Below, one piece after another: positions 1 through 43,371 of a stretch of DNA of 43,371 nucleotides. The DNA is taken from positions 1 through 43,371 of the forward strand of contig JANXQO010000002.1 of NCBI GenBank assembly GCA_025353485.1, given 5' to 3'. Source of the DNA: Chitinophagales bacterium. Lineage in GTDB: Bacteria > Bacteroidota > Bacteroidia > Chitinophagales > Chitinophagaceae. The notes beneath the pieces were generated by a model. That model was not told the DNA's origin, did not search any database, and was given only the letters and a program-made list of their open reading frames with translations. A program made the translations under genes and the position numbers. Numbering within the stretch: position 1 is the stretch's first letter; every line of letters starts with the position of its first letter.

Positions 1-823
1 TTAATACCTTTAAAAATATTTTGGCAGCTTCCTCAACAGTATTTCCTCCGTGAATATCTTCAGGGCTTACCGGCCTCTTTCCAAGGTCTTCTGGAGTTAA
101 TATCTTCTCGCCTTTATTCGTGATCACTTTTGCATCACTCGTTAAAGAAATTTCATCATAGCCATCAAGGCTATGAATAATTGTAAAAGTTTTTCCTGTT
201 TGCTGCAATAGATAATTATAAATCCTTGCCATTTCCAAATTAAAAACGCCCACTAACTGGTAATCAGGAATGGCAGGATTTACCATTGGCCCAAGCATAT
301 TAAAAAAAGTACGCACACCTAAATTTTTTCTTATGGGAGCAACAATTTTTAAAGCTGGATGAAAAAGTGGTGCATGCAAAAAACAAATATTTGCTTCTTC
401 AATTTGCTTTTTTAAAACATCCTGATTGTTTGTGAATTTATAACCCAATTGTTCCATCACGTTGCTGGAGCCACTTATGGAAGATGCTCCATAATTACCA
501 TGCTTGGCAACCTTATTACCTGTACCTGCAACAATAAATGAACTAAGCGTAGAAATGTTGAAAGTATTTTTTCCATCACCACCCGTGCCAACAATATCCA
601 GTACCTGGTGGCCAACAAATTTTACTGGGACACAAAGTTCCATTAGTGCATCTCTAAACCCCTGTAGTTCATCAATGGTAATGCTTCGCATAAGAAACAC
701 TGTAGTGAAAGATGCTATTTCACTTTCATTGTACATGCCTTTGGAAATATTTATCAGCACTTCTTTTGCGGAAGCCCTGTCTAAAGTTTTATGTTCGAAT
801 AAAAAAGAAAGAATTTTTTTCAT
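1..823 (-). CDS. trpD: Anthranilate phosphoribosyltransferase TrpD, C-terminus cut by window edge
   Basis: TrpD joins anthranilate to PRPP, the second committed step of tryptophan synthesis, in the cytoplasm. The reading frame opens at an ATG (MKKILSFLFEHKTL) and stays open for 274 codons to base 2 without a stop, so about 55 residues of the usual roughly 330 lie outside the window. The PRPP-binding glycine loop GTGGDGKNTFN lies near residue 80, KHGNYGASS follows, and a late GGNTVEEAAK motif matches the family C-terminal region. It is the third gene of a trpE-trpG-trpD block on this strand. A roughly 210-bp inverted-repeat spacer separates it from trpG, so it may depend on readthrough of that structure. 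The identification is secure; only the end is missing. Confidence 0.95.
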   Translation of the reverse strand, partial: MKKILSFLFEHKTLDRASAKEVLINISKGMYNESEIASFTTVFLMRSITIDELQGFRDALMELCVPVKFVGHQVLDIVGTGGDGKNTFNISTLSSFIVAGTGNKVAKHGNYGASSISGSSNVMEQLGYKFTNNQDVLKKQIEEANICFLHAPLFHPALKIVAPIRKNLGVRTFFNMLGPMVNPAIPDYQLVGVFNLEMARIYNYLLQQTGKTFTIIHSLDGYDEISLTSDAKVITNKGEKILTPEDLGKRPVSPEDIHGGNTVEEAAKIFLKVL

Positions 824-828
824 GTCTT

Positions 829-1039
829 AACTGGGATTTTTAGGATTAATGGGATTTTATAGGATGTGTTATATGATTAGGCTTGTATTTTTTATTCGTA
901 AATAATCTGAACCAAGATTTGGGTAGATTATTATGATTAAATAGATTAAAGATTATTTGGTTCATTGTTTTTTTTTATTCTTATTAATCTTTTTATCTGC
1001 CCAAATCATGGTTCAGACAAACATCCTATAAATCCAGTT
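829..1039. repeat. Nested inverted repeats between trpG and trpD
   Basis: The whole spacer is built from two nested inverted repeats. The inner pair has arms at 906-929 and 995-1017 that begin and end with TCTGAACCA/TGGTTCAGA and continue through ATTTGGG and AGATT. The outer pair is 829-865 against 1023-1039, with complementary AACTGG and ATAGGAT blocks; the longer left arm holds a repeated GGATT motif. The right outer arm ends at the trpG stop codon. No coding sequence is visible inside. It looks like an intergenic MITE- or REP-like element transcribed within the trp operon, where it would fold into a long hairpin. The element type is inferred. Confidence 0.7.
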
Positions 1040-1617
1040 CAGACCAACCAGTTCCTCATAATTTTTTCTCCATCAGGTGTTAATATACTTTCAGGATGAA
1101 ACTGCACACCCTGTACATCAAATGTTTTGTGTTGCAATGCCATGATATAATTATTTTCATCACGGGCTGTTATTTCTAACTCATCAGGAAAATTCTTATC
1201 ACTTACTATCCATGAATGATAACGACCCACTACGATCTCATTTGGCAAATCATAAAACAAATTATTTTTGAGTGCCAGTTGCCTGTTGTCAATTTGTATT
1301 TTTGTTGCAACTCCATGAAATACTGTTGAAAGGTTTATTAACGTTCCTCCAAAAGCTTCTCCTATAGCCTGGTGCCCCAAACACACGCCCAATATGGATT
1401 TGGTGGAAGCATATTCTTTTATCAAGGGCAATAACAATCCTGCTTCGTTGGGGATGCCGGGGCCCGGTGATAAAATTATTTTATCATATTCCTTTACCTT
1501 TTCTAGGGCGATTTGATTATTACGATATACATCAACTTTTTGATGTATGATCTTTTCAACGAGGTGCACAAGGTTGTACGTGAACGAATCGTAATTATCA
1601 AAAATTAATATTTTCAT
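1039..1617 (-). CDS. trpG: Anthranilate synthase component II, glutamine amidotransferase (TrpG/PabA)
   Basis: This subunit hydrolyses glutamine and passes ammonia to TrpE for anthranilate formation; the same family can serve PabB in folate synthesis. The class I amidotransferase triad is visible: Cys79 in GVCLGHQ, and His174 and Glu176 in HPES. The oxyanion strand SPGPG lies near residue 50. I start it at the ATG giving MKILIFDNYDSFTYN, the usual family start at 192 residues. An in-frame TTG 21 bases upstream would add MGGLENT, but that stretch is a palindromic repeat copy. The sequence GGAGG and GGAG just upstream of the ATG, part of that repeat, is the likely ribosome-binding site. It lies between trpE and trpD. 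Confidence 0.95.
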   Translation of the reverse strand: MKILIFDNYDSFTYNLVHLVEKIIHQKVDVYRNNQIALEKVKEYDKIILSPGPGIPNEAGLLLPLIKEYASTKSILGVCLGHQAIGEAFGGTLINLSTVFHGVATKIQIDNRQLALKNNLFYDLPNEIVVGRYHSWIVSDKNFPDELEITARDENNYIMALQHKTFDVQGVQFHPESILTPDGEKIMRNWLV

Positions 1618-1622
1618 TGTAT

Positions 1623-1650
1623 TCTCCAAACCTCCCAAAAGGGAGGCTTT
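1623..1650 (-). repeat. Diverged 33-bp-family palindrome upstream of trpG
   Basis: On the minus strand this reads GCCTCCC, a short loop, GGGAGG, then TTTGGAG. The layout is that of the in-gene copies but with shorter arms. It lies just ahead of the trpG ATG and is open in the trpG frame (ASLLGGLENT, parallel to ASPTGGGLEGA elsewhere). Its G-rich tail is positioned as the trpG Shine-Dalgarno sequence. Confidence 0.65.
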
Positions 1651-1743
1651 ATTGTTTTAAATATTTTAAACTATTAAATGCATTTTGCAATATTATTCAA
1701 AACCTGATTCATAATATAAGTTCAATTTTGTATAACCTTTAAA

Positions 1744-1773
1744 GTCTCCTTTTTAGGGAGATTTAGAGGGTTT
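1744..1773 (+). repeat. 33-bp-family palindrome in antisense at the trpE 3' end
   Basis: On the plus strand it reads GTCTCC, a T-rich loop, GGGAG, then ATTTAGAGGG, the layout of the family. It is antisense to trpE. Read along trpE, its tail gives ACC CTC TAA, so the last two residues and the stop codon of TrpE come from the repeat. Confidence 0.6.
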
Positions 1774-3196
1774 CTGCCAACTCAATCGCTTTTTTTAAAG
1801 CATTTAATTTATTATTCACTTCCTGTAATTCACTCTCCGGTTTTGATACTGCAACTATCCCTGCACCAGCCTGGTAAGTCAACGTATTGTCCTTGCTCAA
1901 AAAAGTTCTTATCATTATTGCATGGTTGCAGCTTCCATCAAAACCTATAAAACCAATACAGCCACCATAATAACTTCTAGGTGAATTTTCAAACTCATTT
2001 ATCAGCTGCATTGCTTTATATTTTGGCGCACCACTTAATGTACCCGCAGGAAATGTTACCGCTAACAGGTCAAATGGATTGGTGTCTTTTCTAACAACAC
2101 CCTGTACTTCGCTAACCAAATGAATTACGTGAGAGTAATATTGTATCCGTGAAAACTCAGTGACAGTAACGTTATCACACATCCTGCTTAAGTCATTTCT
2201 TGCAAGATCAACCAACATTACATGCTCCGCATTTTCTTTTTTATCTGTTAACAAACTTGCAGCTAATTGCTTATCAACTTCATCATCTCCTGTTCTTTTA
2301 AAAGTTCCCGCAATGGGATGTACAGTGGCTTTATTATTTTCAATTATCAATTGGCTCTCAGGGCTGCTGCCAATTAATTTATAATCACCATAATCAAAAT
2401 AAAAAAGATAGGGGCTTGGGTTAATACTTCGCAATGCACGATAGACATTAAATTCATCTCCTGTGAATGATTGTTTAAATTGCCTGCTTACCACGATCTG
2501 GAAAACATCTCCGCGATGGCAACTGGCAATTCCTTTTTCCACCATCTCAATATATTCCTCATTGGTAATTGAAGAAGTCTCACCTCCTTTTACATTAAAA
2601 GGGTATGCGGGAACATCTTTACTTTTTATGAGGCTTTCAACAAGATCACTTTCACTTACAATATTATTTATATGATTTTCGCAAATGAATAATTCATCTT
2701 TAAAATGATTAATTGCAATAACGTATTGGTACAAGCGATAACGCATTAAAGGAATAGCCCCCTCTAAATCTCCCTCCATAGGGGAGACTTTCGAAGCGCT
2801 TAAATTAATCGTATCAAAAAACTGAACTGCATCATATGTTGTATACCCGAATAATCCCTGCGCAATATTCACCGGCTTTTTTGCAACTTCTTTTATTTCG
2901 AATCGCTGCATAAAATTCCAAAGATGAGTGGTGATATTATTTGTCTTATCAATTTTTATTCTTTCAGGATTTCTTCCCGGTAATTTAAATTCGATCTCCT
3001 GTGGGTTGGTTATCTCAATTCCCGCAATGGCATTTATACCTATAAAAGAATAGCTGTTTTCGCCTGCATGAAAATCGGTGCTTTCCAATAAAATTGTATC
3101 TCTGAATCTATCTCTCAGCCTGAGATATATGCCCACCGGTGTGTATACATCAGCTAAAAGTTTTTTAAAAGAGGTATTAATTTCTATCTTCTTCAT
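1763..3196 (-). CDS. trpE: Anthranilate synthase component I (TrpE)
   Basis: TrpE makes anthranilate from chorismate using ammonia from TrpG, the first committed and feedback-inhibited step of tryptophan synthesis. The N-terminal motif LLES near residue 36 is the conserved tryptophan-binding site of the family. The chorismate-binding half carries HPIAGTFKRTG, the DLARNDL segment and FPAGTLSGAPK. The length of 477 is normal. Residues 137-147 (VSPMEGDLEGA) are encoded by a palindromic repeat inserted between NLSAS and IPLMRYRLYQY, in a linker that is variable in the family. The C-terminus ends within another repeat copy. It is preceded by a tryptophan leader peptide and attenuator, so expression should fall when charged tRNA-Trp is plentiful. 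Confidence 0.97.
   Translation of the reverse strand: MKKIEINTSFKKLLADVYTPVGIYLRLRDRFRDTILLESTDFHAGENSYSFIGINAIAGIEITNPQEIEFKLPGRNPERIKIDKTNNITTHLWNFMQRFEIKEVAKKPVNIAQGLFGYTTYDAVQFFDTINLSASKVSPMEGDLEGAIPLMRYRLYQYVIAINHFKDELFICENHINNIVSESDLVESLIKSKDVPAYPFNVKGGETSSITNEEYIEMVEKGIASCHRGDVFQIVVSRQFKQSFTGDEFNVYRALRSINPSPYLFYFDYGDYKLIGSSPESQLIIENNKATVHPIAGTFKRTGDDEVDKQLAASLLTDKKENAEHVMLVDLARNDLSRMCDNVTVTEFSRIQYYSHVIHLVSEVQGVVRKDTNPFDLLAVTFPAGTLSGAPKYKAMQLINEFENSPRSYYGGCIGFIGFDGSCNHAIMIRTFLSKDNTLTYQAGAGIVAVSKPESELQEVNNKLNALKKAIELAETL
2756..2788 (-). repeat. 33-bp palindromic element inserted in frame in trpE
   Basis: On the coding strand it starts GTCTCCCC, has a complementary GGAGGGAG arm and ends TTTAGAGGGGGCT. 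It is 33 bases long and encodes VSPMEGDLEGA in the same frame and orientation as the copies in the alpha-2-macroglobulin and uvrA genes. Confidence 0.8.
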
Positions 3197-3201
3197 TTAA
3201 T

Positions 3202-3290
3202 AAAATTAAAAAACCCGACAATTTGTGTCGGGCTGAATTATTTGTAACAAATAAATATAACATAGCGACACAATCAAAAAATTGATTGCC
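3202..3290 (-). promoter_or_regulatory. trp operon attenuator (transcription attenuation leader)
   Basis: Four pairing segments can be read on the minus strand. Segment 1 (CAATCAA, 3282-3288) directly follows the three Trp codons of the leader ORF and pairs with TTGATTG (3271-3277). Segment 2 also contains TTGTGTCG (3266-3273), an exact complement of CGACACAA (3223-3230). That third segment is the 5' part of the terminator hairpin CCCGACA/TGTCGGG (3214-3232), which is followed by TTTTTT. This is the classical arrangement: a ribosome stalled at Trp codons frees segment 2 to form the 2:3 antiterminator; otherwise 1:2 and the 3:4 terminator form. It lies immediately ahead of trpE. Confidence 0.9.
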
Positions 3291-3324
3291 ACCACCAGCT
3301 GTTATTATTTGTGATAAGTATCAT
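3274..3324 (-). CDS. trpL: trp operon leader peptide
   Basis: A 16-codon ORF, MILITNNNSWWWQSIF then TGA, with three consecutive TGG codons. It sits ahead of the attenuator hairpins and its stop codon lies inside segment 2, the correct geometry for a tryptophan-sensing leader peptide. Its role is to let ribosome stalling report tRNA-Trp charging. A weak promoter-like TATTTG (3333-3338) lies just upstream, which would leave a very short 5' leader; the true start of transcription is not evident. Confidence 0.88.
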   Translation of the reverse strand: MILITNNNSWWWQSIF

Positions 3325-3443
3325 TTGCACTGCAAATATGCGTGACAATTTTTATTTAGACAAATTTCTTTTAAAATTCAGCTGGAAAATCTTATTTGAT
3401 AAGTGCAACTTTTGGCATAATATTTCGCTCTATGATATGAGTT

Positions 3444-3845
3444 ATGCAATTGAAAAAAATTTTATTGGTGCCAATTGTTTTTATTTCAGTTATGGCAAAG
3501 GCACAAAAAATTGATAACATCTTTGTTAATCTTTATACGGATAGCCTTAAAAAAGGAACTTATAATTATATAAATGTGGATGGCCAGTTATCAAATGGAA
3601 AGTATATGCCGTTAGACAGTACCCACATTATTTTTTGGGCCAGTGATGGCAAATTTTATGGCAATAGTTTATGGATTGATAAAGATTTTAGAAATGAAAA
3701 GGTTTATATAAAAGCTATTTTAAAAGGAAACCCTGAAATAAGTAAAGAGTTTACAATTTACATTAAGCAAAAGCCTGATGATGAAAAATTAAAAACTTCA
3801 GAAGAAATTTTGAAGGAAAATAAATCGAAGAAGAAGAAAAATTAA
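3444..3845 (+). CDS. Small secreted protein of unknown function
   Basis: A 133-residue protein with a clear N-terminal signal peptide (MQLKKILLVPIVFISVMAKAQ, cleavage after KAQ). The mature part looks beta-rich (YINVDGQLSNGKYMPLD, IIFWASDGKFYGN, VYIKAILKGNPEIS) and could form one Ig-like domain. It ends in a strongly basic tail (KENKSKKKKN). I recognise no family. It stands alone between the trp operon, which diverges from it, and the convergent transaldolase gene, with which it shares a terminator hairpin. It is probably periplasmic or surface exposed. Confidence 0.75.
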   Translation: MQLKKILLVPIVFISVMAKAQKIDNIFVNLYTDSLKKGTYNYINVDGQLSNGKYMPLDSTHIIFWASDGKFYGNSLWIDKDFRNEKVYIKAILKGNPEISKEFTIYIKQKPDDEKLKTSEEILKENKSKKKKN

Positions 3846-3872
3846 AAAATTAACCACAAGAGCAAAAGTAAA

Positions 3873-3907
3873 AAAGTGTCAGACAACTTGTAGTTGTCAG
3901 ACACTTT
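3873..3907. terminator. Bidirectional terminator shared with the transaldolase 3' end
   Basis: An inverted repeat with arms AAGTGTCAGACAAC and GTTGTCAGACACTT, a five-base loop and one A-A mismatch, flanked by A-runs on the left and T-runs on the right, so it can terminate both strands. The last codons and stop of the transaldolase gene lie inside it. Its GTGTCA...AGACAC ends recur in the hairpin after aspS. Confidence 0.75.
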
Positions 3908-4550
3908 TTTTTGCGTCCTCTAAAAACTTAGCCAGGCCAATATCAGTTAAAGGATGTTTTAATAATCCTAAAATAAATTCCAATGGAGATGTAACCACAT
4001 CAGCGCCTGCTTCGGCACACTTGATTATGTGATTTGGAGACCGGATAGATGCCGCTAAAATTTGTGATTTATATCCCTGTACCTTGAAGATGTGTGCAAG
4101 CTGTACAATTAATTCCATGCCATCCCAACCACTGTCATCAATTCTTCCTATAAATGGCGAAATGTAGACTGCACCTGCTTTTGCAGCTAAGATAGCCTGC
4201 CCGGCAGAAAATACCAATGTACAGTTTACTCTAATGCCATTATCAGTAAGCCATTTAATTGCTTTTACTCCATCTTTTATCATAGGCACTTTTACAACAA
4301 TATTTTTGTGGATGGCAGCCAGTTTTTTCCCTTCCTCAATGATCTTATCAAACTCTGTAGAAATAACTTCAGCGCTTATATCGCCATTCACCATTTCGCA
4401 AATGGTTTTGTAATGATTATTCACAGCTTCCTGCCCTTTAATACCTTCCTTAGCCATAAGCGATGGATTGGTTGTTACCCCATCAAGAATACCCAAATCG
4501 TTAGCCTCTTTTATTTGATCAAGATTGGCTGTGTCTATAAAAAATTTCAT
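3897..4550 (-). CDS. tal: Transaldolase, short TalC/FSA-type family
   Basis: This is a compact 217-residue (beta-alpha)8 barrel that transfers dihydroxyacetone units in the pentose phosphate pathway. The N-terminus MKFFIDTANLDQIKEA and the TTNPSL motif are family signatures, and the Schiff-base lysine is Lys87 in VVKVPM. The family includes both transaldolases and fructose-6-phosphate aldolases. Here the acid-base position is Glu61 (SAEVIS), where E. coli FSA has Gln59, and Phe133 (ISPFIGRID) replaces the FSA tyrosine. Both residues point to transaldolase rather than aldolase activity. The 3' end overlaps a bidirectional terminator. The SRP RNA gene is the upstream neighbour on the same strand. 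Confidence 0.93.
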   Translation of the reverse strand: MKFFIDTANLDQIKEANDLGILDGVTTNPSLMAKEGIKGQEAVNNHYKTICEMVNGDISAEVISTEFDKIIEEGKKLAAIHKNIVVKVPMIKDGVKAIKWLTDNGIRVNCTLVFSAGQAILAAKAGAVYISPFIGRIDDSGWDGMELIVQLAHIFKVQGYKSQILAASIRSPNHIIKCAEAGADVVTSPLEFILGLLKHPLTDIGLAKFLEDAKKSV

Positions 4551-4633
4551 GATTGTTTACAATTTATTGATTGCGTAAAAGTAAAACAAATAATGCGAAT
4601 GAGTTTTTGGCAACCGGGAATTATGGGCATAAA

Positions 4634-4732
4634 AAATGGCAAGTTACTTATATCGCACCGCTCAACCGTTTACCCTTGCTATCTTCCGATCCTGGGGGAG
4701 TTCAACAGGAGCTGGCCGTATAAGGCTTGCCG
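4634..4732 (-). ncRNA. ffs: Signal recognition particle RNA, small bacterial (4.5S) type
   Basis: On the minus strand the roughly 95-base transcript opens with GGCAAG and closes with CTTGCC, and the adjacent CTTATA and TATAAG blocks also pair, giving the long SRP RNA rod. The apical part CCCCCAGGATCGGAAG then ATAGCAAGGG contains the GGAA tetraloop (complement at 4684-4687) and the AGCA internal loop that bind Ffh. A run of T follows (4637-4631). A perfect TATCTTTG promoter box lies just upstream. It works with Ffh to target membrane proteins. Exact ends are estimated. Confidence 0.88.
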
Positions 4733-4735
4733 CTG

Positions 4736-4743
4736 CAAAGATA
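4736..4743 (-). promoter_or_regulatory. -7 promoter box for the SRP RNA
   Basis: TATCTTTG on the minus strand matches the Bacteroidota -7 consensus TAnnTTTG exactly. It is 4-5 bases from the expected RNA 5' end. No convincing -33 TTG is seen. Confidence 0.65.
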
Positions 4744-4750
4744 AGAAAAA

Positions 4751-4793
4751 AGCCTCACCACCTATCCGCCTCTTCAAAAGAGAGGAGGCACCA
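4751..4793 (-). repeat. Solo palindromic element upstream of ffs
   Basis: It contains the near-palindrome GCCTCTTCAAAAGAGAGG with a GGTGAGGCT tail when read on the minus strand. The arrangement (CCTCTCTTTTGAAGAGG, then a G-rich tail ending GTGAGG) matches one half of the 120-bp element in aspS. It lies between the plug gene stop and the ffs promoter. Confidence 0.55.
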
Positions 4794-4796
4794 CAT

Positions 4797-6158
4797 TTAA
4801 TATCCAAATCCCGGTTTGTCAGTTCTCGAATCTATGGTGGCCGCACCAATAAGCTGATCTGACCTATCATTGAAAGATTTATAATACACCAGGATGGTAT
4901 AAGTATTCTCGGCTTCAAAATAATTTCCATCCATTTCCTGCCGGTTGGTAAAATTATTTTTATCAGCAACAATGTAAGTATAATTATAATATCCCTGTTT
5001 TAAAAAGAGATGCGTTTCGTATACTCCTTTGGCAGAATTAAATTGCATTTTAGTGCTATCAGTAAAAGCATAATTGGTTAATTGCCCAAACAGGTAAATA
5101 TCTTTACCCGGATAAGCAGAACTGTCAGGTGGTAAAAAAGTAAAATGGACAGTTGCATAATCGCTTTGCCAAAAAGGATTGATACTTTGCGTTGTCTCAA
5201 CAGTATACATTCCGTTTATATCACGGTAATAGATATACCGTTCTGTTGATCTTTCATGATCTGTTCTTACAAAAATATCTGTTGAATTCTTTTTATAATC
5301 TGCTGTCTTTACCCTGTCAGTCTGCAAATGGAAATCCCGCAGATCAAGCCAGCGCCATTCTTTACCTGCCGGAAAGATCAAATTATTCTCTGTATTATAT
5401 TCCAGAGAATTTCCCCGAACAAAAGTGGGAGCAATATTAGTAACAACATTATCCCAGCGGTTATTTTGCAACACCACAACTTTTATCTGTTGCGCTGCAC
5501 TAAAAGTATTTAAGCCATTAATATTGACATTGAATTCAAGCCTTTGGTGTGTACGAAAATATTGCGGCGAAAAGGGCTGCGTAATTCTTGCTGCAATTGT
5601 TGATTTATTATCAACTACCAAAAACCTTTTTGTGAATGCCACTTTTGAAGTATCACCATCTAAAAAAACTTTCACTAAATAATTCCCTGATCTTATTGGA
5701 TAAGAATTTTTGTCGGGAAGTATTGCCTGGTAGTGTGTGTATTTTGTAAAAGCGATTGATGAAAACCTGTAATTATTTATCCGCATTTGCGTAAAACCCT
5801 TCAGGTAATCAAACTGGCTAAGGTTAACGGGTGTCCAGTCTTTATCACAAAGTTGAAATGTATAATAATAATATTTTACGTCACCCTGTATATCATCAAA
5901 ATGTAATTCAACCTGGTCGTTAGTATTTAAATTAATAATAGGGAGCGATAACTGGTTGCCATAATTATACAGGCGAACTGTTTTGATATTGCTTTTATAA
6001 ATGCTGTCAGCAACCTGTGCAGACGCACAAAAATTAATTATAAAAAAAATATTCAGCAAAAGATATTTTAATAAGCCGTTGGTCAGGAGACCAGCGGCGG
6101 TGGTCTGCTGTGGGTGGGGTTCCACCGCCCGCTTTATAATACGCCTATCAGTGTACAT
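4797..6158 (-). CDS. Type IX secretion system plug protein (DUF5103 family)
   Basis: The mature sequence (VADSIYKSNIKTVRLYNYG, FQLCDKDWTPVNLSQFDYL, YPIRSGNYLVKVFLDGD, ITQPFSPQYFRTHQ) matches the DUF5103 family, known from structural work as the plug of the SprA translocon. It would seal the periplasmic side of the T9SS outer-membrane channel. A hydrophobic signal segment (YLLLNIFFIINFCASAQ) is followed by a cleavage site. The ATG used here adds about 36 residues before the signal core (RRIIKRAVEPHPQQTTAAG); these come from a palindromic repeat, so the start is uncertain. An internal TTG (LNIFFIINF) would give a shorter but more normal signal peptide. Only 50 bases separate it from the divergent permease gene. 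Confidence 0.88.
   Translation of the reverse strand: MYTDRRIIKRAVEPHPQQTTAAGLLTNGLLKYLLLNIFFIINFCASAQVADSIYKSNIKTVRLYNYGNQLSLPIINLNTNDQVELHFDDIQGDVKYYYYTFQLCDKDWTPVNLSQFDYLKGFTQMRINNYRFSSIAFTKYTHYQAILPDKNSYPIRSGNYLVKVFLDGDTSKVAFTKRFLVVDNKSTIAARITQPFSPQYFRTHQRLEFNVNINGLNTFSAAQQIKVVVLQNNRWDNVVTNIAPTFVRGNSLEYNTENNLIFPAGKEWRWLDLRDFHLQTDRVKTADYKKNSTDIFVRTDHERSTERYIYYRDINGMYTVETTQSINPFWQSDYATVHFTFLPPDSSAYPGKDIYLFGQLTNYAFTDSTKMQFNSAKGVYETHLFLKQGYYNYTYIVADKNNFTNRQEMDGNYFEAENTYTILVYYKSFNDRSDQLIGAATIDSRTDKPGFGY
6074..6132 (-). repeat. Two-hairpin palindromic element at the plug gene 5' end
   Basis: It contains a TGGTC/GACCA hairpin (loop AGGA) and a CGGTGG/CCACCG hairpin flanked by GC-rich arms. GC content is far above the surroundings. 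Read in the plug frame it gives AVEPHPQQTTAAGLLTNG, unlike a signal peptide N-region, so the element probably inserted at the gene start. Confidence 0.65.
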
Positions 6159-6208
6159 CTAAAATGATTTAAAAAAATTAGTTTTACAAGATACCAAAAG
6201 TATGCCGT

Positions 6209-7444
6209 TTGAATGTTTCATCTTTTATAGCAAAACGAATTGCGTTTAACAGGCAAAAAACATTTTCACGCTTTATTATCGGGCTTGCTGTTACTGCAAC
6301 AATGATAAGCGTAGCGGTGATGATAGTTGCACTGAGCTTTGTTAACGGTTTCCAAAATGTTATCAGCAATAAAGTTTTTAGCTTTTGGGGGCATATTCGT
6401 GTGCAGCAAAATGTGGTAACCAAATCAAACATGGCAGAAGAATACCCGATTGAAAAAAATGATACTATCGAAAGTTTTATCAGCCATCTTCAGCAGGTAA
6501 AAAGTGTTGAGCGCTATGCCACCAAATCGTCTATCATAAAATTTAAAGACGAAATTGAAAGTGTTTTACTAAAAGGAATTGATAACAGTTTTGATTTTAG
6601 CAGGATAAATGATTTTTTAGTGAAGGGTAAATGGCTTTCATTTAAAGACAGTGGTTACAGCAAGGAAATAAATATTTCAGCCTATACGGCCAACCAATTA
6701 CAGGTAAATGTAAATGACAGTGTAGATATTTTTTTTATACAAAGTGATGGAAGTAAACGGGCAAGAAGATTGATGATCGCGGGAATTTTTAAAACCGGCA
6801 TTGATGAATACGATCATAACTTTTGTTTGGGCGATCTTAAACTGATACAACGGTTAAATGACTGGAACCCGGATGAAATTGGAGGCTATGAAATATTTTT
6901 AAAAGATTATAAACAAACAGATTCAGTAAATAATTTACTGTATGCTTCTGAGGCTTTGCCGGATAGGTGGTACAGCAAAACCATTAAAGAAATTTATCCA
7001 AATATTTTTGACTGGCTTGAGCTTCAGGGAAGAATTAAAAGCATCCTTCTTTCCATTATGATGATAGTTGCCGTTGTAAATTTAATTACCTGTTTAATTA
7101 TCCTTGTGTTGGAAAGAACCCGGATGACGGGAGTTTTAAAAGCCATTGGCGCTACGGACTGGAGCATACAAAAAATATTTTTATACAATACAACTTTTAT
7201 TGCAATAACAGGAATTATTGCAGGCACATTACTTGGTTTGGCAATTTGTTATTTGCAGGAGAAAACAGGTTTTATAAAACTTAATGAGGAAGCTTATTAC
7301 ATGAACGTAGCGCATGCTGATGTAGTGTGGTGGCAGGTTGCTGCAGTTGATGCAGCAACATTAATTGTAAGCTTTATATTGCTTATCATTCCTACTATTC
7401 TTGTAAAAAAAATAAATCCTGTTAAAGCGATTGAGTTCAGGTGA
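6209..7444 (+). CDS. LolE/LolC-type ABC transporter permease (FtsX family)
   Basis: The 411-residue protein has the FtsX/LolE layout: one N-terminal transmembrane helix (about 22-45, [19 protein letters not shown]), a large periplasmic domain, then three helices (about 272-295, 328-350 and 376-400). [18 protein letters not shown] after the first helix is typical of lipoprotein-releasing permeases. It probably acts with an unlinked LolD-like ATPase to release outer-membrane lipoproteins. The start is a TTG giving [13 protein letters not shown], which matches the usual family N-terminus; nearby ATGs are out of frame. The following lipoprotein gene overlaps or abuts its stop. Substrate is inferred from the family. 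Confidence 0.87.
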
Positions 7445-7458
7445 TTAACATGTTGAAC

Positions 7459-8568
7459 ATGAATAAATTATTTTCACTCTTCATTGCTTCTTTATTTTTA
7501 TTGGCATGTACTATCTTTTTCACAACCTGTAAAAAAGAATATAGCTATGAAGGCGGTCCGCCAAATGGGAGTGCCACCGGCAGCGCAGTTTTTACTTTAG
7601 TTGGGGCAGGCGGCAATTGTACAGGCAGTATTGTTATGGGAAATTATTATGTCAATACTGCAGTAGATGCAAATGACATAGTTGACCTGCAGGTAGACGT
7701 TACTAAAATTGGAACATATAGCGTAAGCACTAATTCAGTAAACGGGTTTAAATTTTCTGCATCAGGCACCTTTACCACAACGGGTGTGCAGGCAATAACA
7801 TTATCAGGCAGCGGAACACCTGCGTCAGCAGGCAATTTTAATTTTACTATACCAGTTGGGTTAGGTTGCTCATTTACGATCACTGTAACAGCAACCCCAA
7901 TAAAAATGGCAGGTTTTACTTTGGCAGGTGCGCCAAATGAATGTACAAATGCTAATGTAAAAGGTATTTATATTTCAGGAAAAGCATTAACCATTTCTAA
8001 TTATGTTGATGTATCAGTAAATGTAATTTCAGTTGGCGCTTATACACTCAGCACAGATACGATTGATGGAATAAGTTTTTCTGCATCCGGCACATTCACA
8101 TCTTCGGGTATTCAAATTGTTTCATTGCCAGGATCAGGAACACCGAATGTGCCACGCAATCTAACGTTTACTCCAATAACAGGCTCATCACATTGTACTT
8201 TTAATGTAACTGTTGTAAATCCTGATCCATTGGCCACCTATGTTCTTGAATCTGGCTTTGGTAATCCCAGTCCCTGTATTTATACCGTATCAGGAATCTA
8301 TACTGCAGGTATACCTCTCTCCAATTCAAATTTTGTAACTATACATGTATTTGTTACAGTTATCGGAAACTATACAATAGCAACCAATACAATTAATGGA
8401 ATCACGTTTTCTTATACCGGAACTTTTACAACAACGGGTGCGCAATTGGCACAATTAAATGGTATCAGTACACCTGTTACTCCCGGAACTTATTCATTCA
8501 TTCCGCAAATAGTTGGCCCACATCCGTTGGGCGGGCAGGCTTGCGCTTTTGATATTCCTGTAAAATAA
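7459..8568 (+). CDS. Lipoprotein with three tandem beta-sandwich-like repeats
   Basis: A signal peptide (MNKLFSLFIASLFLLAC) leads to a lipobox (FFTTC followed by KKE), so it is probably a surface or periplasmic lipoprotein. The mature part holds three repeats of about 105 residues, each with the pattern aromatic-x-L...C...GxY...VxVxVxxVGxYxxxTxxxxGxxFSxxGTFTxxGxQ...L.G.GTP...F.....C.F.V. The repeats look like Ig-like domains with paired cysteines. I recognise no named family. In-frame starts also exist at ATG 7450 and GTG 7441, the latter overlapping the permease stop; I chose the start that gives a normal signal peptide. It is probably co-transcribed with the permease. Confidence 0.75.
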   Translation: MNKLFSLFIASLFLLACTIFFTTCKKEYSYEGGPPNGSATGSAVFTLVGAGGNCTGSIVMGNYYVNTAVDANDIVDLQVDVTKIGTYSVSTNSVNGFKFSASGTFTTTGVQAITLSGSGTPASAGNFNFTIPVGLGCSFTITVTATPIKMAGFTLAGAPNECTNANVKGIYISGKALTISNYVDVSVNVISVGAYTLSTDTIDGISFSASGTFTSSGIQIVSLPGSGTPNVPRNLTFTPITGSSHCTFNVTVVNPDPLATYVLESGFGNPSPCIYTVSGIYTAGIPLSNSNFVTIHVFVTVIGNYTIATNTINGITFSYTGTFTTTGAQLAQLNGISTPVTPGTYSFIPQIVGPHPLGGQACAFDIPVK

Positions 8569-8654
8569 GACTGATTGAAAAATTAAATCCGCAGATGCTA
8601 TCCTACTTTAATTAAAGAAATTAATATCTCAATTATGAAAAAATATAATAGATA

Positions 8655-9140
8655 ATGTCACTACAAACCTCCGTTCGCAGGTCACCAATAAAAACGATAT
8701 TGCTGGCAGGTTTTGTTGCCGGTACATTAGACATGCTTGGAGCATTGCTTGTGTATGCAGTGATACTTAAAAAAATATCTGCAGAAAAAATAGTGCGTGG
8801 CATTGCCAGCGGCGTTTTTAAAAAAGAGGCGTTCTCTGGTGGAGCAGAAATGATTTTTTACGGAGTTGTTTTTCATTTCCTGATTGCTTTTGCCTTTACT
8901 GTTTTTTACTTTCTCATATTTCCATACATACCATTTTTAAGAAAGCAAAAAATTCTTAGCGCACTGCTATATGGTATTTTTATCTGGACAGTGATGAATG
9001 TTATTATTCTTCCTATTGTATTTCCCAATCGTACACCCATTACTTTAAATGCAGTATTAACCGGCGCACCCATACTTATGATAATGATAGGATTGCCCAT
9101 ATCATTTTTTGCCAGTAAATATTATGCGAATAAAAAATAA
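8655..9140 (+). CDS. Small four-helix integral membrane protein
   Basis: A 161-residue protein with four predicted membrane segments (about 15-37, 66-92, 101-120 and 130-155). Motifs include LLAGFVAGTLDMLGALLVYA at the first helix and a short conserved-looking SAEKIVRGIASGVF amphipathic segment between helices 1 and 2. It resembles small uncharacterised membrane proteins of the YagU/DUF1440 kind, but I am not sure of that assignment. No catalytic residues stand out. It is separated from the lipoprotein gene by about 85 bases and may be a separate unit. Function unknown. Confidence 0.75.
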   Translation: MSLQTSVRRSPIKTILLAGFVAGTLDMLGALLVYAVILKKISAEKIVRGIASGVFKKEAFSGGAEMIFYGVVFHFLIAFAFTVFYFLIFPYIPFLRKQKILSALLYGIFIWTVMNVIILPIVFPNRTPITLNAVLTGAPILMIMIGLPISFFASKYYANKK

Positions 9141-9202
9141 TTGAGAAGATAAATGATTCAAAAAAAAATTAAACTTCCTCCAGGAAAATTGAATTCTAAT
9201 AA

Positions 9203-9313
9203 TTAGCAGCGTATATTGATTATGCGTTTACTCCAAAATTAGAATTTGCCATCTTTATGCAACAGAACTCGTTTGATGATATACTATTGGGCAATCAGGT
9301 GCAATGGAATTGA
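9203..9313 (+). pseudogene. Possible short remnant of an outer-membrane protein gene
   Basis: The 267-base spacer before the tRNA gene contains 36 open codons (IDYAFTPKLEF, AIFMQQNSFDDILLGNQ) bounded by stops on both sides. The alternating pattern resembles the C-terminal strands of a beta-barrel. No start codon or signal is present. It may be debris of a lost gene or chance; nothing else is recognisable in this spacer. Confidence 0.2.
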
Positions 9314-9363
9314 TTTGGAGATTTATCATAAATAATAAATAAGTCGCCCTCTCCCCAATAAAA

Positions 9364-9397
9364 AAGCCCTGAAAGTTAATACTAACAAGGCTTTATC
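9364..9397 (-). terminator. Terminator downstream of tRNA-Glu
   Basis: On the minus strand an AAAGCC...GGCTTTTTT stem with an inner GTTAGTATTAAC palindrome directly follows the tRNA gene and ends in a T-run. Confidence 0.65.
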
Positions 9398-9407
9398 AAA
9401 TTTACAG

Positions 9408-9479
9408 TACCACGTACGGGACTCGAACCCGTGATTCCTCCGTGAAAGGGAGGCGTCTTAACCTCTTGACCAACGCGGC
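9408..9479 (-). tRNA. tRNA-Glu (anticodon TTC)
   Basis: The cloverleaf can be drawn by eye. The acceptor stem is GCCGCGT/ACGTGGT, the D arm GTC...GAC, the anticodon stem CCTCC/GGAGG around the loop CTTTCAC (anticodon TTC), and the T arm ACGGGTTCGAGTCCCGT. Discriminator A is followed by no encoded CCA. It decodes GAA and GAG. Confidence 0.95.
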
Positions 9480-9578
9480 ATTTATTTTAACAGGAGGGCA
9501 AAGATACTCTCAGGCATTTTGGCTGCCAAATTTTTTATGATATATAAATGCTTATTTATTTATTGTGCCTGATTTTAC

Positions 9579-9586
9579 TACTTTTG
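9579..9586 (+). promoter_or_regulatory. Candidate -7 promoter box for sucD
   Basis: TACTTTTG fits TAnnTTTG and lies 40 bases before the sucD ATG. A TTG lies only 13 bases upstream, closer than the usual -33 spacing, so this is tentative. Confidence 0.35.
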
Positions 9587-9626
9587 AACATTCTCCATTT
9601 CAATTATTTTACAACCAATTTGCAGT

Positions 9627-10526
9627 ATGTCAGTATTAGTAAATAAAAAATCAAAAATTTTAGTGCAGGGTTTTACCGGTACCGAAGGCACTTTTCATGC
9701 AACGCAAATGATTGAATATGGAACTGATGTAGTTGGTGGTGTTACTCCTAACAAAGGCGGAACAACGCATTTAAATAAACCGGTTTTTAATACGGTTGCA
9801 GATGCTGTAAAAAATACAGGCGCTGATGTAAGCATTATATTTGTTCCGCCTGCATTTGCTGCAGATGCAATTATGGAAGCAGCAGATGCAGGAATTGCTT
9901 TGGTAGTTTGTATCACAGAAGGCATACCTGTACAGGATATGGTAAAAGTGAAAAATTTTTTACAGGATAAACAAACAAGATTGATTGGGCCAAACTGCCC
10001 GGGAGTAATTACCGCCGATGAATGCAAAGTGGGTATTATGCCCGGCTTTATTTTTAAAAAAGGAAGAATAGGTATAGTTTCAAAATCAGGAACATTAACC
10101 TATGAAGCTGCCGACCAGGTTGCGAAAGCAGGGCTGGGAATATCAACTGCCATAGGCATTGGCGGTGATCCGATAATTGGCACAACTACTAAAGAAGCTG
10201 TTGAATTATTTATGAATGACCCCGATACAGACGGCATTGTAATGATCGGTGAAATAGGCGGTGGAATGGAAGCAGAAGCCGCACACTGGATAAAAGAATA
10301 TTATAACCTTGCTGCATCTTCTGGTAAAAATAAAAAACCGGTGGTAGGTTTTATTGCAGGTCAAACAGCTCCTCCCGGCCGTCGTATGGGCCATGCAGGC
10401 GCTATTGTTGGCGGCGCTGATGATACGGCTGCTGCTAAAATGAAAATATTAGCTGAGTGCGGAATCGCTGTTGTGGCAAGCCCTGCAGATATTGGAAAAA
10501 CAATGGCATCAGTTATGGGTAAATAA
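9627..10526 (+). CDS. sucD: Succinyl-CoA synthetase (ADP-forming) alpha subunit
   Basis: SucD binds CoA and carries the phosphohistidine for the reversible step succinyl-CoA + ADP + Pi to succinate + ATP + CoA in the TCA cycle. The CoA-binding Rossmann N-terminus contains [13 protein letters not shown], the central part has [16 protein letters not shown] and [13 protein letters not shown], and the active-site histidine lies in [13 protein letters not shown] near the C-terminus. At 299 residues it has the normal length. The beta subunit gene sucC is not in the window, so the two subunits are unlinked here. A weak promoter box precedes it and a terminator-like hairpin follows. Confidence 0.96.
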
Positions 10527-10549
10527 AAATATTTGTAGAAATAAAAAAA

Positions 10550-10582
10550 AGCCGCCTCATAACACATGGGACGACTTCTTTT
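10550..10582. terminator. Convergent terminator after sucD
   Basis: An imperfect hairpin (AAGCCGCCTC against GGGACGACTT, loop about 10 bases), with an A-run before it and a T-run after it. It lies between the convergent sucD and heptad-repeat genes. Confidence 0.55.
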
Positions 10583-10600
10583 TTTATTACATGAAGAAAA

Positions 10601-10990
10601 TTAATTTTCTTTTTTATCTTCTTTTACATCTTTCAAATCAGATTTAATATCTTTTCTGTCTTTCTTACGATCTTTCCAATCGTTCTTTAAATCTTTTCTA
10701 TCACCTTTAATGTCTGTTACATCTGTTCTTAAATCCTTTCTATCTGCTTTTAATTCTTCTTTATTACCACTTTTTTTATCCGCGTAAATTTCTTTCTTAT
10801 CTCCTCTTATATCTTTTCTGTCCTGGTAAAGATCTTTTTTGTCGCCGCGGATATCTCTATGATCTTGATAGATATCTTTTCTGTCATGCCTGATATCATG
10901 CCGCATTGGATGAGGAGCTTTTACTTGTGCATTGATAATGGCTGAGAATAATAATCCTGCTAAAGCCATTATTACGATTTTAATTTTCAT
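10601..10990 (-). CDS. Secreted charged heptad-repeat protein
   Basis: A signal peptide (MKIKIVIMALAGLLFSAIINAQ) precedes about 105 residues built almost entirely of seven-residue repeats of the form D-I/L-x-x-D-x-K, such as DIRGDKK and DLYQDRK. I count six units, a short break (SGNKE), then seven more. Aspartate, lysine and arginine dominate, and one hydrophobic residue recurs every seven, so the chain should form a long charged helix or single-chain coiled structure. No enzyme motif exists. The function is unknown; a periplasmic spacer, a cation binder or a stress protein are all possible. It is transcribed alone, convergent with sucD. Confidence 0.72.
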   Translation of the reverse strand: MKIKIVIMALAGLLFSAIINAQVKAPHPMRHDIRHDRKDIYQDHRDIRGDKKDLYQDRKDIRGDKKEIYADKKSGNKEELKADRKDLRTDVTDIKGDRKDLKNDWKDRKKDRKDIKSDLKDVKEDKKEN

Positions 10991-11160
10991 AATTTAAGAT
11001 TTTTGATTTATAAAATGGTTTACAATGCTATGACTGCAGCACTTCATAAAAGTTTAAAGAAGTTTGTTAAAACATTCAAATTAAATTATGCATATTGAAT
11101 ATTTAAGCATCTTCGTTTTTAAATGCTGCTACTTTGGTGGTATACCCGTAAATTGATAGT

Positions 11161-14100
11161 ATGAGTTTTAATTTTTTACTGCAGAGATCTTTAATTGCTT
11201 TCTGCATTTCCTTTTTATTCTTTCAATGTACTGCACAACAGTCATTTAATAATTACGAAAAACAATGGAAACAGGTTGACGAATTTATTAAGAAAGGGCT
11301 AACTAAATCCGCATTGGAAGCAACAATAAAAATTTATGAAACAGCAAAAAAAGATAACAACGATCCGCAAATAATTAAAGCGCTTTTTTTTCGTATTATA
11401 GTAAACAGAAACCTGGAGGAAAATGCAAATGTAAAAAGTATTGCCCTTGTTGAAAAAGAAATACAATCATCCAACCAACCTGCAAAGTCAATACTGAATA
11501 GTATCCTGGCAGAAATGTATTGGATTTTTTTACAACAAAACCGCTATAAATTATATAACAGAACCCAGACAGTTGACTTTAAAAAAGATGATATTCTTAC
11601 ATGGGGTATGGAATATCTGCACAAAAAAATTGCCGGGTTTTATCTCTCTTCAATTAAAGAAGAAAAATTGCTACAGCAAACAAAGCTGGATCAGCTTGAT
11701 GCAATTATCAGTAAAGGAAATGTTCGCTACCTGCGCCCCACATTATACGATCTGTTAGCGCATCGTGCATTGAATTATTTTAAAAATGATGAACGTGACA
11801 TAACAAAACCTGCTTATGCTTTTGAGATAAAAGAGGAGAAAGCATTTGCAACTGCAAAAGAATTTGCGGCTCATAGATTCATTAATAAAGATTCTTCTTC
11901 GCTTCATTATTATGCAGTGGTTATTTACCAAAAGCTGTTAAGCTTTCATGCCGCTGATGCAAAACCTGATGCATTGATAGATGCAGATATTGACCGCATA
12001 AATTTTATGAAGCAATATGGAGTGATGGATAAAAAAGATGAGCTCTACCGAAAAGCATTGCAAAATATTGTTGATGATTATCCAAATAATCCTGCTGCAG
12101 CCCAGGCAGATTTTCTTCTTACACAGGAAATTTACAATATTGCGATAACAGAAAATAGTGCTCAAAAGAAATACACAATTAAATATGCAAAAGAATTACT
12201 GGAAAATATTTATAAAAAATTCCCTGAAAGCGAAGGCGGCATCAATGCAAAAAATTTATTGAATCAAATTCTCCACAAAGAATTAAATCTTACATCCGAA
12301 AAAGTAAATGTTCCCGGTGAGCCATTCCGGACATTAGTTTCTTACAAAAATATTTCTTCAATTAATCTTAGGATAATTGAGCTTAGTCCGGAATTTAAAA
12401 AACTGCTTGCGATAAATACAGACAATGAACAGCTTTGGAATAAACTTACTTCTCAAAAAAGTATAAGAAGCTGGAGACAACCTTTACCTCTGCCGGAAGA
12501 TTATAAAACACATTCAACTGAAATTAAAATTGATGCATTACCCGTTGGCGAATATGCTTTGCTGGCAAGCGCTTCAGAAGATTTTAACCTGACTAAAAAT
12601 CCGCTGTCAGCCCAATATTTTCATGTCTCCAATATTAGTTATATAAATAATGGAACCGAATATTTTGTGTTGGATCGCACTACAGGAAAGCCTTTAACCG
12701 GCGCAAAAGTGCAGGTGTGGAACCAACGGTATGATTATAATGCAAGGAAAAATATTTTTGAGAAACTGGAGCTTTTAACTGCTGATAAAAACGGGTATAT
12801 AAAATTAACAGATAAAAAAAATGCAGAGCGTAACATACGGTTAGAGATCAATTACCAAAAAGATAAATTGTTTTTGGATGATTACCAGTACAACTATAAT
12901 TATAACACAGAAGAAGAGATTTATAAAAGTCAAAAAAAATATAATGAAGACAAAGCAAAAATATTTTTATTTACTGACAGGAGTATTTACCGTCCTGGGC
13001 AATTAGTTTATTTTAAAGGGATTGGAATAACACAGGATTATATAACAAAGAAGAATCAGCTTTTGGCAACAAAGGATTCTGTAAAAATATATTTGAATGA
13101 TGCCAATTCACAAAAAGTAGATTCAATAAAACTCTTATTAAATGATTTCGGTTCTTTCAATGGAAAATTTCGCCTGCCGGAAAATCAATTGAATGGAGAG
13201 TTTACTATTAAAGTTGATGATTATGAAAACTCATCAATTAATTTTTCTGTAGAAGAATATAAGCGCCCAAAATTTTATGCCGGGTTTGAAAAAGTAAAAG
13301 GATCATATCGTGTAAACGAAAAAATAAAGATCACCGGCTTTGCCAAAGCCTATGCAGGAAATAATATTGATGGCGCAAATGTAAAATACAGGGTTACAAG
13401 GGTTGCAAGATTTTTATACGACTGGATGTGGTGGTACAGGCCCAGACCACAATCTTCTTCGCTTGAAATTACCAACGGCGAAATTAAAACAGGCGCTGAT
13501 GGAAAATTTATCATAGAGTTTGAAGCCATTCCTGATCTTACTATTGATAAAAATACCCAACCGGTTTTTGATTACAAAGTAGAAGCAGATATCACAGACA
13601 TAAATGGTGAAACAAGAAGTACGTCTGCTGTTGTTCCTGTTGGCTACAAAGCGCTTGACCTGCAAATAACCCTGCCGGAAAATGGAACCATAAATACTGA
13701 CAGCCTTAAACATATTTTTGTAAGCACTAAAAATTTAAGTGGCGAGTTTGAGCCTGCAAAAGTTGATCTAAAAATTTACAAATTGCAAATACCGCAAAGG
13801 CTTATCCGCAGCCGGTATTGGGATAAGCCCGACCAGTTTGTTATGAGCAAAGAAGAATTCTTAAAATATTTTCCTAACGATGAATATAAAGATGAAAGCA
13901 AAAAAGAAACATGGCTAAAGGGTGAAGTTGTTTTTGAATGGAATGACTCCACATATTTAAATTCTAACATCAAAATTCTAAATTCTAAATTTTCGCAAGG
14001 ATGGTATGTGGCAGAAGCAACTTCAAAAGATAAATATGGGCAGGATGTAAAAGATGTAAAATATTTTCAGTTGTACGATATTAAAGCCTCTTCGCTACCT

Positions 14101-17100
14101 GCACCTTCATATTCATGGAACACAACAATTAAAAACATTACAGAGCCTGGAGAAAAAGCACAATTTATTTCCGGTACATCAGCCAATGATATTTTTCTTA
14201 TTCAGCAAATTGATAAAACCAAAACAGGAAACAGGCAACTGGCAACTGGCAACTATGTATTTTATTCTCTTAACAATGAAAAGAAAACTTTTGAATTTCC
14301 TGTTGCAGAAGAAGACCGCGGAGGTTTTGGTATATCTCAATTTTTTGTAAAAGACAACCGTGTTTATTCTAACTCATGGAATGTAATGGTGCCATGGACC
14401 AACAGGCAACTGGATATAACTTTTGCAACTTTCAGAGATAAAACTTTACCCGGCAGCGAAGAAAAATGGAAAATAAAAATCAGCGGATACAAGGGGCAAA
14501 AAGCGGCTGCCGAAATGCTGGCAAGTATGTATGATGCATCGTTGGATCAATTCAAGTCACATAGCTGGAGTGGGTTAAATATCTGGCCCGGCTTTCATAA
14601 ATACAGCAATTGGAATCCAACACAAAATTTTACTTCAGTACGCTCTTTTAAAAAATGGTTTAGTGAAGATTATGTACCACAGAAAGAAAAAACATACGAT
14701 GCTTTGATGTCACTCGGTTATGAGAATACAAGAACAATAAGAGGAATTAATTCTATGGCTTACGGAGTTGATAAAGCTGCGCCGCAAAGGATGGAAAAAA
14801 ATACAGATCTGCAGGAAGCACCTATTAGAATGCAAAGCGAAGATGAAGATAAAGTTTATACAAAAGTTGAATATACATTACCTAATGGCGACCTATTTAT
14901 AAATGGCAGGATTATTAAAAAGAAAGAACCAATCAATAATGATGGCATTCAAATCCGAAAAAATTTCAACGAAACTGCATTTTTCTTTCCTGAATTAAGA
15001 ACAGATAAAGATGGAAATATAGAATTCAGTTTTACAATGCCTGAAGCATTAACCAAATGGAAGTTGATGACATTGGCGCACACAAAAGATCTTTCAAGTG
15101 GCTATTCAGAAAAAACAGTTATCACTCAAAAAGAATTAATGGTGCAACCCAATGCTCCAAGGTTTTTAAGAGAAGGTGACCGCATGGAGTTTAGCGCTAA
15201 AATTGTAAACCTTGGTGAGAAAGAAATTATGGGTGTTGCACAATTGCAATTGCTAAATGCATCTACAATGAACACAATTGATACATGGTTTAAAAATCTT
15301 ACGCCGCAAAGATCATTTACCATTGCTGCCGGGCAAAGCGCTGCGGTAAAATTTAATATAGAAATTCCAACCAATTTCAACAACGCTGTCGTTTATAGAA
15401 TTGTTGCGAAAGCCTCCCCCACCGGGGGAGGTTTGGAGGGGGCTGTCAGCGATGGCGAAGAAGCCGCAATCCCCGTTCTCACCAACCGCATGTTGGTTAC
15501 TGAAACTATGCCTTTACCGGTAAGAGGAAACACAACAAAAAATTTCCGTTTCGAAAGGCTTCTTAACTCCTCCCCCACCGGGGGAGGCCGGGAGGGGGCT
15601 TCAACACTCACAAATTTTTCATTAACCACAGAGTTTACAACTAACCCTGCCTGGAATGCAGTTCAGGCATTGCCTTACTTAATGGAATATCCTTATGAAT
15701 GTGCAGAGCAAACATTTAACCGCTATTATGCAAATTCCATCGCAACAAAAATTGTAAACTCATCACCTAAAATAAAAGCAGTTTTTGATAAGTGGGCTTC
15801 GCAGGTCTCCCCCACCGGGGGAAATTTAGAGGGGGCTGCATTGCTTTCCAATCTTCAAAAAAATGAAGAATTAAAATCTGTTTTATTACAGGAAACGCCA
15901 TGGGTATTGCAGGCGCAAAATGAAACACAGCAAAAGAAAAATATTGCATTGCTGTTTGATATGATTCGCATGAGTAAAGAACTTGAGTCATCTCTTGCCA
16001 AATTAAAAGAGATGCAGTCTTCCAACGGCGGCTTTGTATGGTTCAAAGGCGGACGTGATGACCGTTACATGACACAATATATTATCACAGGTATCGGTCA
16101 TCTTAAAAAACTTGGCGCATTATCAAAAGCTCATGAAGAAAAAATAAGTTCAATTTTAAAAACAGCCATTCCATACTTAGATAAAAGATTGAAAGAAGAC
16201 TACGATTACCTTATCAAATACAAAACAAAATTGGATCAGAATAATCTTGGTTATATGAGCATACATTATTTGTATATGCGCAGTTTCTTTCCTGAATATC
16301 CCATAGCAAAAGAAACACAAACTGCCTATAATTATTATCGTGATCAGGCAAAAAAATATTGGCTCAGTCAAAGTAAATACATGCAGGCAATGATCGCATT
16401 ATCTTTAACCAGAACCAATGATAACATAACGCCAAAGGCAATTACAAGATCATTAAAAGAGAACTCCATAAACAATGAAGAACTCGGCATGTATTGGAAA
16501 GAATGGGATAGCCACAGCTGGTGGTGGTACCAGGCTCCTATCGAAAGCCAGGCAATGATGATAGAAGCTTTTACAGAAGTTGATAAAGACGGCAAAACAG
16601 TTGACGAACTTAAAACATGGCTGCTGAAAAATAAACAAACCAACAACTGGCAAACCACCAAAGCCACTGCCGAAGCCTGTTACGCCTTGTTACTACAGGG
16701 CACCGATTGGTTAAGCGAAGAAAAAAATGTTACCATAAAATTGGGAAGCACAATTATTAACAGTAAAGATGAAAAACAGGAAGCAGGCACAGGATATTTC
16801 AAACACAAAATCATCGGCGAAAATGTAAAACCAGAGATGGGAAATATTTCAGTGACTTTGAAAAATGAAGACTCCAAAGTTCCCCCTTTAGGGGGCGGAG
16901 GGGGTTGGGGCGCCGTCTACTGGCAATATTTTGAAAATCTTGATAAAATAACTTTTGCTGAAACACCTTTGAAGCTTAATAAAAAATTATTCATTGAAAA
17001 AAATTCTGATACAGGGCCGGTACTTACACCTGTTAATGAGGGTACCCAATTAAAAGTTGGCGACAAAATAAAAGTGCGCATAGAATTACGTGTTGACCGT

Positions 17101-17388
17101 GACATGGAATACGTTCACATGAAAGACATGAGAGCCGCCTGCATGGAGCCAACAAATGTTATCAGCCAATACAAATACCAGGGCGGTCTTGGTTATTATG
17201 AGAGCACCAAAGATGCCAGTACTAATTTCTTTTTTAATTATCTAAATAAAGGCACCTACGTTTTTGAATACCCGATGTTTGTAACACACAGCGGCAATTT
17301 CAGCAATGGCATCACCACCATTCAATGCATGTACGCTCCCGAGTTTACTGCTCACAGCGAAGGCGTAAGAGTTAGCGTGAGTGAATAA
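11161..17388 (+). CDS. Alpha-2-macroglobulin family lipoprotein with thioester motif
   Basis: A 2075-residue exported protein. The N-terminal signal ends at a lipobox-like FFQC (about residue 22), so it is probably membrane anchored in the periplasm. About 350 helical, TPR-like residues follow, then macroglobulin beta domains (FTDRSIYRPGQLVYFKG near 605), the bait-region half (NGDLFINGRI) and the complement-like half. The thioester motif CAEQ (Cys1514, in YPYECAEQTF) is intact, so it could covalently trap proteases. The C-terminal receptor-like domain ends in HSGNFSNGITTIQCMYAPEF. Four palindromic repeats lie within it, adding Gly-rich peptides at about residues 1418, 1470, 1549 and 1907. No penicillin-binding protein gene is adjacent, unlike in many proteobacteria. 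A strong hairpin follows the stop. Confidence 0.93.
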   Translation: MSFNFLLQRSLIAFCISFLFFQCTAQQSFNNYEKQWKQVDEFIKKGLTKSALEATIKIYETAKKDNNDPQIIKALFFRIIVNRNLEENANVKSIALVEKEIQSSNQPAKSILNSILAEMYWIFLQQNRYKLYNRTQTVDFKKDDILTWGMEYLHKKIAGFYLSSIKEEKLLQQTKLDQLDAIISKGNVRYLRPTLYDLLAHRALNYFKNDERDITKPAYAFEIKEEKAFATAKEFAAHRFINKDSSSLHYYAVVIYQKLLSFHAADAKPDALIDADIDRINFMKQYGVMDKKDELYRKALQNIVDDYPNNPAAAQADFLLTQEIYNIAITENSAQKKYTIKYAKELLENIYKKFPESEGGINAKNLLNQILHKELNLTSEKVNVPGEPFRTLVSYKNISSINLRIIELSPEFKKLLAINTDNEQLWNKLTSQKSIRSWRQPLPLPEDYKTHSTEIKIDALPVGEYALLASASEDFNLTKNPLSAQYFHVSNISYINNGTEYFVLDRTTGKPLTGAKVQVWNQRYDYNARKNIFEKLELLTADKNGYIKLTDKKNAERNIRLEINYQKDKLFLDDYQYNYNYNTEEEIYKSQKKYNEDKAKIFLFTDRSIYRPGQLVYFKGIGITQDYITKKNQLLATKDSVKIYLNDANSQKVDSIKLLLNDFGSFNGKFRLPENQLNGEFTIKVDDYENSSINFSVEEYKRPKFYAGFEKVKGSYRVNEKIKITGFAKAYAGNNIDGANVKYRVTRVARFLYDWMWWYRPRPQSSSLEITNGEIKTGADGKFIIEFEAIPDLTIDKNTQPVFDYKVEADITDINGETRSTSAVVPVGYKALDLQITLPENGTINTDSLKHIFVSTKNLSGEFEPAKVDLKIYKLQIPQRLIRSRYWDKPDQFVMSKEEFLKYFPNDEYKDESKKETWLKGEVVFEWNDSTYLNSNIKILNSKFSQGWYVAEATSKDKYGQDVKDVKYFQLYDIKASSLPAPSYSWNTTIKNITEPGEKAQFISGTSANDIFLIQQIDKTKTGNRQLATGNYVFYSLNNEKKTFEFPVAEEDRGGFGISQFFVKDNRVYSNSWNVMVPWTNRQLDITFATFRDKTLPGSEEKWKIKISGYKGQKAAAEMLASMYDASLDQFKSHSWSGLNIWPGFHKYSNWNPTQNFTSVRSFKKWFSEDYVPQKEKTYDALMSLGYENTRTIRGINSMAYGVDKAAPQRMEKNTDLQEAPIRMQSEDEDKVYTKVEYTLPNGDLFINGRIIKKKEPINNDGIQIRKNFNETAFFFPELRTDKDGNIEFSFTMPEALTKWKLMTLAHTKDLSSGYSEKTVITQKELMVQPNAPRFLREGDRMEFSAKIVNLGEKEIMGVAQLQLLNASTMNTIDTWFKNLTPQRSFTIAAGQSAAVKFNIEIPTNFNNAVVYRIVAKASPTGGGLEGAVSDGEEAAIPVLTNRMLVTETMPLPVRGNTTKNFRFERLLNSSPTGGGREGASTLTNFSLTTEFTTNPAWNAVQALPYLMEYPYECAEQTFNRYYANSIATKIVNSSPKIKAVFDKWASQVSPTGGNLEGAALLSNLQKNEELKSVLLQETPWVLQAQNETQQKKNIALLFDMIRMSKELESSLAKLKEMQSSNGGFVWFKGGRDDRYMTQYIITGIGHLKKLGALSKAHEEKISSILKTAIPYLDKRLKEDYDYLIKYKTKLDQNNLGYMSIHYLYMRSFFPEYPIAKETQTAYNYYRDQAKKYWLSQSKYMQAMIALSLTRTNDNITPKAITRSLKENSINNEELGMYWKEWDSHSWWWYQAPIESQAMMIEAFTEVDKDGKTVDELKTWLLKNKQTNNWQTTKATAEACYALLLQGTDWLSEEKNVTIKLGSTIINSKDEKQEAGTGYFKHKIIGENVKPEMGNISVTLKNEDSKVPPLGGGGGWGAVYWQYFENLDKITFAETPLKLNKKLFIEKNSDTGPVLTPVNEGTQLKVGDKIKVRIELRVDRDMEYVHMKDMRAACMEPTNVISQYKYQGGLGYYESTKDASTNFFFNYLNKGTYVFEYPMFVTHSGNFSNGITTIQCMYAPEFTAHSEGVRVSVSE
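14234..14254 (+). repeat. Three tandem 7-bp units inside the macroglobulin gene
   Basis: GGCAACT occurs three times in a row (21 bases, frame preserving), giving RQLATGNY. The same heptamer with an A before it occurs once more near 14404. It looks like a small microsatellite expansion. Confidence 0.6.
15412..15444 (+). repeat. 33-bp palindromic element, macroglobulin copy 1
   Basis: Arms CTCCCCC and GGGGGAG around ACC, then a tail ending GAGGGGGCT. It encodes ASPTGGGLEGA and begins at a codon boundary. Confidence 0.9.
15568..15600 (+). repeat. 33-bp palindromic element, macroglobulin copy 2
   Basis: The same hairpin as copy 1 with tail CCGGGAGGGGGCT. It encodes SSPTGGGREGA in the same frame and orientation, 156 bases downstream of copy 1. 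Confidence 0.9.
15805..15837 (+). repeat. 33-bp palindromic element, macroglobulin copy 3
   Basis: The hairpin CTCCCCC-ACC-GGGGGA with tail ending TTAGAGGGGGCT. It encodes VSPTGGNLEGA, again in the same frame, about 35 residues after the thioester cysteine. Confidence 0.9.
16879..16914 (+). repeat. Related G-rich palindrome, macroglobulin copy 4
   Basis: TCCCCC-TTTA-GGGGG is followed by a G-rich tail (CGGAGGGGGTTGGGGC). It encodes VPPLGGGGGWGA. Sequence differs from the 33-bp family but the layout (hairpin plus G-rich tail) is the same. Confidence 0.7.
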
Positions 17389-17396
17389 TAGCGCAA

Positions 17397-17460
17397 TAAA
17401 CCAAGAAGGTTTGATGTGTGAATTTAAAATTTAAAATAGCTTCAAACCTCCTTGGTTTTT
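17397..17460 (+). terminator. Strong hairpin after the macroglobulin gene
   Basis: Arms AAACCAAG-A-AGGTTTGA and TCAAACCT-C-CTTGGTTT enclose an AT-rich loop and are followed by a T-run: a rho-independent terminator. Confidence 0.8.
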
Positions 17461-17496
17461 ACTTTATCAGTGGCGTCTTTTAGCCTTGCCTTTTCT

Positions 17497-17504
17497 TATC
17501 TTTG
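17497..17504 (+). promoter_or_regulatory. -7 promoter box for aspS
   Basis: TATCTTTG, an exact TAnnTTTG match, 49 bases ahead of the aspS ATG and just after the preceding terminator. Confidence 0.55.
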
Positions 17505-17552
17505 CGCCCTTGTTACATTTTCGCCTTTGCGTAAAAAAAATATCACAACTCA

Positions 17553-19472
17553 ATGTATAGAACACACACTTGTGGCGAATTAAGAATCGCAGATTTAAAT
17601 AAAGAGATTACACTTGCGGGTTGGGTACAAACCATTCGCAAATTTGGCAGCATAACATTCATTGACCTGCGGGATCGCTATGGCATTACACAATTACTAT
17701 TTTCAGAAACACTCAATGCTGATCTTGATGCAAACCCTTTGGGAAGAGAATTTGTTTTGCAGGTGAAAGGAAAAGTAAATGAACGCAGTAATAAAAATAA
17801 AAACATTCCAACCGGCGATATAGAAATCGTTGTTTCAGAATTTGCAATTTTAAATAAGTCAGCAGTGCCTCCATTCACCATACAGGATGATACAGATGGT
17901 GGCGACGATATAAGAATGAAATACCGCTTTCTTGATCTCAGAAGAAATACAGTTAAGAAAAATTTAGAATTACGCTACGCAGTAAACCGTGCTGCAAGAA
18001 ATTATTTACACCAAAATAATTTCATTGATATTGAAACCCCTTTCTTAATAAAATCAACACCCGAAGGAGCAAGAGATTTTGTGGTTCCTTCACGTATGAA
18101 CCCCGGAGAGTTTTATGCATTGCCACAAAGTCCGCAAACATTTAAGCAGTTGCTGATGGTTAGCGGCTATGATCGTTACTATCAAATTGTAAAATGTTTT
18201 CGTGATGAAGACTTGAGAGCAGACCGGCAGCCGGAGTTTACACAGATAGATTGTGAGATGGCATTTGTGCAGCAGGAAGATATTTTGCAAATGTTTGAAG
18301 GAATGGTAAAATATATTTTTAAAGAAGTAAAAGGAATTAATTATACCAACCAGGTACAACGAATGACATGGGAAGATGCGATGTGGAATTACGGAAATGA
18401 TAAACCTGATATCAGGTTTGAAATGAAAGTGGCAAATTTAAAATTTCCAGCACATTCGTTTCCTGCCAAGACCTCACCCCCCGCCCTCTCCAAAGGAAAG
18501 GGAGCTTTGCAGCTTTCTGAAAAAGGAAAAGAAATTCAAAATAGTGTAGACTCTAAAGCCCTTTCCTTTGGAGAAGGTTTGAGTGAGGTCACGGGCTTTA
18601 AAGTTTTTGATGATGCTGAAGCCGTGCTTGCCATTGCTATTCCGGGATGCAGTGATTATTCAAGAAAGCAAACAGATGAATTAATTGATTGGGTTAAGCG
18701 TCCGCAAATTGGTATGGGCGGATTGGCATTTGTAAAAGTAAATACCGATGGAAGTTTTAAAAGCAGCTTTGATAAATTTTTTAATGAAGAAAAATTAAGA
18801 TCGCTGGCAAATTACTGCAATGCAAAACCCGGTGATTTGATTTTAATATTAGCCGGCAAAGAAGAACGCACAAGAAAATCAATAAGCGATCTGCGTTTAT
18901 ACATGGGTGAAAGATTAGGGCTTCGCAAAGCTGAAGAGTTCAAATTGTTGTGGGTAACTGATTTTCCTTTGTTTGAATATGATGAAGAAGGCAACCGATG
19001 GGTGGCCAGGCATCATCCTTTCACCTCGCCAAAGCCGGAACATATTTCAGTGATGATAGATAATGATCATGAAATAAAAGATGCAGAAAAATATTTGCAG
19101 CATCCTTATAAAAATATTAAAGCCAATGCCTACGATATGGTGTTGAACGGAAATGAAATTGGCGGCGGCTCCATAAGAATTTTTCAAAGAGACCTGCAGG
19201 AAAAAATGTTTGCTGCATTGGGCATGAGTAAAGAAGAAGCACAACATAAGTTTGGTTTCTTAATGGGGGCATTTGAATACGGCGCTCCTCCGCACGGTGG
19301 TATTGCATTTGGATTTGACAGACTGTGTGCTATCCTTGGCGGCAGCGAATCTATCAGGGATTTTATCGCCTTTCCAAAAAATAATTCCGGAAGAGATGTG
19401 ATGATCGATGCGCCTTCAACCATTGATGAGAAACAGTTTGAAGAGTTGCAGATAAAGCTAGATTTGAAATAG
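17553..19472 (+). CDS. aspS: Aspartyl-tRNA synthetase with a 40-residue repeat-encoded insertion
   Basis: AspRS charges tRNA-Asp with aspartate. The OB-fold anticodon domain ([19 protein letters not shown]) is followed by the class II core: [24 protein letters not shown], motif 2 in [19 protein letters not shown], and motif 3 in [12 protein letters not shown]. At 639 residues it is about 40-50 longer than usual. The excess is residues 307-346 (from [13 protein letters not shown] to LSEVT), inserted between the NLKFPAHSF and GFKVFDDAE segments of the bacterial GAD-type insertion domain. That stretch is a 120-bp inverted-repeat element, a multiple of three, so the frame survives. As the only synthetase for aspartate visible here, it is presumably functional despite the insertion. 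Confidence 0.96.
18471..18590. repeat. 120-bp inverted-repeat element inserted in frame in aspS
   Basis: Two imperfect inverted arms, 18471-18508 and 18553-18590, share ACCTCAC at the outer ends and CTCCAAAGGAAAGGG at the inner ends. About 45 bases lie between them. One arm resembles the solo element upstream of ffs, so this looks like a pair of half-elements in head-to-head orientation (MITE- or REP-doublet-like). It encodes 40 residues of AspRS. Confidence 0.8.
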
Positions 19473-19503
19473 GTGTCAGGCCCACTGATGTGGCCAGACA
19501 CCT
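19471..19503 (+). terminator. Hairpin at the aspS stop codon
   Basis: Arms AGGTGTCAGGCC and GGCCAGACACCT, with an A-A mismatch at the same place as in the hairpin at the transaldolase 3' end. The first base lies within the aspS TAG. No long T-run follows, so termination is not certain. Confidence 0.55.
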
Positions 19504-19571
19504 GAGTAATCAGTTGATTATCTCCAAACAAAGCTGAGCTTGAGTCAGAATTAATCAGTCGCTAAAAAAAT

Positions 19572-19841
19572 ATGAAATACCAGAGAGGTTTTTTAGAAGC
19601 TGCACATAAACATTCAATTTTCAATAAAGAAGAGATTTTACAAAGTTCCTTATGCGGATGTTTTTATTGTATGCAGAATTTTAATCCAAATGAGATTGAA
19701 GATTGGGTTGATGACGATAACCCTAAAGGGCAAACTCCATTATGTCCTAAGTGCGGAATAGATGCAGTAATCGGAGATAACTCTTCTTTTCCAATCAATG
19801 ATGAAATTTTTTTGAAGGAGATGTATGCGTTTTGGTTTTGA
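19572..19841 (+). CDS. Small cytoplasmic zinc-ribbon-like protein
   Basis: An 89-residue protein without signal peptide or membrane segment. It has CGCFYC near residue 28 and CPKCG near residue 58, a four-cysteine set that could bind one zinc ion. Acidic residues surround them (IEDWVDDDNPKG). The overall pattern, with an alpha-helical N-terminus (GFLEAAHKHSIFNKEEIL), is that of a small uncharacterised cytoplasmic family seen in diverse bacteria. I cannot assign a function. It stands alone between aspS and the esterase gene. Confidence 0.75.
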   Translation: MKYQRGFLEAAHKHSIFNKEEILQSSLCGCFYCMQNFNPNEIEDWVDDDNPKGQTPLCPKCGIDAVIGDNSSFPINDEIFLKEMYAFWF

Positions 19842-19950
19842 TTTAAGAGTAATTCATTTCACTTTCTCTTAGCACTATATTCTCTAATTTTATTTCCTAT
19901 TTTCCCTGCATGAAATTTTACAAACTACTTTCTATTATTACTGTCCCCTG

Positions 19951-20766
19951 GTGATCTTGTCCTGTCAAAAACCTATTGATGAAATCGCAAATACAAATAT
20001 TGCAGCAAAAACAACTATGAATGTTTCTTACGGAACTTCTTCTCAACAAACAATGGATATTTATTTACCGGCCAACAGAACTGCAACATCAACAAAAGTG
20101 ATCATCATGATCCATGGCGGCGGATGGAACAGCGGTGATAAATCCGAGCTTACTGAATATGCTGACAGCATCCGTAAACGCTTGCCTGATTATGCGGTTT
20201 TTAATATCAATTACCGGTTAGCATCAGGCGCTACTTTATTTCCAACACAGGAGAATGATGTAAAGAGCGCCTTACAATTCATCATAAATAATTCTGCAGC
20301 TTATCTCATATCACAAAAATTTGTTTTGCTGGGAGTAAGTGCAGGCGCACATTTGGCTTTATTACAAGGTTACAAATATGCATCGCAGATAAAACCCAAA
20401 GCAATCGTTTCTTTTTTTGGCCCCACCGATCTTATTGATATGTACAATCACCCGGCTAATCCGTTAGTTCCGGCGGCTATGGTTTCAGTTATTGGCAAAA
20501 CACCTTTGCAGGATTCTTTGCTATATGCCAATTCAAGCCCAATAAATTTTGTAAGCAATACAAGCTCGCCTGCTATTTTATTACAGGGAGGATTAGATCC
20601 TCTGGTAAGTGTAAACCAGGCAATAATGCTTAAAGCTAAATTAGATGCAGCAGGAGTTATTAACCAGTATGTGTTTTATCCAACCGAAGGTCATGGCTGG
20701 TTTGGCGCTAACCTGTACGATTCATTTAATAAGATAGAAATATTTCTTAAAGCCAATGTAAACTGA
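19951..20766 (+). CDS. Alpha/beta hydrolase, esterase type; 5' end probably frameshifted
   Basis: A carboxylesterase-like alpha/beta hydrolase. The oxyanion motif HGGGW, the nucleophile elbow GVSAGAH, the acid in GGLDPLV and the histidine in EGHGWFG form a complete catalytic set. The open frame begins at GTG with MILSCQKP, which lacks a signal. Upstream at 19910 an ATG opens MKFYKLLSIITV in another frame and hits a TGA. One extra C in the run at 19945-19948 would fuse the two into MKFYKLLSIITVPLVILSC followed by QKP, a typical lipoprotein signal with lipobox. So this is probably a secreted lipoprotein whose gene is frameshifted, truly or by a sequencing error. Substrate unknown. Confidence 0.8.
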   Translation: MILSCQKPIDEIANTNIAAKTTMNVSYGTSSQQTMDIYLPANRTATSTKVIIMIHGGGWNSGDKSELTEYADSIRKRLPDYAVFNINYRLASGATLFPTQENDVKSALQFIINNSAAYLISQKFVLLGVSAGAHLALLQGYKYASQIKPKAIVSFFGPTDLIDMYNHPANPLVPAAMVSVIGKTPLQDSLLYANSSPINFVSNTSSPAILLQGGLDPLVSVNQAIMLKAKLDAAGVINQYVFYPTEGHGWFGANLYDSFNKIEIFLKANVN

Positions 20767-20829
20767 TCTTTGCAATCACCTTCTGCGGGATTTTTATTAA
20801 TTAATTTTACACTTCAGTAAAAAACTATT

Positions 20830-22107
20830 GTGGCACAAACACCCTTAGCAGAACGGCTTCGTCCCAATACATTGAACGATCTTGTGGGGCAGGAACATCT
20901 TACCGGCGTGGGAAGCATTTTGCGTGCTGCTATTGAGCAGGGAAAAATTCCATCAATGATACTTTGGGGACCGCCCGGAGTTGGCAAAACCACTATTGCT
21001 AATATTATTGCACATACACTCCATGCATCATTTTATACATTGAGCGCAATTTCTGCCGGGGTAAAAGAAGTAAGGGAAATAATTGAAGAGGCAAAGACAA
21101 AAGAAAAAACAATTTTATTTATTGATGAGATTCACCGCTTTAATAAAGGTCAGCAGGATGCATTGCTTGGCGCTGTGGAAAAAGGTATCATTACTTTAAT
21201 TGGCGCTACAACAGAAAACCCTTCTTTTGAAGTTAACAGCGCTTTGCTAAGCCGTTGCCAGGTATATGTTTTAAAGCCTTTGAATGAAAAAGATCTTACT
21301 AAATTATTACATGAGGCACTTGAAAAAGATATTTTTTTAAAAGAAAAAAAAGTTGAATTAAAAGAAACAGAAGCACTGCTGAATATTTCCGGAGGCGATG
21401 CAAGAAAATTGTACAATCTTTTGGAATTAGTATCCAGCCAACTTTTGGAAAGTTCAGAACTTTCCAAAAGTTTGATAATAACTGATGAATTGGTGATGAA
21501 AGTTGCACAACAAAAAATTGCTTTGTATGATAAAAAAGGAGAGCAGCATTATGATATCATTTCTGCCTTTATTAAAAGCATGAGAGGCAGCGACCCCAAC
21601 GGCGCTGTATATTGGCTTGCACGAATGATAGAAGGTGGAGAAGATGTAAAATTTATTGCACGCAGGATGGTAATATTTGCCAGCGAAGATGTTGGTAATG
21701 CCAATCCAAATGCTTTGCTGCTTGCCAATGCTTCATTTGATGCTGTAAATAAAATTGGTTATCCGGAGGCAAGAATTATTTTATCACAATGCGCCACTTA
21801 CCTTGCTTCATCTGTAAAAAGTAATGCAAGTTATGCGGCAATTGGTGATGCAATGGAAGCGGTTAGGCAACATGGTGATCTGGCTGTGCCATTGCATATC
21901 CGCAATGCCCCAACAAAACTTATGAAGAATTTGAATTACGGAAAAGATTATAAATACTCACATTCCGGTGAAGGCAATTTTATTGAACAGGAATATCTTC
22001 CGGATGAAATAAAGGGCACAAGATTTTATAATCCGGGAGAGAATGCAAGAGAGAATGAGCTTAGAAAATTTTTAAAAGAAAGATGGAAAAATAAATATGG
22101 ATATTAA
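20830..22107 (+). CDS. rarA: Replication-associated recombination ATPase RarA (MgsA)
   Basis: RarA is a clamp-loader-like AAA+ ATPase that acts at stalled forks. The Walker A motif GPPGVGKTT lies at residues 47-55, Walker B LFIDEIHRF follows near 98, and sensor 1 is in GATTENPSFEVNSALLSRC. The C-terminal tetramerisation region includes GEQHYDIISAFIKSMRGSDP and ARMIEGGEDVKFIARR. The start is GTG (MAQTPLAERLRP). Residues about 204-215 (QLLESSELSKS) are encoded by a perfect 33-base palindrome placed between the lid helices and the ITDELV segment. Length is close to normal for the family. No operon partner is obvious. Confidence 0.95.
   Translation: MAQTPLAERLRPNTLNDLVGQEHLTGVGSILRAAIEQGKIPSMILWGPPGVGKTTIANIIAHTLHASFYTLSAISAGVKEVREIIEEAKTKEKTILFIDEIHRFNKGQQDALLGAVEKGIITLIGATTENPSFEVNSALLSRCQVYVLKPLNEKDLTKLLHEALEKDIFLKEKKVELKETEALLNISGGDARKLYNLLELVSSQLLESSELSKSLIITDELVMKVAQQKIALYDKKGEQHYDIISAFIKSMRGSDPNGAVYWLARMIEGGEDVKFIARRMVIFASEDVGNANPNALLLANASFDAVNKIGYPEARIILSQCATYLASSVKSNASYAAIGDAMEAVRQHGDLAVPLHIRNAPTKLMKNLNYGKDYKYSHSGEGNFIEQEYLPDEIKGTRFYNPGENARENELRKFLKERWKNKYGY
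21440..21472. repeat. Perfect 33-base palindrome inserted in frame in rarA
   Basis: Two 16-base arms (AACTTTTGGAAAGTTC and its exact complement) flank a single A. It encodes part of QLLESSELSKSL. It is unrelated in sequence to the CTCCCCC family but also 33 bases long. Confidence 0.85.
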
Positions 22108-22466
22108 ATGTGCATATAGCCCGGTATTATGTTTATTTCTGCCTTTGCGTCTGTGAATAATCTGGTTTAAAAGAGGTGAATATTAAAACATAAAGATATT
22201 TGGAAAACCCTTCTCTCCTATACTATCTTGTGCAAGCAATTAGGGAAGTGAAAATTTGCAAAAAGATTCACTGAATTAAAAGCAAAAGCATCGGGTTAGT
22301 AAGAATACAAGCTTCGGCGGGTATAAAAACAAAACTTGGTGCTTTTTTTATGCCCTTAATTCTCCGGCACTCTTACTCTTATATTATTACCCCTGTACTA
22401 CAAAACATCATCATCTTCACAATAAATTCTTTTTACTCTTAATTGAATCCATAGTTAATTTGCAGC
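22108..22466. other. Intergenic spacer with one terminator-like stem
   Basis: No coding sequence is visible in 359 bases. It contains CCTTTGCGTCTGTG, a motif of a kind also seen near 17510 and 24700. A stem AAAAGCATC (22284) against GGTGCTTTT (22338), enclosing about 45 bases and followed by a T-run, could end a small RNA transcribed on the plus strand. I could not match it to 6S or another known RNA. Confidence 0.3.
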
Positions 22467-22913
22467 ATGGATATTATCTGGTCATGCAAAGCATTTAATA
22501 CTTTAACGCCCCGGGAATTATATTCAATCTTACAATTAAGAAATGAAGTTTTTGTTATTGAACAAAATTGTGCTTACCAGGATTGTGATGATAAGGACCA
22601 ACACTCATATCATTTTATGGGATGGAAGCAAAATAAACTGGTTGCCTATACCCGGTTAATTCCTCCGGGGATTGCTTATCAGGAAATGTCTATAGGCAGA
22701 GTTGTTACTTCACCTTCTATAAGGAGAACTAAAATTGGTAAGGAACTTATGGTAAGATCAATTGAAAAACTTTATGAATTATTTGGAAAAATGCCTGTAA
22801 GGATTGGGGCACAGTTATATCTTAAAAGCTTTTATGAGTCACTTGGTTTTATAAAAAGCAGCGATGTTTATTTAGAAGATGGCATTAAACATATAATAAT
22901 GATCTGCAATTAA
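22467..22913 (+). CDS. elaA: GNAT acetyltransferase of the ElaA family
   Basis: A 148-residue GNAT fold. The N-terminal signature LRNEVFVIEQNCAYQDCDDKD is the ElaA hallmark. The acetyl-CoA-binding strand and loop follow (IGRVVTSPSIRRTKIGKELM, with the R-x-x-x-I-G-K type P-loop), and the C-terminal YLKSFYESLGF is also typical. It would transfer acetyl from acetyl-CoA to an unknown amine substrate in the cytoplasm. Length is normal. It appears monocistronic. Confidence 0.88.
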   Translation: MDIIWSCKAFNTLTPRELYSILQLRNEVFVIEQNCAYQDCDDKDQHSYHFMGWKQNKLVAYTRLIPPGIAYQEMSIGRVVTSPSIRRTKIGKELMVRSIEKLYELFGKMPVRIGAQLYLKSFYESLGFIKSSDVYLEDGIKHIIMICN

Positions 22914-23055
22914 CCCAATTCTAAGGCAATAAAACCCCAAAATACTTCGTTATCTCCCCATCGGGCATTAGGTTATTGCAATAAATAAAATAATGGCTTA
23001 ATTACCGGTGTGTTTTTGTATCCAAATCTTTTAGAAAGACAAATCTGATCTTCTT

Positions 23056-24054
23056 ATGAAAAAACGTTTACAAACCGTTTTTAACCATACGTGTCTCATA
23101 CTTACTCTCAGCCTTTTATTTTCTATAAAAAGCTTTTCACAAAATTTAATTTTTCAAACCGGCAAAGTAATTTGGGAAGCCGGTATTAATGTTGGGCCCT
23201 CTTTTTTTTTAGGAGATCTGGGAGGTAACGCCGGTAAAGGAACAAGATTTATAAAAGATGTAAACCTGCAGTTTACCAATATAATGAAAGGGGTATTTAT
23301 TGCTGCTTATCCAACTGATTGGCTGGGATTCAGGCTGGCTGTACAATCCGGAACCCTTGAGGCAGATGATGCAGCCGTAAATACAAAAGGAGTTGATGAA
23401 TTATGGCGTAAGCAAAGAAATCTTGACTTCAGAACTAATATTTCTGAAATATATATAGCTGCAGAAATTTTTCCTTCAATGTTATTTAATGCTATTGCAG
23501 AAACCAATCCCCGGATGCGTCCCTATGGTGTTATCGGTATTGGTATGTTTCACTTTAACCCACAAGGTTCTCTTACAGATGCCAGTGGAAATAAAACCTG
23601 GTATTATCTTCACCCGTTACGTACAGAGGGGGAAGGGATGGCAGAATATCCAAATAGAAAACCCTATTCTCTTACCCAGTTTAATATACCAATGGGTGGC
23701 GGAATAAAATATTTTATCTCCGACAGATTTAACGTAAGCTCTGAATTTTTATACCGCAAATCTTTTACAGATTATATTGATGATGTAAGCACAAATTATA
23801 TTGATCCTGCATTATTCAGCAAATATCTTTCAGCATCCGATGCTGCCATTGCACGCCAGATACATGATAAGGTTTATGGAATTGTTACACCCGGCGTTAC
23901 AAGGTATGCCCCCGGAACACAAAGAGGCAATCCAAAGCAGGACGATGCCTATTTCTCATTTCTCCTGAAATTTGGTGTAAGGTTAGGTAACATTTATGAA
24001 AATGATATTCAAAGAAAAGTATTACACCAGTTAAGATGTCCCGCTAAATTTTAA
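23056..24054 (+). CDS. DUF6089-type outer-membrane beta-barrel protein
   Basis: A 332-residue protein with a signal peptide (LILTLSLLFSIKSFSQ). The opening of the mature part, WEAGINVGPSFFLGDLGGN, and the closing FGVRLGNIYENDIQ then RQLRCP-like KVLHQLRCPAKF fit the DUF6089 outer-membrane family of Bacteroidota. Alternating hydrophobic strands (FNIPMGGGIKYFISDRFNV, VSSEFLYRKSFTDYIDDVS) support a beta-barrel. The function of the family is not established. The small gene that follows is 10 bases downstream, so the two are probably co-transcribed. Confidence 0.8.
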   Translation: MKKRLQTVFNHTCLILTLSLLFSIKSFSQNLIFQTGKVIWEAGINVGPSFFLGDLGGNAGKGTRFIKDVNLQFTNIMKGVFIAAYPTDWLGFRLAVQSGTLEADDAAVNTKGVDELWRKQRNLDFRTNISEIYIAAEIFPSMLFNAIAETNPRMRPYGVIGIGMFHFNPQGSLTDASGNKTWYYLHPLRTEGEGMAEYPNRKPYSLTQFNIPMGGGIKYFISDRFNVSSEFLYRKSFTDYIDDVSTNYIDPALFSKYLSASDAAIARQIHDKVYGIVTPGVTRYAPGTQRGNPKQDDAYFSFLLKFGVRLGNIYENDIQRKVLHQLRCPAKF

Positions 24055-24063
24055 AAAACAATT

Positions 24064-24411
24064 ATGAAGTTGATTAGTATAAAATATTTTTTATTGAGAT
24101 GTGCAATATTATTTTCATGTTTCTTTTTAACCGGAGGTTTTATAACATCATCCCGGGAGACTAAATTTTTAAATGCTGACGCAATTTTAAATGTTGTGCA
24201 GGAAAATGGAGGTATTACAGTATCAGTAAAAACATCTAAAAATATTAATATCCGGTTTTACATGTTTACGGTAGATGGCAGTTTGATAAAAGAATTAAAT
24301 ATGTATGGATCAAAAAAAATAAGCATTACACAATTAGAAAGAGGTATTTACATCTATGATTTTTTTAGTAATGATGAAAGATTAAAAAATGGAAAAATAG
24401 AATTAAGATAG
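24064..24411 (+). CDS. Small exported protein resembling a T9SS C-terminal tail domain
   Basis: A 115-residue protein. A hydrophobic N-terminus (FLLRCAILFSCFFLTGGF) is a probable signal peptide; the cysteine before FFLTG could be a lipobox but is poorly placed. The C-terminal 75 residues follow the pattern of the T9SS sorting domain: ...INIRFYMFTVDGSLIKE, ...KKISITQLERGIYIYDF, ...KNGKIEL. That domain is normally fused to a large cargo; here it is alone. It might be a remnant of cargo, a stand-alone fold of the same type, or a partner of the upstream outer-membrane protein. The assignment rests on pattern only. Confidence 0.6.
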   Translation: MKLISIKYFLLRCAILFSCFFLTGGFITSSRETKFLNADAILNVVQENGGITVSVKTSKNINIRFYMFTVDGSLIKELNMYGSKKISITQLERGIYIYDFFSNDERLKNGKIELR

Positions 24412-24735
24412 TATAAATGTTGTTCATCTATGAGTAATACCGGCAAAGCATATAATAAAAGTTAAGCCCGGAAAACGATACACATTCATGTGTAATGTAA
24501 CCCCTGAAACCACATTCTTTTAACTTTGTTACTATGCTTTGCCAATTTTTTTTACAACCATTTATTCGGTTCTTAACTTTCTTATTTAAATAATTTTTTT
24601 AGGAAAACATAACAATATAAAACAGCAGAGAACAGGAGTTAACAGAGCTAACGCAGAGCAGGTTAAAAATTGTAAATAATTCTTTTAGGCTATTTCTCTG
24701 CGTAAACTCTGCTTCTTTGTTCTCTGCAGTAAAGC
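24412..24735. other. Intergenic spacer with an 11-bp inverted repeat
   Basis: GGCAAAGCATA (24443-24453) is repeated inverted as TATGCTTTGCC (24533-24543) and followed by a run of eight T, a terminator-like shape with a 79-base loop. TAACTTTG (24521-24528) fits the promoter -7 consensus. Bases 24630-24730 hold degenerate copies of CTCTGCGT/ACGCAGAG-type motifs in both orientations. No ORF is supported. Confidence 0.4.
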
Positions 24736-27700
24736 TTAAACATTTAATTCCTGTTTTAAAAATTTAGCTGTGTAACTTTCTTTATTTTTTGTAAGATTCT
24801 CCGGAGTTCCTTCAAATAAAATTCTTCCACCTTCATCTCCTCCTTCCGGACCAAGATCAATTATATGGTCAGCAATTTTAATAACATCCATATTATGTTC
24901 TATCACTAAAACTGTATTTCCCCTGTCAACTAATTTATTTAATACATCAGCCAGGTGCTGAATATCCTGGAAATGCAAACCCGTTGTAGGCTCATCTAAA
25001 ATATAAAATGTTTTGCCCGTATCTCTTTTCCCCAATTCAGTTGAAAGCTTTACCCGCTGTGCTTCTCCACCACTAAGCGTTACAGCGCTTTGTCCTAAAG
25101 TAATATATCCTAATCCTACTTCCTGCAACACTTTTATCTTTCTATATATATAGGGTACGTTTTGAAAAAACTCTACAGCTTCATCAACTGTCATATCCAG
25201 TACATCGCTGATAGATTTTCCTTTATACCGTATCTCCAGTGTTTCACGGTTGTATCTTTTACCATTACACTTTTCGCAATGCACATATACATCAGGCAAA
25301 AAATTCATTTCTATAACTTTCATTCCACCGCCTTCGCAAACATCGCACCTTCCGCTTTTTACATTAAAAGAAAAACGCCCCGGAGTGTAGCCTCTTATTT
25401 TTGCTTCAGGCACCGCCGCAAATAATGTTCTTATGTCAGTAAAAAATCCGCAATATGTTGCAGGGTTACTTCTTGGTGTTCGTCCTATTGGAGACTGGTT
25501 TATTTCGATCACCTTATCAATATTTTCCAATCCATCAATAGTTTTAAATTCCAGCGGTGTCATTTTACTATTGTATGCATGTTTACTTAAAATTGGATAA
25601 AGCGTTTCATTTATTAATGTTGATTTACCGCTTCCGCTTACACCGGTAATGCAAATAAATTTTCCTAAAGGAAATGTTGCAGATACATCTTTTAAATTAT
25701 TTCCTGAAGCTCCTTTTAATTTTAATGTTTTGCCATTTCCTTTTCTTCTTTCTTTTGGAACAGGAATTTTTCTATGGCCATTGAGGTAAGAAGAAGTTAC
25801 CGTATCTAATTTCAAAAGATCTTCCGGTATACCTGCTGCAACTATTTCTCCTCCATGTTTGCCTGCATCGGGGCCAATATCAATTAAATAATCTGCAGCC
25901 AGCATAATATCTTTATCATGCTCAACAACTATTACACTGTTGCCGATATTGCGCAAATTATTTAATGCATCTATCAGGCGATGATTATCTCTTTGATGCA
26001 ATCCGATGCTGGGCTCATCTAAAATATACGTAATGCCTTGTAGTTGAGAACCAATTTGCGTTGCCAGCCGTATACGTTGAGATTCGCCACCACTAAGGCT
26101 TTTAGAAGAACGGTTCATACTGAGATAATTTAAACCCACATCTAATAAAAACTGCAGGCGGTCTCTTATCTCTTTTAAAATATCTTTTGCAATCTGGTTT
26201 TGCCGGTTGCTTAACCTATCTTCAATATCATCAAACCAAACAATTAATTTATCAAGATTTAATTCGCTTAATTCAGCAATATCTCTTCCATCAATTTTAA
26301 ACCATAAACTTTCTTTGCGCAATCTTTTTCCATTACAGGTAGTACAGGTTTTTAATTGAAAATATTTTTCTACCCATGCTCTCATTCCCTCACTGGTTGT
26401 GCTTGCACTAAACCATCTTTTAAGCATATTTATTATCCCTTCATACCCGGTTGTATAATATGCTTTCGCTCCATCGGTTTCTTCATCCCGATAGCTATCG
26501 GGATTTTCTGAAATAATTGTTTCATTAAGGTCAAAATCTACTGTATCATCACCGTTCACTTCTTCCTTACCGTACAACAAAATATTTAATGATTTTGGAG
26601 GTAATTCTTTTAATGGCTTATCTAAATTTATTTTATGCTTTTTTGCAACCTGCTGAACCTGTTTAAAAACATACGCTTGCCGTTCTTCCCCCAGCGGTGT
26701 AATTCCACCTTCATTAATACTTAATTTCCAATCAGGAATTATTGACTCTGGATTTATCTGGTACACACTCCCAAGTCCTTTGCAGGTGGGGCATGCGCCA
26801 TAAGGTGAATTAAAAGAAAAACTATTGGGCGAAGGTTCTTCATAACTAATACCGGTTTCTTCGCACATTAATTGTTTTGAATATGAAGCCCCCTCTATCT
26901 CCCCCAATGGGGGAGAAAACACAGAAGATTGCAGCAAGTTATCTTTTGCAATTTTAAAATCTTTTGCAGAGGTTTTGTGTGTTGGTACTTCTGCGGGGTT
27001 TGGGGAGGCCGATATGAACATGAGATCTTTACCCAACTGCAAACATTTTTGTACGCTCTGGCTAAGGCGTACTTTCATATCATCAGTTACCTGCAACCTA
27101 TCAACTACCAATTCAATATCATGAATTTTATAACGGTCTACCTGCATCTTCGCAACAAGATCCTTTACTTCACCATCAACCCTCACTTTTAAAAAACCTT
27201 TTTTTCTTACATCCTCAAACAATTCCCTGTAATGCCCTTTGCGGCCACGAACCAAAGGCGCAAGCAAAGAAATTTTTTTATTCTTAAACCTTTTAAAAAT
27301 ATTTTCTACAATTTCCTCTTCGCTCCACTTAACCATTTTTTTGCCGGTGTTATAACTATATGCCTCTCCTATTCTGGCAAATAACAATCTGAAAAAGTCA
27401 TAGACTTCTGTAACAGTTCCTACAGTGCTTCTGGGATTTTTGTTTGTAGTTTTTTGTTCAATAGAAATAACGGGAGAAAGCCCTGTGATCTTGTCAACAT
27501 CGGGGCGTTCCATATCACCAATGAACTGTCTTGCATAAGCAGAAAAACTTTCCATGTAACGCCTTTGCCCCTCAGCATAAATTGTATCAAAAGCTAACGA
27601 GGATTTGCCGCTTCCGCTAATACCAGTAATAACAACTAATTTATTTTTGGGGATTGTTATATCAATATTTTTAAGATTGTGAACCCTTGCACCAAAAACT

Positions 27701-27753
27701 GCAATTGCATCTTCCGGCAGTCCATCCTGCACTTCTTCCTTGTTTTTTGTCAT
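24736..27753 (-). CDS. uvrA: Excinuclease ABC subunit UvrA with two palindrome insertions
   Basis: UvrA is the damage-sensing ATPase dimer of nucleotide excision repair. Both ABC modules are complete: Walker A GISGSGKSS and GVSGSGKST, signatures LSGGESQRIRLA and LSGGEAQRVKL. Zinc-binding cysteine pairs appear in CPTCKG, CTTCNGKR, CDVCEGGG and CEKCNGKR. I use the ATG giving MTKNKEEVQ; the TTG four codons upstream lies inside the promoter box. At 1005 residues it is longer than the usual 940-950. Residues 279-289 (FSPPLGEIEGA) come from a 33-bp-family repeat and residues about 417-423 (ENPDSYRDE) from a separate 20-base palindrome. Both lie outside the nucleotide-binding motifs. Confidence 0.97.
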   Translation of the reverse strand: MTKNKEEVQDGLPEDAIAVFGARVHNLKNIDITIPKNKLVVITGISGSGKSSLAFDTIYAEGQRRYMESFSAYARQFIGDMERPDVDKITGLSPVISIEQKTTNKNPRSTVGTVTEVYDFFRLLFARIGEAYSYNTGKKMVKWSEEEIVENIFKRFKNKKISLLAPLVRGRKGHYRELFEDVRKKGFLKVRVDGEVKDLVAKMQVDRYKIHDIELVVDRLQVTDDMKVRLSQSVQKCLQLGKDLMFISASPNPAEVPTHKTSAKDFKIAKDNLLQSSVFSPPLGEIEGASYSKQLMCEETGISYEEPSPNSFSFNSPYGACPTCKGLGSVYQINPESIIPDWKLSINEGGITPLGEERQAYVFKQVQQVAKKHKINLDKPLKELPPKSLNILLYGKEEVNGDDTVDFDLNETIISENPDSYRDEETDGAKAYYTTGYEGIINMLKRWFSASTTSEGMRAWVEKYFQLKTCTTCNGKRLRKESLWFKIDGRDIAELSELNLDKLIVWFDDIEDRLSNRQNQIAKDILKEIRDRLQFLLDVGLNYLSMNRSSKSLSGGESQRIRLATQIGSQLQGITYILDEPSIGLHQRDNHRLIDALNNLRNIGNSVIVVEHDKDIMLAADYLIDIGPDAGKHGGEIVAAGIPEDLLKLDTVTSSYLNGHRKIPVPKERRKGNGKTLKLKGASGNNLKDVSATFPLGKFICITGVSGSGKSTLINETLYPILSKHAYNSKMTPLEFKTIDGLENIDKVIEINQSPIGRTPRSNPATYCGFFTDIRTLFAAVPEAKIRGYTPGRFSFNVKSGRCDVCEGGGMKVIEMNFLPDVYVHCEKCNGKRYNRETLEIRYKGKSISDVLDMTVDEAVEFFQNVPYIYRKIKVLQEVGLGYITLGQSAVTLSGGEAQRVKLSTELGKRDTGKTFYILDEPTTGLHFQDIQHLADVLNKLVDRGNTVLVIEHNMDVIKIADHIIDLGPEGGDEGGRILFEGTPENLTKNKESYTAKFLKQELNV
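26485..26504. repeat. Perfect 20-base palindrome inside uvrA
   Basis: ATCCCGATAGCTATCGGGAT is fully self-complementary. It encodes part of ENPDSYRDE within a variable segment of UvrA. Confidence 0.75.
26887..26919 (-). repeat. 33-bp-family palindromic element in frame in uvrA
   Basis: On the coding strand CTCCCCC-ATT-GGGGGAG is followed by ATAGAGGGGGCT. It encodes SPPLGEIEGA in the same frame as the macroglobulin and trpE copies. It has two bases fewer in the tail, compensated by flanking bases. Confidence 0.85.
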
Positions 27754-27762
27754 AATAGTTTG

Positions 27763-27770
27763 CAAAGATA
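27763..27770 (-). promoter_or_regulatory. -7 promoter box for uvrA
   Basis: TATCTTTG on the minus strand, only nine bases ahead of the uvrA ATG. Transcription from it would give a leader of a few bases at most. Confidence 0.55.
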
Positions 27771-27899
27771 AAGCTCTAATTACTCTCTGCTAAAATATTA
27801 AAAGAAGCATATAAACGAAAGGTTTATTTTTTATTTCTGTTAACATTTAAGGCTCTTTTTGGATAAATCTCTTAAACAAAATATCCCGTATATGCCAAT

Positions 27900-28775
27900 A
27901 TGTTATTTACCATGAAAGATGCCGAAAACTTATCAGGCATAAAAGATCACACTATAAGAGCCTGGGAAAAAAGATATTCCATTTTAAATCCGCAACGCAG
28001 CCTAACTAACATCAGGTATTACGATTCTATTGAAATTAAAACCATTTTAAATATTGCGTTGCTCAATAAATATGGGCATAAAATTTCGGCAATAGCAAAA
28101 ATGCCTGAACATATAATAACAACAGAGATCAATTCTATTTCTGAAAAAACAGATATAGTTATAAACCAGCTGATACATAAAATTATTGATGCAGATATTG
28201 TTGGCTTTGAAAAATTATTACAAGCCCATACCAACGATGAAGGATTACAAAAAACTGTTTTAAAAATTCTTTCTCCTTTATTGCAAAAATCAGAAACGCT
28301 CTGGCAGTTAAAAAATATTAACCCGGCATTAAAACATTGGGTGTTCTTTATTATTAAACAAAAAATATTTGCCGCACTTGAAAAAATAAAACCAGCTGAC
28401 AATAAAAATGCAAAATGCGCATGCCTTTTTTTGCCAACGGCTGCTAACAACGATATGGGGTTGCTTTTAATGAGTTACCACTTAAAAAGCAGCGGATATA
28501 ATATAATTTATTTAGGCGCTGATGTACCAATACATGAAGTTGAATTTATTTGCAAATCAAAAAACCCTGATTTCTTCTACATTCATCTTTCAACGCCGGG
28601 AATAAAATTTAAGTTTAATAAATTCATTTCAGAAGTTGAGAAATATATTAATAAAAAAGAAGTCATAATTTCCGGAAAAATTCCACTGTCCTGCCACAGA
28701 AAAAATTTCTCAAAAATAGTTTTCAAAAGATCGGTAAAAGAATCCCTTCACTTTATAGAAACCTCAATACTGTAA
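27900..28775 (+). CDS. MerR-family regulator with degenerate B12-binding domain
   Basis: The N-terminal MerR winged helix (FTMKDAENLSGIKDHTIRAWEKRY) is followed by a helical cap and a cobalamin-binding-like Rossmann domain (residues about 170-285, LLLMSYHLKSSGYNIIYLGADVP). The layout is that of CarH/LitR photoreceptor repressors. The expected E-x-H-x-x-G cobalt ligand reads A-N-N-D-M-G, so the histidine is missing, and the cap motif W-x9-EH reads W-x9-KH. It therefore may not bind B12 as a photoreceptor and could act by protein contacts instead, as a B12-independent paralogue. It lies ahead of two ferritin-like genes in the same direction and may control them. Confidence 0.85.
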   Translation: MLFTMKDAENLSGIKDHTIRAWEKRYSILNPQRSLTNIRYYDSIEIKTILNIALLNKYGHKISAIAKMPEHIITTEINSISEKTDIVINQLIHKIIDADIVGFEKLLQAHTNDEGLQKTVLKILSPLLQKSETLWQLKNINPALKHWVFFIIKQKIFAALEKIKPADNKNAKCACLFLPTAANNDMGLLLMSYHLKSSGYNIIYLGADVPIHEVEFICKSKNPDFFYIHLSTPGIKFKFNKFISEVEKYINKKEVIISGKIPLSCHRKNFSKIVFKRSVKESLHFIETSIL

Positions 28776-29039
28776 ATATTCTTTCTGTGATTGTTTAGCT
28801 TTCTACATCATAAATCATCAGCATACCCAAACAATAAAACATTCAACTACCTGCAAAATTTAATAGCATACGGCTGAAATTGTTATTGGATAAGGCTTTG
28901 GGGTAATTAACCATAACATTTTTTACATTATTTATTTATAAAAAATCCAAGGTATGCGATTTGCCCGTACATGGATATGAGTTAGAAAAATAAATAAAAC
29001 TCAAAAAAATAATCTTTTCAAAATTAAAATCTCTAATTT

Positions 29040-29756
29040 ATGCAAACAACAAAAACATCTGACGATCAGATTGCATTGAATGAAGAGCGTATTATTCAAC
29101 CCTTTTCAAGAAGAAGATTTTTGGGATATGTTGGTGCTACCTCAGCATTATTAGCAACTGCCGCATCCTGCAAAAAAGATCCTATAGTAAATAATACCGG
29201 AGTAGACCTTGGAAGCGGAGACGTAGGAATTTTAAATTATGCCTATGCACTTGAGCAATTGGAAGCGGCATTTTATACCCAGGTAGTTCTTACCCCTTAT
29301 TCAGGTATATCCGCTCTGGAAACAGAGTATATGACTGACATAAGAAATCATGAAGTTGCTCACCGCGAATTTTTTAAAGCAGCTATAACAGCAGCAGCGC
29401 CATCTTCAATTATCCCGGGATTAGAAGTAAACTTTTCTTCAATAGATTTTACCAGCAGAACAAGTGTGTTGGCTACTGCAAAAGCTTTTGAAGATTTAGG
29501 AGTTACAGCTTATAACGGGGCAGGCCAATTAATTTCTACTACAGGTAATGGCCCAACCTACTTAACACTTGCAGGAAAAATAGTTTCAGTAGAAGCACGA
29601 CATGCTGCTTTAATTGCTGATCTTATTGCTCCCGGTACATTTGCAGCCACAGTAGATGCTAATGCCTTAGACAGCGCACGCACACCTGCACAAGTATTGG
29701 CAATTGCGGGCACTTATATTAAAACACAAATAAACGCTAGTAATTTACCCTCTTAA
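29040..29756 (+). CDS. Ferritin-like domain lipoprotein with Tat signal
   Basis: The N-terminus carries a twin-arginine motif (SRRRFLGYVG) and a lipobox (AASCKK), so it is a folded lipoprotein exported by Tat. The body is a ferritin-like four-helix bundle (Ferritin_2 type). Candidate di-metal ligands are the glutamate in LEQLEAAFY, E-x-x-H in NHEVAHREF, the glutamate in AFEDLGVTAY and E-x-x-H in SVEARHA. Such proteins are linked to iron or oxidative or desiccation stress, but the reaction is not known. It is followed after 11 bases by a paralogue, suggesting an operon. Confidence 0.87.
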   Translation: MQTTKTSDDQIALNEERIIQPFSRRRFLGYVGATSALLATAASCKKDPIVNNTGVDLGSGDVGILNYAYALEQLEAAFYTQVVLTPYSGISALETEYMTDIRNHEVAHREFFKAAITAAAPSSIIPGLEVNFSSIDFTSRTSVLATAKAFEDLGVTAYNGAGQLISTTGNGPTYLTLAGKIVSVEARHAALIADLIAPGTFAATVDANALDSARTPAQVLAIAGTYIKTQINASNLPS

Positions 29757-29767
29757 ATTTTAATATC

Positions 29768-30643
29768 ATGAATTTACAAAATATAATTTCTGAAATAGAA
29801 AAAGTGGATCCTGAGGTATATGACAGGCTTGATACACGGAGAAAGGCAATGAAAAAATTTGCAAATCTTTCCGGTAAAGTAGCGCTGGCATCATTACCTA
29901 TTGCATTTGGGTCAATGCTTAATACAGCTTATGGCAAAACAAGTTCTGTAACCGACCTGGTAACCGATACTTTAAATTTTGCTTTAACCTTAGAATATCT
30001 TGAGGCAGCATTTTATAATAAGATCGCAGGATCTGCAGGCTACCTTACAGCTTCAGCAGCGGATCAGACAGCCTTAACAAAAATTAAAAATGATGAAAAT
30101 GCTCACGTAGCATTTCTTAAAGGTGCATTAGGAGCAGCAGCTGTTGCTTCACCCACTTTTGATCTTACAGGTGGTAAAGGTTCAGGTACAGGGCCATTTG
30201 CAGGTTATCTTGCAAGCTATGCAGTTCAGCTGGCAATGGCTCAAACTTTTGAAGATACCGGAGTTAGAGCATACAAAGGGCAAGCGCCTAATTTGCAATC
30301 AAGCAGACCATATCTTACAGCAGCTTTAGAGATTCATTCTGTTGAAGCAAGACACGCATCTCATATTCGTCAAATGAGAAGAGCATTGGATGCAGCTATA
30401 CCAGCCGGGCAAAAACCATTAAAACCGTGGATAACCTTAAACTATAGTGGTATTGATTATCCTCCTGCCCAGGCAAATATTAATTTGAGTTTTGCAGGCG
30501 AAGAAGTAACTACACAGGCCACGGTAAATATTATTGGTATAGGCGGCAATAGTTTTATTACTGATAAAGCAGCATCAGAATCATTTGATGAGCCATTAAC
30601 AAAAGCTCAGGTTCTTACAATTGTGGACCCGTTTATTGTATAG
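29768..30643 (+). CDS. Ferritin-like domain protein, paralogue of the upstream gene
   Basis: A 291-residue protein sharing the helix motifs of its neighbour: LTLEYLEAAFY, NDENAHVAFL, TFEDTGVRAYKG and SVEARHASHI, which place the same Glu and E-x-x-H ligands in order. About 50 residues precede the core, with RRKAMKKFANLSGKVALASLPIA resembling a degenerate Tat or Sec signal (arginines at the front, then a hydrophobic stretch). The C-terminal 70 residues are extra relative to the neighbour. The two probably act together in the periplasm. A strong hairpin follows. Confidence 0.87.
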   Translation: MNLQNIISEIEKVDPEVYDRLDTRRKAMKKFANLSGKVALASLPIAFGSMLNTAYGKTSSVTDLVTDTLNFALTLEYLEAAFYNKIAGSAGYLTASAADQTALTKIKNDENAHVAFLKGALGAAAVASPTFDLTGGKGSGTGPFAGYLASYAVQLAMAQTFEDTGVRAYKGQAPNLQSSRPYLTAALEIHSVEARHASHIRQMRRALDAAIPAGQKPLKPWITLNYSGIDYPPAQANINLSFAGEEVTTQATVNIIGIGGNSFITDKAASESFDEPLTKAQVLTIVDPFIV

Positions 30644-30671
30644 ATTTTCTCAGTTTTGGTTTTATAAAAAT

Positions 30672-30708
30672 AAAATGGTTATGTATATAAAATACATAAC
30701 CATTTTTA
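30672..30708 (+). terminator. Terminator after the ferritin-like operon
   Basis: A perfect stem AAAATGGTTATGTAT/ATACATAACCATTTT with a short AT loop and a T-run. Confidence 0.85.
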
Positions 30709-30710
30709 TT

Positions 30711-30996
30711 ATAAAAAATTTTAAGACTTCTGACTGCATTAAAATAAATTGTGTTTCTTAGATGCAGTAGCATTAACAGATTGAGAACGTAAGAAGTGGT
30801 TTAGAGAAACCTAATTTCACAAATGAATCATTGATTATCTCAAGAATATAAAAATGGAATATGGTTTTGTGTGAAGAGATTCCTTTGGCTTTTTATTTTG
30901 TGAATTTTCAATCATAATCTCCTCATTTGTTTTGTACCGGAAAGCTTATTATCAAACCAAGTAACATCCAGATCTTTCATCTAACAAATTCTGTAT
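30711..30996. other. Intergenic stretch without recognised features
   Basis: AT-rich DNA between two terminators. No convincing ORF, promoter or repeat is visible. Confidence 0.4.
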
Positions 30997-31051
30997 AATA
31001 AATAATGGGAGCCTGTCTATAAAAAATAGACAAACTCCCATTATTATTTAG
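30997..31051 (-). terminator. Terminator after tatA
   Basis: A long stem with matching AATAATGGGAG/CTCCCATTATT and TGTCTAT/ATAGACA blocks and an A/T loop. It lies 12 bases beyond the tatA stop. Confidence 0.8.
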
Positions 31052-31063
31052 TTAAGTTAAAAC

Positions 31064-31321
31064 TTAATGTTGTGTACTTACAACCGGAATTTCAGTTTGG
31101 GTTGTAGGGGTTGAATCTTTTTCTTTCATCCCTTCAGCAATTTGATCTTTCACATTAGTTTTAGCATCATTGAATTCGCGAACTCCCCTTCCGATACCCT
31201 TCATCAGATCGGGTATTTTTTTACCTCCAAAAAATAAGAGTACAACCAATAGAATTAATATCCATTCAGAGCCACCAGGCATTGAAAGAAGTAATACGGC
31301 GTTTAATAAAGTAGATAGCAT
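31064..31321 (-). CDS. tatA: Twin-arginine translocase subunit TatA
   Basis: TatA forms the pore-lining oligomer of the Tat pathway for folded proteins. An N-terminal transmembrane helix ([16 protein letters not shown]) is followed by the signature hinge [20 protein letters not shown] and an amphipathic helix, then a polar tail. Length is 85, typical. No tatC gene is present here. A Tat lipoprotein of the ferritin-like type is encoded about 1.3 kb away on the other strand. Confidence 0.93.
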
Positions 31322-31472
31322 TTTTTTTATAAATTAAATGATGAATAAATTTGAATTAATTACGAAATTAGGTGAATGGCAGATTTTATTTAGCCTTCAT
31401 TTACAGCTTCACTCCTACTTATTATCAATATAAATCAATTTATTTTTTGTTAACTGTATTTTCTACAGTAAT

Positions 31473-32597
31473 TTATTTGAAAGCGTTTTTTAAATCAGCA
31501 GCGGCTAAAGCCTGTGCCTGCTTCGCTTCCGGTAGTATAGCTGCCATACCAAAAAACTCATGCGTAACGCCATCATAATTTTTGTAATTAACGGTAACCC
31601 CTGCTTTTTTAAATTCATCGGCAAGCATTTTGCCTTCGGTTTGCAAAGGGTCATACTCCGCAGTGATGATTGTTGTAGATGGCATTCCTTTCAAATTTGC
31701 TTTTACCAAAGAAATTTTAGGATCACTTCCTGCTGCTGTATTTGGAAGATAGTTATCAAAAAACCATTTCATCAATCCTTTATCTAAAGGTTTTGCTTTT
31801 TCATTTTTTTGATAAGATTCAGTGTTTAAATCATACCCTGCAATAGGGTATACAAGAACCTGATAAATGGGCAATGCAACATGGTTATCTCTTGCCATCA
31901 TACTCACTGATGCTGCCAGGTTACCCCCCGCACTTTCACCAACCAATGCAATTTTTTTACTATTACCTTTTATGGAAGCAGCATTATTTAAAACCCATTG
32001 ATAGGCTGCATACGAATCGTTGTGAGCTGTAGGGAATTTAAACTCCGGTGCCTGCCTGTATGCTACTGATACTACCACCGCACCTGTTTGCTCTGATATT
32101 GCTTTTGCAGAAGCATCATATGTATTAAGATCAGCAATTACCCAACCACCTCCATGATAATAAACGATAACCGGGAAAGAATCCATGGCTGCTTTTGGTG
32201 TATAAATTCTTAGATGAATAGTTCCACCGCTAACCGGTATATCCTTTCCTGAAGTATCAACCTGTGGTGGTGGCATAGGGATATTATTGTCTTTTATTAC
32301 ACCCATTGCAGCATCTGCAGGCGAAGGTTTTGTTCTGGCTACCTGTGGCGTTAAAGTAGGGAGCGGCGGTGTGCCAAAGCTTTCTAATTTCTCAATCACA
32401 GTCTGCATTTCAGGTGTTATATTTGGTGCCCACTCAGGTTTTGGCCCTTTAGGTTTTATTGCTTTTCCGGTGATGGTATCAGTATTGTTCATTGTGCTGT
32501 CATTTTTAATTGTTGAGTTTGAGTTACAGGATGGAAGTGTAGTTAATGCTGTTGCATAAATAAAAAATACAACAACTGTGAAAATTAATTTTCTCAT
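31473..32597 (-). CDS. Lipoprotein esterase of the hormone-sensitive lipase family
   Basis: A lipoprotein signal (IYATALTTLPSC) is followed by a proline-rich linker and an alpha/beta hydrolase. HGGGW forms the oxyanion hole, GESAGG the nucleophile elbow, EYDPL the acid and THEFFG the catalytic histidine: the HSL (family IV) pattern. It should hydrolyse short-chain esters in the periplasm or at the cell surface; substrate unknown. The sequence THEFFGMAAILPEAKQAQ near the end is typical. It seems monocistronic and shares no promoter with tatA, which lies downstream on the same strand. Confidence 0.9.
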   Translation of the reverse strand: MRKLIFTVVVFFIYATALTTLPSCNSNSTIKNDSTMNNTDTITGKAIKPKGPKPEWAPNITPEMQTVIEKLESFGTPPLPTLTPQVARTKPSPADAAMGVIKDNNIPMPPPQVDTSGKDIPVSGGTIHLRIYTPKAAMDSFPVIVYYHGGGWVIADLNTYDASAKAISEQTGAVVVSVAYRQAPEFKFPTAHNDSYAAYQWVLNNAASIKGNSKKIALVGESAGGNLAASVSMMARDNHVALPIYQVLVYPIAGYDLNTESYQKNEKAKPLDKGLMKWFFDNYLPNTAAGSDPKISLVKANLKGMPSTTIITAEYDPLQTEGKMLADEFKKAGVTVNYKNYDGVTHEFFGMAAILPEAKQAQALAAADLKNAFK

Positions 32598-32823
32598 TAT
32601 AAATTGTTTTTGTTAAGATTTTTTATAGAAGTAAATATCATGCCATAGATTATAAGTAATGATTATTTAGTTCATAATATTTTTATTTAATTGATGCGGG
32701 AATAAAATCAATGAATTGATACAGATGGGAAAGATTACTACAATGTTTCTTTCCTAATTTTATGAATAATAACTTTCTTCAATTAATTTTTCACTAACCG
32801 TTTTTAGCGCTAAATATTTTTTT

Positions 32824-34887
32824 ATGAAGCCGGTAACTAATCCTATTCAATTTATTAGAGGAGGTGGTGAGATGGGTGATCTTACCAGTAATAAAGACTG
32901 GAGCAAAACACCGATTGGTAACCCTGAAAAATGGTCACAAAGTTTACACACTTCATTAAGTATTATCCTGCATTCAAAATTTCCTATGTTTTTGTTTTGG
33001 GGGCCTGAGTTAATTTGTTTTTACAATGACGCCTATCGCCCAAGCTTGGGACAAAACGGGAAACACCCATCCATATTAGGTATGAGAGGAGAAGAAGCAT
33101 GGCCTGAAATATGGCATATTATCAAACCTCTCATTGATAAGATACTGACTGGTGGCGAAGCCACATGGAGCGAAGACCAGCTTATTCCTATTTATCGCAA
33201 CGGTAAAATTGAAGATGTGTATTGGACATTTAGTTACAGTCCCCTACCTGATGAATCGGGAAAACCGGCAGGGGTGTTTGTTACCTGTAGTGAAACAACA
33301 GAAAAAGTAAATAATATTAAACTGCTTGAAGAAAGTAATAACCAATTGCAATTTGCTATTGAAGCTGCGGAGTTGGGTACGTGGGATTTAGACCCGCTGA
33401 CTAATAAACTTAAAGGCAATGACAGATTAAAAGAATGGGCTGGCTTACCACTCAAGGAAGATATTGAACTATCGTTGGCTCTTACAATAGTTGCTGAAAA
33501 AGACAGACCACGTGTAGTTAAGGCCATCCAACATTCTTTACAATATTCATCGGGTGGTAATTATGATATTGAATACACTATTGTTCATCCGTTTACAGGT
33601 AAGGATCGGATAGTAAGAGCAAAAGGCAAAGCATGGTTTAATGAGGAAGAAATTTGCTATCGTTTTAATGGAACTTTGCAGGACATTACTGCCCAGGCAA
33701 TAGCGCATAAAAAAGTAGAGGAAAACGAAAAGCTATTTCGAACAATGGCAGAAACAATTCCGGAGATCGCCTGGGTTGCATCGCCTGATGGCCCTTATAG
33801 TTTTTATAATAAACGGTTTTATGAATACACGGGAATGAGTATTGAACAATCTAAAAAAGATTGGAAATGGAAATCAATCGTTCATCCGGATATGTTTGAA
33901 ATGCGTAACAAAACCTGGGAGCGTTGTTTACAAACAGGAGAAGATTTCTATTTTGAATCTCTTTTAAAAAGAAATATTGATCAAACGTATCGCTGGCATA
34001 TATCACAGGCTGCTGCTGTACAAAATGAAAAAGGAGAAATAATTTTATGGGTAGGCACTTCTACTGATATACATGAACAAAAATTATTTTTACAGGAATT
34101 AGAAAGGCAGGTGCAGGAAAGAACAAAAGCGCTTATAGAATCTAATATCCATCTTCAGCATTCAAATGAAAACCTGCGGCAGTTTGCATCTATTGCATCT
34201 CACGATCTTCAGGAACCTTTGCGTAAAATTCAAACTTTTACTATTCTTTTAGAACAGCGATACAAAAATGATATTCCTGCTGAGGCAAAAGTATTAATCG
34301 AAAAAATTAAAAGTTCCTCCAAACGCATGTCAGTTCTCATAAGGGATGTTCTTAATTTTTCACGAATAACTCAATCAGAACATGCATTTATAAATACTGA
34401 TCTAAACGAAATTTTAAATAATGTTTTAAAAGATTTTGAAGTACTCATCCAGGAAAAGAAAGTTATTATCAGCAAAGGAAATTTACCTGCTGTTGAAGCC
34501 ATTGCTGTACAAATAAATCAATTGCTTTATAATTTGTTAAGTAATTCTATTAAATTTTTCAACAATAACATTCAGCCCATAATAACTATTACTTCCAAAA
34601 AACTTTTATCAAAAGAAGTAAAAAAATATCCTGATTTGGATCCTTCGCTTTCTTACTATGAAATTATTTTTGAGGATAACGGAATTGGTTTTGACCAGCA
34701 ATTTGCCGAAGATATCTTTTTGATCTTTCACCGGTTGAACGATCATCAACAATATTCAGGTACAGGAATAGGTCTTGCTTTATGTAAAAGGATAGTTGAT
34801 AATCATCATGGAAGAATATTTGCTGTAGGAAAGGAAAATAAAGGCGCAACGTTTCATATAATTTTACCCGTTAAACAATCAAAATAA
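32824..34887 (+). CDS. PAS-domain sensor histidine kinase
   Basis: A 687-residue soluble hybrid of sensor domains and kinase with no transmembrane segment. Three PAS modules can be drawn (about 20-160, FPMFLFWGPELICFYNDAY; 170-290, AIEAAELGTWDLDP; 305-420, WVASPDGPYSFYNKRFYEYTG). A coiled linker leads to the HisKA box with His460 in SHDLQEPLRKI. The ATPase domain has N-box NLLSNSIKF, G1 DNGIGFD and G2 GTGIGLALCKRIV. It probably senses a cytoplasmic ligand or redox signal. The response regulator gene starts 13 bases downstream, so they form a pair. Confidence 0.93.
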   Translation: MKPVTNPIQFIRGGGEMGDLTSNKDWSKTPIGNPEKWSQSLHTSLSIILHSKFPMFLFWGPELICFYNDAYRPSLGQNGKHPSILGMRGEEAWPEIWHIIKPLIDKILTGGEATWSEDQLIPIYRNGKIEDVYWTFSYSPLPDESGKPAGVFVTCSETTEKVNNIKLLEESNNQLQFAIEAAELGTWDLDPLTNKLKGNDRLKEWAGLPLKEDIELSLALTIVAEKDRPRVVKAIQHSLQYSSGGNYDIEYTIVHPFTGKDRIVRAKGKAWFNEEEICYRFNGTLQDITAQAIAHKKVEENEKLFRTMAETIPEIAWVASPDGPYSFYNKRFYEYTGMSIEQSKKDWKWKSIVHPDMFEMRNKTWERCLQTGEDFYFESLLKRNIDQTYRWHISQAAAVQNEKGEIILWVGTSTDIHEQKLFLQELERQVQERTKALIESNIHLQHSNENLRQFASIASHDLQEPLRKIQTFTILLEQRYKNDIPAEAKVLIEKIKSSSKRMSVLIRDVLNFSRITQSEHAFINTDLNEILNNVLKDFEVLIQEKKVIISKGNLPAVEAIAVQINQLLYNLLSNSIKFFNNNIQPIITITSKKLLSKEVKKYPDLDPSLSYYEIIFEDNGIGFDQQFAEDIFLIFHRLNDHQQYSGTGIGLALCKRIVDNHHGRIFAVGKENKGATFHIILPVKQSK

Positions 34888-34899
34888 AAATATTAAAAT

Positions 34900-35316
34900 A
34901 TGACAGAAAATATTGTATTACTTATTGTAGATGACGATGAAGATGACAGGCAATTGTTTATTGAATCTGCCAGGGAAGTTGATAAGGATATTATCTGTGT
35001 TACTGCAAATGATGGACAGGAAGCATTGCAGATGTTGAAAAGTAAAGAAAATAAACTTCCTGATTATATTTTTTTAGATTTAAGGATGCCCCGCTTTAGC
35101 GGAAAAAAATGCCTTGAAGAAATTAAAAAAGATACAAGGTTGCTGCACATTCCTGTTATCATATACACAACTTCACGGGAAGTAGAGGATGCTGCTGAGT
35201 TAAAAAAAATGGGGGCTGCACATTTCATAAGCAAGCCCGTTAACCCTGATGAAATATATTATTTAATAGCTGCTGTTATAGAAGAAAAATGGGATCAGGG
35301 GTTTAAAAATGTATAG
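34900..35316 (+). CDS. Single-domain response regulator (CheY-like)
   Basis: A 138-residue receiver domain with no output domain. The phospho-acceptor is Asp60 (IFLDLRMP), the acidic pocket is DDDED at 11-15, the conserved Thr/Ser lies in IIYTTS and the lysine in ISKPVN. The type with LRMPRFSGK resembles Bacteroidota receivers that pair with PAS kinases. It presumably receives phosphate from the upstream kinase and relays it by protein contact. Confidence 0.93.
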   Translation: MTENIVLLIVDDDEDDRQLFIESAREVDKDIICVTANDGQEALQMLKSKENKLPDYIFLDLRMPRFSGKKCLEEIKKDTRLLHIPVIIYTTSREVEDAAELKKMGAAHFISKPVNPDEIYYLIAAVIEEKWDQGFKNV

Positions 35317-35357
35317 GCAAAAAATTAACCTGCCACAAAAAATATTAACTCCTGGTG

Positions 35358-35918
35358 ATGAAAATATTCATTAAAAATATGGTCAGCAACCGTTGTAAAA
35401 TGCTTGTAATGTCCGAATTGGAAAAACTCGGAATTGAATATAATGTGATAGCGCTGGGAGAAGCAGAGCTTACGGAAAAACTTACTGAAATAAAATATTA
35501 TGAATTAAAAACAGCGTTGCAAAAATGGGATTTTGATTTACTGGATGACAGAAAAGCTATTATTATTGAAAGAATAAAAGCTGTGATTATAGAAATGGTT
35601 CATGTTTCTAATAAATTTCCAGACACAAATTATTCTGACTACATAAGTAAAAAACTGCTTCACGATTACACCTATTTATCCAACATTTTTTCTGAAGTTG
35701 AAGGCATCACCATTGAGCATTTTATTATATCTCATAAAATAGAAAGAGTAAAAGAGCTTTTAATGTACAATGAATTTAATATTACAGAAATTGCCGCAAT
35801 GCTTAACTATAGCAGCATTGCACATCTATCCAACCAATTTAAAAAAGTTACCGGTTTTACACCCACCTTTTTCAAGGCAATGAAAAATAAAAGCCGTACA
35901 TCTTTGGATGATATTTAG
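35358..35918 (+). CDS. AraC-family transcriptional regulator
   Basis: A 186-residue protein with an AraC DNA-binding domain (YTYLSNIFSEVEG, IEHFIISHKIERVKELL, FNITEIAAMLNYSS then HLSNQFKKVTGFTP) and about 85 N-terminal residues of no known domain (FIKNMVSNRCKMLV). The last segment is the classic second HTH of the family. I use the ATG; a GTG one codon earlier is possible. It follows the kinase/receiver pair and precedes a Met-rich secreted protein. The target genes are not evident. Confidence 0.88.
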   Translation: MKIFIKNMVSNRCKMLVMSELEKLGIEYNVIALGEAELTEKLTEIKYYELKTALQKWDFDLLDDRKAIIIERIKAVIIEMVHVSNKFPDTNYSDYISKKLLHDYTYLSNIFSEVEGITIEHFIISHKIERVKELLMYNEFNITEIAAMLNYSSIAHLSNQFKKVTGFTPTFFKAMKNKSRTSLDDI

Positions 35919-36118
35919 TTAATCAATGTGTGAATTATGCAAACCTTATCTATAATTATATAACTTCTTCCTTTCCTCTGGACAGATATTGGATACATGA
36001 AAATGTGATAAATTAATTTAACTACTTCAATAATGCTTGATTATCTGAATAACAGGTTCTCATTTATCTTAAACCGGCAATCTCCAGCCTGGCTGGGGAA
36101 AGCCCCAAACTTTTATAT

Positions 36119-36436
36119 ATGAAAAAAATACTGATTTTGGTTGTTGCAATCACATTAAGCGCAGGGGTATTTGCGCAGGACAAAATGAATCATAAGATGG
36201 GAATGAAAAAAGATTGTGTTATGATGGAAGGTGGTAAAATGATGGTGATGAAAGGTGGTAACACCATGGCTATGGACAAAGACATGAAGATGTCAAATGG
36301 CACAATGGTTATGGCAGATGGATCGGTAAAAATGAAAAATGGTAAAACCATGATGATGAAAGATGGGGAATGCATGTATATGAATGGAAAGATGAGTAAG
36401 ATGAAAATGGACAAGCCGATGCAACACAAAATGTAG
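36119..36436 (+). CDS. Methionine-rich secreted protein (DUF6799-like)
   Basis: A signal peptide (ILILVVAITLSAGVFAQ) precedes about 85 residues with some 27 methionines in imperfect repeats of the form DGxVxMKNGKTMMMKDG. Methionine clusters (GGKMMVMKGGNTMAM) and terminal His/Met suggest binding of Cu(I) or Ag(I), which is inference. The repeats resemble the Bacteroidota DUF6799 domain. It is near, but not in, the metal-efflux-like cluster that begins 0.8 kb downstream. Confidence 0.78.
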   Translation: MKKILILVVAITLSAGVFAQDKMNHKMGMKKDCVMMEGGKMMVMKGGNTMAMDKDMKMSNGTMVMADGSVKMKNGKTMMMKDGECMYMNGKMSKMKMDKPMQHKM

Positions 36437-36456
36437 ATTGCATGGCATACAAAACC

Positions 36457-36483
36457 AGGGCCGCCTGTAGTGCCGGCGGCCCT
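36457..36483 (+). terminator. GC-rich hairpin after the Met-rich gene
   Basis: AGGGCCGCC/GGCGGCCCT with an eight-base loop, conspicuously GC-rich against AT-rich surroundings. There is no T-run, so it may be a REP-like element or a weak terminator. Confidence 0.55.
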
Positions 36484-36509
36484 TAAAAATTATTACGATT
36501 CACTTGAAA

Positions 36510-36785
36510 ATGCAAAAATTGAGAATTTCTACTACAGATAATAAAGAGCAAAATGCTTATCATGATTACGAAAATTTTGAATTGTTGTATGATAAATATG
36601 CACCCAAAGCATTTGGCTTTATTACACAGTATGCTGATACCAAAGAAGAGGCAGAAGAATTTCTAAAGAATGTTTTTTTAAAAGCATGGGATGATATTAA
36701 AACGTTCGATGAACATTCAGAGAAAAAAATCGTGAGGATACTTTTATCGGAATGTAAACCTCTTTATAAAAATAAAACTCAATAG
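36510..36785 (+). CDS. Stand-alone sigma-70 region-2-like protein
   Basis: A 91-residue protein from the ATG (MQKLRISTTDN). The body FELLYDKYAPKAFGFI then TKEEAEEFLKNVFLKAWDDIKTF matches region 2 of ECF sigma factors, which binds core RNA polymerase and the -10 element. Region 4 is absent because the gene ends soon after (LSECKPLYKNKTQ). The D/E-rich helix after Y-A-D-T-K-E is the usual contact surface. It may be a truncated sigma factor, a remnant, or a small regulator acting through RNA polymerase. An in-frame TTG two codons upstream is possible. Confidence 0.72.
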   Translation: MQKLRISTTDNKEQNAYHDYENFELLYDKYAPKAFGFITQYADTKEEAEEFLKNVFLKAWDDIKTFDEHSEKKIVRILLSECKPLYKNKTQ

Positions 36786-36851
36786 AAGAATAGTTTGTGA
36801 TTTAAATTTATTTTTTATCACTTTAATGAATGGCATTTACTCAAAAATGAT

Positions 36852-36956
36852 ATGACTAAAACTAAACAGATTCCCTCCACAGGTGAGAGCAGCTTTTTTG
36901 ATTTGTCTTATAGAATACTAATGATAGCGGCACTAATCTATCTCTTCTTCTTTTAA
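36852..36956 (+). CDS. 34-residue single-helix membrane mini-protein
   Basis: A short ORF beginning with ATG and reading MTKTKQIPSTGESSFFDL then SYRILMIAALIYLFFF. The first half is polar and the last 16 residues form one transmembrane-length helix, ending at TAA. Codon use is balanced and the polar-then-hydrophobic layout is typical of small regulatory membrane proteins. No homologue is known to me. It follows the sigma-like gene by about 66 bases. Confidence 0.45.
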   Translation: MTKTKQIPSTGESSFFDLSYRILMIAALIYLFFF

Positions 36957-37030
36957 CGTCCTGCTTAATTAAAACATTGGAAGTATAAACCTTAATAAAA
37001 ATATACATTTAAAATAAACTATACGCTGAT

Positions 37031-37090
37031 ACGTCCAAAAAGGCTGCAGTTAATGCAATGATTATTGATAGCGGGTATACAGAAAGTTGA
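37031..37090 (+). pseudogene. Possible fragment of a heavy-metal-associated (HMA) domain
   Basis: Twenty codons ending in TGA read TSKKAAVNAMIIDSGYTES, like the C-terminal half of an HMA-type metallochaperone (helix then GYT). No start codon or CxxC motif is present upstream, where a stop occurs at 37010. It may be decayed gene debris beside the metal cluster. Confidence 0.25.
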
Positions 37091-37169
37091 ACGTAAGAAA
37101 AGTATTGAAGGATGTTTATTTATTTTCAGAATTTATTTTGTTTTGTGCTTATACCTTTTTAATTAAATA

Positions 37170-37248
37170 TTGATTAAGGAGTATTGGATTTAAAAAATTT
37201 TCATTTTATAAATATATTTTATAAAAAAATTATTACCTCCTTAATCAA
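37170..37248. repeat. 12-bp inverted repeat beside the TonB receptor stop
   Basis: TTGATTAAGGAG and its exact complement CTCCTTAATCAA flank 55 very AT-rich bases. It could act as a terminator-like stem for the receptor gene. Confidence 0.45.
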
Positions 37249-37253
37249 CCCTT

Positions 37254-39533
37254 TTAAAAAAATATAGAAAATTTAAGTTTAGCAAAAAAAGGAACGCCGG
37301 CGGTATAACTTACTTCATCTACTGGAGCTACTTCATTTCTCAGTCGGGATACGTATTCAATCTGCGATTCATACCATTTTTGATTTAAAAGATTTTCAAT
37401 AGAGATTCCTATTTCGTATTTCTTTTTTGTATAATTGGCTGTGAGGTCTGTAAGAAAATAACCTTTAGCCGTTAAACTGTAATCTCCATTGGCAGACATG
37501 TTATGTATATATCTGTAACTTATGCCGCCGTTAAACCCATTTTTAAATCTTGCATATAATCCACCTGTGCTTGTAAGTGTAGGAGCTGTCGGAAGGTAAT
37601 CCTGGCCTTTGGAATCATCAATGCTTCTTGGTCTTGCGGCGTTAAGATTTAAATCGCTATATAGCCAATGGTTAATTTGATAACGTGCTGAAAAATCAAT
37701 ACCCATTCTTACTGTTCTTCCGCCGGGTTTAACAGCGTCATCGCCATAGTCAGACCCGTAAGTAAACTCCTGCTCTAAAAAAATATACCAGAGAGCTGCG
37801 TTAATATATAGGCGTGGCAAGGGTTTCCAGTTAAACCCCAGATCAGAGCCATAAGCCAATGGTAAAGTTTTTATACCGTTGCCTGCAATAACAACTCTTG
37901 CATCATTTGAATGGAAACCTTTACCAATTTTATAGTACAACTGAAAGTGAGGATTTACGGTGTATTGTATATTTAATTTTGGGCTAACTACTGACTTTTG
38001 CTGAGTGTTATCTTTACCCTCATAAACTTTTGCTGCACTATCCGAAGCAGGCGCAGTGTTATTATAATAAAAATTAAAATAGTCGAACCTTACACCTGCA
38101 TTAAAAAGCCATTTTCCTGTTTCAAGGGTTTCATCAAGATAGCCGTTTACATTTGTTTCTTTAATATTTCCTAATTGCAGAAAATTTAAAACTGTGTGAT
38201 CAAGTGAATGAGCTAACCAGCTTGGATGAGTTTTATCATACCTTATTCCCACGCCTGCTATAGAAGTAAGAATGGAATTACCCAAAATATTTTGATGAGA
38301 AAGTTTACTGTTATATCCATATAAATCTCTTTCTTCATGCTGATTAAATTCATCTCCCAAAACAGGGTCAACAAGATAAAATGTAAAATTGGTAAAGAGG
38401 TTGAAATAATATCTGCTGTAATAAGCTTCATTTTCAAATGTGAAGTTTTTACCAGGAGAAGAAACAAGTTTTACTATCGCATTTGATCTTCTTACATTGC
38501 CACTTTGCCCACTGTCAATTACACCAAACCGATCATGAATATATCCTTCTGATATTGCCCTGTCTGGTATTTCACCTGATGCCCTCCATTTGGAAGTGAA
38601 TGTGGAAAGTATCACAGATAATTTGTTATTCGTTCCTATAGCTGTATTGAATTTACCAAACAAATTAAACCGGCTAAAATTTTGGCCATAATTAAAAGGC
38701 CCATCAGTATATAATCCTTCACCGGCCAAATAAGCACTTTGTCCTTTTTCTTTTGCTTTATTGCTTAATAAATTTATCATAGCCACTGCCCTGCCTGAAT
38801 TAAATTGCCCTCCTTCTAATTTAAATATACTTTTATCTAAAACAGTAAGGGTATGATAACCGACGTATCCCGCAGTGGTAAGATCTCCTTTACTTGTATA
38901 ATAAGGGCCTTTACCAAAATCATAACTTCCTATTGTTTCAGGAATCACAAAGTGCAGGTCGGCCCATCCATGTCCATGGGCATGAGAAACTAAATTTACC
39001 GGCATACCATCCACAGAAACATTTACATCTGTTCCGTGGTCTGCATCAAAACCACGTAAAAATATTTTCTCGGCCTTTCCACCTCCCACCTGTTGTGCTA
39101 TAAATAAACCCGGCACAAGCCTGAGCAAATCCTGAGCTGATCTTGCAGGTTTCATATTAAGGTCCAAACTACTAAGTGCACGGGTGGTAATAATAGAATT
39201 TATTTTGGTGGATATTACAACGTCCTCCAAATTTATTGAACCTTTTTCAAGTTGAATACCTATCGTTTTATCTATCGCTTCTGCAGCTATTTTTTGTGAT
39301 GCATACCCAATGCATGTTATCGTAAGGGTATCTTTATTGCTTACCTTTTCTAAAATAAAACTCCCGTTTCTGTCAGAAAGCGCAGTGCTATTGTTTTTGG
39401 TATTGATGATTACAGCTGCTTCCAGGGGTTCATGTGTATTTTTATCAGTTATTTTTCCCTTGAGAATATTTTGCGATAAAACGTGTAATGACAATAAAGA
39501 GAGACTTATTGCGGCTAAAAATTTATACATCAT
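37254..39533 (-). CDS. TonB-dependent receptor with carboxypeptidase-like regulatory domain
   Basis: An outer-membrane receptor energised by TonB. After the signal peptide (MMYKFLAAISLSLLSLHVLSQ) comes a carboxypeptidase-like Ig domain (GKITDKNTHEPLEAAVI), the plug (LLRLVPGLFIAQQVGGGKAEKIFLRG) and a 22-strand barrel ending in SFF-type aromatic residues (AKLKFSIFF). The plug contains a histidine-rich SHAHGHGWADLHFVIPE segment, seen in receptors next to metal efflux systems; metal or metallophore uptake or sensing is inferred. I start at the Met pair beginning the signal peptide, not the 13-residue extension upstream. Its promoter is probably ahead of the His-rich gene, which precedes it on the same strand. 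Confidence 0.92.
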   Translation of the reverse strand: MMYKFLAAISLSLLSLHVLSQNILKGKITDKNTHEPLEAAVIINTKNNSTALSDRNGSFILEKVSNKDTLTITCIGYASQKIAAEAIDKTIGIQLEKGSINLEDVVISTKINSIITTRALSSLDLNMKPARSAQDLLRLVPGLFIAQQVGGGKAEKIFLRGFDADHGTDVNVSVDGMPVNLVSHAHGHGWADLHFVIPETIGSYDFGKGPYYTSKGDLTTAGYVGYHTLTVLDKSIFKLEGGQFNSGRAVAMINLLSNKAKEKGQSAYLAGEGLYTDGPFNYGQNFSRFNLFGKFNTAIGTNNKLSVILSTFTSKWRASGEIPDRAISEGYIHDRFGVIDSGQSGNVRRSNAIVKLVSSPGKNFTFENEAYYSRYYFNLFTNFTFYLVDPVLGDEFNQHEERDLYGYNSKLSHQNILGNSILTSIAGVGIRYDKTHPSWLAHSLDHTVLNFLQLGNIKETNVNGYLDETLETGKWLFNAGVRFDYFNFYYNNTAPASDSAAKVYEGKDNTQQKSVVSPKLNIQYTVNPHFQLYYKIGKGFHSNDARVVIAGNGIKTLPLAYGSDLGFNWKPLPRLYINAALWYIFLEQEFTYGSDYGDDAVKPGGRTVRMGIDFSARYQINHWLYSDLNLNAARPRSIDDSKGQDYLPTAPTLTSTGGLYARFKNGFNGGISYRYIHNMSANGDYSLTAKGYFLTDLTANYTKKKYEIGISIENLLNQKWYESQIEYVSRLRNEVAPVDEVSYTAGVPFFAKLKFSIFF

Positions 39534-39673
39534 AATTAAATTTTCTTTTAATAAAATAATTGTCAAGGACATTTTAATTACCCTGAACGAATGATTAGTT
39601 ATAATCTTTATTAATGATTTGCATAATCATCAGATTATACCTAACAGGTTAATCCTTTACTTTAAAAATTTTA

Positions 39674-40042
39674 TTAAGAAAATTTAGGCGGTGGAGATTT
39701 TAAGAATATAAAAACAAATGCAAGTTTGTTTAAGTTTAAAAGCTGATGTTGAAGATGAGTCTTATTTACTGAGAAATTATCGTTGTATATAGATGGAGAA
39801 ATATGAAAGAAAACCTGGTCTTCAGCCTTTAATAAATTTTGATTTTTGTTAGTGGTATTTTCTGAATTGCTATTTTTTAATTCTTTTTCAAGATGGTCAT
39901 TTCCATTATGACTATGAACATGAGATAAATGTTCTGTTTCATTAAACTCATGCTCCCACCAATCATGAGCAACAGGCAATAATGGATGAATCATTACGGT
40001 TATATAAAGCAACAAAAGATAATATGCAATGTCAGATTTCAA
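39674..40042 (-). CDS. Small His-rich membrane-anchored protein of the TonB/efflux locus
   Basis: A 122-residue protein whose hydrophobic N-terminus (IAYYLLLLYITVMIHPLLPV) is a signal or anchor. A histidine-rich stretch (HDWWEHEFNETEHLSHVHSH) could bind metal ions. The end KSPPPKFS recurs in similar small proteins of Bacteroidota next to efflux or TonB genes as I recall them; this is memory, not a search. It lies upstream of the TonB receptor on the same strand and diverges from the two-component genes. Confidence 0.72.
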   Translation of the reverse strand: MKSDIAYYLLLLYITVMIHPLLPVAHDWWEHEFNETEHLSHVHSHNGNDHLEKELKNSNSENTTNKNQNLLKAEDQVFFHISPSIYNDNFSVNKTHLQHQLLNLNKLAFVFIFLKSPPPKFS

Positions 40043-40071
40043 TTGTTAGTTAGTTTATTGAAAAGGAAGAG

Positions 40072-40079
40072 CAAAGTTA
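40072..40079 (-). promoter_or_regulatory. -7 promoter box for the His-rich and TonB receptor genes
   Basis: TAACTTTG on the minus strand matches TAnnTTTG exactly and lies 30 bases ahead of the start codon. Confidence 0.5.
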
Positions 40080-40141
40080 CATACGCATAAAATGTTAAAA
40101 AGGTTTTAAATGTGCGGTTGCCCATTTCCTTTAATAAAGTT

Positions 40142-40179
40142 TTACTTCAACTTAACTTCAGATTCATTTTGTAACTTTT
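40142..40179 (+). promoter_or_regulatory. Candidate OmpR-type operator and promoter for the two-component genes
   Basis: TTACTTCA (40142) and TAACTTCA (40153) are direct repeats spaced 11 bases, about one helical turn, a spacing used by OmpR-family regulators. TAACTTTT (40172-40179) is a near match to the -7 box. Self-regulation is inferred. Confidence 0.35.
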
Positions 40180-40194
40180 CAAAAAATAATTTTT

Positions 40195-40863
40195 GTGAAG
40201 ATCCTGATAATAGAAGATGAAAAAGAATTAAGTGAAAGCATTGTCACTTATCTTAAGAGTGAAGATTATGTTTGTGAAGTAGCTGCCACATTTAATAAAG
40301 CTATGGAAAAAACTGAGCTATACGACTATGATTGCATTCTTTTAGATATTACCCTTCCCGGTGGCAGCGGGTTGGAAATACTCAGGGAATTAAAAGCCAA
40401 TAAAAAGATGGATGGCGTATTAATTATTTCTGCAAGAAATTCTCTTGATGATAAAGTGAAGGGGCTAATATTAGGGGCTGATGACTATTTACCAAAACCT
40501 TTTCATCTTTCAGAATTAAGCGCAAGGATAGGCGCCATTATCAGAAGAAAAAATTTTGATGGCAACAATATTTTAAAATTTAACAGCATTAGTATTGATA
40601 CCTCAGCAAAATCAGTTTTGGTAAATAATAAACCGTTGGAACTTACCCGGAAAGAATATGAGTTGCTCTTATATTTCGTAAGTAATAAACAAAAAGTTAT
40701 TTCCAAAAATGCAATTGCAGAGCATTTATGGGGAGATGGTATGGAAGGCAATAATGATTTTATTTATACGCATATAAAAAATTTACGAAAGAAGATAATA
40801 GATGCAGGAAATGTTGATTACATTAAATCAGTATATGGAATGGGATATAAATTCACTGATTGA
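40195..40863 (+). CDS. OmpR/PhoB-family response regulator
   Basis: A 222-residue regulator with a receiver (Asp51 in ILLDITLP, lysine in LPKPF) and a C-terminal winged helix (ELTRKEYELLLYFVSNK and DFIYTHIKNLRKKI then VYGMGYKF). The start is a GTG. The kinase gene overlaps its stop by one base (TGATG), so the two are translationally coupled. The CopR/CusR-like context of TonB receptor, His-rich protein and TolC-type channel suggests metal response, which is inference. Confidence 0.94.
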   Translation: MKILIIEDEKELSESIVTYLKSEDYVCEVAATFNKAMEKTELYDYDCILLDITLPGGSGLEILRELKANKKMDGVLIISARNSLDDKVKGLILGADDYLPKPFHLSELSARIGAIIRRKNFDGNNILKFNSISIDTSAKSVLVNNKPLELTRKEYELLLYFVSNKQKVISKNAIAEHLWGDGMEGNNDFIYTHIKNLRKKIIDAGNVDYIKSVYGMGYKFTD

Positions 40864-42119
40864 TGAAGCTGCTTTCAAAATATAACAGGGTAAATATAAT
40901 TGCAACAATAATTGTTTTATTTGTAAGTGCAATTTGTTATTATTTTCTTATTCAGTCAGTTTTAATTACCCAACTGGACAAGGATTTAAAAGTAGAAGAA
41001 CTGGAAATAAAAGATTTTATAAAAGAGAATAACCGGCTACCTGATCCTACCAATTATAAAGATGAACAGGAAGAATTTATTCCATCCGGTAATCAAAAAG
41101 CAGATCGCAGATATACCAGCGTTGATATTTTTAATAAAGAACATCATGAAGATGTTTCTTACCGTCAATTACAATTCCCGGTTTTAATTGCAGCTAATCA
41201 ATACAAAATACTAATAAGAAAATCCCAGGAAGAAACAGATGATCTTATTCAACTTATTGTAATAATAACTCTCGGAATACTTGTGATATTACTTGTCACG
41301 CTCTTCTTAATCAATCGTTTCTTACTTAATAAACTTTGGAAACCATTTAACAGCACATTGCAGCAAATAAAACAATTCAATTTGTCAGGTAAAGAAAAAG
41401 TACAGCTTGAACAAAGCGATATTAATGAATTTACTGAATTGAATGATGCCGTTCGTATCATGACAGGCAGGGTGAGCCGGGATTATGATGAAATAAAAAG
41501 CTTTACTGAAAATGCTTCTCATGAAATACAAACACCATTAGCCATCATAAAATCTAAATTAGAATTACTAAGTCAGTCAGAAAATTTGAAGGAAGAGCAA
41601 ATGAACTCGATACAGTCAGTTTACGAAGCAACAAATCGTTTATCCAAATTAAATCAGTCATTAATATTACTTACTAAAATAGATAATCAGCAATTCAGGG
41701 AAAGCGAAGAAGTGAATATTAGCAGTCTTATCAATAAACACCTTACTAATTATGAAGAACTCATTACTGCAAAATTCATCACCATCAAAAAAAATATTGA
41801 AGACAATGTAAAGATGAATATGAATGAAGTGCTTGCTGAAATATTAATTTCCAATCTCATCACTAATGCAATCAAACATAATATTGACAAGGGCATTATT
41901 GAAATTACTTTAAGCAACAATCACCTGCTTATTTCAAATACAGGTCTTCCCTTAAAAATTGATCCATCAGAATTATTTGAAAGATTTAAAAAAGATAAAG
42001 TGAGTTCTGAATCTTTAGGATTAGGGCTGTCAATTGTAAAGAAGATATGCGAAAGATATAGTTATGGTATTAAATACAATTATTCAGATACATTGCATAC
42101 AATAACCATTAACTTTTAA
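40863..42119 (+). CDS. Sensor histidine kinase, partner of the upstream regulator
   Basis: A membrane kinase of 418 residues. Two transmembrane helices (about 12-33 and 135-156, LIVIITLGILVILLVTLFL) enclose a periplasmic sensor loop of about 100 residues. A HisKA box follows with His220 in ASHEIQTPLAIIK and an HATPase domain with NLITNAIKHN and GLGLSIVKKICERY. The G1 box is weak (SNTGLPLKID in place of DNGxGI), as in some Bacteroidota kinases. The periplasmic domain contains no obvious metal motif. It starts at ATG overlapping the regulator stop. Confidence 0.93.
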   Translation: MKLLSKYNRVNIIATIIVLFVSAICYYFLIQSVLITQLDKDLKVEELEIKDFIKENNRLPDPTNYKDEQEEFIPSGNQKADRRYTSVDIFNKEHHEDVSYRQLQFPVLIAANQYKILIRKSQEETDDLIQLIVIITLGILVILLVTLFLINRFLLNKLWKPFNSTLQQIKQFNLSGKEKVQLEQSDINEFTELNDAVRIMTGRVSRDYDEIKSFTENASHEIQTPLAIIKSKLELLSQSENLKEEQMNSIQSVYEATNRLSKLNQSLILLTKIDNQQFRESEEVNISSLINKHLTNYEELITAKFITIKKNIEDNVKMNMNEVLAEILISNLITNAIKHNIDKGIIEITLSNNHLLISNTGLPLKIDPSELFERFKKDKVSSESLGLGLSIVKKICERYSYGIKYNYSDTLHTITINF

Positions 42120-42195
42120 TTATTAGTATTAAGCACAATCTTCAATTTTGCCCCAAAATCAGGTTATAGATTTGTTTATTATTAAACCTTAAAAA

Positions 42196-42672
42196 ATGAA
42201 ACCAATGAAAAAAACAGTAACCATCATAGCAATATTATTTGCTGTAAGCACAGCATCTTTTGCTCAAAAAGAAAAAGGCGAGAAAAATGAGAGAGGAGAA
42301 AAAGAAGGTAAGGAAAAAATAACTGTTCCTCCTGTAGTTAAAACCGCCCTCACAAAAAAATACCCGGAAGCTTCCAAAGTTACCTGGGAAAAAGAGAAAG
42401 GTAATTACGAAGCAAACTGGGGTGGAAAATCAGGAGAAGATAATTCTGTTCAATACACACCAGCTGGAGATTTCATCGAAATTGTGAACGCAATTCCGGT
42501 AAGTCAATTGCCTTTGCCCGTTCTTGCTTACGTAAAAGAACATTACAAAGGAGCTAAGATAACAGAAGCCGGAAAAGTAACGGATGCAAAAGGGAAAATA
42601 TCTTACGAAGCAGAAGTGCATGGGAAAGATATTGTTTTTGATGAAAAAGGAAATTTTGTAAAAGCTGAGTAA
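42196..42672 (+). CDS. PepSY-like (BLIP-type) periplasmic protein
   Basis: A 158-residue exported protein (signal KKTVTIIAILFAVSTASFAQ) with a Lys/Glu-rich spacer and two PepSY-like half repeats: VPPVVKTALTKKYPEASKVTWEKEKGNYEANW and LPLPVLAYVKEHYKGAKITE with KISYEAEVHG. These resemble the putative beta-lactamase-inhibitor-like PepSY family common in Bacteroidota. The role is unknown; a periplasmic binding or inhibitory function is inferred. It lies between the kinase and a TolC-type gene. An internal Met three codons in could also be the start. Confidence 0.82.
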   Translation: MKPMKKTVTIIAILFAVSTASFAQKEKGEKNERGEKEGKEKITVPPVVKTALTKKYPEASKVTWEKEKGNYEANWGGKSGEDNSVQYTPAGDFIEIVNAIPVSQLPLPVLAYVKEHYKGAKITEAGKVTDAKGKISYEAEVHGKDIVFDEKGNFVKAE

Positions 42673-42693
42673 TTATTAATATTTTTAGAAAGT

Positions 42694-42726
42694 AGCTGTC
42701 CTAATTAAAATTAGGACAGCTTTTTG
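42694..42726 (+). terminator. Strong terminator after the PepSY-like gene
   Basis: A perfect 13-bp stem AGCTGTCCTAATT/AATTAGGACAGCT with a two-base loop and T-run. The efflux channel gene downstream must therefore use its own promoter or readthrough. Confidence 0.88.
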
Positions 42727-42749
42727 TTGTCCAACTGTTTTTGAATTTT

Positions 42750-43371
42750 ATGAATAGAAAACGTTTTCTTTTTTTTCTCATTTTTTTTATACCGGTGTAT
42801 ATTTTTGCACAGGATAAAAATCTTGATTATTATATTTCCAACGCTGTTACAAACAGCCCTTTATTAAATGATTATCGTAACCAGCTTTTATCAAACAGTA
42901 TTGATAGCCAGATTTTAATCGCTTCAAGAAATGTACAGATACTTGGGAATGGCAATACATATTATGCCCCTGTAAGAAATGGATATGGCTATGATGCAGC
43001 AATAACCAATGGCGGACAGCTACAGGCTTTAATAACAGCAACTAAAAACATTCTCCCAAAAAAGTATGTAAATTTTCAATTTAAAGATTTGCAATTAACG
43101 GGAGATTCAATACGAAACGCATCAAAAATATCTGAGCAGGATATTAAGAAAACGATCATCAATCAATATATAACCACCTATGGCGATCAACTGCAAATGG
43201 ATTTTAACAGGCAGCTGCTTAATTTACTAACCAGGGAAGAAATTATTTTAAAAAAGCTAACACAAAAAAATGTTTACAAGCAGGTTGATTATCTATCTTT
43301 TTTAGTAACCTACCAGCAACAGGATCTTATACGCAACCTTTTGCAGGTTCAATACAAAAATGATTATGCAA
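42750..43371 (+). CDS. TolC-family outer-membrane efflux protein, cut by the window edge
   Basis: The frame opens with ATG (MNRKRFLFFLIFFIPVY followed by IFAQ, a signal peptide) and remains open for 207 codons to the last base. The mature start DYYISNAVTNSPLL and the helical coiled pattern (QLLSNSIDSQILIASRN, QMDFNRQLLNLLTREE) fit the first helical hairpin of a TolC/CusC-type channel. It would export solutes with an inner-membrane pump, probably encoded to the right. With the receptor, His-rich protein and two-component pair it suggests a heavy-metal efflux locus. Confidence 0.8.
   Translation, partial: MNRKRFLFFLIFFIPVYIFAQDKNLDYYISNAVTNSPLLNDYRNQLLSNSIDSQILIASRNVQILGNGNTYYAPVRNGYGYDAAITNGGQLQALITATKNILPKKYVNFQFKDLQLTGDSIRNASKISEQDIKKTIINQYITTYGDQLQMDFNRQLLNLLTREEIILKKLTQKNVYKQVDYLSFLVTYQQQDLIRNLLQVQYKNDYA

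Follow-up and report, generated by a model that had tools for sequence, protein, structure and literature searches.

Palindromic repeat insertions in a macroglobulin gene and other protein genes of Bacteroidota, read mostly in one non-basic frame

A small palindromic repeat, hereafter the CTCCCC element, was found within the bacterial alpha-2-macroglobulin gene of a Chitinophagales bacterium, in a 43,371-nt stretch of DNA (hereafter the window). The macroglobulin copies very probably arose by insertion, at different times, of a non-autonomous palindromic repeat that has spread in some Bacteroidota and whose survivors inside genes are translated as linkers. The repeat is dispersed in many copies, is absent from most homologues of the genes that carry it, is selected for reading frame inside genes, occurs repeatedly in the same loops and is patchily distributed; the hairpin family is real and, as judged from the literature searched, new and in a new setting, and the evidence is strong that insertion and frame selection took place. 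The features of the window are as follows.

11161..17388, plus strand: bacterial alpha-2-macroglobulin ORF of 2075 aa (Pfam MG2, A2M, A2M_BRD and bMG10), carrying copies A to D
15412..15444, plus strand: copy A, translated ASPTGGGLEGA
15568..15600, plus strand: copy B, translated SSPTGGGREGA
15700..15711, plus strand: CAEQ, which we take to be the thioester motif, between copies B and C
15796..15804, plus strand: upstream tail GCTTCGCAG of copy C, of the CTTCGAAAG type that recurs upstream of many copies
15805..15837, plus strand: core of copy C, translated VSPTGGNLEGA
16880..16906, plus strand: copy D, a related shorter subtype (VPPLGGGGGW) with a weak match to the family model (E 0.2)
2756..2788, minus strand: copy in a TrpE-like ORF (1763-3196, minus strand), translated VSPMEGDLEGA
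26888..26917, minus strand: copy of a short-spacer subfamily in the UvrA ORF (24736-27765, minus strand; NCBIfam UvrA), translated FSPPLGEIEGA

An earlier note on this DNA had described three copies of a 33-bp hairpin unit in the macroglobulin ORF, on the same strand, in the same frame and each starting at a codon boundary (15412, 15568 and 15805), with the peptide SPTGGGLEGA or near variants on both sides of the thioester site. This description agrees with our analysis, copies A and B lying before CAEQ (base 15700) and copy C after it. The count has to be extended by the related fourth copy at 16880 and by those in two other genes of the window, and 33 bp holds for the core, to which a recurrent subfamily-specific upstream tail (about 9-22 nt by eye) is added in many copies; we infer that the tail at 15796..15804 is part of the copy C element. 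Allowing up to two mismatches, we counted 7 occurrences of TCCCCCNNNGGGGGA in the window, where shuffles predict 0.33.

Each macroglobulin site was compared with 20 homologues of more than 40% identity that span it. The window has 75 nt at site A, where 16 of the 20 homologues have 51 nt (net gain of 24 nt or 8 codons), 75 nt at site B against 54 nt in 17 of 20 (21 nt or 7 codons) and 69 nt at site C against 45 nt in 17 of 20 (24 nt or 8 codons), the homologues outside these main classes showing other lengths. As judged from these alignments, the three copies are insertions. The expectation that exactly 11 residues would be missing at each site was wrong for the macroglobulin (8, 7 and 8), whereas IcmF, a clean case, has exactly 11. 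The net gains at the three macroglobulin sites (24, 21 and 24 nt) imply that the host gave up some 6-18 bases, either replaced at insertion or lost later, the figure varying with the length of tail included. Decayed copies at site A, with a similar peptide kept over a decayed palindrome, were detected in 2 of the 20 homologues (L032 and L034), copy B in none of the 20, and an intact copy at site C in one of 20 (L047). At site D, L029, L030, L034 and L312 have copies that are different or decayed. In L031, L032, L046 and L047 the same site is occupied by a low-complexity insert, for instance NQSTNQPINPS encoded by CCAATCAA-like repeats. The alignments obtained between the macroglobulin and solved structures stop short of the copy sites.

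The presence of SPTGGGLEGA three times in one protein could also be read as a conserved functional peptide, with the palindrome following from the codons chosen for it. However, most homologues lack the segment, the exceptions that keep it over a degraded palindrome being the two at site A, unrelated enzymes read this DNA in either orientation and in various frames, and a large number of copies are not in genes at all, so a peptide motif as the origin of the repeat is very improbable.

The TrpE-like ORF has trpE as its top NCBIfam match, under the cut-off. A copy sits at the site equivalent to 2756..2788 in the TrpE-like gene of relative G010 (L414). The other relatives shown carry unrelated sequence in this loop, which falls short of the window's by 3 nt in G008 and by 6-27 nt in the remaining ones; TrpE of G008 (89% identity) thus has a loop of almost the same length without the palindrome. 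The spacer of the G010 copy is itself interrupted by a hairpin of 19 nt, CCTGCCACCGGCAGGCAGG, which is unrelated and breaks the frame there, an exception to the keeping of frame. The part of UvrA that precedes YSKQLMC varies in length; the copy is common to the window and G010, G015 has another hairpin at this place, and the remaining relatives shown have less sequence. This second hairpin type, AAAGCCCCTCCTTCGGAGGGGTTTGGGGAGGCTTT (L265), is in frame and adjoins a copy of the main element; it may represent a sister family.

The core of the element can be described as AAG[TC]CTCCCC-NNNN-GGGGGAG-spacer-GAGGGGGCT, preceded by a tail that differs by subfamily (GCGTTAGCAAG, CTTCGAAAG, CTTCTCCATT or GCTGCTTGC). 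Using a sequence-only family model built from 26 copies, with a cut-off of E<0.01, we identified 60 copies in the bacterium's own genome (G000; 3.8 Mb in 189 contigs), and these 60 alone were used in the coding, tail and edge-tag analyses of this genome. One tandem array (C165:6528-6828, corresponding to L116:2029-2349) consists of six copies with a period of 54 nt and the GCGTTAGCAAG tail. Taken singly, copies have an unexceptional DNA fold (z of -0.5 to -1.5 against shuffles). At the gathering threshold of Rfam the element matched no family, the two matches in the window being SRP RNA and tRNA; a BLAST search of phage and plasmid records with the 41-nt consensus, with the low-complexity filter on, gave no match; and no description of this family was found in the literature as searched by title and opening of the abstract.

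The distribution among relatives is patchy. With up to 119 candidates scored per genome, so that counts are lower bounds, 9 of 59 genomes including its own were positive, with at least 56, 25, 21, 12, 12, 3, 2, 1 and 1 copies; 66 of the 71 copies from relatives were analysed further, five weak ones being omitted. In a phylum-wide sample scored at 23 candidates per genome, again giving lower bounds, a match was found in at least 12 of 296 genomes, its own included. A scan of named genomes for exact matches to the core (CTCCCCNNNNGGGGGAGATTTAGAGGGGGC) gave at least 117 stretches, and among the matches listed 88 are titled Mucilaginibacter, the other hosts listed being Pedobacter, Terrimonas, Chryseotalea, Chitinophagaceae, Sphingobacteriales, Prevotella, Bacteroidaceae and unplaced Bacteroidota; 116 of the 117 listed are titled as Bacteroidota and one as a Proteobacteria MAG. 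The CTCCCCNNNNGGGGGAGATTTAGAGGGGGC pattern was also detected in 27 stretches of IMG/VR contigs. The genome of the window is a metagenome assembly in 189 contigs, a circumstance in which an artefact of assembly or binning might be suspected; against this, the element is present in isolates, including Mucilaginibacter polytrichastri and M. lappiensis, and orthologous inserts recur in other genomes, so that such an artefact is scarcely credible.

A copy was classified as well inside a gene when a home-made codon score of 30 or more was reached with no fewer than 25 codons on each side. By this measure 85 of 250 copies are well inside genes and 165 are not: 25/60 in its own genome, 10/24 in G015, 8/9 in G046, 8/19 in G010, 5/12 in G008, 2/2 in G003 and 27/124 in the named genomes. 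At least three of the 250 were counted twice, as the named contigs L160, L198 and L220 agree in length with contigs of G015 and G010, and the duplicate L220 is among the 85 but was removed in the deduplicated test below. The genes hit, as assigned by NCBIfam, include those for UvrA, TrpE-like, IcmF (twice), NadB, RelA/SpoT, MetH, MurC, MetRS and an aminotransferase, most of these scans having been made on pieces of about 140 residues that score below whole-protein cut-offs; further targets are AroA, IleRS, ValRS, CCA-adding enzyme and QueE. For AroA, IleRS and CCA-adding enzyme the element lies in or beside a stretch that is unaligned or missing in solved homologues, and the alignments of these three, of the macroglobulin and of UvrA and TrpE-like place the inserts in length-variable stretches. 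For ValRS the alignment of a solved relative passes through the element site with small gaps; for QueE the best solved relative is longer at the site and L052, a match in G035, is 8 residues shorter.

Two further synthetase genes deserve mention. In a gene that presumably encodes LeuRS, a copy stands just before the YTTRPD motif, at the identical place in four genomes (L313, L168, L154 and L182), which may reflect one old insertion or repeated ones. In L233, which we take to be an IleRS-like gene, the element precedes a WTTT motif.

The choice of reading frame inside genes is far from random, in agreement with the selection on frame that the earlier note had proposed. At least two frames are open for each of the 85 in-gene copies. 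The two basic frames, SLPHRGRFRGG with its variants (open in 71) and KPPLNLPRWGRL (open in 51), are used by none of the 85 against 29.5 expected, and the SPTGGDLEGA frame or a variant of it is used by 60 against 21.0 expected, where the null takes all open frames as equally likely. An earlier version of our classifier had placed one copy, taken to be SPPPPGEVGRGL, in the basic class, and the changed classifier places none. After removal by hand of 15 copies judged to be shared insertions, the remaining 70 gave 0 in basic frames against 23.8 expected and 49 in the SPTGGDLEGA frame against 17.5, and no simulation out of 50,000 was as extreme. The count of copies by frame across genomes is thus strongly biased. 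The GTTAGCAAG-type tail, which has an in-frame TAG in the commonest frame, lies upstream of 0 of 58 in-gene copies compared with 25 of 68 other copies. From the unused basic frames, the excess of SPTGGDLEGA and the lack of the TAG tail in genes, the inserts appear to be translated, selection apparently removing stops and basic peptides.

Orientation is less constrained than the earlier note supposed in tracing it to a TAA in the antisense reading: 18 of the 85 in-gene copies are antisense, because TAA blocks only one antisense frame and APSKSPPVGET stays open. The filter against the two basic frames is stronger than that of the antisense TAA. Hairpins within essential genes would also be tolerated if the ribosome bypassed them, leaving the insert out of the protein; mobile bypassing elements of yeast mitochondria are an example of such translational bypassing. 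The strict avoidance of stops and basic frames implies instead that the inserts are read, and skipping is accordingly given very little credence.

Several loops carry copies of more than one form. The loop of CCA-adding enzyme has copies in opposite orientations in G000 and G015 and none in L169; a hydrolase loop has copies read in different frames in G000 and G015; a loop of an unnamed gene has one subfamily in G000 and G008 and another in G010, the G008 and G010 copies being below the coding threshold; the UvrA loop differs in form between G000, a G010 fragment (three copies) and G015; and macroglobulin site D shows differing forms in one loop. Such copies are apparently independent hits, which would fit both a small number of tolerant loops and a preference for certain sites. 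A clean insertion in a well-aligned gene is that in IcmF, where G000 and G010 are filled and G008 is empty: exactly 33 nt are inserted without target duplication. The empty site in G008 is TTAAAAGGGGCT, which resembles the joined ends of the element, a hint, so far no more than that, of microhomology at those ends.

Together these data suggest how the insertions in the macroglobulin gene might have arisen and persisted. A palindromic repeat, present also on viral contigs, would spread through the genomes of some Bacteroidota, presumably moved by an enzyme acting in trans, with a single-stranded hairpin as the putative transposition intermediate and with microhomology at the ends possibly helping the choice of site. 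Survival of an insertion inside a gene would mostly require a length that preserves the frame, a reading frame that is free of stops and not basic, and a position in a tolerant, length-variable loop, where the insert would be translated as a short linker, usually VSPTGGDLEGA, in a protein that probably still functions.

Palindromes that code for protein are best known from Rickettsia and Wolbachia, obligate intracellular bacteria in which their tolerance could be put down to drift and genome decay. The parallel with the Rickettsia palindromic elements (RPEs) drawn in the earlier note is a good one: the CTCCCC element works like them, being dispersed (60 copies at E<0.01), absent from most homologues and interspersed in frame within protein genes that include those for tRNA synthetases, with ValRS and QueE as unclear cases of insertion. 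In the parts available of the sources, RPEs are placed within genes, in solvent-exposed regions of the proteins (PMC3733652, PMC3767692, PMC2229807, PMC6006769), and are reported to be translated and to occur also in DNA polymerase and tRNA synthetase genes, their mobiliser being unnamed in those parts. By sequence motif, tag and host, however, the element is a separate family. The RPEs described in the accessible sections of PMC3767692 measure 100-150 bp, compared with a core of 33 nt here, and the ATGAC motif given there for RPE-4, -6 and -7, the one RPE motif compared, is absent from our alignment and from all 66 cores of relatives. Their hosts are Rickettsia and Wolbachia, whereas ours are Bacteroidota, including free-living isolates, together with viral contigs. 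The accessible text of PMC3733652, PMC3767692, PMC2229807 and PMC6006769 does not describe the CTCCCC element.

Among bacterial repeats, the GTAG/CGTC REPs are palindromes of 20-40 bp in high copy, mostly intergenic, with some in uvrA and tRNA synthetase genes, and CGTC repeats have been reported in Bacteroidetes (PMC3733652, in the part available). Size, hairpin and the in-gene targets uvrA and tRNA synthetases are thus alike, but the GTAG/CGTC tag at the foot of the hairpin is lacking in our element (of 60 copies, two that belong to the C165 array have GTAG, GTGG or CGTC at an edge), and 25 of the 60 copies in its own genome are well inside genes, unlike the mostly intergenic REPs of that source. 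A target-site duplication as in MITEs is absent at the single clean site, IcmF.

Y1 transposases are the usual suspects for the movement of REPs, and the element might accordingly be the REP of a RAYT (TnpA-REP, Y1 transposase), which would move it. The REP-like size, hairpin and copy number and the ten Y1_Tnp matches in its own genome agree with this idea, as do the atypical secondary structures that adjoin Bacteroidetes subclass 2.6 genes according to the available part of PMC6006769. RAYT-associated REPs flank the Y1 (HUH) transposase gene, but the element was found within about 1.5 kb of none of the 40 Y1 loci fetched, of 50 Y1 matches in 14 genomes; comparison of 117 named loci with six Y1 ORFs of its own genome revealed a single Y1 gene, 2,964 nt from an element. 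Nor does the number of Y1 genes track that of elements: G046 (72% complete) has 12 elements but lacks a Y1 match; in G004 and G017 the reverse holds, with 7 and 6 Y1 matches, respectively, and not one match to the element. Two RAYT-like genes of its own genome are flanked by a different small dispersed palindrome, TGTCCTGAGTTnnnAACTCAGGACA:

L065, positions 1193-1215 and 1818-1842: TGTCCTGAGTTnnnAACTCAGGACA palindromes flanking the RAYT-like gene
L066, positions 1001-1025, 1681-1705 and 1800-1824: TGTCCTGAGTTnnnAACTCAGGACA palindromes flanking the RAYT-like gene

This palindrome occurs at 14 places in the genome, none of them scored coding, compared with 25 of 60 for the CTCCCC element (Fisher p 0.002), and the pair is a positive control within the same genome for the neighbourhood of a RAYT. 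Checked from both sides, Y1 loci and element loci, the RAYT link was not supported, and a RAYT as the mobiliser is improbable. The systematic search for a mobilising gene, which covered Y1 genes, gave no candidate beside the element.

More tentatively, the family may extend across many Bacteroidota and their phages, be moved by a trans-acting system other than a neighbouring RAYT and be an ongoing source of surface loops and of start-site leaders in phages; we consider this wider proposal possible, with the odds somewhat against it. If true, protein-invading palindromes keep supplying new surface loops to essential enzymes. Behaviour like that of the Rickettsia elements is here met in Bacteroidota that include cultured, free-living species, and the frame choice and repeated hits in this large natural set of insertions point to the loops of essential enzymes that can accommodate about 7-14 additional residues. 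The question of the mobiliser can be put to the test in hosts that grow in culture, such as Mucilaginibacter.

The copies outside genes bring up another reading, that the hairpin is primarily regulatory, a terminator or a start-site element with a Shine-Dalgarno-like GAGGGGG, and that intragenic copies are stray by-products. In its favour, 165 of the 250 copies fall short of the criterion for lying well inside a gene, and intergenic copies ending within 20 nt of a start codon are more frequent in the sense than in the antisense orientation, both on the named contigs (12/49 against 2/35, p 0.035) and on the viral contigs, which are related to each other (12/17 against 0/11, p 0.0003). This test used 115 of 124 named and 31 of 33 viral copies, with genes predicted by a simple caller of our own. 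A regulatory origin leaves unexplained the copies deep in essential genes, the antisense copies and the spread itself; as the primary account it is unlikely, somewhat less so than movement by a RAYT, and it is compatible with insertion of a mobile repeat followed by frame selection, which we prefer. The proximity to start codons may be due to GAGGGGG lying at the spacing of a Shine-Dalgarno sequence. None of the 33 viral copies scored as well inside a gene. In five of the IMG/VR contigs (L352, L365, L366, L368 and L372), which by eye look like related tailed phages, the element lies 6-18 nt before start codons, and phages may be carriers of the element.
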